Shown: positions 1 through 51,933, counted from the stretch's first letter. The stretch is 51,933 bases of DNA from an uncultured Ignavibacteriales bacterium (GCA_903929035.1 CAIYTF010000040.1:1-51933); one strand, 5' to 3'. Translations and numbers: made by a program. The notes: a model not told the origin generated them from the sequence alone.

Positions 1-111
1 CTACCGGCAAAAAAGCATCAAATGAATTTCTTGAAAATTCACCAGTTGTATTTGCTGAATTCTTGCCAAAATGGAATTATTCTTTCACTCCTTATCTGGT
101 ATAAGTTATTT

Positions 112-405
112 TTAATTCATTCCTTGGGCTTTGCTCAAACTATTAAGTTTATCTTGAGAGTAGCCTGCCCGCGCCCAGCTAATAAACTTGTACATATTCG
201 CGTGAACTTCCGTGATTGTCTGAAAGTTGTCATAGTTATCAGCTGTTGACACAAAATCAATTTCATAAATTTCTTTAAGGGCATTGTTTTGGGAGTTGAG
301 ACCAAAATAATTAATTATCCCCGTGAGCAGCATAAGCACAAGCACTATTCCCGGTGCAATGAGCAGCTTCTTTGATAGATGTAAATTCCCGATAAAAGTA
401 AACAT
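112..405 (-). pseudogene. N-terminal fragment of a methyl-accepting chemotaxis protein
   Basis: The 97-residue product starts like a four-helix-bundle chemoreceptor: a short cytoplasmic segment (NLHLSKKLLIAPG), one membrane segment (IVLVLMLLTGIINYFGL) and the beginning of a helical periplasmic sensor (ALKEIYEIDFVSTADNYDNF, then ANMYKFISWARAGYSQ). A purine-rich GATGAG lies just upstream of the ATG. Reading stops after about 60 periplasmic residues, and the remaining 111 bases to the window edge show stops close by in this frame. There is no second membrane segment, HAMP or signalling domain. Family members are usually over 500 residues, so this is probably a decayed or truncated receptor. A frameshifted gene continuing beyond the window edge cannot be excluded. 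Confidence 0.5.
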
Positions 406-934
406 ATTATCTCATCTTTAATTTTAGTTTGATTTTAAAGCCTTTACCTTTGCCCGAGAAATTAAGCCAAAGGAAAGGATTATTATTTATTGGTTATATT
501 CATATTTCTCCGATAGGAGATTAATGGATGCAGAACATACGATAGTTTTACTATAATAAATTAATTACCACCTAATACTAATGAATTTCGATAAAACTGC
601 AAAATTATTGAAATATATTTTGCAAAAAAATGTCTAATGTGTAGAGAAATTTGTCCTGCTGCCATTTCCAATTTGCTCAAACACAGGAATACGGTTGTTG
701 AGCTGATACAAAACGAATATGCAGATGGAGTTTGACAGTTTTCAAGTTTGGGAATTATTCCAAACATCCCTATATTTAAGAATTAGAATTATAGAACATC
801 AACAAAATATTTGACTGAATCATTCGGTACGAACGCGTTTCGCGTGATTAAAATCGCGGAGCTATTTTTTTTGATGATAACTTAATTTATAGATAATTAT
901 TACCAATTTTTCAAAGTATAATCAAAGTATAATT
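406..934. other. Long gene-poor stretch upstream of the sugar cluster
   Basis: About 530 bases with no convincing gene. A short minus-strand frame at 561-767 has no recognisable features. On the plus strand, 590-717 reads as pieces in two frames (starting MNFDKTA, later MCREICPAAISNLL), which might be a decayed small gene, but nothing supports it. A small palindrome, ACGCG-TTT-CGCGT, lies at 833-845. The promoter of the 935 operon presumably lies in the AT-rich last 80 bases, but I cannot place it with confidence. Confidence 0.4.
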
Positions 935-1879
935 ATGATATGTGCAGTAACAGGCGGAGCCGGATTTATAGGTTCCAATCTTTCGGAAGCTCTTCTTAAA
1001 AAGGGACATAAAGTCCGCGTTATTGATAATTTTTTCACGGGTAGAAGAGAAAACATTGCTCCGTTTATTTCTGATATTACTTTGTATGAAGGTGATATTA
1101 GGAATACAGAGCTAATCTCGAAAGCCCTTAATGGAGTGGATGTTGTCTTTCACGAAGCCGCGTTCGTTTCTGTTCCGGGGTCAGTGGAGCATCCTGTTTT
1201 TTCAAATGACATTAATATAAACGGGACATTAAACGTTCTTGATTGTGCAGTGAAAGCGGGTGTTAAAAGAGTTGTTTTTGCAGCTTCAGCTGCAGCCTAT
1301 GGTGATATTCCCGAATTGCCGAATTATGAAGGTATGGTCACAAAGCCGCTTTCTCCTTACGCGGTGCAAAAGATTGCCGGTGAAAATTATCTAAAGATAT
1401 ATGCATCATTATATAATATTGAAACTGTCTCGCTAAGATATTTTAACGTATTCGGCAATCGTCAGAATCCGAAATCACAATATGCCGCCGCGATTCCCAA
1501 GTTTATATCAGGCATTCGCGATGGAATTTCACCCACGATTTTTGGTGACGGGACTCAAACCAGAGATTTTATATATGTAGATAATGTTGTGGAAGCAAAT
1601 ATTCTTGCAGCCACTGTTGACGGGATTTCAGGAATGCTGTTTAACTGCGCGTGCGGCGAACAAATTGTATTGAATGACGTGATAAAACTGATTAATGAAT
1701 ATTTCGGTAAAGATATAGAATCCATTTATGTACCGGCAAATGCCGGTGATATAAAGCACTCATACGCGTCAATTGAATTGATAAAACAGAAGATGGGGTT
1801 TGTTCCAAAGATATCTTTTAAAGAAGGACTTTACAAGACAATTGAGAGTTTTGCTCAGGCTTCACCGGGTTTAAAGTAA
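935..1879 (+). CDS. NAD-dependent nucleotide-sugar epimerase (GalE/WbpP-like extended SDR)
   Basis: This 314-residue protein is an extended short-chain dehydrogenase/reductase that probably epimerises a UDP- or other NDP-hexose at C4. The N-terminus carries the Rossmann nucleotide-binding motif TGGAGFIGSN. The catalytic Ser lies in FAASAAAYGD and the Tyr/Lys pair in SPYAVQK. Downstream motifs LRYFNVFGNRQNP, FGDGTQTRDFIYVDNVV and GIR are typical of the GalE/WbpP group, and the length fits. It opens a cluster of sugar-modifying genes on the same strand, with the first cupin gene about 45 bases downstream. Substrate (UDP-Glc versus UDP-GlcNAc) cannot be decided from sequence; the family assignment is secure. 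Confidence 0.9.
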   Translation: MICAVTGGAGFIGSNLSEALLKKGHKVRVIDNFFTGRRENIAPFISDITLYEGDIRNTELISKALNGVDVVFHEAAFVSVPGSVEHPVFSNDININGTLNVLDCAVKAGVKRVVFAASAAAYGDIPELPNYEGMVTKPLSPYAVQKIAGENYLKIYASLYNIETVSLRYFNVFGNRQNPKSQYAAAIPKFISGIRDGISPTIFGDGTQTRDFIYVDNVVEANILAATVDGISGMLFNCACGEQIVLNDVIKLINEYFGKDIESIYVPANAGDIKHSYASIELIKQKMGFVPKISFKEGLYKTIESFAQASPGLK

Positions 1880-1926
1880 ATTCAAAAGGAACTAATCATT
1901 GATTACAAATAAATTTGTTGCTGCCA

Positions 1927-2367
1927 ATGAATCATAAAACCACAATTTCGGATTGCAAGATAATTGATCTGCCCAAAATTCACGACACTCGGGGCAATTT
2001 GACTTATCTGGAGTCTTTCAGTCAGATACCGATGGAGATGCGGCGAATATTCTGGATATATGACGTACCGGGCGGTGAATTGCGCGGCGGGCACGCGATG
2101 AAAGAAATGAATGAATTTATAATTGCACTTTCCGGCAGTTTTGATGTATTAATTGATGATGGTACACATAAAGTAACTTTCTCGCTAAATAGATCTTTTT
2201 ACGGACTCTATGTACCCAAACTTCTATGGCGGCAGATGATAAATTTTTCAACAAATTCGGTGGCACTTGTTATTGCATCTACCGAGTACGATGAGAACGA
2301 CTACATCTTGAATTACGCTGATTTTATCTCGGTTAAATATGAAACGAAGTTATATGAAATCGATTGA
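1927..2367 (+). CDS. FdtA/WxcM-like cupin, sugar 3,4-ketoisomerase homologue, copy 1 (variant active site)
   Basis: A small cupin-fold protein (about 146 residues) of the FdtA/QdtA/WxcM family, which isomerises NDP-4-keto-6-deoxyhexoses to 3-keto sugars. Supporting segments are the N-terminal DTRGNLTYLES, the DVPGGELRGGHA strand, and the C-terminal ASTEYDENDYILNY. The usual HAHK catalytic strand reads HAMK here, so the second His of the conserved pair (around residue 58) is Met. The ATG at 1927 is preferred; an upstream in-frame TTG at 1915 is less likely. The gene overlaps the start of a second, more canonical paralogue. It may have changed substrate or serve as a partner subunit (inference). 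Family assignment is firm, activity is not. Confidence 0.85.
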   Translation: MNHKTTISDCKIIDLPKIHDTRGNLTYLESFSQIPMEMRRIFWIYDVPGGELRGGHAMKEMNEFIIALSGSFDVLIDDGTHKVTFSLNRSFYGLYVPKLLWRQMINFSTNSVALVIASTEYDENDYILNYADFISVKYETKLYEID

Positions 2368-2782
2368 GGATTGCAAAATATTAAATCTCGAAAAATTTGG
2401 TGATCGTCGCGGATTCCTCACGCCTCTCGAGTCCGGCGGAGTAGTTCCTTTTAAATTGGAACGAATTTTCTATCTATATGATATTCCCGGCGGCGCGGAC
2501 CGCGGTGGACACGCGCACAAAGAGTGTCACCAATTTATTGTTAGTGTCCTGGGCAGTTTTGAAGTTACTGTTACTGACAGTAAATCTACTCAAACTTTTA
2601 GGTTAGACCGCGCGAGTACAGGGATTTACATCCCGCCGACAATCTGGGCATCGCTAACAAATTTTTCATCAGGCGCGATCTGTTTGGTGTTAACTTCGGA
2701 AGTCTTTAATGAAAATGATTACATCAGAAATATTGAAGACTATAAATCATTCAGAACAGCTATAACAGAGAACGCGGAATGA
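2339..2782 (+). CDS. FdtA/WxcM-like cupin, sugar 3,4-ketoisomerase homologue, copy 2
   Basis: A 147-residue paralogue of the preceding gene with the intact family signature: GDRRGFLTPLES near the N-terminus, DIPGGADRGGHAHKECHQF with both active-site-type histidines, and TSEVFNENDYIRN near the C-terminus. FdtA/QdtA enzymes convert a 4-keto-6-deoxy sugar nucleotide to its 3-keto isomer before transamination. The start overlaps the preceding gene; the second in-frame ATG at 2354 shortens the overlap and better matches the family N-terminus. The stop overlaps the start of the aminotransferase gene, so the three are probably translationally coupled. The nucleotide carrier (dTDP or GDP) is unknown, but the only dehydratase nearby is the GDP-mannose type. 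Confidence 0.87.
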   Translation: MKRSYMKSIEDCKILNLEKFGDRRGFLTPLESGGVVPFKLERIFYLYDIPGGADRGGHAHKECHQFIVSVLGSFEVTVTDSKSTQTFRLDRASTGIYIPPTIWASLTNFSSGAICLVLTSEVFNENDYIRNIEDYKSFRTAITENAE

Positions 2783-3909
2783 AATACCCGATTGCTAAGC
2801 CTGTTCTTATCGGTAATGAAAGAAAGTATCTTATTGATGCTTTTGACAGCACTTGGATATCATCGCAGGGAAGTTACATTGCAGAAGTTGAAAAACAATT
2901 TGCCGCGTTTTGTAATGTTGAAGAGGCGTTAACCTGCTCAAACGGGACAGTGGCTTTACATTTGGCTTTGCTGGCGATTAACTTACAGGCTGGAGATGAA
3001 GTTATTATTCCTGCTGTTACTTACATAGCCACTGCAAATGCAGTAAGTTATATGGGCGGTAAACCTGTTTTTGTAGATATTCGTCCTGATACTATTAATA
3101 TTAATGAAAATGCTATCGAAGCAGCTATCACCCCGAAAACAAAGGCGATAATAGTTGTTCATTTATACGGGCATCCTTGCGAGATGGATGCTATAATGGC
3201 AATAGCTAAAAAGCACAATCTTGTTGTAATAGAAGATGCAGCAGAAGCACACGGCGCACTTTATTATTCTATTGAAAATGGAATAAAAGCTGCTAAACCC
3301 GCGGGTTCTATTGGCGATATTGCCACTTTCAGTTTCTTCGGGAACAAGATTATCACATCAGGAGAAGGCGGAATGGTTACAACGAATAACCCTGAATTTG
3401 CTGACACCATAAGGCTGATGAAAGATCAGGGTATGTCAACTGAAAAGCGGTATTGGTTTCCTGTAATTGGTTATAACTATCGAATGACAAATCTCCAGGC
3501 AGCTATTCTATTAGGACAACTTGAAAATGTTGATTGGCATTTAACTCAGCGAAGAAGAATTGCCGCGAAGTATATTAATAATTTGAAGGAAAATCCATTA
3601 ATCTTAATTCCGCCGGAATTGGAAAATGTGAAGAGCAGTTATTGGATGTTCACTATGCTGTTATCGGGCAAGATTGCCCATAAGCGTGACGCGGTTATGG
3701 CAGAATTGCGGAATAGAGGTGTCGATTCCAGACCGATATTTTATCCTTTGCCGGAGATGCCCCCTTATTTTGAGGAAAACAACAGAGTTAAATATCCTGT
3801 ATCCTTTGAACTTTCATATTCCGGTTTTAATCTTCCGTCAAGCAATTATCTGACAGATGAGGATATAGATATTATTTGCGAAGAAGTTAATAGTGTTATT
3901 AAGAATTAA
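2779..3909 (+). CDS. DegT/DnrJ/EryC1/StrS-family PLP sugar aminotransferase (perosamine synthase-like)
   Basis: A 376-residue PLP-dependent aminotransferase acting on keto-deoxy sugar nucleotides. The N-terminus PVLIGNERKYLIDAFDSTW resembles GDP-perosamine synthases. The PLP-binding Lys lies in SFFGNKIITSGEGG, and VIEDAAEAHGA provides the cofactor-contacting Asp. The NK-I-T-x-GEGG form of the Lys motif is the type common in C4-aminotransferases such as perosamine synthase, whereas FdtB-like C3-aminotransferases usually carry a different Lys motif (family knowledge). This sits oddly with the two adjacent 3,4-ketoisomerase-like genes. The start overlaps the previous stop by 4 bases. Likely product: an amino-deoxyhexose for surface glycans, with Gmd supplying the keto sugar. 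Confidence 0.88.
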   Translation: MKYPIAKPVLIGNERKYLIDAFDSTWISSQGSYIAEVEKQFAAFCNVEEALTCSNGTVALHLALLAINLQAGDEVIIPAVTYIATANAVSYMGGKPVFVDIRPDTININENAIEAAITPKTKAIIVVHLYGHPCEMDAIMAIAKKHNLVVIEDAAEAHGALYYSIENGIKAAKPAGSIGDIATFSFFGNKIITSGEGGMVTTNNPEFADTIRLMKDQGMSTEKRYWFPVIGYNYRMTNLQAAILLGQLENVDWHLTQRRRIAAKYINNLKENPLILIPPELENVKSSYWMFTMLLSGKIAHKRDAVMAELRNRGVDSRPIFYPLPEMPPYFEENNRVKYPVSFELSYSGFNLPSSNYLTDEDIDIICEEVNSVIKN

Positions 3910-3957
3910 AAAACCATAACAATCTTAGAGCTAAACATTTATCACTCCATATCACAA

Positions 3958-5064
3958 ATAAATTTTGATTGCAGTCATTTCGACCCGGTCAAGCCCTGTA
4001 AACCTCACAAACAGCATAGCCTGTTTTGTGATGATTGTTCCTATTATCAAAAGATAGGGGCGCGAATACTTGTAATTAAATTCGCGGCATCAGGTGATGT
4101 TTTGAGAACAACCTCGATTCTTCCGGCTATTTCTGAAAAACATAATGGCGCATCAATATACTGGATTACGGCAAAGAACGCGGTATCGATATTTGAGAAT
4201 AACCCTTTTGTTAAACGTGTGTTTGCTGATAGCGCAGATTATCTGCCGATGCTGCAAGTTCAATATTTTGACGCGGTTTATAATTTAGAAGCTGACACAT
4301 ATTCGAGTACACTTGCCGCTTTAGCAAAGTCCGATAACAAATTTGGCTTTGTTATGCACCCTGATGGTGCTGTGAAACCTATCAATGATTTAGCGGACGA
4401 GTGGTTCTTGATGGGAATCAACGACAACATAAAAAAACAAAATACGAAAACATATTTCGAACATATTTATCACATCTGTGATTTTAAGAGTACTATAACT
4501 CCGCCGAAGATATTTTTATCCGACAGCGAAAAGATAATCACGGAAAACTTCCGCCTAAAATATTCTTTTAACAGCGGCAAAAAGATTATTGGAATAAACA
4601 CCGGTGCAGGAAAACGATGGCAGTTAAAAAAATGGGGATTTTCTGACCATATTGCATTGATAGAGAAAATACATCAAGAACGAAAAGATACAGAGCTTGT
4701 TTTGTTTGGCGGTCCGGAAGAGGAAGACTATAATAAGCACATAGTAAACGCCCTCTCCTTTTCTATTACTGATGCCGGCACTCAAAACAGCGTGAGAAGC
4801 TTTTTTGCTTTAGTTGACGCGGTTGATATTCTTTTTACACCGGACAGTTTGGCTATGCACGCTGGTGTTGCACTTGACAAAAATGTTATTGTTTATACCG
4901 GACCGACATCATATACTGAATTGGATGTGTTTGGCAAGGGTAAAGTTATCCGATCAAATATGGAGTGTCTTTCTTGTTATCTCAATCATTGTGATAAAGA
5001 AATTAACTGTATGAATACACTGAGTGTTGATACTATGTTTGCCGCGATTACAATGTTTTTATAA
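3958..5064 (+). CDS. GT9-family glycosyltransferase (heptosyltransferase-like) with Cys-rich N-terminus; no canonical start
   Basis: A lipopolysaccharide heptosyltransferase-like (GT9) enzyme. The nucleotide-sugar domain contains IGINTGAGKRWQLKKWG, ELVLFGGPEEE, and FTPDSLAMHAGVAL. The first in-frame conventional start is TTG at 4102, but the open frame continues upstream and encodes the family N-terminus ILVIKFAASGDVLRTTS preceded by a Cys-rich segment, DCSHFDPVKPCKPHKQH followed by FCDDCSYY. The frame is open back to the previous gene's stop at 3907-3909 but has no ATG, GTG or TTG before 4102. The sequence around 3958 reads ATA-AAT-TTT-GAT-TGC, so ATA may replace an ancestral ATG, or an ATA/ATT codon may be used. 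Starting at 4102 would delete the first beta strand, including the GDVLRTT loop. Confidence 0.8.
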   Translation: MNFDCSHFDPVKPCKPHKQHSLFCDDCSYYQKIGARILVIKFAASGDVLRTTSILPAISEKHNGASIYWITAKNAVSIFENNPFVKRVFADSADYLPMLQVQYFDAVYNLEADTYSSTLAALAKSDNKFGFVMHPDGAVKPINDLADEWFLMGINDNIKKQNTKTYFEHIYHICDFKSTITPPKIFLSDSEKIITENFRLKYSFNSGKKIIGINTGAGKRWQLKKWGFSDHIALIEKIHQERKDTELVLFGGPEEEDYNKHIVNALSFSITDAGTQNSVRSFFALVDAVDILFTPDSLAMHAGVALDKNVIVYTGPTSYTELDVFGKGKVIRSNMECLSCYLNHCDKEINCMNTLSVDTMFAAITMFL

Positions 5065-5111
5065 TTGCTGTTTAGCCCGTTTTGGCGATAATCCAATGCC
5101 GCTATTGTTTT

Positions 5112-5206
5112 AGGACTTGTTCAGAAATAATATTAACACTTTCTCACGCGAAGACGCGAAGGTTAGATATAGAAGTTGTAAATGTTATTTTTTTTACAAG
5201 GACTTA
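5112..5206. repeat. Palindromic MITE-like repeat, copy 1 (upstream of gmd)
   Basis: About 95 bases clearly related to a second copy at 6406-6500. Both contain a core ACTTTCTCACGCGAAGA and similar ends (AGGACTTGTTCAGAAATAA here). The terminal inversion is degenerate in this copy. It occupies most of the intergenic space between the GT9 gene and gmd. Confidence 0.6.
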
Positions 5207-5269
5207 GTCCCATATTGACGGGAAAGATTTTAAATATTCATTATATAAAAAAATAAAAAGGTATCTATT

Positions 5270-6397
5270 TTGAAAAAAGCACTTATTACCGGAATTACCG
5301 GACAGGATGGCAGCTATCTCGCGGAGCTATTGCTAAGCAAGGGTTATGAAGTTCACGGCATAATCAGGAGAAGCAGTTCTTTCAATACTAACCGTATTGA
5401 TCATTTGTACAATAACCCTTCACTTAATCACAAGCTGCTGCATTTGCACTATGGTGATTTGGTGGATACGAGTAACTTGAACCGGCTGCTTGATAAAATC
5501 GAGCCGGACGAAATTTATAATCTTGCAGCCCAAAGCCACGTACAGGTTTCTTTCGAGGTTCCTGATTATACAGCGCAGGTTGATGCATTAGGAACATTAC
5601 GATTCCTTGATGCAATTCGTGAAGTTGGCTTGCGGCAAGTGAGGTTTTACCAGGCATCGACAAGTGAGCTTTACGGGAAAGTGCAGGAAATTCCGCAGAG
5701 TGAAACAACGCCATTTTATCCGCGTTCGCCTTACGCGGTGGCTAAACTCTATGGCTACTGGATAATTGTAAACTATCGCGAAGCATATAACATCTATGCC
5801 TGTAATGGAATTCTTTTTAATCACGAATCTCCCCGGCGCGGTGAAACATTTGTTACGCGGAAAATAACACGCGCCGCGGCACGCATTTTACTCGGAATGC
5901 AAAGCAATCTTTCACTTGGTAATATTAATTCCAAGCGCGACTGGGGATTTGCACCGGAATATTGCGAGGGTATGTGGCGGATTTTGCAGCAAGATAAAGC
6001 AGATGATTTTGTATTGGCAACCGGCGAAACACGCACCGTTAAAGAGTTCATTGAAAAAACTTTCGGGCATCTCGGCATTCATTTAGGTTGGAAAGGAACC
6101 GGTGCTGAAGAAGTAGGATTCATTGATTCAGTAAATAAAGAAACACTGAGAACACTTACCGATGGTATTGTTTCGGGTAATCATTATGGACTGAAGGTTT
6201 CTGATTTGATAAAAGAAGGAACCGTTGTAGTAAAAGTGGACCCCCGCTATTATCGCCCAACAGAAGTTGATTTGTTAATAGGCAATCCGGCAAAGGCTGA
6301 AAGAGTGTTAGGGTGGAAAGCTCAGACTAAGTTTGAAGATTTAGTTAAACTTATGGTGCAGGCAGATTTGGAATTAGTGTTGAAGAAAGGGGAATGA
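5270..6397 (+). CDS. gmd: GDP-mannose 4,6-dehydratase
   Basis: A full-length 375-residue GDP-mannose 4,6-dehydratase, converting GDP-mannose to GDP-4-keto-6-deoxymannose, the precursor of GDP-fucose, GDP-rhamnose, GDP-perosamine and related sugars. Diagnostic segments are [35 protein letters not shown], the catalytic [11 protein letters not shown] and [13 protein letters not shown], and [16 protein letters not shown]. The start codon is TTG, with an AAAAAGG element a suitable distance upstream. It is separated from the rest of the sugar cluster by a palindromic repeat, with a second copy of that repeat directly downstream. It probably supplies the keto sugar for the aminotransferase and cupins upstream. 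The assignment is very secure. Confidence 0.97.
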
Positions 6398-6405
6398 TGG
6401 GGCTG

Positions 6406-6500
6406 AGGACTCGTTTAGAAATAACATTAATACTTTCTCACGCGAAGACCGCGAAAGGTTATATGTTGGAAGATGTAAAGGTTATTTCTAAACGAGTTCT
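6406..6500. repeat. Palindromic MITE-like repeat, copy 2 (between gmd and the NtrC-type gene)
   Basis: The ends are inverted repeats of 20 bases with two mismatches (outer end AGGACTCGTTTAGAAATAAC; its partner occupies 6481-6500). The core ACTTTCTCACGCGAAGA is shared with the copy at 5112. The right end touches the stop codon of the convergent regulator gene, so the transcribed hairpin could also terminate both converging transcripts. Confidence 0.7.
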
Positions 6501-7854
6501 AAATCTCGATATTTAGATCTTTAATTTTGCGATATAGCGTGGATAGCCCGAGATTGAGCGCGATTGCCGCGCGCTCTTTGTCGTAGTTGCTTGCCTCGAG
6601 TGCACGCAGGATGTAATCTTTCTCGATGCGCCGCATAAATTCATCAAGTGCGCCGATTTTTTCAGGCAAATGTATTTCGCGCGAGTTCTGCAATGATTCG
6701 GGAAGATCGTGTATGGTTATCGTGTCGGAGCGGGCAAAAATCACTGCTCGTTCAATAGCATTTTCTAGCTCGCGTACCTCGCCTTTCCATTCATAATTCA
6801 TCAGCGTGCGCAGTGCGCTGCCTTCTATGCCGCGCACATTTTTGGTCATTTCAACCCGGTACTTGTTGATGAAGTGCTCAGTGAGAAGGGGAATGTCTTC
6901 CTGCCTTTGTTTCAATGAAGGCATTTTCAATTCAACAACATTGAGCCGATAGAAAAGGTCTTCGCGAAATCTGCCTTTTTCAATTTCATCTGATAGGATA
7001 CGATTAGTGGTAGCAAGAAACCGTATGTTGATAGGAAATGCCATCGTGGAACCAACCGGTGTACATTCGCGTTCTTGCAGAACGCGTAGCAGCTTAACTT
7101 GCAAATTGAGTGGCATTTCGCTGACTTCATCAAGAAAAAGCGTACCACCGTCAGCTGCTTTCATATAGCCGTCTTTATCTGAAATTGCACCAGTAAAAGC
7201 ACCCCGTTTATGACCAAATAATTCGCTTTCAATCAGGTTTTCGCTAATAGCACCGCAATTGACTGCAACAAAAGGTTTTGATTTGCGTTTACTGTGGTAG
7301 TGAATCGCGCGTGCAGCGAGTTCTTTTCCTGTTCCGCTGTTTCCTGTTATCAGTATAGTGCTGTCGGTTTGAGCAACAGTTGTAATCATCTCGAAAACAT
7401 TTTGCATCGCGGGACTTTTACCGATTATATTGGAAAAATCATATTTCCGCTGCACTTCTCTGCGTAATATCTGATTTTCAAGGAGCAATCGTTTCATATC
7501 AAAGAGACGATGAATTTTAATAATTAATTCATCGAATTCAACCGGCTTTAATATATAATCGTGAGCACCTGCGCGGAGTGCTTTAATTGCTGTTTCGAGT
7601 GACCCGTAAGCCGTGATTACCATAAATGAAACATTGGAGGTTATGGCGGAAACTTTTTCAAGAAGTTCTGTTCCTTTCATACGCGGCATTTCAATATCGG
7701 TAATAATCAGATCATAATAATTATCCAAAGTTTTTTCATACGCGATGCTCCCGTTTTCGGCTTGATCGACCACGAAACCTTCGTTTGTCAGGATGTATGA
7801 AAGTGATTCTCTGATGATATCTTCGTCATCAACCACAAGAATTTTTTCAGGCAT
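6499..7854 (-). CDS. NtrC-family sigma-54-dependent response regulator
   Basis: A 451-residue three-domain activator. The receiver domain (about 1-120) has acidic residues near position 10, the phospho-acceptor Asp53 in ITDIEMP and Lys103 in YILKPVEF. The AAA+ domain has Walker A GNSGTGKE (about 171-178), the sigma-54 contact loop GAFTGA (218-223) and GGTLFLDEV as Walker B. The C-terminus is a Fis-type helix-turn-helix (ERAAIALNLGLSTLYRKIKDL). All catalytic motifs are intact. It lies 21 bases downstream of a PAS histidine kinase on the same strand and is presumably its cognate regulator. No convincing -24/-12 promoter was found nearby, so its targets are unknown. Confidence 0.95.
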   Translation of the reverse strand: MPEKILVVDDEDIIRESLSYILTNEGFVVDQAENGSIAYEKTLDNYYDLIITDIEMPRMKGTELLEKVSAITSNVSFMVITAYGSLETAIKALRAGAHDYILKPVEFDELIIKIHRLFDMKRLLLENQILRREVQRKYDFSNIIGKSPAMQNVFEMITTVAQTDSTILITGNSGTGKELAARAIHYHSKRKSKPFVAVNCGAISENLIESELFGHKRGAFTGAISDKDGYMKAADGGTLFLDEVSEMPLNLQVKLLRVLQERECTPVGSTMAFPINIRFLATTNRILSDEIEKGRFREDLFYRLNVVELKMPSLKQRQEDIPLLTEHFINKYRVEMTKNVRGIEGSALRTLMNYEWKGEVRELENAIERAVIFARSDTITIHDLPESLQNSREIHLPEKIGALDEFMRRIEKDYILRALEASNYDKERAAIALNLGLSTLYRKIKDLNIEI

Positions 7855-7875
7855 AAATCATATACTCTCTTTTTA

Positions 7876-9330
7876 TTAATATGGATTAACCGGTAAAACA
7901 ACGCTGAACTTTGTCCACTGTCCGTATTTACTCTCAATTTTTAATTCCCCCTGAAAACTTTTCACTATACCGTAACTTACCCATAGACCAAGACCGGTTC
8001 CTTTGCCCTCGGTTTTCGTGGTGAAAAAAGGTTCAAATATTTTAACTTGATTTTCGGGCTTAACACCCGGACCGTTATCTTCAAAAGTGACAACAAACAT
8101 ATCATCGTTATAAGTGCTTGTTGCTTTAATGTAGGCGCGGTCATCAACTTGTGTCCGTGCACGCTTTTCGGTGAGCGCGTCAACAGCATTGATTAGAATG
8201 TTGACAAACACCTGCTGAATCTGATCGGCAACAAGATGAGTTGGCGCGAGGTTTGGGTCAAGTTCTAAAATAAATTCAATGTCTTTGGCTTTTGTACCAA
8301 CCCGAACAATCTCGATGGATTCGCGGACATTCTCGTTAATATCGGTAAGCTTCAATTCATAGTTAGAGGGGCGTGAGAAATCAACGAGGTCTCGGATGAT
8401 TTTCGAAATTCGGGTAATTTGTTTTTTAACTAATTCAAGTTTTTCGCGAATAAACTCATCTTTGGTACGGCGTTGAATAATCTGAACGAGCGCGGAAATT
8501 GAAGCGAGGGGGTTGCCGACTTCGTGAGCAACTCCGGCGGCAAGCGTTCCGATGCTTTCCATTTTTTGCGTGTGGATGAGTTGTTTTTCGAGATTACGCC
8601 GTTCTGAAAGATCACGGTGAAGACCGAAATAACCCACGATATTATTTTCGCTATTAATAATGGGTGAGACAAGGAGCTGTGTATGGAAAGCCTCGCCGGT
8701 TTTTTTCGTGTTTTCAACTTCACCAATCCAAACTTTGCCGGCGGAAATAGTGAGCCACATCTTGTCCCAAAATTTCTTAGAATGCTTCTTCCTGCCGAAA
8801 ATATTCGGGCTTTGCCCGATAAGTTCTTTAGCCGCAAAACCGCTTGCTTTTTCGAAAGCCGGATTCACGTAAATCATTTTCCCGTTAAGATCGGTAATTT
8901 GCAGCGGATTAGCGGTATTTTCGGCAACAAACCGGAATCGAAGTAAATCAATTTCACGCTGTTTTTCTTGGGAAATGTCTTTTAAAATAACAAGCAGGGA
9001 GTACCAAGGTGCTTTTTTTGTTGGACGCTGATTTAGTGAAATATACGCGCAAACCTCAAGGGGCGAATCTTCATTGGTTTCAAGTTTGCATTCAGTAATT
9101 TGCTCGGCGTTGGTCTCAACACACAAATTAACCTTATGTTCAAATTTGAGGACAAATGCCTTGTGCAAGAGTGAATCAAAAACCTGATTACGTAGAAATT
9201 CCTTTGTTTTGCCAATGTATCGTGAAAAGGTATGATTAACCTCAAGAATTACCCTATCTTCTGTTATGATAAAACAAAAATCAGGAAAATGTTCAAAAGC
9301 TCTGAATGAAATTGGTATTTGGCTATTCAC
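7876..9330 (-). CDS. Cytosolic PAS-PAS sensor histidine kinase, NtrB-like partner of the sigma-54 regulator
   Basis: A 484-residue soluble kinase with no membrane segment. Two PAS domains (roughly 10-120 and 130-245) contain characteristic segments such as ITDLNGKMIYVNPAFEKASG and VGYFGLHRDLSERR. The dimerisation/phosphoacceptor domain has His269 in GVAHEVGNPLASIS. The ATPase domain carries NILINAVDAL (N box), FEDNGPGV (G1) and TKTEGKGTGLGLW (G2). The VAHEVGNPLA form is common in NtrB-like kinases that pair with sigma-54 regulators. It is directly followed by such a regulator. The input is likely intracellular (redox, ligand or protein binding), but no cofactor-binding residue can be assigned. 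Confidence 0.93.
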   Translation of the reverse strand: MNSQIPISFRAFEHFPDFCFIITEDRVILEVNHTFSRYIGKTKEFLRNQVFDSLLHKAFVLKFEHKVNLCVETNAEQITECKLETNEDSPLEVCAYISLNQRPTKKAPWYSLLVILKDISQEKQREIDLLRFRFVAENTANPLQITDLNGKMIYVNPAFEKASGFAAKELIGQSPNIFGRKKHSKKFWDKMWLTISAGKVWIGEVENTKKTGEAFHTQLLVSPIINSENNIVGYFGLHRDLSERRNLEKQLIHTQKMESIGTLAAGVAHEVGNPLASISALVQIIQRRTKDEFIREKLELVKKQITRISKIIRDLVDFSRPSNYELKLTDINENVRESIEIVRVGTKAKDIEFILELDPNLAPTHLVADQIQQVFVNILINAVDALTEKRARTQVDDRAYIKATSTYNDDMFVVTFEDNGPGVKPENQVKIFEPFFTTKTEGKGTGLGLWVSYGIVKSFQGELKIESKYGQWTKFSVVLPVNPY

Positions 9331-9393
9331 AAAATTGTCAGTTGGGAAAAATAACGGATTAATAACGCGGTAAAGCTATTACTGGACACAGCC

Positions 9394-11379
9394 TTACTTG
9401 CTTATTATAGGTAATGTAAAAATAAATTTAGACCCCTCGTTCAATTTACTTTCAACATAAATGACCCCGCCATTTTTTTCAACAAACTCCTTGCAGAGTG
9501 TTAAACCCAATCCTGTTCCTTGTTCTCCGGCTGTGCCGCGAGTTGATGAGATTGATTCAATGTTGAACAAGTGTTCTAAGTCTTCTCTTCTGATGCCCAC
9601 ACCCGTGTCTTGAACTGTCACTTCAGCAAAAGAAGCATTCTTCTTTACGGTTAATGTTACTGTGCCGCCTTCCCTTGAAAATTTTATCCCGTTTGATATT
9701 AAATTCCGTAATACTGTTTTTATCATTTCTTCATCTACATAGACATCTAAATTTTCATCAACATCTGCAAGAAGGCTAATATTTTTATTTCTCGATATTG
9801 CTTCATTAACGGATACCGAGAGGCGGACTATCTTCGAAAGATTAATGGCTGCAGGATTGAATATAATTTTTCCGGTTTGGGACTGCGACCAAAATAGTAG
9901 ATTTTGCAGTAACTCATAAGTGTGTTTTCCCGCCTGCTCTATATGATCTATAAACTCCAATCGTTCTTCCGTTGAAAGTGTATCATATTCGCTCTTAAGG
10001 ATGGAAGTAAACCCGAAGATTGCATTGAAAGGATTCTTGAGGTCGTGCGCTATAATGCCAAAGAATTTATCTTTTGCCGCGTTTAACTCCTTCAATTGCT
10101 TGTTTACTTTTTTATTTGAATGGAAACCGAGATAAAGTGCTATGGTAATCAAAATTAACAAAGCAATAATTGCCATCCAATATTTTGTCTGTTTCTCCGC
10201 CATCTCGATATCTTTTTGGAGAATTGCATTTCCTTTTTTATTTTTTTCGTTGTTATAAACGGCCTCCATCTCTTGAATGCCTCTGCCTATTTCACTTTTG
10301 AGCAGCGTGTCTTTCAAATCAGAATATAAACAAGAATATTTTAGCGATGCTTTATAATCATTTTTTAATTCATAAAACGTGCTTAATGATTTATAACAAC
10401 TTAGTTTCAAATAACTGTCATTTTGTTCTTCAGCTATCTGCAGCGATCTTCTGAGATGATTTTCTCCTTTGCTAAATTTACCCAGATTAGCATAGATAAG
10501 ACCAAGGTTTCTTAGTGTTGCCCCCTCTCCTTCAATATTACCAACTCCAAGTGCCAAGTCCATAGACTTCAGATTATATTTAAGTGCTTGCTTGTAGTCT
10601 TTCTGAATAAAGAAAAAACTGCCAATTCCTTTCCAAGTTTCTGCCAATCCTGAATTGTCTCCTGCCGCGATGTATTCTTTTTCCAGTTCAACATATATTT
10701 TATAGGCACTTTCATATCGACCGAGGTCAAAATAGACTTGAGCAATCGCTGCCCACGCGATTAATTGCCCGTGCCGGTCATTCATCTTAACCCTCAAGCT
10801 GTCGGTTAAATTAAAGTATTCCAAAGCTTTGGGGTAGTTTCTTTGACTATGATAAATCCACCCGATGTTAATAGCGCTGTAAGACATTCCTCGTAGGTTT
10901 TGTATTTTCTCAAAAAGCTGCAAGCTGAGAAAAGCGTGCTTTAACGCGAGACCGGAAAAAGATTTGAACCGGTATGTGACACTAATATTATTTTCCGCGT
11001 ATCCCATCTCTGTCGTATCTTTACTTTCCTCCGCGATACCAAGGGCGTTGAGCGAGAAGGTAAGCGATTTATCATAACTTCCAAAGCTGCGGTGAACCAC
11101 GCCCAAGATATTGAGCGATTTTGCCTCAAGACTCTTATTTCCAATTTTTCGTGCAATATCCACGGCTTTCTCGATATACTTCATAGCAACCACAGGATTG
11201 TTGGACCGATACTTAAAACCAAGATCCGTAAGCACAAGAATTTTTGTCGTGTCCGGTTTCGCCTGTAATGTTTGCATTACGCTGTCATAATTAATCTGTG
11301 TAAATACGGGTATAGCACAGACTAAAATCAAAATGAGTGATTTAATAACAAAGCCATAAAAATGGAGCTTTGCAGTCAT
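9394..11379 (-). CDS. TPR-containing membrane sensor histidine kinase
   Basis: From the preferred start at 11379 the product has 661 residues: a signal peptide/anchor (FVIKSLILILVCAIPVFTQ), a periplasmic array of about six TPR units, a coiled region, one membrane helix (YWMAIIALLILITIALYLGF), then a HisKA domain with His near residue 445 (IIAHDLKNPFNAIFGF) and an HATPase domain (NLISNGIKFS, VQDTGVGI, EQGTGLGLTLC). A longer frame to an ATG at 11466 exists, but its start lies in an IS66-derived end and it lacks a ribosome site, whereas AAAGGA precedes the 11379 ATG by nine bases. No receiver domain is present. It is divergent from the TonB-dependent receptor gene, which it may help regulate (inference). 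Confidence 0.9.
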   Translation of the reverse strand: MTAKLHFYGFVIKSLILILVCAIPVFTQINYDSVMQTLQAKPDTTKILVLTDLGFKYRSNNPVVAMKYIEKAVDIARKIGNKSLEAKSLNILGVVHRSFGSYDKSLTFSLNALGIAEESKDTTEMGYAENNISVTYRFKSFSGLALKHAFLSLQLFEKIQNLRGMSYSAINIGWIYHSQRNYPKALEYFNLTDSLRVKMNDRHGQLIAWAAIAQVYFDLGRYESAYKIYVELEKEYIAAGDNSGLAETWKGIGSFFFIQKDYKQALKYNLKSMDLALGVGNIEGEGATLRNLGLIYANLGKFSKGENHLRRSLQIAEEQNDSYLKLSCYKSLSTFYELKNDYKASLKYSCLYSDLKDTLLKSEIGRGIQEMEAVYNNEKNKKGNAILQKDIEMAEKQTKYWMAIIALLILITIALYLGFHSNKKVNKQLKELNAAKDKFFGIIAHDLKNPFNAIFGFTSILKSEYDTLSTEERLEFIDHIEQAGKHTYELLQNLLFWSQSQTGKIIFNPAAINLSKIVRLSVSVNEAISRNKNISLLADVDENLDVYVDEEMIKTVLRNLISNGIKFSREGGTVTLTVKKNASFAEVTVQDTGVGIRREDLEHLFNIESISSTRGTAGEQGTGLGLTLCKEFVEKNGGVIYVESKLNEGSKFIFTLPIISK

Positions 11380-11463
11380 TGAATTAATTCCTTTTACCAA
11401 GGTGATTGAGCCTATTATATATTTTTCGGCATTAGTCTGCCGGAGTATTTGTATCGCTTTGTT

Positions 11464-11557
11464 CATATTGTAAACTTAACTTATACATCGATTATATGCA
11501 AATCATACAATCGATTTTCAAAAATAAGTGTATATTTGTAAGTAGCAGGGTAGTTAG
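11464..11557 (-). mobile_element. Relic of an IS66-type element end
   Basis: About 94 bases align at roughly 70% by eye with 21161-21255, the start-codon-to-terminus region of the IS66-family remnant. Shared landmarks are GTTCATATTGT at the inner side and TTTGTAAGTAGCAGGGTAGTTA near the outer side (TTTGTAAGTGGCTGAGTAGTTAC in the other copy, shown here only to the matched region). The outer end lies 55 bases before the TonB receptor gene. Confidence 0.55.
11530..11540 (+). promoter_or_regulatory. Possible Bacteroidota-type -7 box upstream of the TonB receptor
   Basis: TATATTTG followed by TAAG matches the TANNTTTG -7 consensus known from Bacteroidota and points towards the receptor gene at 11612. 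No convincing TTTG -33 box is visible at the right distance. It lies inside the IS66-derived end. Confidence 0.3.
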
Positions 11558-11611
11558 AAAATTATTATTTAGAAAATATATTTGTTAATCTTTAATAAAA
11601 TGGAGTAAAGA

Positions 11612-14600
11612 ATGATTTATCAGCATACTTTTTTTCGTTCAATACTAATGCTAATTTTTGCATTTTCATTAAAAGCATTCGCGCAGGGCGGTGTTACAAC
11701 AGCTTCTATTTCCGGATTTGTTATGGATGCCTCCGGAAACGGACTCCCGGGTGCAAATGTTATAGCACTTCATAAACCAAGCGGGGTCTCTTTTGGAACA
11801 ACAACACGTATCGATGGAAGATATACTCTCCAAAATGTTCGTGTCGGAGGACCTTATTCAATATCAGTAACTTTTGTTGGCTTTGAAAAATCAATAGCAA
11901 TAATTGATTATCTAAGTTTGGGTCAGTCACTTTCACTTAATTTCAAATTAAGTCAACAAACGGTGCAGACATTAGAAGCAACTGTAATTGGTGAACGCGA
12001 TCCTATTCTGAACTCGGGAAAGACAGGAGCGGCTACCGGCATCTCAGCAGATCAAATTTCAAAACTGCCGAGCATTAACAGAAGTTTTCAGGATTTCTCG
12101 AAACTTTCACCTTTGTTCAGCGGGACAAGTTTAAGTGCCGGAGGCAAAAATAATAAGATGAATAATATTCAGCTTGACGGTACCCAGTACAACGATTTAT
12201 TTGGCTTGGGTGCCACGGGAACTCCTGCAGGACAGGCAAATTCAAACCCGATATCGCTTGATGCTATTCAGGAATTTCAGGTTGTTATTGCTCCTTACGA
12301 TGTTCGCTATGGAGGATTCACCGGCGGCGGAATAAATGCAATCACGCGCAGCGGTACCAATTTGATGAACGGTTCTGTTTACTATTATAACCGTAATGAA
12401 AACTTTGTCGGCAAAAGCCCTGATGATTTCAGGAAAAAATTGAATAATTTTTCCGAATATCAATCAGGCTTTCGTCTTGGCGGACCGGTCATTCAGGATA
12501 AATTATTTTTCTTCGTGAATGCTGAAATAACCAAGCGGCAGGAACCGCTTGACAATGTTTTGTCGAGCAGTGCTTTTGAGTCGGCGGCAACGGCTTTAAA
12601 GCAAGTGTTAATAGATTCATTTAAATATAACCCCGGCGGCTATGGTCCTTATACAACTCAACGTCCAAGTAAAAAATTGTTTCTCAGGTTCGATTACCAT
12701 TTTGCAGAGAATCATAATCTGACATTACGTCACAATTTTATTAGTGCCGATGATGATATTATTACCAGAACCGCTTCGAATTCTTTCACTTTTGACGACC
12801 GCGCTTATAAATTTAGCAACACCACCAATTCGACCGTACTTCAGTTAACCGGCACATTCGGCAACAATATGTCCAATGAAGCTATAGTTGGTTACACCAG
12901 AATACACGACCAACGCGGTGTCAATAGCGCGTTTCCATCAATACGGCTAATAACAGGGTCCCTTTCATCAGGTTCAAGTATTTGGGCAGGAAGCGAGGAG
13001 TATTCAATTGCCAACTTGTTAAAACAGGATATTTTCGAAATCACTGATAATTTTTCGTATTGTATGGATGAACATCTCTTTACGGTCGGAACTCATAACG
13101 AGTTTTTCGCGTTTTCAAATCTTTTTACCCGTAATTATTATGGGCTATACACTTTCGATAGTTTAGCTGCACTAATTAACAAAGCTCCGTATCAGTATGA
13201 ATATCGTTATTCACTTACCGGTGATCCGAAATTTGCTCCAAAAATGAATGTGCGGCAATTTGGCTTCTATGCCCAGGATGAGTGGTCCGGGATAAAAGAC
13301 TTAAAAGTTACATTGGGTATTCGATTTGATATCCCGACATTCCCGACAACTCCAAGTAGCAATGATTCAGTCATCAAGTATTTTGGCGCGCAGAATTTGA
13401 ATACAAGCAAATTACCGAGCGGTAAATTGCTATTTTCCCCGCGCATAGGTTTTAACTACGATATAAATGGTGACAAGTCAATGTTAATTCGCGGCGGTGC
13501 CGGTGTTTTTACCGGTCGTGTTCCGTATGTTTGGATTAGTAATCAATACAGTAATACAGGTGTTGAATTTGCTGACATTTTGCAAAAGAACCCCGGATTT
13601 TTCGTTGCAGATCCATATAATCAGCCGAAGGCAGGCGAAAAGGGCTTAGCTAAAGGTGCAACCACAGAAGTAGATATCACGGATCCTAACTTCAAGATGC
13701 CACAGTTGTTTAGATTAAACTTTGGAGTTGATAAACAATTGCCGATGAATCAGGTTCTTTCAGTTGATGTGTTGTATTCGAAGTCAATTAACGATATGCT
13801 TTATAAAGATTTAAATTTAGGCACTCCAATAGAGTTCCTGCCTGACGGCAGACCAAAATATACTGTACGTGTTGCAAGTTATTTTACACGTTTAATGTTT
13901 TTGACCAATACAAGTAAAGGTTATCAATTCAATATTTCAGGGCAGCTGCAGGGTGAATTAACAAGAAATCTGACATCTAATATTGCATATTCTTACGGTA
14001 TAGCAAAAGATTTGAACAGCGTTCTGGCAACACAGGCAGTATCTCAAATGAGATTTAGCCCCATTTCAGGTTATACTAATGACCCGGCACTAACAACCAG
14101 CGCGTATGAAATCCGGCACAGAATTTTCGCCTCGTTCACATATACTTATGAATTCACCGATAATTCGAGAACATCAATCACGTTATTCTATAATGGTCAA
14201 TCGGGCCGCCCTTTTTCTTATATCTATGGCAATGATGCAAATGGCGATGGCTTTGACGGGAATGACCTTATTTACATTCCGAAAGATGTAAATGATGTTA
14301 TTTTTGTTCCGGGAAAAGTTGATACAAGAACTCCTGCTGAGATAGCTGCTCAGTTCAATGCTTACATTGAGCACGATGCATATTTGAAAGAACATCGCGG
14401 ACAAATTGCGGAGAGAAACGGTGCAAGAGAACCATTCAGGCATCAGCTTGATTTAAGAATTTCCCACGTATTTCCGGAATCGGTTATCTCAATATTAGGG
14501 CGCGGCATCGAGGTTTCGCTTGATATAGTAAATCTTCCAAATCTGCTGAACTCTAAATGGGGATGGGTTAAGTCTGTATCAAGCCAGACGAGTACAATTG

Positions 14601-14731
14601 TTGGTTATAGCGGAGTTGATGCGGAAACAGGAAAGATAAAAATGACCTATACAGATAAACCTGATCCTTATACCAAAGAATCACTTGCTTCCAGATTCCA
14701 AGTTTTATTGGGATTACGTTATAGTTTCTAA
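11612..14731 (+). CDS. TonB-dependent outer-membrane receptor, Oar-like, with carboxypeptidase-regulatory domain
   Basis: A 1039-residue outer-membrane protein. It has a signal peptide (SILMLIFAFSLKAFAQ), a carboxypeptidase-regulatory-like beta-sandwich at about 28-115 (ISGFVMDASGNGLPGANV, then RIDGRYTLQNVRVGGPY), a plug region (about 130-245, including NIQLDGTQYNDLFGLG and YDVRYGGFTGGGINAITRSG) and a long barrel ending RFQVLLGLRYSF, a typical C-terminal aromatic beta signal. This is the Oar-type architecture. The substrate is unknown: no adjacent SusD-like lipoprotein or transport operon is present. The gene stands alone, divergent from the TPR sensor kinase, with a ribosome site (GGAG) before the ATG. 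Confidence 0.93.
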   Translation: MIYQHTFFRSILMLIFAFSLKAFAQGGVTTASISGFVMDASGNGLPGANVIALHKPSGVSFGTTTRIDGRYTLQNVRVGGPYSISVTFVGFEKSIAIIDYLSLGQSLSLNFKLSQQTVQTLEATVIGERDPILNSGKTGAATGISADQISKLPSINRSFQDFSKLSPLFSGTSLSAGGKNNKMNNIQLDGTQYNDLFGLGATGTPAGQANSNPISLDAIQEFQVVIAPYDVRYGGFTGGGINAITRSGTNLMNGSVYYYNRNENFVGKSPDDFRKKLNNFSEYQSGFRLGGPVIQDKLFFFVNAEITKRQEPLDNVLSSSAFESAATALKQVLIDSFKYNPGGYGPYTTQRPSKKLFLRFDYHFAENHNLTLRHNFISADDDIITRTASNSFTFDDRAYKFSNTTNSTVLQLTGTFGNNMSNEAIVGYTRIHDQRGVNSAFPSIRLITGSLSSGSSIWAGSEEYSIANLLKQDIFEITDNFSYCMDEHLFTVGTHNEFFAFSNLFTRNYYGLYTFDSLAALINKAPYQYEYRYSLTGDPKFAPKMNVRQFGFYAQDEWSGIKDLKVTLGIRFDIPTFPTTPSSNDSVIKYFGAQNLNTSKLPSGKLLFSPRIGFNYDINGDKSMLIRGGAGVFTGRVPYVWISNQYSNTGVEFADILQKNPGFFVADPYNQPKAGEKGLAKGATTEVDITDPNFKMPQLFRLNFGVDKQLPMNQVLSVDVLYSKSINDMLYKDLNLGTPIEFLPDGRPKYTVRVASYFTRLMFLTNTSKGYQFNISGQLQGELTRNLTSNIAYSYGIAKDLNSVLATQAVSQMRFSPISGYTNDPALTTSAYEIRHRIFASFTYTYEFTDNSRTSITLFYNGQSGRPFSYIYGNDANGDGFDGNDLIYIPKDVNDVIFVPGKVDTRTPAEIAAQFNAYIEHDAYLKEHRGQIAERNGAREPFRHQLDLRISHVFPESVISILGRGIEVSLDIVNLPNLLNSKWGWVKSVSSQTSTIVGYSGVDAETGKIKMTYTDKPDPYTKESLASRFQVLLGLRYSF

Positions 14732-14778
14732 ATTTTGCATTAGCGGCCATATATGAGATTTTTTGGAAAAACACGCTG

Positions 14779-14814
14779 GCAGCCTGAAAATTTACCCAAA
14801 ACTTTTTTGGCTGC
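14779..14814 (+). other. Weak inverted repeat between the TonB receptor and pyrophosphatase genes
   Basis: GCAGCC near 14779 pairs with GGCTGC at 14809-14814 around an A/T-rich loop that adds a possible AAAA/TTTT extension. There is no U-tract after the stem, so a terminator role is uncertain. Confidence 0.25.
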
Positions 14815-14953
14815 ACACCCAATTCATAATTTCATAAAGTTAACGTGAAAGTTTGGTATTTTTTGTATTTTAAACATTGTATATTTTTATCTTAGAGATG
14901 TTTCTTTAAGTTAAATAATTATTCTTTTTCATTATAAATAAGGCATAATCATT

Positions 14954-17704
14954 ATGCGTAAAAAATTATACGCCCTACTTTTATTTGTTCTAATGCCGCT
15001 TTCCGCGTTTGCAAGCGAAGCGGACCTCAAGATTCCTGACCTAAATCCCGGCCAAAATAATTTACTGTTGATAGGTTTGGTGGTTTGCGTGTTGGGTTTG
15101 GCTTTCGGGCTTTATGAATTCTTTAAAGTAAGAAAATTACCCGCGCACAAATCTATGCTGGATGTTGCCGCGATCATCTTTGAAACTTGTAAAACATATC
15201 TCCTTCAGCAAGGAAAGTTCCTCGCGATACTTTTCGTATTTATTGCCAGCTGTATGGGCTTCTATTTCGGCTACCTGCAGCGAATGGGCGCGGGTGATGT
15301 ACTCTTCATACTGTTTTGGACAGTGATTGGTGTGCTCGGTTCTTATGGAGTTGCCTGGTTTGGCATTCGTATGAATACGCTGGCAAACAGCCGTATGGCA
15401 TTCGCTTCGCTGGAAAGAAAGCCAATCAAACTGCTGAATATTCCTCTCGATTCAGGTATGAGCATCGGTGTTATGCTTATATGTGTTGAATTGGTAATGA
15501 TGTTAATCATATTATTATTTGTTCCGCGTCATCTCGCGGGCGCGAGCTTCATTGGATTCGCGATTGGTGAATCGCTTGGCGCGAGCGCGTTGCGTATCGC
15601 GGGCGGTATCTTTACCAAGATTGCCGACATCGGTTCCGATTTGATGAAAGTGTTTTTCAAAATTAAAGAAGACGATCCGAGGAACCCCGGTGTTATCGCG
15701 GACTGTACCGGCGATAATGCAGGAGATAGTGTTGGACCTACCGCTGATGGTTTTGAAACCTACGGCGTGACAGGTGTCGCGCTCATAAGCTTTATCGTGC
15801 TGGCAATGACAAATGTCGAGTATCAGAAACAGATGCTGACGTGGATATTTGTTATGCGTATCCTTATGATAATTACATCGGTAAGCGCGTTCTTTATCAA
15901 CCGTGTTTTGAGCAATGCTCTATATGGCAATAAAGACGATATCGACTTTGAACGTCCATTGACAAACTTGGTGTGGATCACTTCGATTCTATCAATTGTT
16001 GTAACATTTGCTGCAAGTAAAATGCTTATTGGTGATATGCCCGATAACTTGTGGATAACCTACTCGGTTATTATTAGTTTTGGCACGTTAGGCGGTGCGC
16101 TCATTCCTGAGTTCACGAAAATATTTACCAGCCCAAAATCGAAGCACGTTAAAGAGATTGTAGAGGCTTCCCGCGCGGGCGGCGCATCACTCACCATTCT
16201 TTCCGGCTTGGTTGCCGGTAACTTTAGTGCATTTTGGAAGGGTTTAGTGTTTGTTGGTTTGATGCTTGGAGCATTCATTGCTTCACATAGCATACCTGAA
16301 GGTATGATGCTATTCCCCGCTATTTTTGCTTTTGGTTTGGTTGCATTCGGCTTGCTTGGTATGGGACCTGTTACCATAGCAGTTGACAGTTATGGACCCG
16401 TTACAGACAACGCGCAATCAATTTATGAACTTTCGTTGATTGAATCAATTCCGCAAATTGATAAAGAAATTGAGAAAGATTTCGGATTCAAACCGGATTT
16501 TGATAAAGCGAAGCACTATCTTGAAGCAAATGACGGTGCAGGAAACACTTTTAAAGCAACTGCAAAACCTGTATTAATCGGAACAGCAGTGGTGGGTGCC
16601 ACGACAATGATTTTCTCGCTTATACTATTGATACAAAAATCCCTCGGAGTGAATCCGATGGAGATTTTAAGTATCTTAAATCCTTATTCGCTGCTTGGCT
16701 TCCTCCTCGGTGGTTCGGTTATTTATTGGTTCACCGGCGCATCTATTCAGGCAGTTACAACCGGTGCTTATAAAGCAGTTGAGTTTATACGCGATAACAT
16801 TCAGCTTGACGAAAATGCAAGCCAGAGCGCATCAATTGAAAAATCAAAAGAAGTGGTTAGAATATGCACGCAATACGCTCAAAAAGGTATGTTTAATATT
16901 TTTATTGCAGTGTTTAGTTTTGCCCTTGCAATTGCATTTTTCTCAGCCCCAAAAGGATTCAAAACATTTGTACAGCCGGAGAGCGCGCAGACAGAACAAA
17001 CAATGGCAGGAATGGGACAGGGCAACCACGATCCACATATAATGAATCACGAAAAACACGCTCGAATGGAAGCTGATTGCGCCGGTAAAAATTCTGCTGA
17101 ATGTAAAGAAATGCAGGCAAAATGTTCCGCGATGGATTCTGCAAAATGTGCTGAAATGAAAGCTAACTGTGCCGGTAAAGATTCCGCGCAATGTGCATCT
17201 ATGGCAGGTGATTGCCATCATAAAGATATGGCGCATCGCGAAGCAAAAGAAGCCGGATGGAGACACGAAATGGCACCGGGGCAGGCAGGTATGACATCTG
17301 AATTGGAAGCAGCAAATAAGAAAGCGGCTCAGCCTCTCGCTTTGTTTGTCAGTTTCTTGATTTCTATCGCGGTATTTGGTTTGTTCCAAGCGGTGTTTAT
17401 GGCAAATGCCGGCGGCGCGTGGGATAATGCCAAGAAAGTTGTTGAAGTTGACCTTAAAGAAAAAGGAACACCGCTTCACGATGCCACAGTCGTAGGTGAT
17501 ACAGTCGGTGATCCTTTCAAGGACACATCCTCTGTCGCGATGAACCCTATCATCAAGTTCACCACGTTGTTTGGGCTGCTCGCGATGGAAATTGCCATCT
17601 CCGAAAGTTTCAGAGACAACGCGTTTTACGTTGGCGCGGTTTTCTTCGCGATTGCTCTTGTATTTGTTTGGAGATCGTTCTACAAAATGAGAATCAAGGA
17701 TTAA
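14954..17704 (+). CDS. hppA: Membrane-bound ion-translocating pyrophosphatase with a Cys-rich repeat insertion
   Basis: An integral membrane pyrophosphatase coupling PPi hydrolysis to H+ or Na+ export. Family signatures: a substrate loop in divergent form (ADCTGDNAGDSVGPTADGFE, about 250-270), SRAGGASLTILSGL, VDSYGPVTDNAQSI, and the C-terminal GDTVGDPFKDTSSVAMN. At the K+-dependence position the sequence is GNTFKATAK, i.e. the Lys typical of K+-independent enzymes. At 916 residues it is much longer than usual (about 650-770). The excess includes a signal-peptide-like N-terminus and an insertion (about 679-782) with regular Cys repeats plus His/Met-rich flanks. The divergent loop and size recall the divergent Na+-regulated H+-pumping group known from Chlorobium; which ion is moved cannot be read off. 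Confidence 0.93.
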   Translation: MRKKLYALLLFVLMPLSAFASEADLKIPDLNPGQNNLLLIGLVVCVLGLAFGLYEFFKVRKLPAHKSMLDVAAIIFETCKTYLLQQGKFLAILFVFIASCMGFYFGYLQRMGAGDVLFILFWTVIGVLGSYGVAWFGIRMNTLANSRMAFASLERKPIKLLNIPLDSGMSIGVMLICVELVMMLIILLFVPRHLAGASFIGFAIGESLGASALRIAGGIFTKIADIGSDLMKVFFKIKEDDPRNPGVIADCTGDNAGDSVGPTADGFETYGVTGVALISFIVLAMTNVEYQKQMLTWIFVMRILMIITSVSAFFINRVLSNALYGNKDDIDFERPLTNLVWITSILSIVVTFAASKMLIGDMPDNLWITYSVIISFGTLGGALIPEFTKIFTSPKSKHVKEIVEASRAGGASLTILSGLVAGNFSAFWKGLVFVGLMLGAFIASHSIPEGMMLFPAIFAFGLVAFGLLGMGPVTIAVDSYGPVTDNAQSIYELSLIESIPQIDKEIEKDFGFKPDFDKAKHYLEANDGAGNTFKATAKPVLIGTAVVGATTMIFSLILLIQKSLGVNPMEILSILNPYSLLGFLLGGSVIYWFTGASIQAVTTGAYKAVEFIRDNIQLDENASQSASIEKSKEVVRICTQYAQKGMFNIFIAVFSFALAIAFFSAPKGFKTFVQPESAQTEQTMAGMGQGNHDPHIMNHEKHARMEADCAGKNSAECKEMQAKCSAMDSAKCAEMKANCAGKDSAQCASMAGDCHHKDMAHREAKEAGWRHEMAPGQAGMTSELEAANKKAAQPLALFVSFLISIAVFGLFQAVFMANAGGAWDNAKKVVEVDLKEKGTPLHDATVVGDTVGDPFKDTSSVAMNPIIKFTTLFGLLAMEIAISESFRDNAFYVGAVFFAIALVFVWRSFYKMRIKD
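17078..17215 (+). repeat. 15-residue Cys repeat within the pyrophosphatase
   Basis: Seven cysteines occur with perfect C-x7-C-x6-C spacing repeated three times (units such as CAGKNSAECKEMQAK and CSAMDSAKCAEMKAN), ending at CHHKDM. Met and His residues flank the array on both sides (GNHDPHIMNHEKHARM before, HREAKEAGWRHEM after). Such a composition is compatible with metal binding. Confidence 0.9.
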
Positions 17705-17730
17705 CAGTTCCTCATCTCATAAATGATTTA

Positions 17731-17775
17731 TGCAAGGGCTGTTTCGATAACGGAACAGCCCTTGTTGTTTTCTCC
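17731..17775 (+). terminator. Rho-independent terminator after the pyrophosphatase gene
   Basis: CAAGGGCTGTT (17733-17743) pairs perfectly with AACAGCCCTTG (17754-17764), extendable by two pairs (one G-T wobble) to a six-base loop. A T-rich tract TTGTTTTCTCCTTTT follows. It separates hppA from polA. Confidence 0.85.
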
Positions 17776-17919
17776 TTTTGGTTTCTAATGGATTTCACAT
17801 TTTAAACATCACGGCAATACAAAGGACTCCGGAATTTTCACGTTTCAAAGAAATTTCATTTTGTTTGCAAATCAAAGCAAAATTGCGGAATATTGTTATT
17901 ATATAAACAAGATATTTAA

Positions 17920-20781
17920 ATGACATCATCAACTCCCAAAAAAATTGTTTTCATTGATTCACTCGCGCTCGCGTATAAAGCGCATTTTGCTTTCATCACG
18001 CGTCCATTAAAAACAAAGTCGGGATTTCCTACTTCAGCTATTTTCGGATTTGTAACGCAGCTGCTGAAAATAATTGAAGACTTAAAACCCGATTTTGTTA
18101 TAGCGGCGTTCGATCATCAGGATAAAACATTTCGGCATACTTCTTTTGCCGAGTACAAGGCGAATCGTCAAGAAATGCCGGAGGATTTAAAACTGCAAAT
18201 TCCAAAACTTAGGGAAATTGTAAATGCACTCGGTTTTCCCGCGCGTGTTCTTTCCGGTTATGAAGCTGATGATATTATCGGTACGCTTGCCGGATTAGCA
18301 CATCAGGCAGGAGTTGTTTCATATATGGTGACACCCGATAAAGATTATATGCAATTGGTGCGTGATGATGTGTTCTTAGTGAAGCCGGGGAAAAGTGCAG
18401 ATGCCCTTGACATTTTTGATATTGAAAAAGTAAAGTCCGAGTATGGTTTTACTCCCGCGTTTATGGTTGATTATCTGGCGTTGATTGGCGATGCAAGCGA
18501 TAATGTTCCGGGGGTGAAGGGAATTGGTCCTAAAGCCGCGGTGCCGCTTATCCAAAAATACGGATCTGTGGAACATATATATGAGCATATAGATGAAATT
18601 GAATCAAAGTCTGTACAAAAGAAACTTATTGATGGAAAAGAATTAGCATTTCTTTCAAAAGAACTTGTAACTATTCATACAGAAGTGCCGCTGCCTGATG
18701 AGGATAAAATATTTCCGGAGCCTGCCCCGGATGTTGAATTGATTAGGAAATTATTTCTTGAATTTGAATTGACCGCACCTTTTCAACGCGCGCAGCGGGT
18801 GATTGAAAGATGGCAGGTCCGCGCGGTTAAGACAACTAAAGAAATTCTCAATGGTGAGAGTTCCAAATCAAACTTAATTACCAAAGAAACAAAAGCTGCA
18901 GAGGAATCGATTGCACCGGTTGTTTCTTTGGAAATACCCTCCTCATTTGCACGATCAAAGTCCGCGTATAAATTACTAACTGCCAAAGATGAATGTATAG
19001 AGTTAGAGAAGAAATTGAGTTTGTACGGCGAATTTGTGTTTGACACGGAGACTGACGGCTTGGATATGAATGAATTACATTTGGCAGGAGCTTCTTTCTG
19101 TACCGAGGAGGGTGAGGCGTATTTCATAGCAGTAAATAGTTATAATCACGGTGTTGATTTGTTCGCGCCCGATCTTTCAGACCGGCTGCCGGTTGAAGAT
19201 TTTGTTGAAGTATTCAAACCAATATTTGAAAATCCGGATATCAAGAAAATATGTCAGAACGGTAAATTTGATATTGGCGTGCTGCAGCGATATGGTATAG
19301 CGGTTAAAGGATTCCGGTTTGATACTATGGTCGCGGGGTATATAATTGATGCCGATCAAAAAGTGAATATGGATGACTTATCCGAGAAGTATTTAAATTA
19401 TCGTCCGATTCCTTTGAGCGAGTTACTAGGAACAAAAAAAGACGCGAAAAAAATATTTGAAGTTGAATTGAAGAGACTTTCCGATTATGCCGCGGAAGAC
19501 GCGGAGATAACATACCTGTTATACAAAAAATTATCCGCGATTATTGAAGAACAAAAACTTCAACGGGTTGCATATCAAATTGATTTTCCGTTAATTGAGG
19601 TTTTGGGAACAATGGAAAGAACAGGCGTGAAGATTGACACCGCTTCATTGAAAGTGTTAAGTAAAGACCTGGAAATTCAAATGGAAATAATTTCTCAAGC
19701 TATATATCGGATGGCGGGTGAAACATTTAATATTAATTCAAATCAACAGATGCAGAAAATTCTGTATGATAAGTTAAAATTAAAAACAGGAAAGAAAACA
19801 AAGACAGGATTTTCAACCAATGCCCAATCGCTGGAAAGCCTGCGCGGCGAACACGAAATAATAGAGACACTGTTGGCATATAGACAGGCGGCAAAGCTGA
19901 AATCTACTTACGTGGATGCACTGCCGCTGTTAATTAGCAGGGAAACAGGCAGATTGCACACGACCTACAACCAAACTGTCGCGAGTACCGGACGGCTATC
20001 AAGTAATAACCCAAATTTGCAAAATATACCCATCCGCAGCGAGCAGGGAAAAGAAATCAGAAAAGCGTTTATCCCGACCGACAAAAATCATTTAATATTA
20101 AGCGCGGATTACAGTCAGATTGAATTACGGATTATGGCAAGTATGAGCGGTGACGATGGAATGATGGAAGCATTCGCGAAAGGTGAGGACATTCACCGTT
20201 CAACCGCGTCGTTAGTGTTTATGACTCCGCTCGCGGATGTCACGCCCGATATGCGGCGAAAGGCAAAGGAAGTAAACTTTGGTATTTTGTATGGAATAGG
20301 TCCCTTCGGATTAAAAACGCGGCTTGGCATTACAATGCAGCACGCGAAAGAAACCATTGAAACATATTTTACCGCGTTTAAGAAAATTAAATCATTCATT
20401 GACGAATGCACGGCTTTTGGCAGGGAACACGGCTATGCTGAAACATTGTTTGGCAGAAGAAGATATTTGCATAACATTAAAAGCGCGAATTTTAATGTCA
20501 GGCAGTTTGAAGAGCGGGTGGCTGTGAATATGCCTATCCAAGGAACGGCTGCTGATATGATAAAGATCGCGATGATAAATATTCAGCGTGTGATGGAGAA
20601 AGAAAAAATGCGCGGCAAGATGGTTTTGCAGGTACACGATGAACTCGTGTTTGATGTTTATAAAGAAGAACTGAACGAAATGCAAAGTTTAGTCAAAGAA
20701 TTAATGGAGGGCGCACTGCCTTTGAATGTTCCGGTGTTGGTGCAGATTGGGGTTGGAGAGAATTGGCTGGATGCGCATTGA
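17920..20781 (+). CDS. polA: DNA polymerase I
   Basis: A full-length 953-residue family A polymerase for primer removal and repair synthesis. Domain order: 5'-3' exonuclease (about 1-300: FIDSLALAYKAHFAF, AAFDHQDKTFRH, SGYEADDIIGTLAG, GDASDNVPGVKGIGPK), a proofreading 3'-5' exonuclease with intact acidic residues (FVFDTETDGLD, CQNGKFDIGVL, AAEDAEITYLLYKKL), and the polymerase domain (GRLSSNNPNLQNIPIR, LSADYSQIELRIMAS, the O helix KAKEVNFGILYG, and VLQVHDELVFDV). The O-helix carries Phe rather than Tyr, so normal discrimination against dideoxynucleotides is expected. It is preceded by a terminator and directly followed by an IS66-family remnant on the opposite strand. Confidence 0.98.
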   Translation: MTSSTPKKIVFIDSLALAYKAHFAFITRPLKTKSGFPTSAIFGFVTQLLKIIEDLKPDFVIAAFDHQDKTFRHTSFAEYKANRQEMPEDLKLQIPKLREIVNALGFPARVLSGYEADDIIGTLAGLAHQAGVVSYMVTPDKDYMQLVRDDVFLVKPGKSADALDIFDIEKVKSEYGFTPAFMVDYLALIGDASDNVPGVKGIGPKAAVPLIQKYGSVEHIYEHIDEIESKSVQKKLIDGKELAFLSKELVTIHTEVPLPDEDKIFPEPAPDVELIRKLFLEFELTAPFQRAQRVIERWQVRAVKTTKEILNGESSKSNLITKETKAAEESIAPVVSLEIPSSFARSKSAYKLLTAKDECIELEKKLSLYGEFVFDTETDGLDMNELHLAGASFCTEEGEAYFIAVNSYNHGVDLFAPDLSDRLPVEDFVEVFKPIFENPDIKKICQNGKFDIGVLQRYGIAVKGFRFDTMVAGYIIDADQKVNMDDLSEKYLNYRPIPLSELLGTKKDAKKIFEVELKRLSDYAAEDAEITYLLYKKLSAIIEEQKLQRVAYQIDFPLIEVLGTMERTGVKIDTASLKVLSKDLEIQMEIISQAIYRMAGETFNINSNQQMQKILYDKLKLKTGKKTKTGFSTNAQSLESLRGEHEIIETLLAYRQAAKLKSTYVDALPLLISRETGRLHTTYNQTVASTGRLSSNNPNLQNIPIRSEQGKEIRKAFIPTDKNHLILSADYSQIELRIMASMSGDDGMMEAFAKGEDIHRSTASLVFMTPLADVTPDMRRKAKEVNFGILYGIGPFGLKTRLGITMQHAKETIETYFTAFKKIKSFIDECTAFGREHGYAETLFGRRRYLHNIKSANFNVRQFEERVAVNMPIQGTAADMIKIAMINIQRVMEKEKMRGKMVLQVHDELVFDVYKEELNEMQSLVKELMEGALPLNVPVLVQIGVGENWLDAH

Positions 20782-20790
20782 ATGTTGAAA

Positions 20791-21163
20791 TTATTCTACC
20801 GGTATAATCTTATCGGGGCTATCGCTTAGTTCCAAAGTTACACCTTTATGTCCAAGCTGACCTCTCGCTTTTTTTCCTCAGACTTTCATTTCATTCCCGC
20901 GGTGCCATATCCGATGATGGTGGCTTGCTCCTGTTTGAACGGTCTTTTGATATTTTTGCTTTTCGCGATTGTTCTTCTAACGAAGCTATAATTGCAGATT
21001 TTTCGGCAATACGAGTATCTTGTTCGGCAACACGCTTTTCTAAATTGCTGATTGTTTCTCCGGCAAGTTTATTTTCATAGATCAACGCATTTGCCAAAGC
21101 TGCGAGACGCTCCATTTCTTTTTGCACTTTCCGGACTTCCTCATTTTCTATTGTATTGTTCAT
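20791..21163 (-). pseudogene. Decayed IS66-family transposase (TnpC) N-terminal fragment
   Basis: The first 90 residues form a coiled coil (ENKLAGETISNLEKRVAEQD) ending in DRSNRSKPPSSD, the hallmark N-terminal motif of IS66 TnpC. Reading is interrupted by a TGA at 20891-20893. Beyond it, the same frame gives NESLRKKSER, then a shifted frame continues the family sequence as RGQLGHKGVTLELSDSPDKI followed by IPVE and a stop at 20791-20793. The catalytic DDE domain and the other IS end are missing; polA ends 10 bases away. This is a non-functional remnant with at least one stop and one frameshift. Confidence 0.85.
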
Positions 21164-21229
21164 ATTGTGAAATTAACTTTTACTTCCTATATTTCCAAAT
21201 TATACAAGCTATTCTCGAACAAATTCTTT

Positions 21230-21241
21230 ACTTTTGTAAGT
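21230..21241 (+). promoter_or_regulatory. Possible outward -7 box in the IS66 end, upstream of crcB
   Basis: TACTTTTG followed by TAAG fits the Bacteroidota TANNTTTG -7 consensus and reads out of the element towards crcB, about 50 bases before its start. A -33 TTTG box is not evident. Confidence 0.28.
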
Positions 21242-21287
21242 GGCTGAGTAGTTACATCTTTAATAAATAACATACAGGTGCTTTTTC

Positions 21288-21671
21288 GTGCAGAATTATT
21301 TTATCGTGTTTATCGGTGCAGGTTTCGGCGGTATCTCCCGCTACTGGCTGACGAACAGTACTTATAAATTTCTTCCATCTAATTTTCCGTTTGGAACCTT
21401 ATTTGTCAATATTACCGGCAGCTTTATTATTGGTATTACAATGTATTATTTTGATACGAACAATCTCATCAGTAAGGAAATGAAAATATTACTGACTACC
21501 GGTTTCTGCGGGGGACTTACAACATTTTCAACTTTTTCCTTCGAAACAATAAACCTTTTGAAAGAAAAAGAATTTCTATTTGCAGGTGCGAATATATTGC
21601 TTAATGTTTTCATTACATTGATGGCTGTTTTTGCAGCATATAAATTATCAAAACTAATAAGCGGAATCTGA
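21288..21671 (+). CDS. crcB: Fluoride ion channel/exporter CrcB (FluC)
   Basis: A 127-residue four-helix membrane protein of the Fluc family, which dimerises to let fluoride leave the cytoplasm. Diagnostic segments are GAGFGGISRYWLTN, FPFGTLFVNITGSFIIG, and TTGFCGGLTTFSTFSFE (the conserved Asn, Gly and TTFSTFS motif). The start is GTG. A DUF190 gene begins two bases after the stop, a pairing common for crcB. No fluoride (crcB-motif) riboswitch was recognisable upstream, where the DNA is an IS66 remnant. Confidence 0.95.
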   Translation: MQNYFIVFIGAGFGGISRYWLTNSTYKFLPSNFPFGTLFVNITGSFIIGITMYYFDTNNLISKEMKILLTTGFCGGLTTFSTFSFETINLLKEKEFLFAGANILLNVFITLMAVFAAYKLSKLISGI

Positions 21672-21673
21672 TT

Positions 21674-22021
21674 ATGGAAATTAAAGGAGAAGCAAAATTA
21701 TTACGAATATTCCTTGGTGATTCGGATAAGCTGGGACATATTCCGGTCTATGAGAAAATTGTGGGTGAAGCACGAAAGGCAAACTTAGCAGGTGCAACCG
21801 TATTCAAAGGCGTGATGGGATTTGGACACGACAGCCGCGTTCATACCGCGAAAATTCTCCGTTTGTCCGAAGATATGCCCTTAGTAATAGAAATTGTAGA
21901 TGCTATTGAGAAAATACAACAGTTTCTTCCAATACTGCATACTATTTTTGAAGAAGCAAATTGCGGCGGGCTTATTACAATTGAGAAAGTAGAAATTATT
22001 AAATATGTCAAAAGTTCATAG
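21674..22021 (+). CDS. DUF190 (UPF0166) protein
   Basis: A 115-residue soluble protein of the DUF190 family. It has a ferredoxin-like, PII-resembling pattern: LLRIFLGDSDKLGHIPVYEKIVGEA (quoted here in shorter terms as the family opening GDSDKLGHIPVYEKI), then ANLAGATVFKGVMGFG, and a C-terminal GGLITIEKVEIIKY. Proteins of this family are often encoded beside crcB; their biochemical role is unknown, and regulation of the channel is a guess. It starts two bases after crcB, so the two are almost certainly co-transcribed. Confidence 0.88.
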   Translation: MEIKGEAKLLRIFLGDSDKLGHIPVYEKIVGEARKANLAGATVFKGVMGFGHDSRVHTAKILRLSEDMPLVIEIVDAIEKIQQFLPILHTIFEEANCGGLITIEKVEIIKYVKSS

Positions 22022-22101
22022 GATAGAAATTTGAGTTAGTGTATCAATTTGTTATTTTTATTAACTAAATTTATTAAATTGTATTATTTTGAAAAACGTT
22101 A

Positions 22102-23145
22102 ATGGCTAAGAGCAGCTCAGAGCTGAAACAACGAAAAAAAGAACATATTGAAATCTGCGAGACAGACACTCCGGCTTTTAAATCCAAAACTACCGGTTTT
22201 GAAAAGTATGATTTTGTTCATTATGCATTAACTGAAGTTGCACTTGATGAGATTTGTTTTGCTGCTGATTTTTTCGGAAAAGAAATAAATTATCCGTTTA
22301 TGATTTCCTGTATGACCGGAGGGGCGGATGAAGCAAATAATGTCAATAAAAAACTCGCGTTTTGCGCTTCTGAATTAAAAATTCCATTGGGCTTGGGAAG
22401 CCTTAGATATGCACTCGAAAATCCTGAATATGATGAAAATCTGCTTGATATCAGGCAAATTGCAGGGGGTCAGCCATTAATAGGTAATCTGGGTGCAGCA
22501 CAGATAATTCAATATCAGAACAACATCGCGGCAATTCGGCGATTGAGTGATTTAATTAAACTTGATGCCTTTATTATTCATTTAAACCCATTACAGGAAC
22601 TAATGCAAAAATCGGGCGAAACAAATTTCAAAGGGCTTAAACCGGCAATTAAGAATTTTGTTTGTGAAATTGGAATTCCTGTAATCATTAAAGAAGTGGG
22701 TGCAGGCATCTCTGTCCGCGTGGCAGAGGAATTGCTTTCGCTTGGTGTTGCAGGAATTGATGTTGCCGGAGCGGGTGGTACGAGCTGGGCAGGGGTTGAG
22801 ATTTTGAGGAACAAGGACAACAAAAATACTGAGTTTTGGGATTGGGGATTACCAACGGTTTCTTGTTTAACCTCTATTAACGCGATGGATAACCGCGATA
22901 GCATTAAACTGATTGCATCCGGAGGAATAAATACAGCTTTTGATGGTGCAAAATCGCTCGCGCTGGGTGCTGATATGTTTGCCTCCGCGCGAAAAATTTT
23001 ACAAACTCTCCAGCAAGGAGGTGTCTCCAACGTGATCTCTTTAGTTACCGGATGGTTTACTTCCATCAGAAATATTATGTTTTTAACCGGCTCGCGAACA
23101 TTAAAGCAATTTGACGCGAGTGTATTGTATCGAGTGAAGGAATAG
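22102..23145 (+). CDS. fni: Type 2 isopentenyl-diphosphate delta-isomerase (FMN-dependent)
   Basis: A 347-residue TIM-barrel flavoenzyme interconverting isopentenyl and dimethylallyl diphosphate. Motifs include the N-terminal RKKEHIEIC, YPFMISCMTGGADEANNVN, GLGSLRYALE, HLNPLQELMQKSGETNFKG, IIKEVGAGIS, and the FMN phosphate region IDVAGAGGTSW, then LIASGGINTAFDGAKSLALG. Length and motifs are those of Fni/IDI-2, which is unrelated to the Idi type 1 enzyme. It is followed two bases later by a polyprenyl diphosphate synthase gene, so the pair provides starter and chain elongation for isoprenoids. Confidence 0.96.
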   Translation: MAKSSSELKQRKKEHIEICETDTPAFKSKTTGFEKYDFVHYALTEVALDEICFAADFFGKEINYPFMISCMTGGADEANNVNKKLAFCASELKIPLGLGSLRYALENPEYDENLLDIRQIAGGQPLIGNLGAAQIIQYQNNIAAIRRLSDLIKLDAFIIHLNPLQELMQKSGETNFKGLKPAIKNFVCEIGIPVIIKEVGAGISVRVAEELLSLGVAGIDVAGAGGTSWAGVEILRNKDNKNTEFWDWGLPTVSCLTSINAMDNRDSIKLIASGGINTAFDGAKSLALGADMFASARKILQTLQQGGVSNVISLVTGWFTSIRNIMFLTGSRTLKQFDASVLYRVKE

Positions 23146-23147
23146 AC

Positions 23148-24137
23148 TTGAATCCGCCGGAATATTTTAATAAAATATATAACAGAGAATGCCGCATAAT
23201 TGATGAAAAGTTGTCAGGACTGTTGGCAGCACGCGAACCTTCATCATTATATGGTCCTGCTTCATATATATTAGATTTATCGGGAAAACGGCTGCGCCCA
23301 TTTTTGGTCTTGCTTGCAGCAAAAGCAGCAGGTGCGAAATATAAAGAGGCGTATAATGCCGCCCTTGCAGTGGAAATGCTCCATTCATTTACACTTGTTC
23401 ACGATGACATAATGGACAACGCTGATTTGCGACGCGGCGAGTTGACTTTGCACAAAAAATATGATTTGAGTACAGCTATCCTTTCCGGCGATGTTCTGCT
23501 GGCTATCGCGTACGAATATCTTTTGAAAGATGCTAAGAAAAATGCAAAAGAAGTAATTGCTGAATTTACCCGCGGATTGATTGAAGTTTGCGAGGGGCAG
23601 GGATTAGATAAAGAATTTGAGACCAGAAAAAAAGTCAGCCTTCAAGAGTATCTTTTGATGATTACCAAGAAAACGGCTGTTTTGGTTGAAACTTGCTGCG
23701 CTATCGGGGCATTGCTTGCAGGGGCAGATAAAAAAACAGTTACAGGGCTTCGCAATTTTGGACTAAATATCGGAATAGCATTTCAGATACAGGATGATTT
23801 GCTGGATATTACAGGTAATGAAAAAGAGTTCGGAAAAAAGATTGGCGGAGATTTGATAGAAGGCAAAAAAACTTTTTTGCTTTTGACCGCGTTGAGAAAC
23901 GCGCGCGGGCAAAACCTTGCTTCCATTAAACGGGTAATTAACGAACGTGGAATTCCTGAAACTGAAGTTCTTCTTTATAAACAAATTTTTGAAGATACCG
24001 GTGCTATTGAAGAAGCAAAGCAAACAATCAAAATATTCTCCGATAAAGCATTAAAGAGTTTGCGGGCTTTCCCTGATTCACAAGATAAAGAAATATTTTT
24101 TTGGCTGTCTGATTTACTTATTAAGCGCGCGTATTAA
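23148..24137 (+). CDS. Polyprenyl diphosphate synthase (trans, IspA/GGPPS family)
   Basis: A 329-residue head-to-tail prenyltransferase. It has GKRLRPFLVLLAAKAAG near the N-terminus, the first Asp-rich motif LVHDDIMDNADLRRGELTLH, and the second, FQIQDDLLDITGNEKEFGK. The residue five before the first DDxxD is Phe (SFTLVHDD), a bulky position that in this family tends to limit the product to about C20, so a geranylgeranyl-type product is plausible but unproven. It starts with TTG after AAGGA, two bases behind fni. The stop directly abuts the HPr gene, suggesting a single operon. Confidence 0.92.
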   Translation: MNPPEYFNKIYNRECRIIDEKLSGLLAAREPSSLYGPASYILDLSGKRLRPFLVLLAAKAAGAKYKEAYNAALAVEMLHSFTLVHDDIMDNADLRRGELTLHKKYDLSTAILSGDVLLAIAYEYLLKDAKKNAKEVIAEFTRGLIEVCEGQGLDKEFETRKKVSLQEYLLMITKKTAVLVETCCAIGALLAGADKKTVTGLRNFGLNIGIAFQIQDDLLDITGNEKEFGKKIGGDLIEGKKTFLLLTALRNARGQNLASIKRVINERGIPETEVLLYKQIFEDTGAIEEAKQTIKIFSDKALKSLRAFPDSQDKEIFFWLSDLLIKRAY

Positions 24138-24404
24138 ATGATAGAAGTAAAAGCTCAAATCGTAAGTCCTTATGGTTTACACACACGCCCGGCGGCAACG
24201 ATAGTGCGGCTCGCGACAAAATATTCTTCGGACTTTTATTTAATGAATGACGAGTACCGCATAAACGGGAAAAGTATTATTGGCGTTATGACTATGGCGG
24301 CAAAACAGGGTTCATTTATAGAATTAGAGTTTGACGGGCCCGATGAAGAAGCTATGGCTAAAGAAATAGTAGATTATTTTAAGAGAGGTTTTGACGAAAT
24401 ATGA
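24138..24404 (+). CDS. ptsH: Phosphocarrier protein HPr
   Basis: An 88-residue HPr. The phosphoacceptor His is in SPYGLHTRPAA, and the regulatory Ser site is in NGKSIIGVMTMAA, which keeps the GKS pattern of HPr proteins phosphorylated by HPr kinase. It starts immediately after the prenyl synthase stop and overlaps the enzyme I start by 4 bases. No sugar-specific enzyme II gene occurs anywhere in the window, so the pair could serve a regulatory PTS or permeases encoded elsewhere. Confidence 0.95.
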   Translation: MIEVKAQIVSPYGLHTRPAATIVRLATKYSSDFYLMNDEYRINGKSIIGVMTMAAKQGSFIELEFDGPDEEAMAKEIVDYFKRGFDEI

Positions 24405-26173
24405 GAGGCTTAAAGAAATTACTCAAGTCTTCAAATAATGTAATATCCGGTGTGGCAGCAGCTCCCGGACTTGTGATTGGGAAGGCACACTTATATCACC
24501 GTGAAATACTTTATGTAGGCGATCAGGATATTGAGAATGAGGATGTTGAAGAGGCGGTTGCCGCGTTCATAGAAGCTATTGCAAAGGCAAAGAAAGAGCT
24601 TACGAAAATATTTGATCTTGCAAAAGAAAAAATGGGTGATAAAAGAGCTGAGATTTTTTCAGCTCAATTAATGATTATGGATGACCCTGTCCTAATCAGG
24701 GTTATTGAAAATAGAATTCGTACAGAGAAGAAACTGCCGGAATATATAGTTGATAGTGAAATATCAAAATATGCTGATATGCTTGTTGTTGCAGATGAAT
24801 TCTATCTGAAGGAACGTGCTCTTGATATTGAAGATATTCGAAATAGAATAATCAGAAATCTACAGAAGAAGCGTCTGCAATCTTCAATCACGCCCGGGGT
24901 TATTGTAGTAAGTGAAACTCTCACCCCCGCCGATACAATACTTTTTTCTAAGTCCGATGTTAAAGCTTTTGTAACCGATAGAGGCGGATTAACTTCGCAC
25001 GCCGCGATTATAGCGAGATCGCTTGATATACCTGCCATTGTCGGATCGCACGATGCTTCCCATCGCGTACAGCAAGATGATTTACTGGTTATTGACGGTT
25101 TTAATGGTTATATTTTTGTAAACCCGACTGCAGTTCAGCTTGAATATTTTAGTGAAAAAATTCAATTGATGCAGCAAATCAATACAGATATGAAAGATCT
25201 GATTGGTCTGCCATCGGAAACAATAGACGGCAGGGCTATTACTATTCTCGCGAATGTTGATGTGACCGGTGAGATTGCAGCGGTTGTGGTGAACAACGCG
25301 AAAGGAATAGGCCTTTACCGTTCCGAACAAATTATCGAAGAGCTTGGTGAACTTCCTGATGAAAATGAGCAGTTTGAAATATACTCCAAATTAGCGGATA
25401 GAATCTATCCTGAAATAATAACTATTCGCGCGTTTGATATTGGCGGAGATAAAGTAAAAATTTGGGAGTTTAAGGAAGCGAATCCGTTTCTTGGTTTACG
25501 CGGAATTAGATTTCTGCTCGAAAATGAAGGAATTTTTAAGAAGCAGCTTAGGGCAGTACTTCGCGCGAATATTAACAACAATATTAAGCTTATGATCCCG
25601 ATGATTTCCACGAAGCAGGAAGTTACGCGTGTGAAAAATATCCTTGCCGATTGCGAGCGTGAATTGCGTGAAGAAAATATTCCTCATTCAAAAAAAATTA
25701 AATTGGGCGTGATGATTGAAGTTCCATCTGCCGCGTTAATGGTGGAGGAAATTGCTGCCGAAGTTGACTTCTTAAGTATCGGAACAAATGACTTGATTCA
25801 GTACATTATGGCAGTTGACCGCGGAAACGACCAAGTTGCAGGGCTATATCAGGAGTTTCATCCTGCAGTTTTGCGGACACTATCGCATATAATTAAAGGC
25901 TGTGAAAAAATTGGTAAACCGGTTAGTATGTGCGGTGAAATGGCTGCCGATAATCAGGCGATACCTCTATTGATTGGTTTGGGCTTGAAAGAATTTAGCG
26001 TTTCGCCGAGTGCTATACTTCCAGTGAAGAGAACAATTCGATCGGTCTCATTTTCACGTGCTGAAGCCCTCGCGGAAAAATGCCTTGCTTGTTCTGAAGA
26101 AGAGGAAGTAGTGAGCTATCTGAAATCATTCTTTGAATTTGAGCATATACCAAGAACAAGAACGATTTTATAA
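24401..26173 (+). CDS. ptsI: Phosphoenolpyruvate-protein phosphotransferase (enzyme I)
   Basis: A 590-residue enzyme I that transfers phosphate from PEP to HPr. The swivelling domain contains the active His in DRGGLTSHAAIIARSLDIPA. The PEP-binding TIM barrel contains GIGLYRSEQI, TIRAFDIGGDK, NPFLGLRGIRF, MIEVPSAALM, SIGTNDLIQYIMAVDRGN and the catalytic Cys region VSMCGEMAAD. The family's normal length and all motifs are intact. It overlaps ptsH by 4 bases. A strong hairpin follows four bases after the stop. Confidence 0.97.
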   Translation: MRGLKKLLKSSNNVISGVAAAPGLVIGKAHLYHREILYVGDQDIENEDVEEAVAAFIEAIAKAKKELTKIFDLAKEKMGDKRAEIFSAQLMIMDDPVLIRVIENRIRTEKKLPEYIVDSEISKYADMLVVADEFYLKERALDIEDIRNRIIRNLQKKRLQSSITPGVIVVSETLTPADTILFSKSDVKAFVTDRGGLTSHAAIIARSLDIPAIVGSHDASHRVQQDDLLVIDGFNGYIFVNPTAVQLEYFSEKIQLMQQINTDMKDLIGLPSETIDGRAITILANVDVTGEIAAVVVNNAKGIGLYRSEQIIEELGELPDENEQFEIYSKLADRIYPEIITIRAFDIGGDKVKIWEFKEANPFLGLRGIRFLLENEGIFKKQLRAVLRANINNNIKLMIPMISTKQEVTRVKNILADCERELREENIPHSKKIKLGVMIEVPSAALMVEEIAAEVDFLSIGTNDLIQYIMAVDRGNDQVAGLYQEFHPAVLRTLSHIIKGCEKIGKPVSMCGEMAADNQAIPLLIGLGLKEFSVSPSAILPVKRTIRSVSFSRAEALAEKCLACSEEEEVVSYLKSFFEFEHIPRTRTIL

Positions 26174-26176
26174 TGG

Positions 26177-26239
26177 TTAATTGTAAATTATTAATGGTTA
26201 ATCGCGAGAGCCGCTTAACCATTAATAATTTACAATTAA
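26177..26239. repeat. Perfect 25-bp inverted repeat after ptsI
   Basis: Arms at 26177-26201 and 26215-26239 are perfectly complementary (inner ends AATGGTTAA / TTAACCATT) around a 13-base GC-rich loop. Related AT-rich units (CAATTAATCATTAACAATTT) continue to about 26284. It could terminate ptsI transcription, although no clean T-run follows, and resembles dispersed intergenic palindromes. Confidence 0.8.
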
Positions 26240-26285
26240 TGATTTATGATATACAATTAATCATTAACAATTTACAATTATTAAT

Positions 26286-27323
26286 ATGAACATAGAAACA
26301 CTTGTCAAGAAATACGACACGGATAATTTATTTTCCGTTTTAAAAAATTCATATCAACAGATAGAATTCGCGTGGAAAAATTCTCCAGATTTAGAGACAA
26401 TAAAAAACTCTAAAATAAATTCAATTATTGTTACCGGTCTTGGAGGATCGGCAATTGCAGGCAATTTCGCGCAAAATTTTCTAAAAGATGAATTACACGT
26501 TCCGCTCATTGTTAACAGAAATTATTTTTTACCGGCGTTCGCGAATGAAAACACGTTGGTTATTGCATCCTCATATTCAGGTGCCACTGAAGAAACGGTT
26601 TCGGCATTGCAGGATGCTGTTAAACGGCACTGTAAAGTTGTTTGTATGACAACCGGCGGTGAAATCCGGCAAATTGCAGCCGCGAACGGTTTTCCAGTAG
26701 TTTCATTGCAGGAAGGATTTCAGCCGCGATTCGCGTTTGGCGTGAGCTTCTTCTCATTGTTGAAAATTTTGCAGCATATCGGCGTAATAGAAGACCAGAC
26801 CGCGATTGTACAAGATGTTATCGTGCAATGGAAAAAAAGAGGTGAAGAACTTGCCGCCGATGATAACTCCGCGATGCAAATTGCCGAAAAGATAATTGGA
26901 AACATACCCGTGATACTTTCCGCCTCCGATTATACCGATGCGGTTGGCTTGCGCTTCAAAGGACAGTTTAATGAGAATGCTAAACTCGCGGCATATCATA
27001 ACTCGCTGCCCGAACAAAATCATAACGAAATCGTACCTTGGGAATACAATTCCACCGAGTTAATCAAAGCAATAACCATCATTCTTTCAGATTCAGATTA
27101 TCACGAACGGACGAAGTTGAGATTTGAAATAATTTCAGGATTGATAAAAAAATCGGGATGCGAAATACTCACGATTGAAAGCACTGAAAAATCGTTTAAA
27201 TTACGCTTATGCGATCTATTATACTTTACGGATTGGATTTCGTACTATACGGCACTTCTTGGAAGATTTAACCCTAAAGAAATTAATTTCATTCATTTTC
27301 TGAAATCAGAATTGCAAAAATAG
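26286..27323 (+). CDS. Bifunctional phosphoglucose/phosphomannose isomerase
   Basis: A 345-residue two-SIS-domain isomerase interconverting fructose-6-phosphate with glucose-6- and mannose-6-phosphate. The first SIS domain has VTGLGGSAIAGNFAQN and VIASSYSGATEETVSAL. The segment LPEQNHNEIVPWE contains the conserved NHNEI active-site sequence of the bifunctional PGI/PMI family, which is shorter than classical glucose-phosphate isomerases (about 540 residues). It may supply mannose-6-phosphate for GDP-mannose, the substrate of Gmd encoded earlier in the window. An inverted-repeat block separates it from ptsI. Confidence 0.93.
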   Translation: MNIETLVKKYDTDNLFSVLKNSYQQIEFAWKNSPDLETIKNSKINSIIVTGLGGSAIAGNFAQNFLKDELHVPLIVNRNYFLPAFANENTLVIASSYSGATEETVSALQDAVKRHCKVVCMTTGGEIRQIAAANGFPVVSLQEGFQPRFAFGVSFFSLLKILQHIGVIEDQTAIVQDVIVQWKKRGEELAADDNSAMQIAEKIIGNIPVILSASDYTDAVGLRFKGQFNENAKLAAYHNSLPEQNHNEIVPWEYNSTELIKAITIILSDSDYHERTKLRFEIISGLIKKSGCEILTIESTEKSFKLRLCDLLYFTDWISYYTALLGRFNPKEINFIHFLKSELQK

Positions 27324-27373
27324 CATTAACTTTTAGGTTTATCTTAAAGAGCAGTGAACTTTTGAATAATATG

Positions 27374-28345
27374 CTATTTTAATAAAATGGCTTTCTTCAC
27401 TAAGGAGCTGCTCGTTCCTTTTAATTCATAAAAATATATCCCTGCACTAAGATGTGATGCGTCAATGTTAATACGATAGTTACCGGGATTTTTATTTTCA
27501 TTAAACAATTCTATAATCTGACTTCCAAGTTGATTATACACGCGAAGAGAGTAATTTCCTTCTTTTTCTATCGAGTAACTTATAACAGTTGATGGATTAA
27601 ACGGATTTGGATAATTTTGTTCCATAGAAAAAAAGGATGGTAAAAGAGAAGTCTCTTTATCCGAAATAGTTAATATTTCGGTTACAAAATTCCATATTTC
27701 CGACCATCTGCTTTGTCCATAATTGTTAATAGATTGTACTCGCCAATAATATTGTTGGTTATTCCGGAGATTACTTATTACTTTGTTAGGTAACTTTAAC
27801 AATGAATCATCAAGCAGTATTGTTCTAAATGCGGAATCAGCCGATACCTGAAGTCTGTAAAAATTCGGATTATATACAGAATTCCATTCAAGTTTTATTG
27901 GCAAAATTTGATCGAGTGAATTATTTGAAGGGGAAATCAGCAGCGGTTCAGTATAATAAAATAATGAGGTATTAAAAATAATAGGAGGATTTGGCAGCAA
28001 ATTTCCGTCAAAAATGGGCGGATCACCGAATGTATTCGCGATAATGGCGGAATCCGATATAACAATTTGAAAAAACACGCTGTCACCTTTTACAAGGGTA
28101 TCGCTGAGTAACGCCATAACAGCATAATCACCGGTTGTATTTTTATAAATAGCTTTCCGAATAATAGACTTGTTTTTTTTTAGTAAATTAATGACCGTTC
28201 CTGCAGGCGGAGGGAATCCGTCAATAGATACTTTACCTTTAAAAATGCATTCATAATCCTGTGCAAATACAGCAGGGTTAAGAAAAAGGAACCAATTAAG
28301 CATAAAAACAAAAGTAAATTTGTTTATTTTATTTAATGTAATCAT
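27374..28345 (-). CDS. Secreted protein with fibronectin III-like domain and type IX sorting signal
   Basis: A 323-residue secreted protein of unknown function. It has a signal peptide ending in PAVFAQ, an N-terminal region of about 120 residues without a recognised fold, and a fibronectin type III-like module (about 145-245, with LPIKLEWNSVYNPNFYRLQV and YYWRVQSINNYGQSRWSEIW). It ends in a type A C-terminal sorting domain, beginning MEQNYPNPFNPSTVISYSI and closing with LSAGIYFYELKGTSSSLVKK. Type IX secretion substrates of the FCB group end this way. It lies 69 bases downstream of another cargo gene, separated by a hairpin only about 20 bases before its start. Confidence 0.85.
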   Translation of the reverse strand: MITLNKINKFTFVFMLNWFLFLNPAVFAQDYECIFKGKVSIDGFPPPAGTVINLLKKNKSIIRKAIYKNTTGDYAVMALLSDTLVKGDSVFFQIVISDSAIIANTFGDPPIFDGNLLPNPPIIFNTSLFYYTEPLLISPSNNSLDQILPIKLEWNSVYNPNFYRLQVSADSAFRTILLDDSLLKLPNKVISNLRNNQQYYWRVQSINNYGQSRWSEIWNFVTEILTISDKETSLLPSFFSMEQNYPNPFNPSTVISYSIEKEGNYSLRVYNQLGSQIIELFNENKNPGNYRINIDASHLSAGIYFYELKGTSSSLVKKAILLK

Positions 28346-28365
28346 AAAAGGCTCCGGTTAAAAAA

Positions 28366-28396
28366 ATACCGGAAGGATTTATTTTCCTTCCGGTAT
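28366..28396 (-). terminator. Intrinsic terminator between two type IX cargo genes
   Basis: ATACCGGAAGGA (28366-28377) pairs with TCCTTCCGGTAT (28385-28396) around a seven-base loop. On the minus strand the stem is followed by a run of T residues, as expected for termination of the 28415-30196 transcript. The plus-strand side also has an A/T-rich tail. Confidence 0.8.
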
Positions 28397-28414
28397 AAAA
28401 AATATTAGTGACTT

Positions 28415-30196
28415 TTACTTTAATAACATTAATTTTTGCATTTGCGTATGTCCGCTATATGTAAAGCGGGCAAAGTAAACACCGGATGTAACAATATTAT
28501 TTATGTCGTTGGTTCCATTCCACATAATGCTATGCTGACCGGGAGCAACTTCTGAATTTACTAATGTTTTAATTAATTCACCATTCATATTAAAAATAGA
28601 AAGTGTTACCTGAGATTTTTCAGGAACATCAAATTTTAATGTTGTTGATGGATTAAACGGATTCGGATAGCTTGAATGCAGTTTAAATGATATAGGAGTG
28701 TTACCTTTAATATCTTCTACTGCAGTCGCCTTATCAAGCTCTTGAAGTACCGGTGTATCTCCAAAACCAGTATAAATTAGCTGGTAGTTGACAAATGTGC
28801 CATTCAATTTAAGCCTAATAGTTTCACCAACTGCCGCGCCTTCTTTCAACGAGGTCTCAGGGTTATCTCCTTTTATTTCTAAAGCAACTATACCATTTGC
28901 CGCAAATACTGCTTTACCATAAACAACACCAGATGTACTGACTGCCTGAAGCTCAGAACCAACCGGAATTAAATTATTTTGGTTCTTAACCAAAGTACCA
29001 TAAGCCACCATCATTTGAGGAAGAGATGCTTGACGAAGTGCTGATGCCTTTTTAATGTTTTTGCTTATATGTGAAACTTTATTAGCTCCATATCCATAAT
29101 TATAAGACTCCGGATAACTTAAAGCAGCTGGATCGATGACATCTATAAAATAACCTTGACCCGGTAGCAAAACTTCAATAGCTTCTGAAAAGTATTCAGA
29201 ACCTTGAGCCCCTGTTCCCGCGTTAATATATTCAAATATAGAATTATAATTTTCAACTAAACTCTGAAGTGCCCATTGTGTTCCATCTTGATAATCGGGT
29301 AGATAACTTATAAGATTATAACCGCTTTGTAAGTTAATAGGTGCTGTCATCTCTACAGGTTTGCCGTAAACTGATAAAACATCTGGTTCTGAACCTTTCT
29401 TCAATCTGACAAAATATCCTTTTTCAAAGGCTGTTAATTGAAACGGGTTATAAGAGCCTAGTTCCGGAATATAATATGAAAAGGATGGAGTAGATTCACC
29501 GTCATTAACATAGTCTAATATTATTTGCACCTTGCCGGTATTAATAAGATCGCCGAAAACATCACTAACGTTATCATAATCATTATTATTAAAATTAGGT
29601 TTAACATTCCAAGAAACGGCATTATATCCCTGTACAACAGGAATATCAACTGTTCTATCATAGGCTGTATGAATAGTAATTTTCTTTACTGAAGGGACAG
29701 AAGGGAAAGAAGTTGTGGATTTATCATCAAAGGTTACAATTGAAGGATTACGGCTATAACGTGTTGAAGCCACATTCTCATTCCTATCCATAACTGTAAA
29801 ATCTAATTCATCACCATCCTGTAACCCATTTATTGTACTCAAGCTCAAAGCGAAATTTATTGTATCACCATTTGAATAACCATCACCATAGGTTGAAAGT
29901 GGTAATATGTTAGTATATCCAACAGAGCTGCCGGATTGTTTATTATATATGAAAAGAGTAAAATCAGGAGTAGCAATAAAATTATCGACAGTGACAATAC
30001 CATATAAAATTGTTTGACCTCCATTCTGCGGACTTAATTTATTGAGGGTGTTAAAATTGAGTTGTCCCTTTTTAAGGGAACTGTTGACAAAAGCCTTTGT
30101 TGTTACTTTTCCTTGGGCATTCGTAAACGAATTAAAGAAAGTGAACACGAGAACAAGGTAAGATCGTAATAACTCTAAAACGAAACATAAGAGCAC
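28415..30196 (-). CDS. Secreted protein with type IX C-terminal sorting domain
   Basis: A 593-residue secreted protein without a recognised catalytic domain. A hydrophobic N-terminus (SYLVLVFTFFNSFTNAQG) serves as signal peptide. The middle is beta-rich and low in charge, with two related segments (VVQGYNAVSWNVKPNFNN and LQSGYNLISYLPDYQDGTQW) resembling extracellular repeat modules. The C-terminus is a type A sorting domain: HSSYPNPFNPSTTLKFDVPE followed by the FlgD-like SIFNMNGELIKTLVNSEV and HTQMQKLMLLK. It is divergent from the TPR operon and ends in a strong terminator. Probably a cell-surface or released protein. Confidence 0.85.
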   Translation of the reverse strand: MLLCFVLELLRSYLVLVFTFFNSFTNAQGKVTTKAFVNSSLKKGQLNFNTLNKLSPQNGGQTILYGIVTVDNFIATPDFTLFIYNKQSGSSVGYTNILPLSTYGDGYSNGDTINFALSLSTINGLQDGDELDFTVMDRNENVASTRYSRNPSIVTFDDKSTTSFPSVPSVKKITIHTAYDRTVDIPVVQGYNAVSWNVKPNFNNNDYDNVSDVFGDLINTGKVQIILDYVNDGESTPSFSYYIPELGSYNPFQLTAFEKGYFVRLKKGSEPDVLSVYGKPVEMTAPINLQSGYNLISYLPDYQDGTQWALQSLVENYNSIFEYINAGTGAQGSEYFSEAIEVLLPGQGYFIDVIDPAALSYPESYNYGYGANKVSHISKNIKKASALRQASLPQMMVAYGTLVKNQNNLIPVGSELQAVSTSGVVYGKAVFAANGIVALEIKGDNPETSLKEGAAVGETIRLKLNGTFVNYQLIYTGFGDTPVLQELDKATAVEDIKGNTPISFKLHSSYPNPFNPSTTLKFDVPEKSQVTLSIFNMNGELIKTLVNSEVAPGQHSIMWNGTNDINNIVTSGVYFARFTYSGHTQMQKLMLLK

Positions 30197-30417
30197 CTTT
30201 TTAAATAATTATTAAATGTATGAGGTATTATGTTAGCAAGTAATTATTTAATAAGCAAGTAAAAAGTGAAAATAAATATTAATATTTCTTAACAATATGG
30301 GGACAGCCTATATGCAGTATTTTTAATAGAATGATAGAATTATTTTTGTAAATTTACTATTTAGAATATGAAAAATCGCTATCCCGCGATAATTAACCGA
30401 TAAAATCAAAATTATAA

Positions 30418-33381
30418 ATGAAGTTATTTATATATATAGTTATTCTCCTCAGTTTCGCGGCAATTTTGCGGGCGCAGGCACCTGAAGTACTGTACGGGGA
30501 TGCTATGAACAGTTTCGCCCGCGGGGCTTATTCTTCCGCTTTGCAGAAATTTGAAGAATATATAGCAAATCCGGATGTTCAAGTTCCGCAGCTGCCGGCA
30601 GCGCATTTTTACGCGGCTGAATGCTTGAATGAAATGGGCGACTTTAGCGGAGCAGTATTTGAATATGAAAAAGTGGCAGGCTTTTACCGCCTGTCTAATT
30701 TTAGAGAAGAAGCATTATATAAACTTGGACTCGCCTATAATATTAATAAAGACTATACCCGCGGCAAGGAAAGACTTTTGCAGCTTATCACTGATTATCC
30801 GCGGAGTGAATTATTAGCCCAAGCACAATACTGGGTTGCAGAGAATCTTCTTGCCGAGAGTATTTATGACGAAGCTATTGCTTTTTATCAGCTTTCTGCT
30901 AATTCAAAAAAGAATAACCCGTTTCAGAGTACTTCAATATATAAAATAGCCGGTATCTACGAAATTTTGGGACAGTATCAAAAAGCTATTGACACTTATG
31001 ATTCATTGCTGACCTATTTCAGAAATACTCCTTTATCTGTTCCGGCTCAGTATCGAATAGGGTATAGTTATTTTAAGCTGCATCTATTTGAGAATGCTGT
31101 TATCGAAATATCAAACCCTGCACTTAATGAACTTCCCCGCGAAAAACAGCTTGAAGCGTCCTATATTCTCGGGGCTTCTTTTTTCAGCAGCGCGGATTAT
31201 ATTCAAGCAGACTCGATATTTTCTTCATTGCTGAAAGAATCACTTAACGATGAAACAAAAAGGCAAATTCTCTATTCATTAGCTTGGACAAGATTCCAAA
31301 GAAAAATATTCCCTGATGCTCAAAAGATGTTCAATACTTTGGCGCAAGGTTCCGATTCCCTTTCCCGTATTTCGCTTTATTGGAAAGGCGAAGCTCAACG
31401 ATATCAAGGCAGGCAAAACGAAGCACTGAAAACATTTGAAGAATATATCAAAAAATTCCCTGCAAGTATATTGACCCGTTCAGCCCAATACCAGATTGGC
31501 CTTATTTATTTTGAACAAAAGCAATATCAAAAAGCGCGTTCCTTTTTGTTAAATGCATCTTCTACCGGCGAAGGTGATTTGCGGGCAAGAATATTCACCA
31601 TATTAGGTGAACTCGAATTAACAAGGGAGAATATTCCAAGCGCGATTCAATACTTTAACTCAGCACTTGATTTGGATTATATTGCAGCTATATATGTGAA
31701 TAGAGCGCAATTTGGTATCGGTGTGGCTTACTATAAAAATGGCGACTTCACGAAAGCTGAAAAAGCATTGTCTAAACTTGAAAATACATCAGCAAATTTT
31801 GAACCGGAAAAAATAAACTTTATCATCGGGGAATGTTATTTTGCGCGAGAAAAATACTCGGATGCGCTCGCCAGATATAAAAAAGTTTCTTTGACAAATG
31901 AGGAGTTCGGTGCTTCCGGTATATATGCTTCAGCCTACTGTTATTATAATTTGCACGATTATGATAATGCAGCATATCTGTTTACGGATTTCATCAAGAA
32001 ATTTGTTTATGATAACAGAATAAATGATGCGCGTCTGCGGCTGGCGGATTCCTATCTGGCAACAAAGAAATATAGCCAGGCTGTAAATGAATATAAAGAT
32101 TTGACAAAAGCAGGCGCGAAGAACGCGGATTATGCTTTGTATCAATCCGGATTAGCGTTGTTCAAATCGGGAAAAACAGAGGATGCACTTGCCCAATTAA
32201 AAAGGCTTGGTGAAAAATATCCTAAGTCTCTATATGCAGATAATGGATTGTATTTACAGGGATGGATGAAATTTCAGGGCGGGAATCTTCAGGATGCAAT
32301 TGCGCGGTATCAGCAGCTTTTACTTGTATCGCCGCGTTCAAAATTAGTGCCGCAAGTTATGTATTCAATAGGCGACTGCTATTATAATGCAGGTAATTAT
32401 GATTCCGCTATTATTAATTATGAAAGAGTTGTTGATAATTTCCCAAATTCAAGCAGCGTGTATGATGCAATTAACGGGATACAACTTGCCTATTCCGCGA
32501 AAGGGGATGTGCAGGCTGCATCTGAAGTAATTGAAAAATACAGCCGGAATAAAGGATGGAACTATGCTGACCAGTTATATCTTAAAAAAGGCGAGCTTTT
32601 TTATAATCAGGGAAATTATGCCGAGGCAAGAGACAGCTATGAATCATTCTTGTCGATGTTTCCTAACAGTAAATTGCTGCCACAGGCACTTTATTGGATT
32701 GGTAAATGTTCGCAGCTATTAGGCGATTCTGAACGGGCTATGGAAAATTATCGAATAGTCTTTTACCGGCATACTAAAAGCGAGGAAGCAGAATCGGCAG
32801 TTATTGAATGGGGGAAAATGCTTTTGCAGCTTGAACGAATAGAAGAAGCTCTTGCTCTCTATGAGAACGCGCTTGATAAACTCAAGGGGTCAAATTCTAT
32901 ACCGGAGATTTTATATTGGAAAGGGATGGCTGCAAAGAAAAAAGGAGACAGCGCGACAGCATTTGACGCGTTTGATGAACTTGCAATTTATTATGAGAAC
33001 AATTTATTTGCAGATAAAGCCCGATTAGAATTGGGTATTATTGAATTAGATGCCAAACGTTTCCCGAATGCAGTAAAGTATTTTCAGCAATTAGCTTCAA
33101 AGAGGACGGATGATATCGGTGCTGCATCGCAATATTATTTGGGAGTAATAAACCAAATGCAGGATAAAATGCAAGATGCAATTACTCAATTTGTCAGGAC
33201 TCTAAACTCGTTTGCCAATTATGACGAATGGGTTACAAAATCGTATCTGCGATTAGGCGAATGTTATGAAAAACTCAAGGATACTAAAAAGGCTCGTGAA
33301 ATGTTCAAATTAGTTGTGGATAAACACAAGAATGACGAATACGGAAAGGAAGCCCAAACTAAATTGAGGAAATTGAGATGA
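30418..33381 (+). CDS. Large periplasmic/outer-membrane TPR-repeat protein
   Basis: A 987-residue protein made almost entirely of tetratricopeptide repeats behind a signal peptide (FIYIVILLSFAAILRAQ). Repeat units recur about every 34-37 residues, e.g. ALYKLGLAYNINKDYTRGKE, AQYQIGLIYFEQKQYQKARS, VMYSIGDCYYNAGNYDSAI and ALYWIGKCSQLLGDSERAME. The YbgF/BamD-like pattern (Y-x-x-A-x-x-x-Y-x-x-x-x-x-x-x-P) suggests a scaffold in the envelope. It is the first gene of a four-gene operon and overlaps the next gene by 4 bases. The partner proteins (barrel, SPOR protein, TonB-like protein) point to an envelope-spanning assembly; the precise role is unknown. Confidence 0.88.
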   Translation: MKLFIYIVILLSFAAILRAQAPEVLYGDAMNSFARGAYSSALQKFEEYIANPDVQVPQLPAAHFYAAECLNEMGDFSGAVFEYEKVAGFYRLSNFREEALYKLGLAYNINKDYTRGKERLLQLITDYPRSELLAQAQYWVAENLLAESIYDEAIAFYQLSANSKKNNPFQSTSIYKIAGIYEILGQYQKAIDTYDSLLTYFRNTPLSVPAQYRIGYSYFKLHLFENAVIEISNPALNELPREKQLEASYILGASFFSSADYIQADSIFSSLLKESLNDETKRQILYSLAWTRFQRKIFPDAQKMFNTLAQGSDSLSRISLYWKGEAQRYQGRQNEALKTFEEYIKKFPASILTRSAQYQIGLIYFEQKQYQKARSFLLNASSTGEGDLRARIFTILGELELTRENIPSAIQYFNSALDLDYIAAIYVNRAQFGIGVAYYKNGDFTKAEKALSKLENTSANFEPEKINFIIGECYFAREKYSDALARYKKVSLTNEEFGASGIYASAYCYYNLHDYDNAAYLFTDFIKKFVYDNRINDARLRLADSYLATKKYSQAVNEYKDLTKAGAKNADYALYQSGLALFKSGKTEDALAQLKRLGEKYPKSLYADNGLYLQGWMKFQGGNLQDAIARYQQLLLVSPRSKLVPQVMYSIGDCYYNAGNYDSAIINYERVVDNFPNSSSVYDAINGIQLAYSAKGDVQAASEVIEKYSRNKGWNYADQLYLKKGELFYNQGNYAEARDSYESFLSMFPNSKLLPQALYWIGKCSQLLGDSERAMENYRIVFYRHTKSEEAESAVIEWGKMLLQLERIEEALALYENALDKLKGSNSIPEILYWKGMAAKKKGDSATAFDAFDELAIYYENNLFADKARLELGIIELDAKRFPNAVKYFQQLASKRTDDIGAASQYYLGVINQMQDKMQDAITQFVRTLNSFANYDEWVTKSYLRLGECYEKLKDTKKAREMFKLVVDKHKNDEYGKEAQTKLRKLR

Positions 33382-34964
33382 TGTTTAGATTATTTCTTTT
33401 TGCAGTCGTGAGCGCGGTTAGTCTGTTCGCGCAGGAAACATCGAAAAACAAAGGTGTTGATTTACCCGTGTTTGTAATAACCGGCAAGGAAAACATAGAG
33501 TTAGGAACAGCGGAGAAATTGCCGCCGCCGCCCCTTCGCGTTATCACCGAAGAGTTTATTAAACCTTCGTATGACCCTGATTTTCTGGATGCGATGATTG
33601 TCTCGAATCCGTTTGAAAACAAATTGATTCCTAAAGAAATACCGCTTCGGTATAAAAGTAAATTGAGCGGCAGTTTAGGACTTATCACTCTGCCAAGCAT
33701 TGATTACTCTACTCTCGCTAATTTTTCAGAGGCAACAATTTCCGCGGGATTGAGTGCCGACTATCATAGACCTTACGTTTCTTACGCGGATAACTATTCT
33801 ATCTCACCTTTTTTTGACGCGGCTTACAAGGTAATTCAACCCGGAACATTTTTTGACAAGCAAAAACTTAATTTTTTCGGTAAATATAATTTTCAAAGTT
33901 ATAATTTTATTACAGATACTTCCGGAATTAAAAGAGATATTAGCCGATTTGATATAGGACTTCGTGCTGCAAACAGTGACGGCGAGTTCTGGAAATACAA
34001 AACCGAGATAAAAACCCAGGCTATTTCACTGGTAAACGAAAACATCAAGGAATCACGAACTTTTTTGTCCGGCGCGCTTGGTTTTTCAGGAAGTAATTTT
34101 GAAATGGCTCCAAACGCGATGATAAGTTTTAATTCAGAATCAAATCTTGACGGGATCAATCACTCCGCGGCTCTTATAGAGGCAAATACACCGGTAAAAT
34201 TAACATTATCTGATGTTGTCTCGCTTTCAGCCTCATTTCGGGGGATAGTTTATGATTCGATTAAATCATTTAAACCTAACTTTGGAGCTGTTTTGAAAAT
34301 ATCATCATTTCTTGCCATATCAGCTTCTTTTAACCCGGGTTATGAAGTCTTTGATTTGAGGAGAGAACTTGAAAATAACAGGTATGCAATTGCTTTTACA
34401 TATCCTTTGTATATTTATTCGATTGACAACCGATTTAATTACAGTATGACGGTTGAGTCAGCAAAAATATTTGATTTAACTTTTGGATTCAGTACGGCAA
34501 AGTCTGATAATTATCCTTATTTTAAAGATGCCGGAGCAGGAAAATATAAGATGCAATTAGTTAAAACCTCAATCTATAAACTTTCGGCAGACTTGCGGAT
34601 ACATCCTTCATCCTATGGATATTATATAGCAAATGTGACATATAACGGAATTAAAAATGTATTAGGGCAATATTTGCCAAATGTTTCACCTATTAATATT
34701 TATGCTGTTTATGGATATACTTTAGAAAAAGGTGTAGTAATTAAAACCGGAGCGAAGTTTCTAAGCAGAAGATACGCGGATATACAGAATAATGTTCATA
34801 TCCCTTATTACCTTTCCATATTTGGAGAGCTTGGATATTCATTTTCGCGGGAATTTTTATTAAGTGTAAAAATTGATAACTTGCTTAATAAAGAAAACTA
34901 TATTTTGAAAGGATATAAAGAACCTCGTTTAAATCTTGAATTAGGAATAGAATTCCAATGGTAA
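33378..34964 (+). CDS. Outer-membrane beta-barrel protein related to TonB-dependent receptors, no plug
   Basis: A 528-residue protein with a signal peptide (FRLFLFAVVSAVSLFAQ), a proline-rich N-terminal stretch (VDLPVFVITGKENIELGTA, then KLPPPPLRVI) and a beta-barrel of alternating hydrophobic strands ending NLELGIEFQW, an aromatic C-terminal beta signal. The closing section, VKIDNLLNKENYILKGY, looks like the last strands of TonB-dependent receptors, but no plug domain is visible and the protein is short. It overlaps the TPR gene (ATGATG junction) and precedes the SPOR gene by 22 bases. A structural or substrate channel role in the operon's complex is inferred. Confidence 0.75.
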   Translation: MMFRLFLFAVVSAVSLFAQETSKNKGVDLPVFVITGKENIELGTAEKLPPPPLRVITEEFIKPSYDPDFLDAMIVSNPFENKLIPKEIPLRYKSKLSGSLGLITLPSIDYSTLANFSEATISAGLSADYHRPYVSYADNYSISPFFDAAYKVIQPGTFFDKQKLNFFGKYNFQSYNFITDTSGIKRDISRFDIGLRAANSDGEFWKYKTEIKTQAISLVNENIKESRTFLSGALGFSGSNFEMAPNAMISFNSESNLDGINHSAALIEANTPVKLTLSDVVSLSASFRGIVYDSIKSFKPNFGAVLKISSFLAISASFNPGYEVFDLRRELENNRYAIAFTYPLYIYSIDNRFNYSMTVESAKIFDLTFGFSTAKSDNYPYFKDAGAGKYKMQLVKTSIYKLSADLRIHPSSYGYYIANVTYNGIKNVLGQYLPNVSPINIYAVYGYTLEKGVVIKTGAKFLSRRYADIQNNVHIPYYLSIFGELGYSFSREFLLSVKIDNLLNKENYILKGYKEPRLNLELGIEFQW

Positions 34965-34986
34965 ACAGGAACCAAAATAATTAACT

Positions 34987-36855
34987 ATGTTATCAAGAAC
35001 TGAAATAATTAATCAGCTTGCAGAAAAAGCAGGTGTGCCATACCTCGAAGCAGCCCATTTTATGGAGATATTTTTATATAAACTCTCAGAACTGCTGGTT
35101 GAAGACGATACCTTTAAAATTGACAAGATAGGCAAATTCCAAATTTCATCTCCTCACGGCTCTGCAAGCCAAAGCAGCGCGAAAGGAAAGATATTTCTTT
35201 GCACTTTTGAAGGAGGACAAGGCAGCTGTACTTTTAGTGCCCCGGGTTCTTTGGCAAAAGGTACTAATGTTATTGATAGTTTTCTTTCGATTGGAATAAA
35301 CCGGAAGTTTATTCCTGTTAGAGGAGAGCAATATGTTCCCGACTCTCTGCCTTCGAATGCAAATGAAACGCGGAAACTATTGGAGCAAAAAGCGGCTTTA
35401 ATTTTGCAGCAAGGTTCGTTGATTCGCGGCAAGAATGAAAATTCATTTAATATTTTAACTGAAAGCAGTTCCCTTTCAACTGAATCATTTCTATCTTTTG
35501 CTGTTCCGAAAATAAATTTGGAAGAAGATACGGAAGCTGACCCGGAAGATACATCTTGGGAATTTGGCAGTGATTGGAAAAAAGAATATGAAGAAGACTT
35601 GCTGCTTGATTCTGATGCCGATGACATTTCCGATGAAGATTTTGAAGTAAGTATTAGCCGTGCATCTTCTTCAGCGCGCTGGGATTTTGGCGATGATGAA
35701 AAAAATGAAAGCCCTTCGGTAAGTAAGTCTCAACCTTTGGGAAGTAAAAGCGTCAAGGAACCAAAGGAATTTGATTTAGATAGTTTCGCGCCTGTCAAGT
35801 CTATGACGCGTGAATTAGAAATAGACCTTTCTGAACTTGAATCGGAACAGGAAGAGGAAGCCGACAGTGAAGAGGAGGATTATGAAGAAGAAAACTATGA
35901 AGATGATGTTCTTCCGGAGGATTTTGACGCGCTTTTCAAAAAGTCACTTGCCGAGAATGTTTTAAGTGTAGGTGCCGCGCATCATTTAGATGTTGAAGGA
36001 CAGTATTCGGATGAGGATGATTTGCAGGGCATCCATCTCCCTGAAGATGATGAGTCAATAGTTGATACTTCATTAGTCGGCAGTGCAGATGCAATTGATT
36101 TACGGGGCAGAAAACTTACAAGACATATCTCTCCTGAAGAGGATATGGAGTTTAATGGTATTAAGGATACTATTGAGAGAAACCCTGCAAAAAAACAGAA
36201 AAGTTATATTTTATATTATGTTCTCTCTTTTATTATTTTAACATTTGGCGGCACATTAGTATATACTAAGCTTTACGGCACACCAAAATGGGCAGAAGAT
36301 ATCGTGCGTGCAAAGGAGAAAGAAATTGTATTGAAGGCGTCAACCACTTCTATAGAACGTGATTACGCGTTCCCTGTTTCATATCCATACGAGCGTGTTG
36401 GTACTGTTATTAAGCCTAAGCCGGCGGCGGTTGATACTGCTGCAAACAAAGTTAAACAAGAGGTGCCTCCTGCTAAAGAAGAAAAAAAAGTTGAACCTCC
36501 TGTCGCCCAAAAAGAACAGCCTAAAGTTCAGCCTCCTCCTGCCAAGGAAGCAGCAAAGGCTAAAACTGAAAGCAAGGTGAAAGCTGAACCGGCGAAACTC
36601 CCTTCATCTGCAGCATATAAAGGAGCTTTTATTGAACCGGTTGCCGGTAAATTTGAAATTCAGGTGCTTTCATCTCCGGCGAGTGATGTTAGCGGTGCAG
36701 AAAAGGCAGCTGCCCGGCTGAGGTCTCTCGGCTACAATGCATTTGTAGTGCAAAAAGATATTCCAAACAGAGGTATTTATAATCGCGTGAGAGTGGGTCC
36801 TTTCGCTTCACGCCAGGAAGCTGAAAAAGCATTAACAAAGCTCAAGGGCGAATAA
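34987..36855 (+). CDS. HU-like domain protein with acidic linker, membrane helix and C-terminal SPOR domain
   Basis: A 622-residue bitopic protein. Residues 1-110 resemble the HU/CCDC81-like DNA-binding fold found in Bacteroidota SPOR proteins (RTEIINQLAEKAGVPYLEAA, TFKIDKIGKFQISS). Residues 175-400 form a long acidic linker with two similar motifs, WEFGSDW (W191) and WDFGDDE (W232). A single membrane helix follows at about 406-431 (ILYYVLSFIILTFGGTLVY), then a Pro/Lys/Glu-rich periplasmic stalk and a SPOR domain (about 554-622; GKFEIQVLSS, RVRVGPFASRQEAEKALTKL). SPOR domains bind denuded glycan at division sites. The HU-like part would be cytoplasmic, so the protein could link nucleoid and septum, although DNA binding by this subfamily is not established. 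Confidence 0.85.
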   Translation: MLSRTEIINQLAEKAGVPYLEAAHFMEIFLYKLSELLVEDDTFKIDKIGKFQISSPHGSASQSSAKGKIFLCTFEGGQGSCTFSAPGSLAKGTNVIDSFLSIGINRKFIPVRGEQYVPDSLPSNANETRKLLEQKAALILQQGSLIRGKNENSFNILTESSSLSTESFLSFAVPKINLEEDTEADPEDTSWEFGSDWKKEYEEDLLLDSDADDISDEDFEVSISRASSSARWDFGDDEKNESPSVSKSQPLGSKSVKEPKEFDLDSFAPVKSMTRELEIDLSELESEQEEEADSEEEDYEEENYEDDVLPEDFDALFKKSLAENVLSVGAAHHLDVEGQYSDEDDLQGIHLPEDDESIVDTSLVGSADAIDLRGRKLTRHISPEEDMEFNGIKDTIERNPAKKQKSYILYYVLSFIILTFGGTLVYTKLYGTPKWAEDIVRAKEKEIVLKASTTSIERDYAFPVSYPYERVGTVIKPKPAAVDTAANKVKQEVPPAKEEKKVEPPVAQKEQPKVQPPPAKEAAKAKTESKVKAEPAKLPSSAAYKGAFIEPVAGKFEIQVLSSPASDVSGAEKAAARLRSLGYNAFVVQKDIPNRGIYNRVRVGPFASRQEAEKALTKLKGE

Positions 36856-36862
36856 TAATTAG

Positions 36863-37543
36863 ATGAGTTCTTATCGCTCTGCATCAGCGGCGTTTTCATT
36901 TATTACACACGGTCTAATTATTATCCTTTTCCTGCTTGTAAAGACTCCTGCATTTATTGAACAGCCGGAAGAACCAATTGAAGTTGGGTTTGGTCCTGGT
37001 TTTGGCAGCGGCGGAGGCGGTGCCGGTTCAGAAATAAACCCGGGTACTTTTTCCGAACAGGAAGCTGTTTCCGCTCAAGATAAGAGTGATGATATTAAAG
37101 ATACAAAATCACAAACAGCCAATGACGAAGCTATCAAGACAGTTTCAAAATCAGATAAGAAAAGTAATAATTCAACATCCGCGTCCGGTGAAACAGAAAA
37201 GGCTTCCGGTTTGGGGACAGGCAAAGGTACTGCAATTGGTCCGGGTGAAGGTGATGGGCTGGGATTTAGTATCGACTGGGGCGGCGGCGGCAAAAGAAAA
37301 ATTCTCTACTATCCGCTCCCGGGCTATCCTAAAGGTTCTAATAAACAATTAGATGTAAAAATCCGTTTTTCAATTCTGCCTGACGGAACTGTCGGTGCGC
37401 GTTCACTGCTGACTAAAGGCGATACTATGCTTGAGAATGCTGCTTTGAATGCAATTCAATTATGGCGTTTTGAACAGCTTGCAGCCAAGGGGCAATCGTT
37501 TTTACAATCCGCGGTAATAGTGTTTCAGTTTAGGCTGCGATAA
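36863..37543 (+). CDS. TonB-family energy-transducer protein
   Basis: A 226-residue protein with a short cytoplasmic N-terminus, one membrane helix (AFSFITHGLIIILFLLVKTP), a Gly-rich and then charged periplasmic linker (FGPGFGSGGGGAGSE, SKSDKKSNNSTSASGE), and a TonB C-terminal domain at about 150-226 (KQLDVKIRFSILPDGTVGA, LENAALNAIQLWRFEQL). TonB-family proteins pass proton-motive energy to outer-membrane partners, here plausibly the barrel encoded two genes upstream. ExbB/ExbD partners are not in the window. It starts seven bases after the SPOR gene and closes the operon. Confidence 0.87.
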   Translation: MSSYRSASAAFSFITHGLIIILFLLVKTPAFIEQPEEPIEVGFGPGFGSGGGGAGSEINPGTFSEQEAVSAQDKSDDIKDTKSQTANDEAIKTVSKSDKKSNNSTSASGETEKASGLGTGKGTAIGPGEGDGLGFSIDWGGGGKRKILYYPLPGYPKGSNKQLDVKIRFSILPDGTVGARSLLTKGDTMLENAALNAIQLWRFEQLAAKGQSFLQSAVIVFQFRLR

Positions 37544-37737
37544 TAAGAAATTGGCTGAAAGAGATGCCGCGGCATAATAGACAGCGAAAAACTCAAATTA
37601 CTTTTTGCAGTTTTAACTCTTTCAGAGTTCTCGGAATAACACGGTTGATTTAATCTAACTTGTTATCGGTTTGGTATAAGATAAAAAAGCGGATTATTCA
37701 ATTAAGAACAACCCGCCTATTCAACTCAAGAAAAAGA

Positions 37738-37935
37738 TTATTCAGGTTTTGATGAGTCTTTACGGGAGTTCTTAACGTCCTGCACATCATTTCGGATATC
37801 CTGTGCCATCTTTTTCAGTTCGCTCAAACCTTTGCGAAGGCGTGTACCTGCCGCGGATTGTTCTTTTTCATAGAACTTTCCAAAATCAGCCTGCAAGCTT
37901 TGAACAAATTCGAGCAATTTATTATAGTTTTCCAT
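37738..37935 (-). CDS. Small histone H1-like (Hc1-type) protein
   Basis: A 65-residue highly charged protein beginning MENYNKLLEFVQSLQADFGK and continuing with AAGTRLRKGLSELKKMAQDI. This pattern matches the small histone H1/Hc1-like proteins common in Bacteroidota and Chlamydiae, which are thought to bind DNA. The segment FYEKEQSAAGTRLRKGL is the most conserved part. Its Lys-rich tail is shorter than in chlamydial Hc1. It is convergent with the TonB-family gene and lies downstream of the Fe-S oxidoreductase gene on the same strand, 35 bases away. A GAGGACGCT-like purine-rich stretch precedes its start. Confidence 0.75.
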   Translation of the reverse strand: MENYNKLLEFVQSLQADFGKFYEKEQSAAGTRLRKGLSELKKMAQDIRNDVQDVKNSRKDSSKPE

Positions 37936-37970
37936 TATAGCGTCCTTTTATTATGTGAAAATAATTAGTT

Positions 37971-39962
37971 CTAAATTATATTTTCGCGGATAATTTCCGC
38001 GATATCTTTTACTTCAATAGTATCAGCAGCATCGTATGCCTTAACTCCATCAGTCATCATAGTCATACAAAACGGGCAGGCAGTGCTTATTATTGCTGCA
38101 CCCGCCGCGAGTGCCTCACTTGCGCGTTCTTCATTTATTCTGCCGCCTTCAATATCTTCAAGAAACATTCTTCCTCCTCCGGCTCCACAGCAAAAACCTT
38201 TGCTCTTATTTCTTTCCATCTCAACAAGTTCAATACCTTGAACTGCCGATAGAACATTACGAGGAGTATAATAATTTTCATTGTACCTTCCAAGATAACA
38301 GGAATCGTGATAGGTTACTTTGTGAACTTCTTCGTTATTCTTAAGTTCTATCTTCTTTTCAGAAATTATTTCATAAATAATCTCGGAGTGATGATATACA
38401 TCATAATTACCGCCGAATTGTTTAAATTCTTTTTTAATTGAATTGTAACAGTGCGGACAAGCAGTAACAATTTTTTTTACACCATAGTTGTTCAGTGTCT
38501 CAATATTTTTCCGTATTAATGCCTGCGCGAGATATTCGTTTCCTAATCTTCTTGCCGTGTCGCCGTTGCATTTTTCTTCAGTTCCCAGAATTCTAAAGTT
38601 CACCCCGGCTTTTTGCATAATTTCCGCAAACGCGCGCGATACTTTTTTATAGCGGTTATCAAAAGAACCGGCGCAGCCAACCCAAAATAAATATTCTGTA
38701 TCTGAATCTTCCGCCATTGTTTTAATATTTAATCCTTCAGCCCAATCGGCTCTATCAGCCTGATTGAAAGCCCACGGCGTGAAATTATTTTCCAAACTTT
38801 TAAACACGCTGTTCAATTCAGCAGGAAATGAAGATTCAGTCAATACGAGGTTCCTGCGCGTATCAACTATAATCACAACGTGTTCAATCATAACAGGACA
38901 CTCCTGAACGCAAGCCATACAGGTTGTACATTGCCACAATTCTTTATCTGTTATAAAGTTGTGCAAAAAAGTATTGTCTCTTAGATTCTTGCTAAGCCCC
39001 CCATCAAAAAAAGCAGAGGCATATTCTCGTGTCCGTTTACGTGTTTCAACAATAACTTTCCGGGGTGACAGCGATTTACCGGATATTGCCGCCGGACACA
39101 CGGCAGTGCATCTCCCGCATTCAGTGCAGGAAAATCCGTCTAACAGTTGTTTCCAAGTCATTTGATTAATATCTGCAACACCGAAAGACTCTGCATTCTC
39201 ATCTTCAAGATTTAGTTTCTTTAACGAAGTTCGCTGTTCCGGTGCGTTTGCAAAAAAAACATTTAATATAGAAGTAATAATGTGCAAATGTTTTGAATAT
39301 GGCAAATAGTTTACAAAAGCGAGAACTGTTGTCACGTGAATCCACCAGTAAACTTCATAGTAGAATCCTGCCCGAGGGGCGTAGTGTCCATAAATCATTT
39401 GACTGATAAAATATGAAACAGGTCTATACTCATTCCACTTCAAACGGGATCCTGCTTCCGCGATATGGTTAACATTCTGTCCAAACATAGAAACACAAAC
39501 AATCAAAATCATTGCTAATACAATAGCAGCATCATATTTTCCTTTTGCATTAGTCTGCAAACGGCTGACTTTCAAAACAAACCTGCGATAAAGAGCTGCC
39601 AAAACAGAAACTCCCACGAGTATGCCGAAGAAATCTTGCGCGATGGTAATCGGGATATAGGCTGTTCCCAAACTGCCAAAATCAAATTCCGGATAAATGC
39701 CTTGAATGAAAGATTCAATTATCCCGAATAGAAAAAAATTAAATCCCCAGAATATTAAAAAATGAATTGTTCCTGCTGCCGGTTCGCGAAATAATTTGCT
39801 TTGGAAAAAGACAACACGAAGAACTAACTTTAATCTATCGCTAATATTAGTAAAGCGATTATCCGGTTTACCTATTGATATATAATTGAAAATTCTACTT
39901 AGGCTTCCCGCGAAAAAAGCCAATGCTGCTGCTGCAAGAAAGCTAAATAGAACCGGCTTCAT
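37971..39962 (-). CDS. Membrane Fe-S oxidoreductase (HdrD/GlpC-like with nitrate-reductase-gamma-like domain)
   Basis: A 663-residue protein. The N-terminal third has about five membrane helices, like the cytochrome-b-type gamma subunit of nitrate reductase (e.g. FLIFWGFNFFLFGIIESF, PITIAQDFFGILVGVSVLA). Two 4Fe-4S motifs follow, CTECGRCTAVCPAA and CTTCMACVQECPV, then two CCG-type domains (CPHCYNSIKKEF; DSCYLGRYNENYY; CCGAGGGRMF; CPFCMTMMTDG) of the heterodisulfide reductase D/lactate oxidoreductase superfamily. It probably passes electrons between a soluble donor (for example electron-transferring flavoprotein) and the quinone pool. No partner genes sit beside it, so the donor is uncertain. 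Confidence 0.9.
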   Translation of the reverse strand: MKPVLFSFLAAAALAFFAGSLSRIFNYISIGKPDNRFTNISDRLKLVLRVVFFQSKLFREPAAGTIHFLIFWGFNFFLFGIIESFIQGIYPEFDFGSLGTAYIPITIAQDFFGILVGVSVLAALYRRFVLKVSRLQTNAKGKYDAAIVLAMILIVCVSMFGQNVNHIAEAGSRLKWNEYRPVSYFISQMIYGHYAPRAGFYYEVYWWIHVTTVLAFVNYLPYSKHLHIITSILNVFFANAPEQRTSLKKLNLEDENAESFGVADINQMTWKQLLDGFSCTECGRCTAVCPAAISGKSLSPRKVIVETRKRTREYASAFFDGGLSKNLRDNTFLHNFITDKELWQCTTCMACVQECPVMIEHVVIIVDTRRNLVLTESSFPAELNSVFKSLENNFTPWAFNQADRADWAEGLNIKTMAEDSDTEYLFWVGCAGSFDNRYKKVSRAFAEIMQKAGVNFRILGTEEKCNGDTARRLGNEYLAQALIRKNIETLNNYGVKKIVTACPHCYNSIKKEFKQFGGNYDVYHHSEIIYEIISEKKIELKNNEEVHKVTYHDSCYLGRYNENYYTPRNVLSAVQGIELVEMERNKSKGFCCGAGGGRMFLEDIEGGRINEERASEALAAGAAIISTACPFCMTMMTDGVKAYDAADTIEVKDIAEIIRENII

Positions 39963-40095
39963 AGATATGAGTGTTCTCTAAAAAGCCCAAGAGCTATAAA
40001 TTCGGAGTAACTGTTTAGGTATCCTAACCGGTAAAATCATCAATAATTTTCAGCTATGTTATTAAACAATTAAATTGCAATGGCTTATGGAACCC

Positions 40096-40177
40096 CCTCA
40101 CCCTGCCCTCTCCCGAAGGAGATGGAATTGCAATCGATATCATTTCCCCTCTCCTTATAGGAGAGGGCAGGGTGAGG
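40096..40177. repeat. Intergenic palindrome of the CCCTCACCCTGCCCTC type
   Basis: An 18-bp perfect inverted repeat, CCTCACCCTGCCCTCTCC at 40096-40113 and its complement at 40160-40177, with additional internal CTCTCC/GGAGA symmetry. Sequences of this type occur as dispersed intergenic repeats in many unrelated bacteria. It lies between ppk and the Fe-S oxidoreductase gene and could act as a terminator for ppk. Confidence 0.8.
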
Positions 40178-40196
40178 TCTAATGCCGCGAGTTACA

Positions 40197-42329
40197 TTAT
40201 TTTACTTTTACTTTTTTCTTCAATCCTTTCATCGCGTGACGCATAAACCATTCCTGCGAGTTAACCGGCTTTGCATTTTCCGCGGGCACTGAATGTAGAT
40301 ACACGTGATCGGAACCTAACGACCACGCTTTTATATTATCTGCCAATAAGGTACTCAATATTCTTTCTTTGATAACTTTCTTTAGTGCCGAATTGAGAAT
40401 AGGAAACACTACCTCCACGCGCCTATCAAGGTTTCTCTGCATTAAATCAGCACTGCCAATATATATTTCTTCATCACCGGCATTGTGAAAAAATAATATT
40501 CTGCTATGCTCAAGGAATCTGCCCACTATACTTACCACTGTTATATTTTCACTTAACCCGGGTTTTTGCGGTATTAAACAACATATACCGCGAATAATTA
40601 ATTCTATTTTTACGCCCGCGTTAGAAGCCTCGTAGAGTGCCGAGATAAGCTCCGGATCAACAAGCGCGTTCATTTTCATAATAATATGTGCCTGCAATCC
40701 CGCCTGCGCGTTCTCAATTTCACGCAGGATATAATTAAAAATTTTTGAACGCAAATTGATTGGCGCGACACCTAAATAGTTAAAAGACTCCTGCTTGGAG
40801 TATCCGGTAAGAAAATTAAATATATTCGAAACATCTTCGCATATTTTTTCATTGCACGTGAATAAACCAAGATCAGTATATGTCTTTGCTGTTGATACAT
40901 TATAATTTCCCGTTGCAAGGTGGACATAGCGGCGCACTCCTTGTGCTTCTTTACGAACTACTAATGTCATCTTAGAATGTGTCTTCAGACCCACCAGTCC
41001 ATAAACAACGTGCGCGCCTACTTTCTCAAGCTCCCGTGCCCAAAAGATGTTGTTTTCCTCATCAAACCGGGCTTTTAATTCAACAAGTACAGCCACCTGT
41101 TTGCCGCGCTGCACTGCTTCAATCAAGTACTCCACAACAGGAGAATTTGCCCCCACCCTATATAGGGTTTGCTTAATAGCCAGCACATCCGGATCAGCAG
41201 ATGCCTGCTTGATAAATTCTATAACCGGAGCAAAAGAATCATAAGGGTGATGAAGCAGTATATCTTTTTCGCGCAGGATGTTAAAGATACTCTCTCCCGA
41301 TTCAAACGCTTTAGGCACAACAGGCACGTAAGGTTTTTCTTTAAGTTCGTGCAGAGGCAATTTGTATAACTCAATCATATCACTCAAACCAAGCGGTCCA
41401 TCAATAATATCAACATCTTCCCGCTGAAGTTCAAGATTTTCAATCAGGGTGTTAATCATAAACTCCGGCATATTTTTCACCACTTCCAAACGGACGACAC
41501 TTCCAAACCGCCGTTGAAGAATATTCTCCTGAATTGATTTCAATAAATCATCTGCTTCATCTTCCTGAATTTCAATATCCGTATCACGGGTAATGCGGAA
41601 ACCGTGGGCAGCTACAACCTCCATCTTCGGGAACAGCAGATGCATATTTGAGTGTATCAGCTCTCCAAGCCACACGAACTTAATTTGCTGATTTTGAAGT
41701 ATTGGCAGTCTCTTTTCATTGCTAATAATCTCATCCACTCTTATCAGCCTGGGCAATGTATTTGGTGTTTTCAATCGGGCGAAGTGTTCATCTCCTTTGG
41801 GGCTGCGTATGACTATCGCGTGGCTTAAACTTAAATTTGATATATACGGGAACGGCCTGCCCGGGTCAAACGCGAGAGGTGTAAGTGTTGGAAAAATTTC
41901 GCGTTTGAAATAGATATCCATTTTCTCTTTTTCAAGCTCGTTAAGGTCTTCAATTTTGCAAATGATAAGATTATTGGCTGCTAAATCCGGGATAATATCT
42001 TCATTCCATAGCTGCATCATCCGCTCTATCATAGGCTTTAACGCGCTCTCTATCTTCCGCAATTGCTGTGCCGGAGTTAAGCCGTCAATTGTCGGCTCAG
42101 CGAATCCGGCCGATAATTGGTCCTGCAAACCGGCTACACGTATCATATAAAATTCATCTAAATTGGAAAAAAATATCGAGATAAATTTTATTTTCTCCAA
42201 CACAGGCTGCTCAGGATTCAGTGCCTCTTCCATTACCCTGCGGTTAAATTCAATCCAGCTCAATTCGCGGTTGATGAAATTTTCCGGTGATTCATATTTC
42301 TTTAACAGTTCTTTTGATGGCGATGCCAC
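40197..42329 (-). CDS. ppk: Polyphosphate kinase 1
   Basis: A 710-residue PPK1, polymerising the terminal phosphate of ATP into polyphosphate. Motifs from each domain are intact: FINRELSWIEFNRRVMEEAL at the N-terminus, LDEFYMIRVAGL, HHPYDSFAPVIEFIKQA, KQTLYRVGANSPVVEYLIEA, ARFDEENNIFWARELEK, the active-site YVHLATGNYNVSTAKTYTDL (autophosphorylated His), and FLEHSRILFFHNAG with the second essential His, followed by IGSADLMQRNLDRRVEV. Standard family length. It is preceded by about 120 bases of AT-rich DNA with no visible regulatory motif. Confidence 0.97.
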   Translation of the reverse strand: MASPSKELLKKYESPENFINRELSWIEFNRRVMEEALNPEQPVLEKIKFISIFFSNLDEFYMIRVAGLQDQLSAGFAEPTIDGLTPAQQLRKIESALKPMIERMMQLWNEDIIPDLAANNLIICKIEDLNELEKEKMDIYFKREIFPTLTPLAFDPGRPFPYISNLSLSHAIVIRSPKGDEHFARLKTPNTLPRLIRVDEIISNEKRLPILQNQQIKFVWLGELIHSNMHLLFPKMEVVAAHGFRITRDTDIEIQEDEADDLLKSIQENILQRRFGSVVRLEVVKNMPEFMINTLIENLELQREDVDIIDGPLGLSDMIELYKLPLHELKEKPYVPVVPKAFESGESIFNILREKDILLHHPYDSFAPVIEFIKQASADPDVLAIKQTLYRVGANSPVVEYLIEAVQRGKQVAVLVELKARFDEENNIFWARELEKVGAHVVYGLVGLKTHSKMTLVVRKEAQGVRRYVHLATGNYNVSTAKTYTDLGLFTCNEKICEDVSNIFNFLTGYSKQESFNYLGVAPINLRSKIFNYILREIENAQAGLQAHIIMKMNALVDPELISALYEASNAGVKIELIIRGICCLIPQKPGLSENITVVSIVGRFLEHSRILFFHNAGDEEIYIGSADLMQRNLDRRVEVVFPILNSALKKVIKERILSTLLADNIKAWSLGSDHVYLHSVPAENAKPVNSQEWFMRHAMKGLKKKVKVK

Positions 42330-42452
42330 AGCTAAATCCTTTTATTAATTGTTTTATACATTTAAAGTTTATTATTTTCTTAAAATAGTCATTTTCATAA
42401 TTATCAATCTACAATATTTTTCTTAAATGCCAATATAATTTGCCGATAAAAT

Positions 42453-45400
42453 TCAAGTTGATTTATCTTCCACTATACACTCGCCGGCTTTGTTTACGAA
42501 CATACAGTTCGGGCAGCTCTTCAAATCTTTTGCATAGTTCTTCGTGTCTATGTCTGTTTTCATTTGCTTGATGTCATTCGCGAATTGCACGCGATCTATG
42601 GGAGCGAGTTCTTTAGTCGCGCTCTTTTCGGGAGCTGTGATATAGGCAACAGTATAATAAACTGCCGAATATTCAGGAAACATATTTGCAATAATGCAGG
42701 CGTATATTAATAGCTGGTTTTGATAGTACGCGGTCAAATTTTCAAAGCCGTCTTGTGTCACGCGATTGGTTTTCCAGTCATAGATATGTATTGTATTGCC
42801 GCTGAATATTATCCGGTCAATAACGCCCTGCAATAAAATTTGGTTGTCAATTAATTCCGACACGCTATATTCACTGTAACTTGCCTTGCCCGCGGGAAGA
42901 TTCCGGTAGAAGTTACTTGCCGTGAATTGATTATACAATTTTACAATAGATTCTAATTCCGCCTCAATTGGAGCATCGTGACTAATTTCCAATATTTCAG
43001 ACGCGATATTTTTTGCCACGCGGCGTGCATCCGCTTGTGCAGGTGAGCTTTCTAATAGTTTGTGCATAATACTGCCGCGTGTCGTCCCGAGCGAAAGTTC
43101 TTTTAACTTTAGTCTTAACTCGTCATCATCGTTATGATTGGGGTGAATAAGTTCCTCATCATCATATTCCAAAATAGAATCACGGGTATCTTTGCCAAGT
43201 AAGTCAATATACTTTTGCATCTTTAAATTGTGATAAAGATGATACTGCATCGCGCAGTTTTTATAGCGCGCGAATCCTGTCGCGGTGATATAATATATTT
43301 GCCTGATTTCATTTATTTTGTCAAGGTTGAGTGTATATGCAGTGCCTGCATTTACCGGGATGGCTTCTTCTTGAGGTAGGCATTCAATATTCCTAACCAC
43401 AAGAATCGAGTAGCTGATGGTTCGCTGCACATACTTTTCTTCTGCATTGGAACTGTCCAAGCATTGAATATTTCCAATAATTGGAATATGCTCAATTCCT
43501 TCAACAGCAGAAACATCAAACGCCGAGAGAATTTTTTTGAGAAAACTTGATGAAGTAATTCCGCCATTTTTATCAAGTGTGCCGCTTATTACTAAATGGT
43601 CGCAGGCACGTGTAAGCGCGACATAGAGTACGCGGACACTCTCTGCCTGTTCTTTTTTATTTTTGATAAATTCATATAACGCGAGAAGAGAACCTTTTTT
43701 ATACTCGGAGAAATAATCATTCTCCACAGGCAGCTTGGCAAGTATGCCCAAATCCTTATCGACATATAATTTAGTTTCAATAATAGAACGCGAAGTTATC
43801 GCGCTGTTTGCATCAGCAAGAAAGACTACTTTAAACTGTAAGCCCTTGGATTTATGTATGGTCATAATTTGTACTGCATCCGTGCCTGACGGAGTGACTG
43901 CATTAGATTCAGCTTGACCTGCCGAGATGGCATCGCGGAGAAAAGCTGCAATGTCATACAAATTTGAATAGCCGTCACGCTCAAACCTAAGCGCGTAAGA
44001 AATAACTTTCCGTATATCAGCAAGGATCTGCTCTCCCTCAATACGCGAGGCTGCTATCGAATAGTAATATGTATCTTCAAAAATATCTGTAATCAATTCG
44101 GAAACGCCGGAATATATCGCCGCTGCCTGATATTTCGATAATAGAGAAACTGCTTTTTGAGCTGCAGCATTCTCCAAACTGTAATTGCAGAGCTTTTCAA
44201 AAAATGAATATCCTTCCGCTGCCGATATCGAAAACAACATATTATCATCAAACATAAAGAAAGGTGATTTTAACACTGATGCTAATGCAGTATCATTTGA
44301 CTTATCATTCAGGAAATCCAGATAACTGCTTATGTCAAGCACAACCGCGGATTCATAAAAATTACCGCCGCCAAATATCAAAAATGGTATTCTATATTTT
44401 GGGAATAATTGACTGAACGTGCCGAGCGTGGCGTTCTTTTGAGCAAGAATTGCAAAGTCTTTCCACTCGAAATTATATTGTTTTTTTAATTCAAGAATTT
44501 TCCGGGCTATCAAATCATATTCTGTAATGCTTTCGGTTAAGGGAGTCCCGCTTTCCGCCGATAGTGCATCAGGATGTTCGGCAAGTAAAATAGTAATTGA
44601 TGATTCCGCCTCCTCTTGTTTCGCGCAGATAATTTCTGAGTGAGATGATTCATTATATAACGGATCGGGAGAACTAAACTGAACCTCGAACACTTTATTC
44701 GCGAACAATCCAAGCAGCGCGGACATACGAAACGATTCTTTTAAAACAATATCAGAATCAGCACTGCCTCTTTCGATAATTAAATTTTTTGTTTTGTTGA
44801 AAACCTCTAAGTCGGCGTTGCGGAACATATAGATACTTTGTTTTTCATCGCCAACAATAAACAAATTGCCCCTCTGCAATTCCTGCAGCAAGGGGATGAA
44901 AATATCATACTGCATATCATTTGTATCTTGATATTCATCAATCATAATATATGAAAACCGCTGAGCGAGTGAAGTCTTCACGTAGTCAACACGAAGCAGT
45001 TCTCTAACTTTAATCCCGAGATCGGAAAAATCCAATCCTCCTATCTCCCGTTTTTTCTCCTCATAAATGTTCATATATTCATAAAAAGCATTCAGCACTG
45101 TAAGAGAGAATTTTACACTATAAGGAAGCTCCTCATCAATTGAATCTGCAAGTAAATCTTTCACGGTCATAAATTCTGTTAGACAGGCAAAATCACCCAA
45201 ATTGAAATGCTCCTCCCATACTTTTAAGTATGAGGCTTTTTTTGGTGTGCGCTCCCCCGCGGTAAAGCCAAGTTCCAATATTTGCAGAATACTTGAAACT
45301 GTTTTTTCTATCCGGTCACTGCCAATCGGTTCAACAACAGCAGATAATATTTCAGCAATTTTATCTTTGATGCCGTTCTTATTTCGCGGCGCGTTTGCAT

Positions 45401-46079
45401 TTACTTCTCTCAATAGTAAAACAGCCTGCCCGACAATTGAAAGTAAAACGGCTCTCGCTTTTGTTTCATAAACAGTTTTAAGTTTTTCAATAATTTCGTC
45501 ATCAGTACCCGCGTATAAATTGCCTCGCAGTTTATCAATAGCGGCTCTTTGGGAATTAACATCTCTGAATGCCTGGAAAAGATTATTGTTTCCTTTGAAT
45601 ATCCGCAATAAAGTTTTTACATTATCGGCAGATTCGTTTGCCTGCATAAATTTTTTGAAGCTGTCCTCCATCAGCTTTTTCGCGCGGTATTCATCAATAA
45701 TAACAAATCCGGCATCAACTCCCGCTTCAACAGGAAACTCTCGTAAAATACTGCTGCAGAAGGAATCAATCGTGGATATTTCCGCCGACACCAACTGCTT
45801 ACGCAATTTCGAGAATCGTTCCTTCTCTTCAAGATTATCGCTTGAAGAAATTTGAGCGTCAAGCATCTCACCGATTTTCTTATATAATTCAGCTGCCGCT
45901 TTTTCCGTGAAAGTAATTATCGCGATTTCATTTAGTGAAACGTGACTGTTCTCGGATAATATTTTCCGCAGCCGCTGCGCCAGAACGAATGTTTTTCCCG
46001 ATCCGGCGTTCGCCGTCACCGCGATATGTTTGTCATAGCTTAGCGCGTTTTGCTGCGATTCGGTAAATTTTGGTTCCAT
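42453..46079 (-). CDS. AddA/RecB-like UvrD-family helicase-nuclease with Fe-S-type cysteines
   Basis: A 1208-residue SF1A helicase fused to a PD-(D/E)XK nuclease. Helicase motifs: Walker A TANAGSGKTFVLAQRL, Ia ITFTEKAAAELYKK, DEYQDTNDMQYD, FIVGDEKQSIYMFRNADLEV, IMTIHKSKGLQFKVVFL, and VRVLYVALTRACDHL. The nuclease region carries GSIMHKLLES, LLQGVIDRIIF, IHIYDWKTNR and YQNQLLIYA. A Cys in ARYKNCAMQYHLY and a C-terminal C-x2-C-x8-C (CPNCMFVNKAGEC) frame the nuclease as in AddB, Cas4 and Dna2 Fe-S nucleases, which is unusual for an AddA-like protein. No AddB-like gene is adjacent. Its start overlaps the stop of the upstream kinase gene (TGATG). Confidence 0.9.
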   Translation of the reverse strand: MEPKFTESQQNALSYDKHIAVTANAGSGKTFVLAQRLRKILSENSHVSLNEIAIITFTEKAAAELYKKIGEMLDAQISSSDNLEEKERFSKLRKQLVSAEISTIDSFCSSILREFPVEAGVDAGFVIIDEYRAKKLMEDSFKKFMQANESADNVKTLLRIFKGNNNLFQAFRDVNSQRAAIDKLRGNLYAGTDDEIIEKLKTVYETKARAVLLSIVGQAVLLLREVNANAPRNKNGIKDKIAEILSAVVEPIGSDRIEKTVSSILQILELGFTAGERTPKKASYLKVWEEHFNLGDFACLTEFMTVKDLLADSIDEELPYSVKFSLTVLNAFYEYMNIYEEKKREIGGLDFSDLGIKVRELLRVDYVKTSLAQRFSYIMIDEYQDTNDMQYDIFIPLLQELQRGNLFIVGDEKQSIYMFRNADLEVFNKTKNLIIERGSADSDIVLKESFRMSALLGLFANKVFEVQFSSPDPLYNESSHSEIICAKQEEAESSITILLAEHPDALSAESGTPLTESITEYDLIARKILELKKQYNFEWKDFAILAQKNATLGTFSQLFPKYRIPFLIFGGGNFYESAVVLDISSYLDFLNDKSNDTALASVLKSPFFMFDDNMLFSISAAEGYSFFEKLCNYSLENAAAQKAVSLLSKYQAAAIYSGVSELITDIFEDTYYYSIAASRIEGEQILADIRKVISYALRFERDGYSNLYDIAAFLRDAISAGQAESNAVTPSGTDAVQIMTIHKSKGLQFKVVFLADANSAITSRSIIETKLYVDKDLGILAKLPVENDYFSEYKKGSLLALYEFIKNKKEQAESVRVLYVALTRACDHLVISGTLDKNGGITSSSFLKKILSAFDVSAVEGIEHIPIIGNIQCLDSSNAEEKYVQRTISYSILVVRNIECLPQEEAIPVNAGTAYTLNLDKINEIRQIYYITATGFARYKNCAMQYHLYHNLKMQKYIDLLGKDTRDSILEYDDEELIHPNHNDDDELRLKLKELSLGTTRGSIMHKLLESSPAQADARRVAKNIASEILEISHDAPIEAELESIVKLYNQFTASNFYRNLPAGKASYSEYSVSELIDNQILLQGVIDRIIFSGNTIHIYDWKTNRVTQDGFENLTAYYQNQLLIYACIIANMFPEYSAVYYTVAYITAPEKSATKELAPIDRVQFANDIKQMKTDIDTKNYAKDLKSCPNCMFVNKAGECIVEDKST

Positions 46080-49000
46080 CAGTTTTTCTCCGCGGGATAA
46101 ATAATTGAAAATACAGTTCCGCCTTGGTCATTATTTCTAGCATTTATACTTCCTCCCGCGTTAGCAATAATTTTGCGCGCGATTGAAAGTCCCAATCCCA
46201 TACCGGTCTTTTTTGTCGTGTAGCTTTTCACGAATATTTTTTCTTCTTGTCCTGCGGGTAAACCTGTCCCGTTATCGGCAATGGCAATGCTGTACGTGTT
46301 TTCATTGGCGGCAATAGAAATATTTATTTTGCCGGCGCGGGCTTCAATTGCATTCCGTACAATATTTATGAGAGACCGCCGCAATTGGGATGCATCGCCT
46401 GTGGCTTTAGCAGTGATTAATGTATTCGTGTCTAAAGTAATTATCACTTTTTCTGTTTGAAATAAGGTGACTGTTTCGTTCAGTAATTCAATCAAATCAA
46501 TTGTTGAATAGTGCGCTGCCGGCATTCGGGCAAATCCGGAAAATTCCGATGCAATCACGCCAAGTGACTCTATTTGATGCAGCACGGTTGTAGTCACTTT
46601 ACGGAAGATACTCTCGAAGTTAGGCGAATTGTCATTATATGCTGCTACTAACTGTTGTAATGCCAGTTTCATTGGAGTAAGAGGATTTTTAATCTCGTGC
46701 GCGACCTGCCGCGCGAAATCTTTCCACGCGGATTCGCGTTCAAAGTTTGCAAGTTCTTCCTGGGCTCTTTGCAGTTCACGTGTCATTGTATTAAATCCTG
46801 CAATAAGTTCACTCATTTCGCCCTGAGCTTTATTTTCAATACTGATGCCAATATCACCCTTTGCAATCAAGCGCGTTGCAGCTGTCAGTCTTCTCACCGG
46901 TGCGGCGATGCGTTCGGCAAGCAGGCTGCTCAAGGCAATTATAAAGAATATAGCGAATGAATATATGCCAAATAGAAACACGTCATTTTCTACGGGAGAA
47001 AAAACACCGGCAACATAGTTAAAGCCATCGGTAACTGACAAAATCAGCTGCTGCCCCGGAACAATATCTAACTTTCGATAAAATGAAAATGTGTTAAACA
47101 ATACCGACTCTTCGGTTCCAAAAAATTCTTTATTCTGTTTGTAGTTGATAGCCAAGTTCGCGCTCAAAGGCAGTCTATCCGGCAGTACACCTGCCTGATA
47201 GATGTTCCATTCAGTTGAATACAAAAGTTGATTTGTCTTGAAAAGGGAGAACTGCACGCCGACTTCTTTTCCGCATTCTTCAATTGCCTGCTCTAACGGA
47301 ATGCCGTTGTTCAGTTTTGCAGCAAGGTGTGTTTCCACGGTCGTCAATTGATTTTTTAACGATGCACGTATTGCCTGAGTTGACTTTTCTTCAATATTAT
47401 AATGATTATAAAACGCGAGCGCGATAACGGGAATAACAGAAACAATTAGAAACGCTATCATCAGTTGAGCGCGGAAGTGCATTTTGTAAGTTTTACTTTT
47501 CCACAACCTGAATCCTGCCGAAAGCAGATACGCGATTAGTAAAATGGCTGAATGGACAATAAACAGTTTAAAGAAATTGAAAAAACTCCATTCTATTTCT
47601 TTTTCGCGCAGAGCGGCAGCAACAATTTCTGGCGGATTTTCGTTCATATATTTTTGTGCATATATATAATATTGTTCGCCGTTATCATTATAGGGCATCC
47701 ATAATTCGTTCGACTGATTATAGTCATAGCCGATTATTTTAGCTTGTAATTCATCACCAAACAAAAGCTGTCCTGATGCATAGAGAATTTTATTATCGCG
47801 CAGCTTGGCGAAACTTAAATTGTCGGGATTAATCACGGGATTAAATGATTTTTTTGCAGACAAGAACGGCAAAACCGGACGCGGGTTTTGAGCAGCTCTT
47901 TCCACCGGTAAAACTTGTATAATGCAGTAACCCGCGATTCCTGTTGTATCTTTTACCGGTATAATACCGATTATTTCTGTAACATCACCACTTGGTGTTT
48001 CATCAACGGTTATCCGCATTTCATCGGGAGCAGTACCTGCTATGTTTTTCACGATTGACTTCGAGCTTTTAATACCCGCTTCAAACTCACCCAATACTTC
48101 ACCCTGCTTATCGGTAAACCCTATATATGCAGGTATATGTTCTTCAGGTAAAGCACTGCCCGTCCAAAGCAAAAAAGCATTCGCGGATAATTTTTCCTTG
48201 TCTAATCTAAAACCGCGGATAATATCATCAGAGGTGCCTGCAGTGTTTAAAATATCTGATATTATAAACCCGGCAAACTCCTGCTTGGGCCGCGCGATAT
48301 CGGATGCAGTAATTTTCAACGATTCAAGTTCCAAGTGGGAATTGAAAATATTCATTAACACTACCGCGGCAATGGAAGAAAAGAATCCTATGAATATTAC
48401 TAATCGCGAGAATACATTATTCCATCTTCCTGTAATAAACACGCATACAATAGCTAATGATACGATTACAAGTAATTGGTTATAGGTAAGTAAAGGCTGA
48501 TTTTGCACAGTCTCGTATAGAAAAACAGATAGAAAGAATACTGTAACAAGTGTTACAGCAGCAATATAGAATTGATTTTTCCCGAGGCTATGAAAAAGAG
48601 TAAGGTGCATTCCCGAGACTAATACAATCCACATAAATATTGAAATGGCAAGCAAAAATACACTCACGTTCATCACCAAGGGTGCCGCTCGCGGAAGTAT
48701 TGAAGGCTCGTTGAAATATCTTAGCGATGAATCAAATATCGCGCTCCGTGCCGCAGCCGCGAGACCGCGAATCATTAGTAAGTTCACTGCAAACATCAGT
48801 GGTGTGAGTATAATAAACAGATATGATATTTTTCGTGCCGGCAGCTGCCGGTGACTCTGCCGATATATATAAAATATTCTAAAAATGTATATCGAGACCA
48901 AGAAAAAGAGCAGTGTTGTGATAAGAAATTCAGCCGGTGATTTGACAATGCCTCCGGCAAACTTGGAGGCAAAGTATCCGGGATTTCTTAAACTCTCCGG

Positions 49001-49954
49001 AAATAAATAGCGCGTGACATTCTGAATAAATAAAATCCACCGCAAACCCGCGCAGTAAACAGTAACCGCGATTATCCCGAACAATTCCTTTTCTTTGCCG
49101 CGTATATATGAATATAAACCATAACCAAATATTGCATATAGCATAAGAAGGATGCACGTTTGCGCTGCCTGAATCAATTCATTTGCCTCGCGTATTGCTC
49201 CTGACGGAGCCGGTTTTTTAATATGGAGTGTACCGATTCTCTCCTGAGCATTGTTAAGCAGGGCAACGCTAAAATCTATGCCGTTCACGATTGCAGTATC
49301 TAAATTTGAATAGTCTGCTTTGCACTCGGTATTGAATTTCTTTTCAATCACTGATGAAAAATTTTCATAATCTTTATTAGCGGGATGAATGTATTTTCTT
49401 TCTACCGGAACACCGCTGACAAGATAGAACGGTTTCCCGCCATCGGTTATCTCATCTGCTATAAGCAAAAAAATGCTAAGCGGCGTATGTTGAAAACGAG
49501 CCGCATTCTTTGTTGATAATATTTCGCGCAGGGTTTCTTCCTGAACAGGAATATCCCCTTTCCACGCCATAAGATTAGAATCAGAGTCGAATAGTTCGTA
49601 GCAATATTCGCTATTGTTCGCTTCCTCTAATACTTCCACTAAGTTCTTTTCTATCGCGCTGCCCTGTTTGAGTCCGGCAGTAAGAGCCGCGCTCATAGCA
49701 CGATGATTTGAGATCAGTTGCTCTTGCACCCTGTTAAACTCTGATTGAACTGCACCGGTCAATTTTGCAATCTCACCCGGGAGTGTTTCTTTCCATCGTG
49801 CGCCAATGAATGCTTTTAGGTGATTATTTTCAACTTCAAGTCCCGCCAATGCCGCGATGAGGAAAAAAACAATTAGCAAGTAAGCCCTGTGTTTATGTAT
49901 TTGTAAGGGCAACCAGCCGGTCGCCCTTACTATATAACTAAGCACGATATTCAT
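46079..49954 (-). CDS. Very large multi-pass sensor histidine kinase, NtrY-like
   Basis: About 1291 residues with a start chosen at 49954 because it forms an ATGA overlap with the preceding stop; an earlier ATG at 49981 would overlap that gene by 31 bases. It has an N-terminal helix and a periplasmic sensor domain, a block of about eight membrane helices in the middle, a second periplasmic region, further helices (around AQLMIAFLIVSVIPVIALAF and FLFGIYSFAIFFIIALSSLL), a HAMP domain (RRLTAATRLIAKGDIGIS), and kinase domains (RQVAHEIKNPLTPMKLALQQ with the phospho-His; NIVRNAIEARAG; IADNGTGLP; KTGMGLGLSIA). No cognate regulator lies next to it. The layout resembles NtrY but is much longer. Confidence 0.92.
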   Translation of the reverse strand: MNIVLSYIVRATGWLPLQIHKHRAYLLIVFFLIAALAGLEVENNHLKAFIGARWKETLPGEIAKLTGAVQSEFNRVQEQLISNHRAMSAALTAGLKQGSAIEKNLVEVLEEANNSEYCYELFDSDSNLMAWKGDIPVQEETLREILSTKNAARFQHTPLSIFLLIADEITDGGKPFYLVSGVPVERKYIHPANKDYENFSSVIEKKFNTECKADYSNLDTAIVNGIDFSVALLNNAQERIGTLHIKKPAPSGAIREANELIQAAQTCILLMLYAIFGYGLYSYIRGKEKELFGIIAVTVYCAGLRWILFIQNVTRYLFPESLRNPGYFASKFAGGIVKSPAEFLITTLLFFLVSIYIFRIFYIYRQSHRQLPARKISYLFIILTPLMFAVNLLMIRGLAAAARSAIFDSSLRYFNEPSILPRAAPLVMNVSVFLLAISIFMWIVLVSGMHLTLFHSLGKNQFYIAAVTLVTVFFLSVFLYETVQNQPLLTYNQLLVIVSLAIVCVFITGRWNNVFSRLVIFIGFFSSIAAVVLMNIFNSHLELESLKITASDIARPKQEFAGFIISDILNTAGTSDDIIRGFRLDKEKLSANAFLLWTGSALPEEHIPAYIGFTDKQGEVLGEFEAGIKSSKSIVKNIAGTAPDEMRITVDETPSGDVTEIIGIIPVKDTTGIAGYCIIQVLPVERAAQNPRPVLPFLSAKKSFNPVINPDNLSFAKLRDNKILYASGQLLFGDELQAKIIGYDYNQSNELWMPYNDNGEQYYIYAQKYMNENPPEIVAAALREKEIEWSFFNFFKLFIVHSAILLIAYLLSAGFRLWKSKTYKMHFRAQLMIAFLIVSVIPVIALAFYNHYNIEEKSTQAIRASLKNQLTTVETHLAAKLNNGIPLEQAIEECGKEVGVQFSLFKTNQLLYSTEWNIYQAGVLPDRLPLSANLAINYKQNKEFFGTEESVLFNTFSFYRKLDIVPGQQLILSVTDGFNYVAGVFSPVENDVFLFGIYSFAIFFIIALSSLLAERIAAPVRRLTAATRLIAKGDIGISIENKAQGEMSELIAGFNTMTRELQRAQEELANFERESAWKDFARQVAHEIKNPLTPMKLALQQLVAAYNDNSPNFESIFRKVTTTVLHQIESLGVIASEFSGFARMPAAHYSTIDLIELLNETVTLFQTEKVIITLDTNTLITAKATGDASQLRRSLINIVRNAIEARAGKINISIAANENTYSIAIADNGTGLPAGQEEKIFVKSYTTKKTGMGLGLSIARKIIANAGGSINARNNDQGGTVFSIIYPAEKN

Positions 49955-50454
49955 CGTATGGTAAACTGTGCTATTTGCCAAACGTTAGACTGCCATTTCA
50001 GAGATATAAAAACCTGTGCCGTTTTTCGCCTGCCGCTTATTTCGTAGTGATACACGCCCGTTGCATACGCGACCTTTTTCAAATTTTTTGCGGTATAGCG
50101 GAACGAAATAGCCTGATTAATTTTGAAAAATTCGTGTAATATATAGAATGCCTGATTTGCGCTATAGTATCCGCTCTGCCCTGAAGAAAGACTAAAATAT
50201 GTCTGATTTGAAAAGTATTGTGAAAACCCTGAAATTTCTCCCTTGTTTAATCCCTCTTCCACCTGTTCAAATAATTTCTCAACTGCCTTTGTATCGCCGT
50301 GCTGGGGGCATTTGTTTTTTTGCTGGGCAAACAGCGTGGTGGTGGTAAACTGTGCAATAATCAAAGACGATACAAGGAAAATCATCGAAACGAATTTCCG
50401 CGGGATTATGTTGAATGTCGTAAAAAGCGTAATCAATTTGAAACCTCGCGGCAT
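49951..50454 (-). CDS. DUF4783-like secreted protein
   Basis: A 167-residue protein with an N-terminal signal (MIFLVSSLIIAQFTTTTLFA, starting at internal Met24 of the longest frame) followed by a SnoaL/NTF2-like alpha-beta domain (KLFEQVEEGLNKGEISGFSQ, QAFYILHEFFKINQAISFRY, YHYEISGRRKTAQVFISLKW). This matches the small Bacteroidota DUF4783 family of unknown function. It starts shortly after the prfA stop, and its own stop overlaps the kinase start (ATGA), so it is probably co-expressed with the kinase and might act in the same periplasmic sensing pathway (inference). Confidence 0.75.
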   Translation of the reverse strand: MPRGFKLITLFTTFNIIPRKFVSMIFLVSSLIIAQFTTTTLFAQQKNKCPQHGDTKAVEKLFEQVEEGLNKGEISGFSQYFSNQTYFSLSSGQSGYYSANQAFYILHEFFKINQAISFRYTAKNLKKVAYATGVYHYEISGRRKTAQVFISLKWQSNVWQIAQFTIR

Positions 50455-50464
50455 TGCATCGTAT

Positions 50465-51547
50465 CTACTTTACATCAATCTCTGCCTGCAGGCGTTCTGT
50501 CTTATCCGCGAGTTTTAATTGTTCAATCAGGTTATTCAAGTCGCCGTTTATTACATCACCTAAATTATAGAGAGTTAAACCAATACGATGGTCAGTGATG
50601 CGGTTTTGCGGGAAATTATATGTGCGTATTTTATCACTGCGGTCGCCGCTTCCAACCATTAATTTTCTTTGGGCTGCAATTTCGCTTCTCTGTTCTTTTG
50701 ATTTCGCGTCATATAAGCGGGCACGCAAGACTTTCATTGCTTTTTGTCTATTCTTTAACTGCGACCGCTCATCCTGGCATTGCACGACAATTCCGGTTGG
50801 CAAGTGGGTAATGCGTATAGCGGTTTCAACTTTGTTCACGTTCTGCCCGCCAGCACCACCGCTGCGGAACACATCTATTTTTAGATCGGCAATATTTATA
50901 TCAACCTGCACATCTTCTACCTCAAGAAGCACTGCCACTGATGCGGCGGACGTGTGTACTCTGCCGCCTGCTTCGGTTGTCGGCACTCGCTGCACCCGAT
51001 GAACACCGCTTTCAAATTTTAAATCACCATAAACTTTTTTACCGGTAATTGAAAACACGACTTCTTTTATACCGCCTAACCCTGTATCATTTATATCAAT
51101 AACTTCCATCTTCCAGAATCTGGTCTCTGCATAACGCGTGTACATCCTGAATAATTCGCCGGCGAACAGTGCTGCTTCATCGCCGCCTGTTCCTGCGCGT
51201 ATTTCAAAAATAACATCTTTGTCGTCATTGGGGTCACGCGGAAGTAAAAGCCCCTTTAACTCATCTTCCAAAGCAAGTAATCGCACCTGCAAATCCATAA
51301 TTTCCGCTTCAGCCATTTCAGTCATTTCTTTATCATCGGACAGGTTAATTAACTCTTTGCTGTCCTCGATGTCTTTTTGAACTTTTTTATATTTATCGTA
51401 ACAATCAATAAGCGGGGTCAAGTCACTACGTTCTTTACTTAACGCTATCAGTTTCTCGGAATTGTTGAGATTTGCTTCGCTTGCAAGCTCCTCGTAAATG
51501 CGGTCGTATTTGTCTTTTACTTTAGATAATTTTTCTATGAAGTCCAT
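50465..51547 (-). CDS. prfA: Peptide chain release factor 1
   Basis: RF1, which recognises UAA/UAG and triggers peptide release. The catalytic GGQ lies in RSGGAGGQNVNKVETAIRI, and the codon-recognition domain contains ESGVHRVQRVPTTEAGGRVH. From the ATG at 51547 the product is 360 residues, the normal RF1 length; an upstream in-frame TTG at 51574 would add nine unusual residues. The usual downstream prmC methyltransferase gene is absent here; instead a DUF4783 gene follows within about 10 bases, starting a compact minus-strand series. Confidence 0.97.
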   Translation of the reverse strand: MDFIEKLSKVKDKYDRIYEELASEANLNNSEKLIALSKERSDLTPLIDCYDKYKKVQKDIEDSKELINLSDDKEMTEMAEAEIMDLQVRLLALEDELKGLLLPRDPNDDKDVIFEIRAGTGGDEAALFAGELFRMYTRYAETRFWKMEVIDINDTGLGGIKEVVFSITGKKVYGDLKFESGVHRVQRVPTTEAGGRVHTSAASVAVLLEVEDVQVDINIADLKIDVFRSGGAGGQNVNKVETAIRITHLPTGIVVQCQDERSQLKNRQKAMKVLRARLYDAKSKEQRSEIAAQRKLMVGSGDRSDKIRTYNFPQNRITDHRIGLTLYNLGDVINGDLNNLIEQLKLADKTERLQAEIDVK

Positions 51548-51933
51548 TGGTACGCTATAATAAATGATGGGCAAATATACGGATATTTTTGCAGAAAGTT
51601 AGTGAAGCGGATATCTTTACAATTAGCACTTTTGCCGCCGTTATTGTACTTGTACCAAAATCGACATCTTGTCGATAGCTAAAAAAGTTATATCTGCTGC
51701 TATATTTGACCTAAATTGAGCGATAAGCCCGTTAAAAAAAGCCTTTTGGGCGTTTAAGTGCTGAAAAAACAGTACTTTTGTAATGCAAAAACAAAATTAA
51801 TAAACGACCCAAAAGGTGAAACAAAGATGCAATAAGACAAGCGCATCAAATAGATAAAGATAAATTGAACTTGCTGTTAACTTCTAATTTTCAATCATTT
51901 AATAAAGTAAATATTTTACCCGTTTAGAGTATA
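51548..51933. other. Gene-poor right end with inverted repeats
   Basis: No convincing gene. A perfect 7-bp hairpin ATCGACA-TCT-TGTCGAT lies at 51660-51676. A larger inverted repeat pairs CCTTTTGGGCGTTTA (51742-51756, approximate) with TAAACGACCCAAAAGG (51801-51816), with one bulged base. TACTTTTG at 51773-51780 fits a Bacteroidota -7 box. An open stretch to the right (reading RQAHQIDKDKLNLLLTSNF) ends in TAG before the window edge and is not recognisable. Confidence 0.45.

Follow-up and report, generated by a model that had tools for sequence, protein, structure and literature searches.

The Tol-Pal system (TolQ-TolR-TolA-TolB-Pal-CpoB) is a main outer membrane constriction and integrity system in many diderm bacteria. 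For the Bacteroidetes, which include major gut, oral, and marine bacteria, a 2025 study reports no identifiable tol-pal locus and proposes PorE as the outer membrane-peptidoglycan tether (PMC12204202). In Cytophaga hutchinsonii, deletion of the Pal-like CHU_0125 harms outer membrane integrity (PMC5891637).

Here, we describe an operon found in a 51,933-nucleotide stretch of DNA from an uncultured Ignavibacteriales bacterium (referred to as the window) and conserved through much of the phylum Bacteroidota. With Tol-Pal it shares TolQ/TolR-type motor genes (in most relatives; they are absent from the window locus), a transducer with a single transmembrane segment (TM), a motor-contact histidine, and a TolA/TonB-type C-terminal domain, a CpoB-like tetratricopeptide repeat (TPR) protein, and an address next to a DUF92 gene, as in Chlorobiaceae. 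Unlike Tol-Pal, it lacks both a TolB propeller and Pal, encodes an HU-SPOR protein and a 22-strand barrel without a plug, and has a TPR protein almost four times as long. TonB systems with their transporters (e.g., BtuB) likewise combine ExbB-ExbD-TonB with a 22-strand barrel and an N-terminal TonB box, which the operon barrel matches with a TonB box-like motif; unlike them, the operon pairs a plugless barrel with fixed TPR and SPOR partners and carries no substrate genes. PorE/CHU_0125 has also been proposed, in the same phylum, to fill the Tol-Pal gap (PMC5891637 and PMC12204202), and it is, unlike the operon, a single OmpA-type multidomain lipoprotein. Full-length CHU_0125-type matches were patchy, and such a protein could be a complementary Pal-like part.

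The operon is a specific candidate for the missing Tol-Pal job and could fill a known gap in Bacteroidota division and envelope cohesion. No paper on the TPR-barrel gene set was found in a literature search that left out preprints and many journals, nor do the available sections of the 2025 Bacteroidetes study mention it (PMC12204202). We provisionally regard the operon as new to the literature.

Gene content of the operon in the window

An earlier note on this DNA had described a four-gene envelope operon at positions 30418 to 37543, on one strand, with overlaps or gaps of at most 22 bases. The reading frames and junctions were confirmed (Table 1): the TPR and barrel genes overlap by 4 bases (ATGA), 22 bases separate the barrel and HU-SPOR genes, and 7 bases separate the HU-SPOR gene from tonB. 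The operon is isolated, since the genes up- and downstream lie on the opposite strand. Domain searches agreed with the TPR, barrel, HU-SPOR, and TonB-like content, and a confident model backed the barrel. The four genes do belong to one conserved unit, but the window copy proved to be a reduced version of an operon of six genes, lacking those for the motor. This reduction, the motor genes themselves, the plugless transporter-type barrel, and the TonB box-like motif are additions to the earlier note. Two genes upstream, on the opposite strand (27374 to 28345 and 28415 to 30196), each code for a secreted protein bearing a type IX secretion sorting domain (PF18962).

Table 1. Features of the operon in the window
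Feature	Position	Strand	Description
TPR scaffold protein	30418..33381	+	987 aa; signal peptide; tandem TPRs end to end (CpoB/BamD-like repeats)
Outer membrane barrel protein	33378..34964	+	528 aa; signal peptide, disordered N terminus, plugless 22-strand TonB-dependent-transporter-type barrel (model)
TonB box-like motif DLPVFVITG	33459..33485	+	Barrel protein residues 28-36
HU-SPOR protein	34987..36855	+	622 aa; degenerate HU-like N terminus, long acidic linker, TM, Pro/Lys linker, C-terminal SPOR
TonB/TolA-type transducer	36863..37543	+	226 aa; N-terminal TM with histidine (FITHGL), C-terminal TonB_C
Site lacking exbB/tolQ and exbD/tolR relative to the six-gene operon	36856..36862	.	7-base gap only

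Conservation of gene order across the phylum

The ancestral order, TPR (∼1,000 aa)-barrel-HU/SPOR-ExbB/TolQ-ExbD/TolR-TonB, is conserved in most families of the phylum (∼80 loci). A search with the barrel protein matched 55 of the 149 genomes of the window's class. Regions around 40 of these matches, together with 20 loci that came for the most part from the phylum's other families, were examined with six-frame profile searches as a guard against gene-calling errors. Among the 61 loci in which the barrel was confident, none had a permuted order, with the exception of L141, which has a TonB gene upstream. Of these 61, 20 retain the exact full six-gene order, and in 56 the TPR gene adjoins the barrel gene. 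Twenty further regions were found through the TPR protein. The barrel gene is immediately downstream in 15 of them, and ExbB and ExbD continue the order in 11. The adjacency of TPR and barrel genes, in 56/61 loci and 15/20 further regions with the order unpermuted, is not due to chance.

The TPR orthologue was single copy and full length in 33 of 44 chosen phylum genomes. A barrel profile tally of 376 of 393 phylum genomes was discounted in favor of TPR adjacency, because ordinary TonB-dependent transporters can cross-match that profile. The earlier note had proposed that an unconserved gene order and unrelated phylogenetic profiles would refute its reading; across the phylum loci examined, gene order was conserved and the profiles matched. 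The operon is a genuine, ancient, and conserved trans-envelope unit. In part of the phylum it continues into a folC-like gene of the Mur ligase family (L129:13542-14846 and L130:4525-5802), which in L129 carries Pfam Mur_ligase_M and Mur_ligase_C.

Exclusion of Tol-Pal and a shared genomic address

Of 393 phylum genomes, 64 have TolB (TIGR02800, E ≤ 1e-60), each of them a member of family f33, which we identified as Chlorobiaceae by its FMO protein. TIGR02800 was used because PF04052 was too insensitive and missed most Chlorobiaceae copies. The best TIGR02800 match in the window genome reached 88 bits against a 343-bit cutoff, and none of the loci examined has a TolB propeller or Pal-like gene within the conserved operon order. 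Conversely, neither the TPR protein nor a confident barrel was found in Chlorobiaceae, in which barrel matches were weak only; five of five inspected genomes carry a canonical tolQ-tolR-tolA-tolB-pal-cpoB operon. In two of these five, simple gene calling overlooked one or two of the genes. Within the phylum, then, the TPR-barrel operon occurs only where Tol-Pal is missing, as the earlier note had suggested checking, and it and TolB are mutually exclusive. Neither TolB nor the operon is strictly required, since families f14, f28, f31, f46, f50, and f58, as well as genome G148, have neither. Operon-less G148 does encode a 1,049-aa TPR protein, ExbB, an ExbD-like protein, and a 421-aa TonB-like protein together (L092:2429-8203, contig C138).

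In 14 loci from the window's class, the gene immediately upstream of the TPR gene encodes a DUF92 membrane protein; in all five Chlorobiaceae, a gene ∼35% identical to these copies occupies the position immediately upstream of tolQ. Because of this common neighbor, the operon and the Chlorobiaceae tol-pal genes share one location on the chromosome, pointing either to in-place replacement or to a shared ancestry of the two operons. The DUF92 genes (e.g., L040:5951-6769, L046:4781-6259, and L175:14854-16428) often encode a second membrane domain. The Chlorobiaceae loci also have an extra gene for a lipoprotein-like product of 168 to 209 aa directly upstream of cpoB (L177:8515-9030 and equivalents in L175, L176, L178, and L179).

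The idea of a Tol-Pal analogue, raised in the earlier note, thus gains support from the exclusion of TolB, the shared address, and the TolQ/TolR-type motor genes of the ancestral operon; its role in the cell is a prediction. The explanation we favor, by a modest margin over its being wrong, is that the operon encodes a force machine, driven by protons and spanning the envelope, that does the job of Tol-Pal in Bacteroidota and acts on the outer membrane.

The barrel and its TonB box-like motif

The barrel protein of the window matched no Pfam family; its sole resemblance, a weak one at the C terminus, was to a TonB-dependent receptor. An AlphaFold2 (AF2) model built from a 40-sequence alignment (mean pLDDT, 84) has 22 strands across residues 94 to 527, the strand number of a TonB-dependent transporter, and residues 18 to 88 are disordered. 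Foldseek searches of the PDB placed BtuB first, followed by other TonB-dependent transporters (E = 7e-16; TM score, 0.67; 11% identity). A plug domain was absent from Pfam matches to the window barrel and from the model, in which the barrel starts from residue 94.

Conservation along the protein peaks within the disordered N terminus. Residues 26 to 37 average 3.0 bits of conservation compared with 1.6 for the barrel, despite their predicted disorder, and contain the motif [ED]LPxF[VI]ITG, which resembles the TonB box of BtuB and lies shortly after the signal peptide, as TonB boxes do. The motif was present in 34 of 34 loci with an operon tonB and lost in four of five loci without one (P = 6e-5), an association that rests on five tonB-less loci and counts species, so that events are not fully independent. 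Mapped on the TPR tree, the losses number at least three independent events. The motif threonine was found in 21/21 loci with motor genes and in 7/13 without.

A TonB-dependent transporter fold, a TonB box-like motif, and ExbBD/TonB in the same operon could all be accounted for by a dedicated transporter, importing or exporting one universal substrate or envelope component, with the TPR and SPOR proteins merely positioning it. We consider this unlikely, if the best of the alternatives: the barrel lacks the plug, which is the part that TonB pulls in transporters; a single unit is conserved phylum-wide with no substrate-specific neighbors; a SPOR protein and a 1,000-aa TPR protein are foreign to known transport loci; and the genes are kept in lineages without the motor. 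In the force machine that we favor, the predicted path of force, from a proton motor through TonB and a TonB box to a plugless barrel, has good support from the co-variation seen among these sequences.

The TPR scaffold protein

The window TPR protein scored 238 bits against TPR_6, 289 bits against TIGR02795 (YbgF) over 10 stretches, and 181 bits against BamD. The BamD (YfiO)-like repeats bring to mind an outer membrane assembly or lipid homeostasis factor, made of a BamD-like TPR protein and a barrel, to which TonB would be merely accessory. Consistent with such a factor, no part of the operon is better conserved than the TPR-barrel core, which stays together even without HU-SPOR, motor, or TonB. 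Yet the YbgF profile outscores BamD, both being repeat matches, and most lineages do have motor, SPOR, and TonB; we judge this explanation improbable, and more so than a transporter.

An outer membrane barrel beside a TPR protein is also the arrangement of polysaccharide exporters (BcsC, PgaA, and AlgK-AlgE), a very improbable identity for a conserved unit that has no glycosyltransferase or synthase, that includes a proton motor and SPOR, and whose barrel is of the 22-strand TonB-dependent-transporter type. Equally implausible is an accessory of type IX secretion or gliding, to which the sorting domains of two neighboring window genes and a subthreshold PorW/SprE match to the window TPR protein, itself a TPR match, might point: that system has its own GldLM motor, the neighbors in relatives are not parts of it, and the operon profile tracks the absence of Tol-Pal.

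The HU-SPOR protein

The third gene of the window encodes a protein with one predicted TM near residue 407 and a C-terminal SPOR domain (PF05036, 49.9 bits), the architecture of SPOR division proteins, which are inner membrane proteins with C-terminal SPOR. Its N terminus matched PF00216 over residues 3 to 55 (23.1 bits), covering positions 2 to 54 of 90. This is less than a complete HU domain, and it lacks the HU DNA-binding beta-arm motif. The only best PDB matches to a model of this part were HU/IHF proteins, at weak significance (E = 0.03).

Orthologues in L061 (64.5 bits) and L075 (72 bits) combine SPOR with a complete HU domain covering 90/90 positions, and on this ground HU ancestry is supported. 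In L135 and L136, which belong to other classes, the orthologous position is taken by an HU-CCDC81_bac_1/2-SPOR membrane protein (PF18174, PF18175, and PF05036). The window protein differs from that type in its degenerate HU-like half-domain, and many lineages keep TM-SPOR with no HU at all. The earlier note had placed an HU-like domain in the cytoplasm; its ancestry holds up on sequence grounds, but the window has only a degenerate version and many relatives have none, and DNA binding by the window copy is not supported. A literature search that extended neither to preprints nor to most subscription papers returned nothing on HU-CCDC81/SPOR proteins.

Motor genes and the TonB histidine

In most relatives, exbB/tolQ and exbD/tolR genes lie between the HU-SPOR gene and tonB, with scores of 123 bits for MotA_ExbB and 95 bits for ExbD. 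They are missing from the locus in the window, in its nearest relative (L036), and in some other lineages. In an ExbB tree, the operon sequences, which span the phylum, form one group distinct from both Ton-type ExbB and Chlorobi TolQ. A single nonoperon sequence on a long branch falls among them, its placement being unsure.

The window tonB product matched TonB_C (28.6 bits) and TIGR01352 (34 bits). In TolA and TonB, a TM histidine contacts the motor (PMC12204202). The operon TonB has this histidine in 21/21 loci with motor genes and in 4/13 without, the window being among the 4; since the losses amount to one large clade and one single case, P values for this contrast overstate independence. 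The histidine is not universal, as three TonBs outside the window's class lack it despite a motor in the locus.

A proposed mechanism

Taken together, these parts point to the following mechanism. A TolQR/ExbBD-type inner membrane motor would energize the operon TonB through the proton motive force, and TonB would span the periplasm and pull the N-terminal TonB box of the plugless 22-strand barrel. The barrel would then serve TonB as an outer membrane handle rather than import nutrients. The CpoB-like periplasmic TPR protein would act as a scaffold joining barrel, TonB, and peptidoglycan factors, while the inner membrane HU-SPOR protein may take the complex to septal, denuded peptidoglycan. 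There, the complex would pull in or stabilize the outer membrane during constriction. The operon encodes no Pal-like peptidoglycan anchor; the TPR protein, the SPOR protein, or an OmpA-type lipoprotein encoded elsewhere would have to take that part.

From the distribution, the shared address, and the parts, we put the chances that the operon performs the Tol-Pal role at about even or little better. Somewhat short of that stands the full proposal, which we offer tentatively: a phylum-wide force machine with a TonB-pulled plugless barrel as outer membrane handle and an HU-SPOR link to septal peptidoglycan (ancestrally, to the nucleoid), swapped with Tol-Pal in either direction at the same locus, would be the long-missing Bacteroidota equivalent of Tol-Pal. 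The operon would add a new kind of outer membrane partner, a plugless transporter barrel, to those known for ExbBD/TolQR motors. The loss of the motor, the TonB histidine, or the TonB box in some lineages provides natural experiments.

Motorless lineages and motors elsewhere in the genome

One clade (L051, L055, L057, L058, L064, L065, L068, and L069) has kept TPR-barrel-SPOR-TonB and lost both the motor genes and the TonB histidine. It seems as if the machine had there turned into a passive tether, force apparently not being needed. In the window, where the histidine is kept, TonB would probably be driven in trans by another ExbB/ExbD pair of the genome. Two further motors were found in it: contig C101 carries an ExbB-ExbD-ExbD-TonB set, and a dprA-linked ExbB lies at the end of contig C222.

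We considered whether the dprA-linked ExbB is the relocated operon motor and rejected this, because it belongs to a different lineage and is present even in relatives whose operon still has its own ExbB. The set to which it belongs is seen whole in a close relative, as dprA-exbB-exbD-tonB with a TolQ-like ExbB (L085:5110-8173, contig C44 of G132); the window genome copy (L082:1-1609) is the same set, incomplete at the contig end. ExbBs matching the dprA-linked type were also found in genomes G464, G419, and G039.
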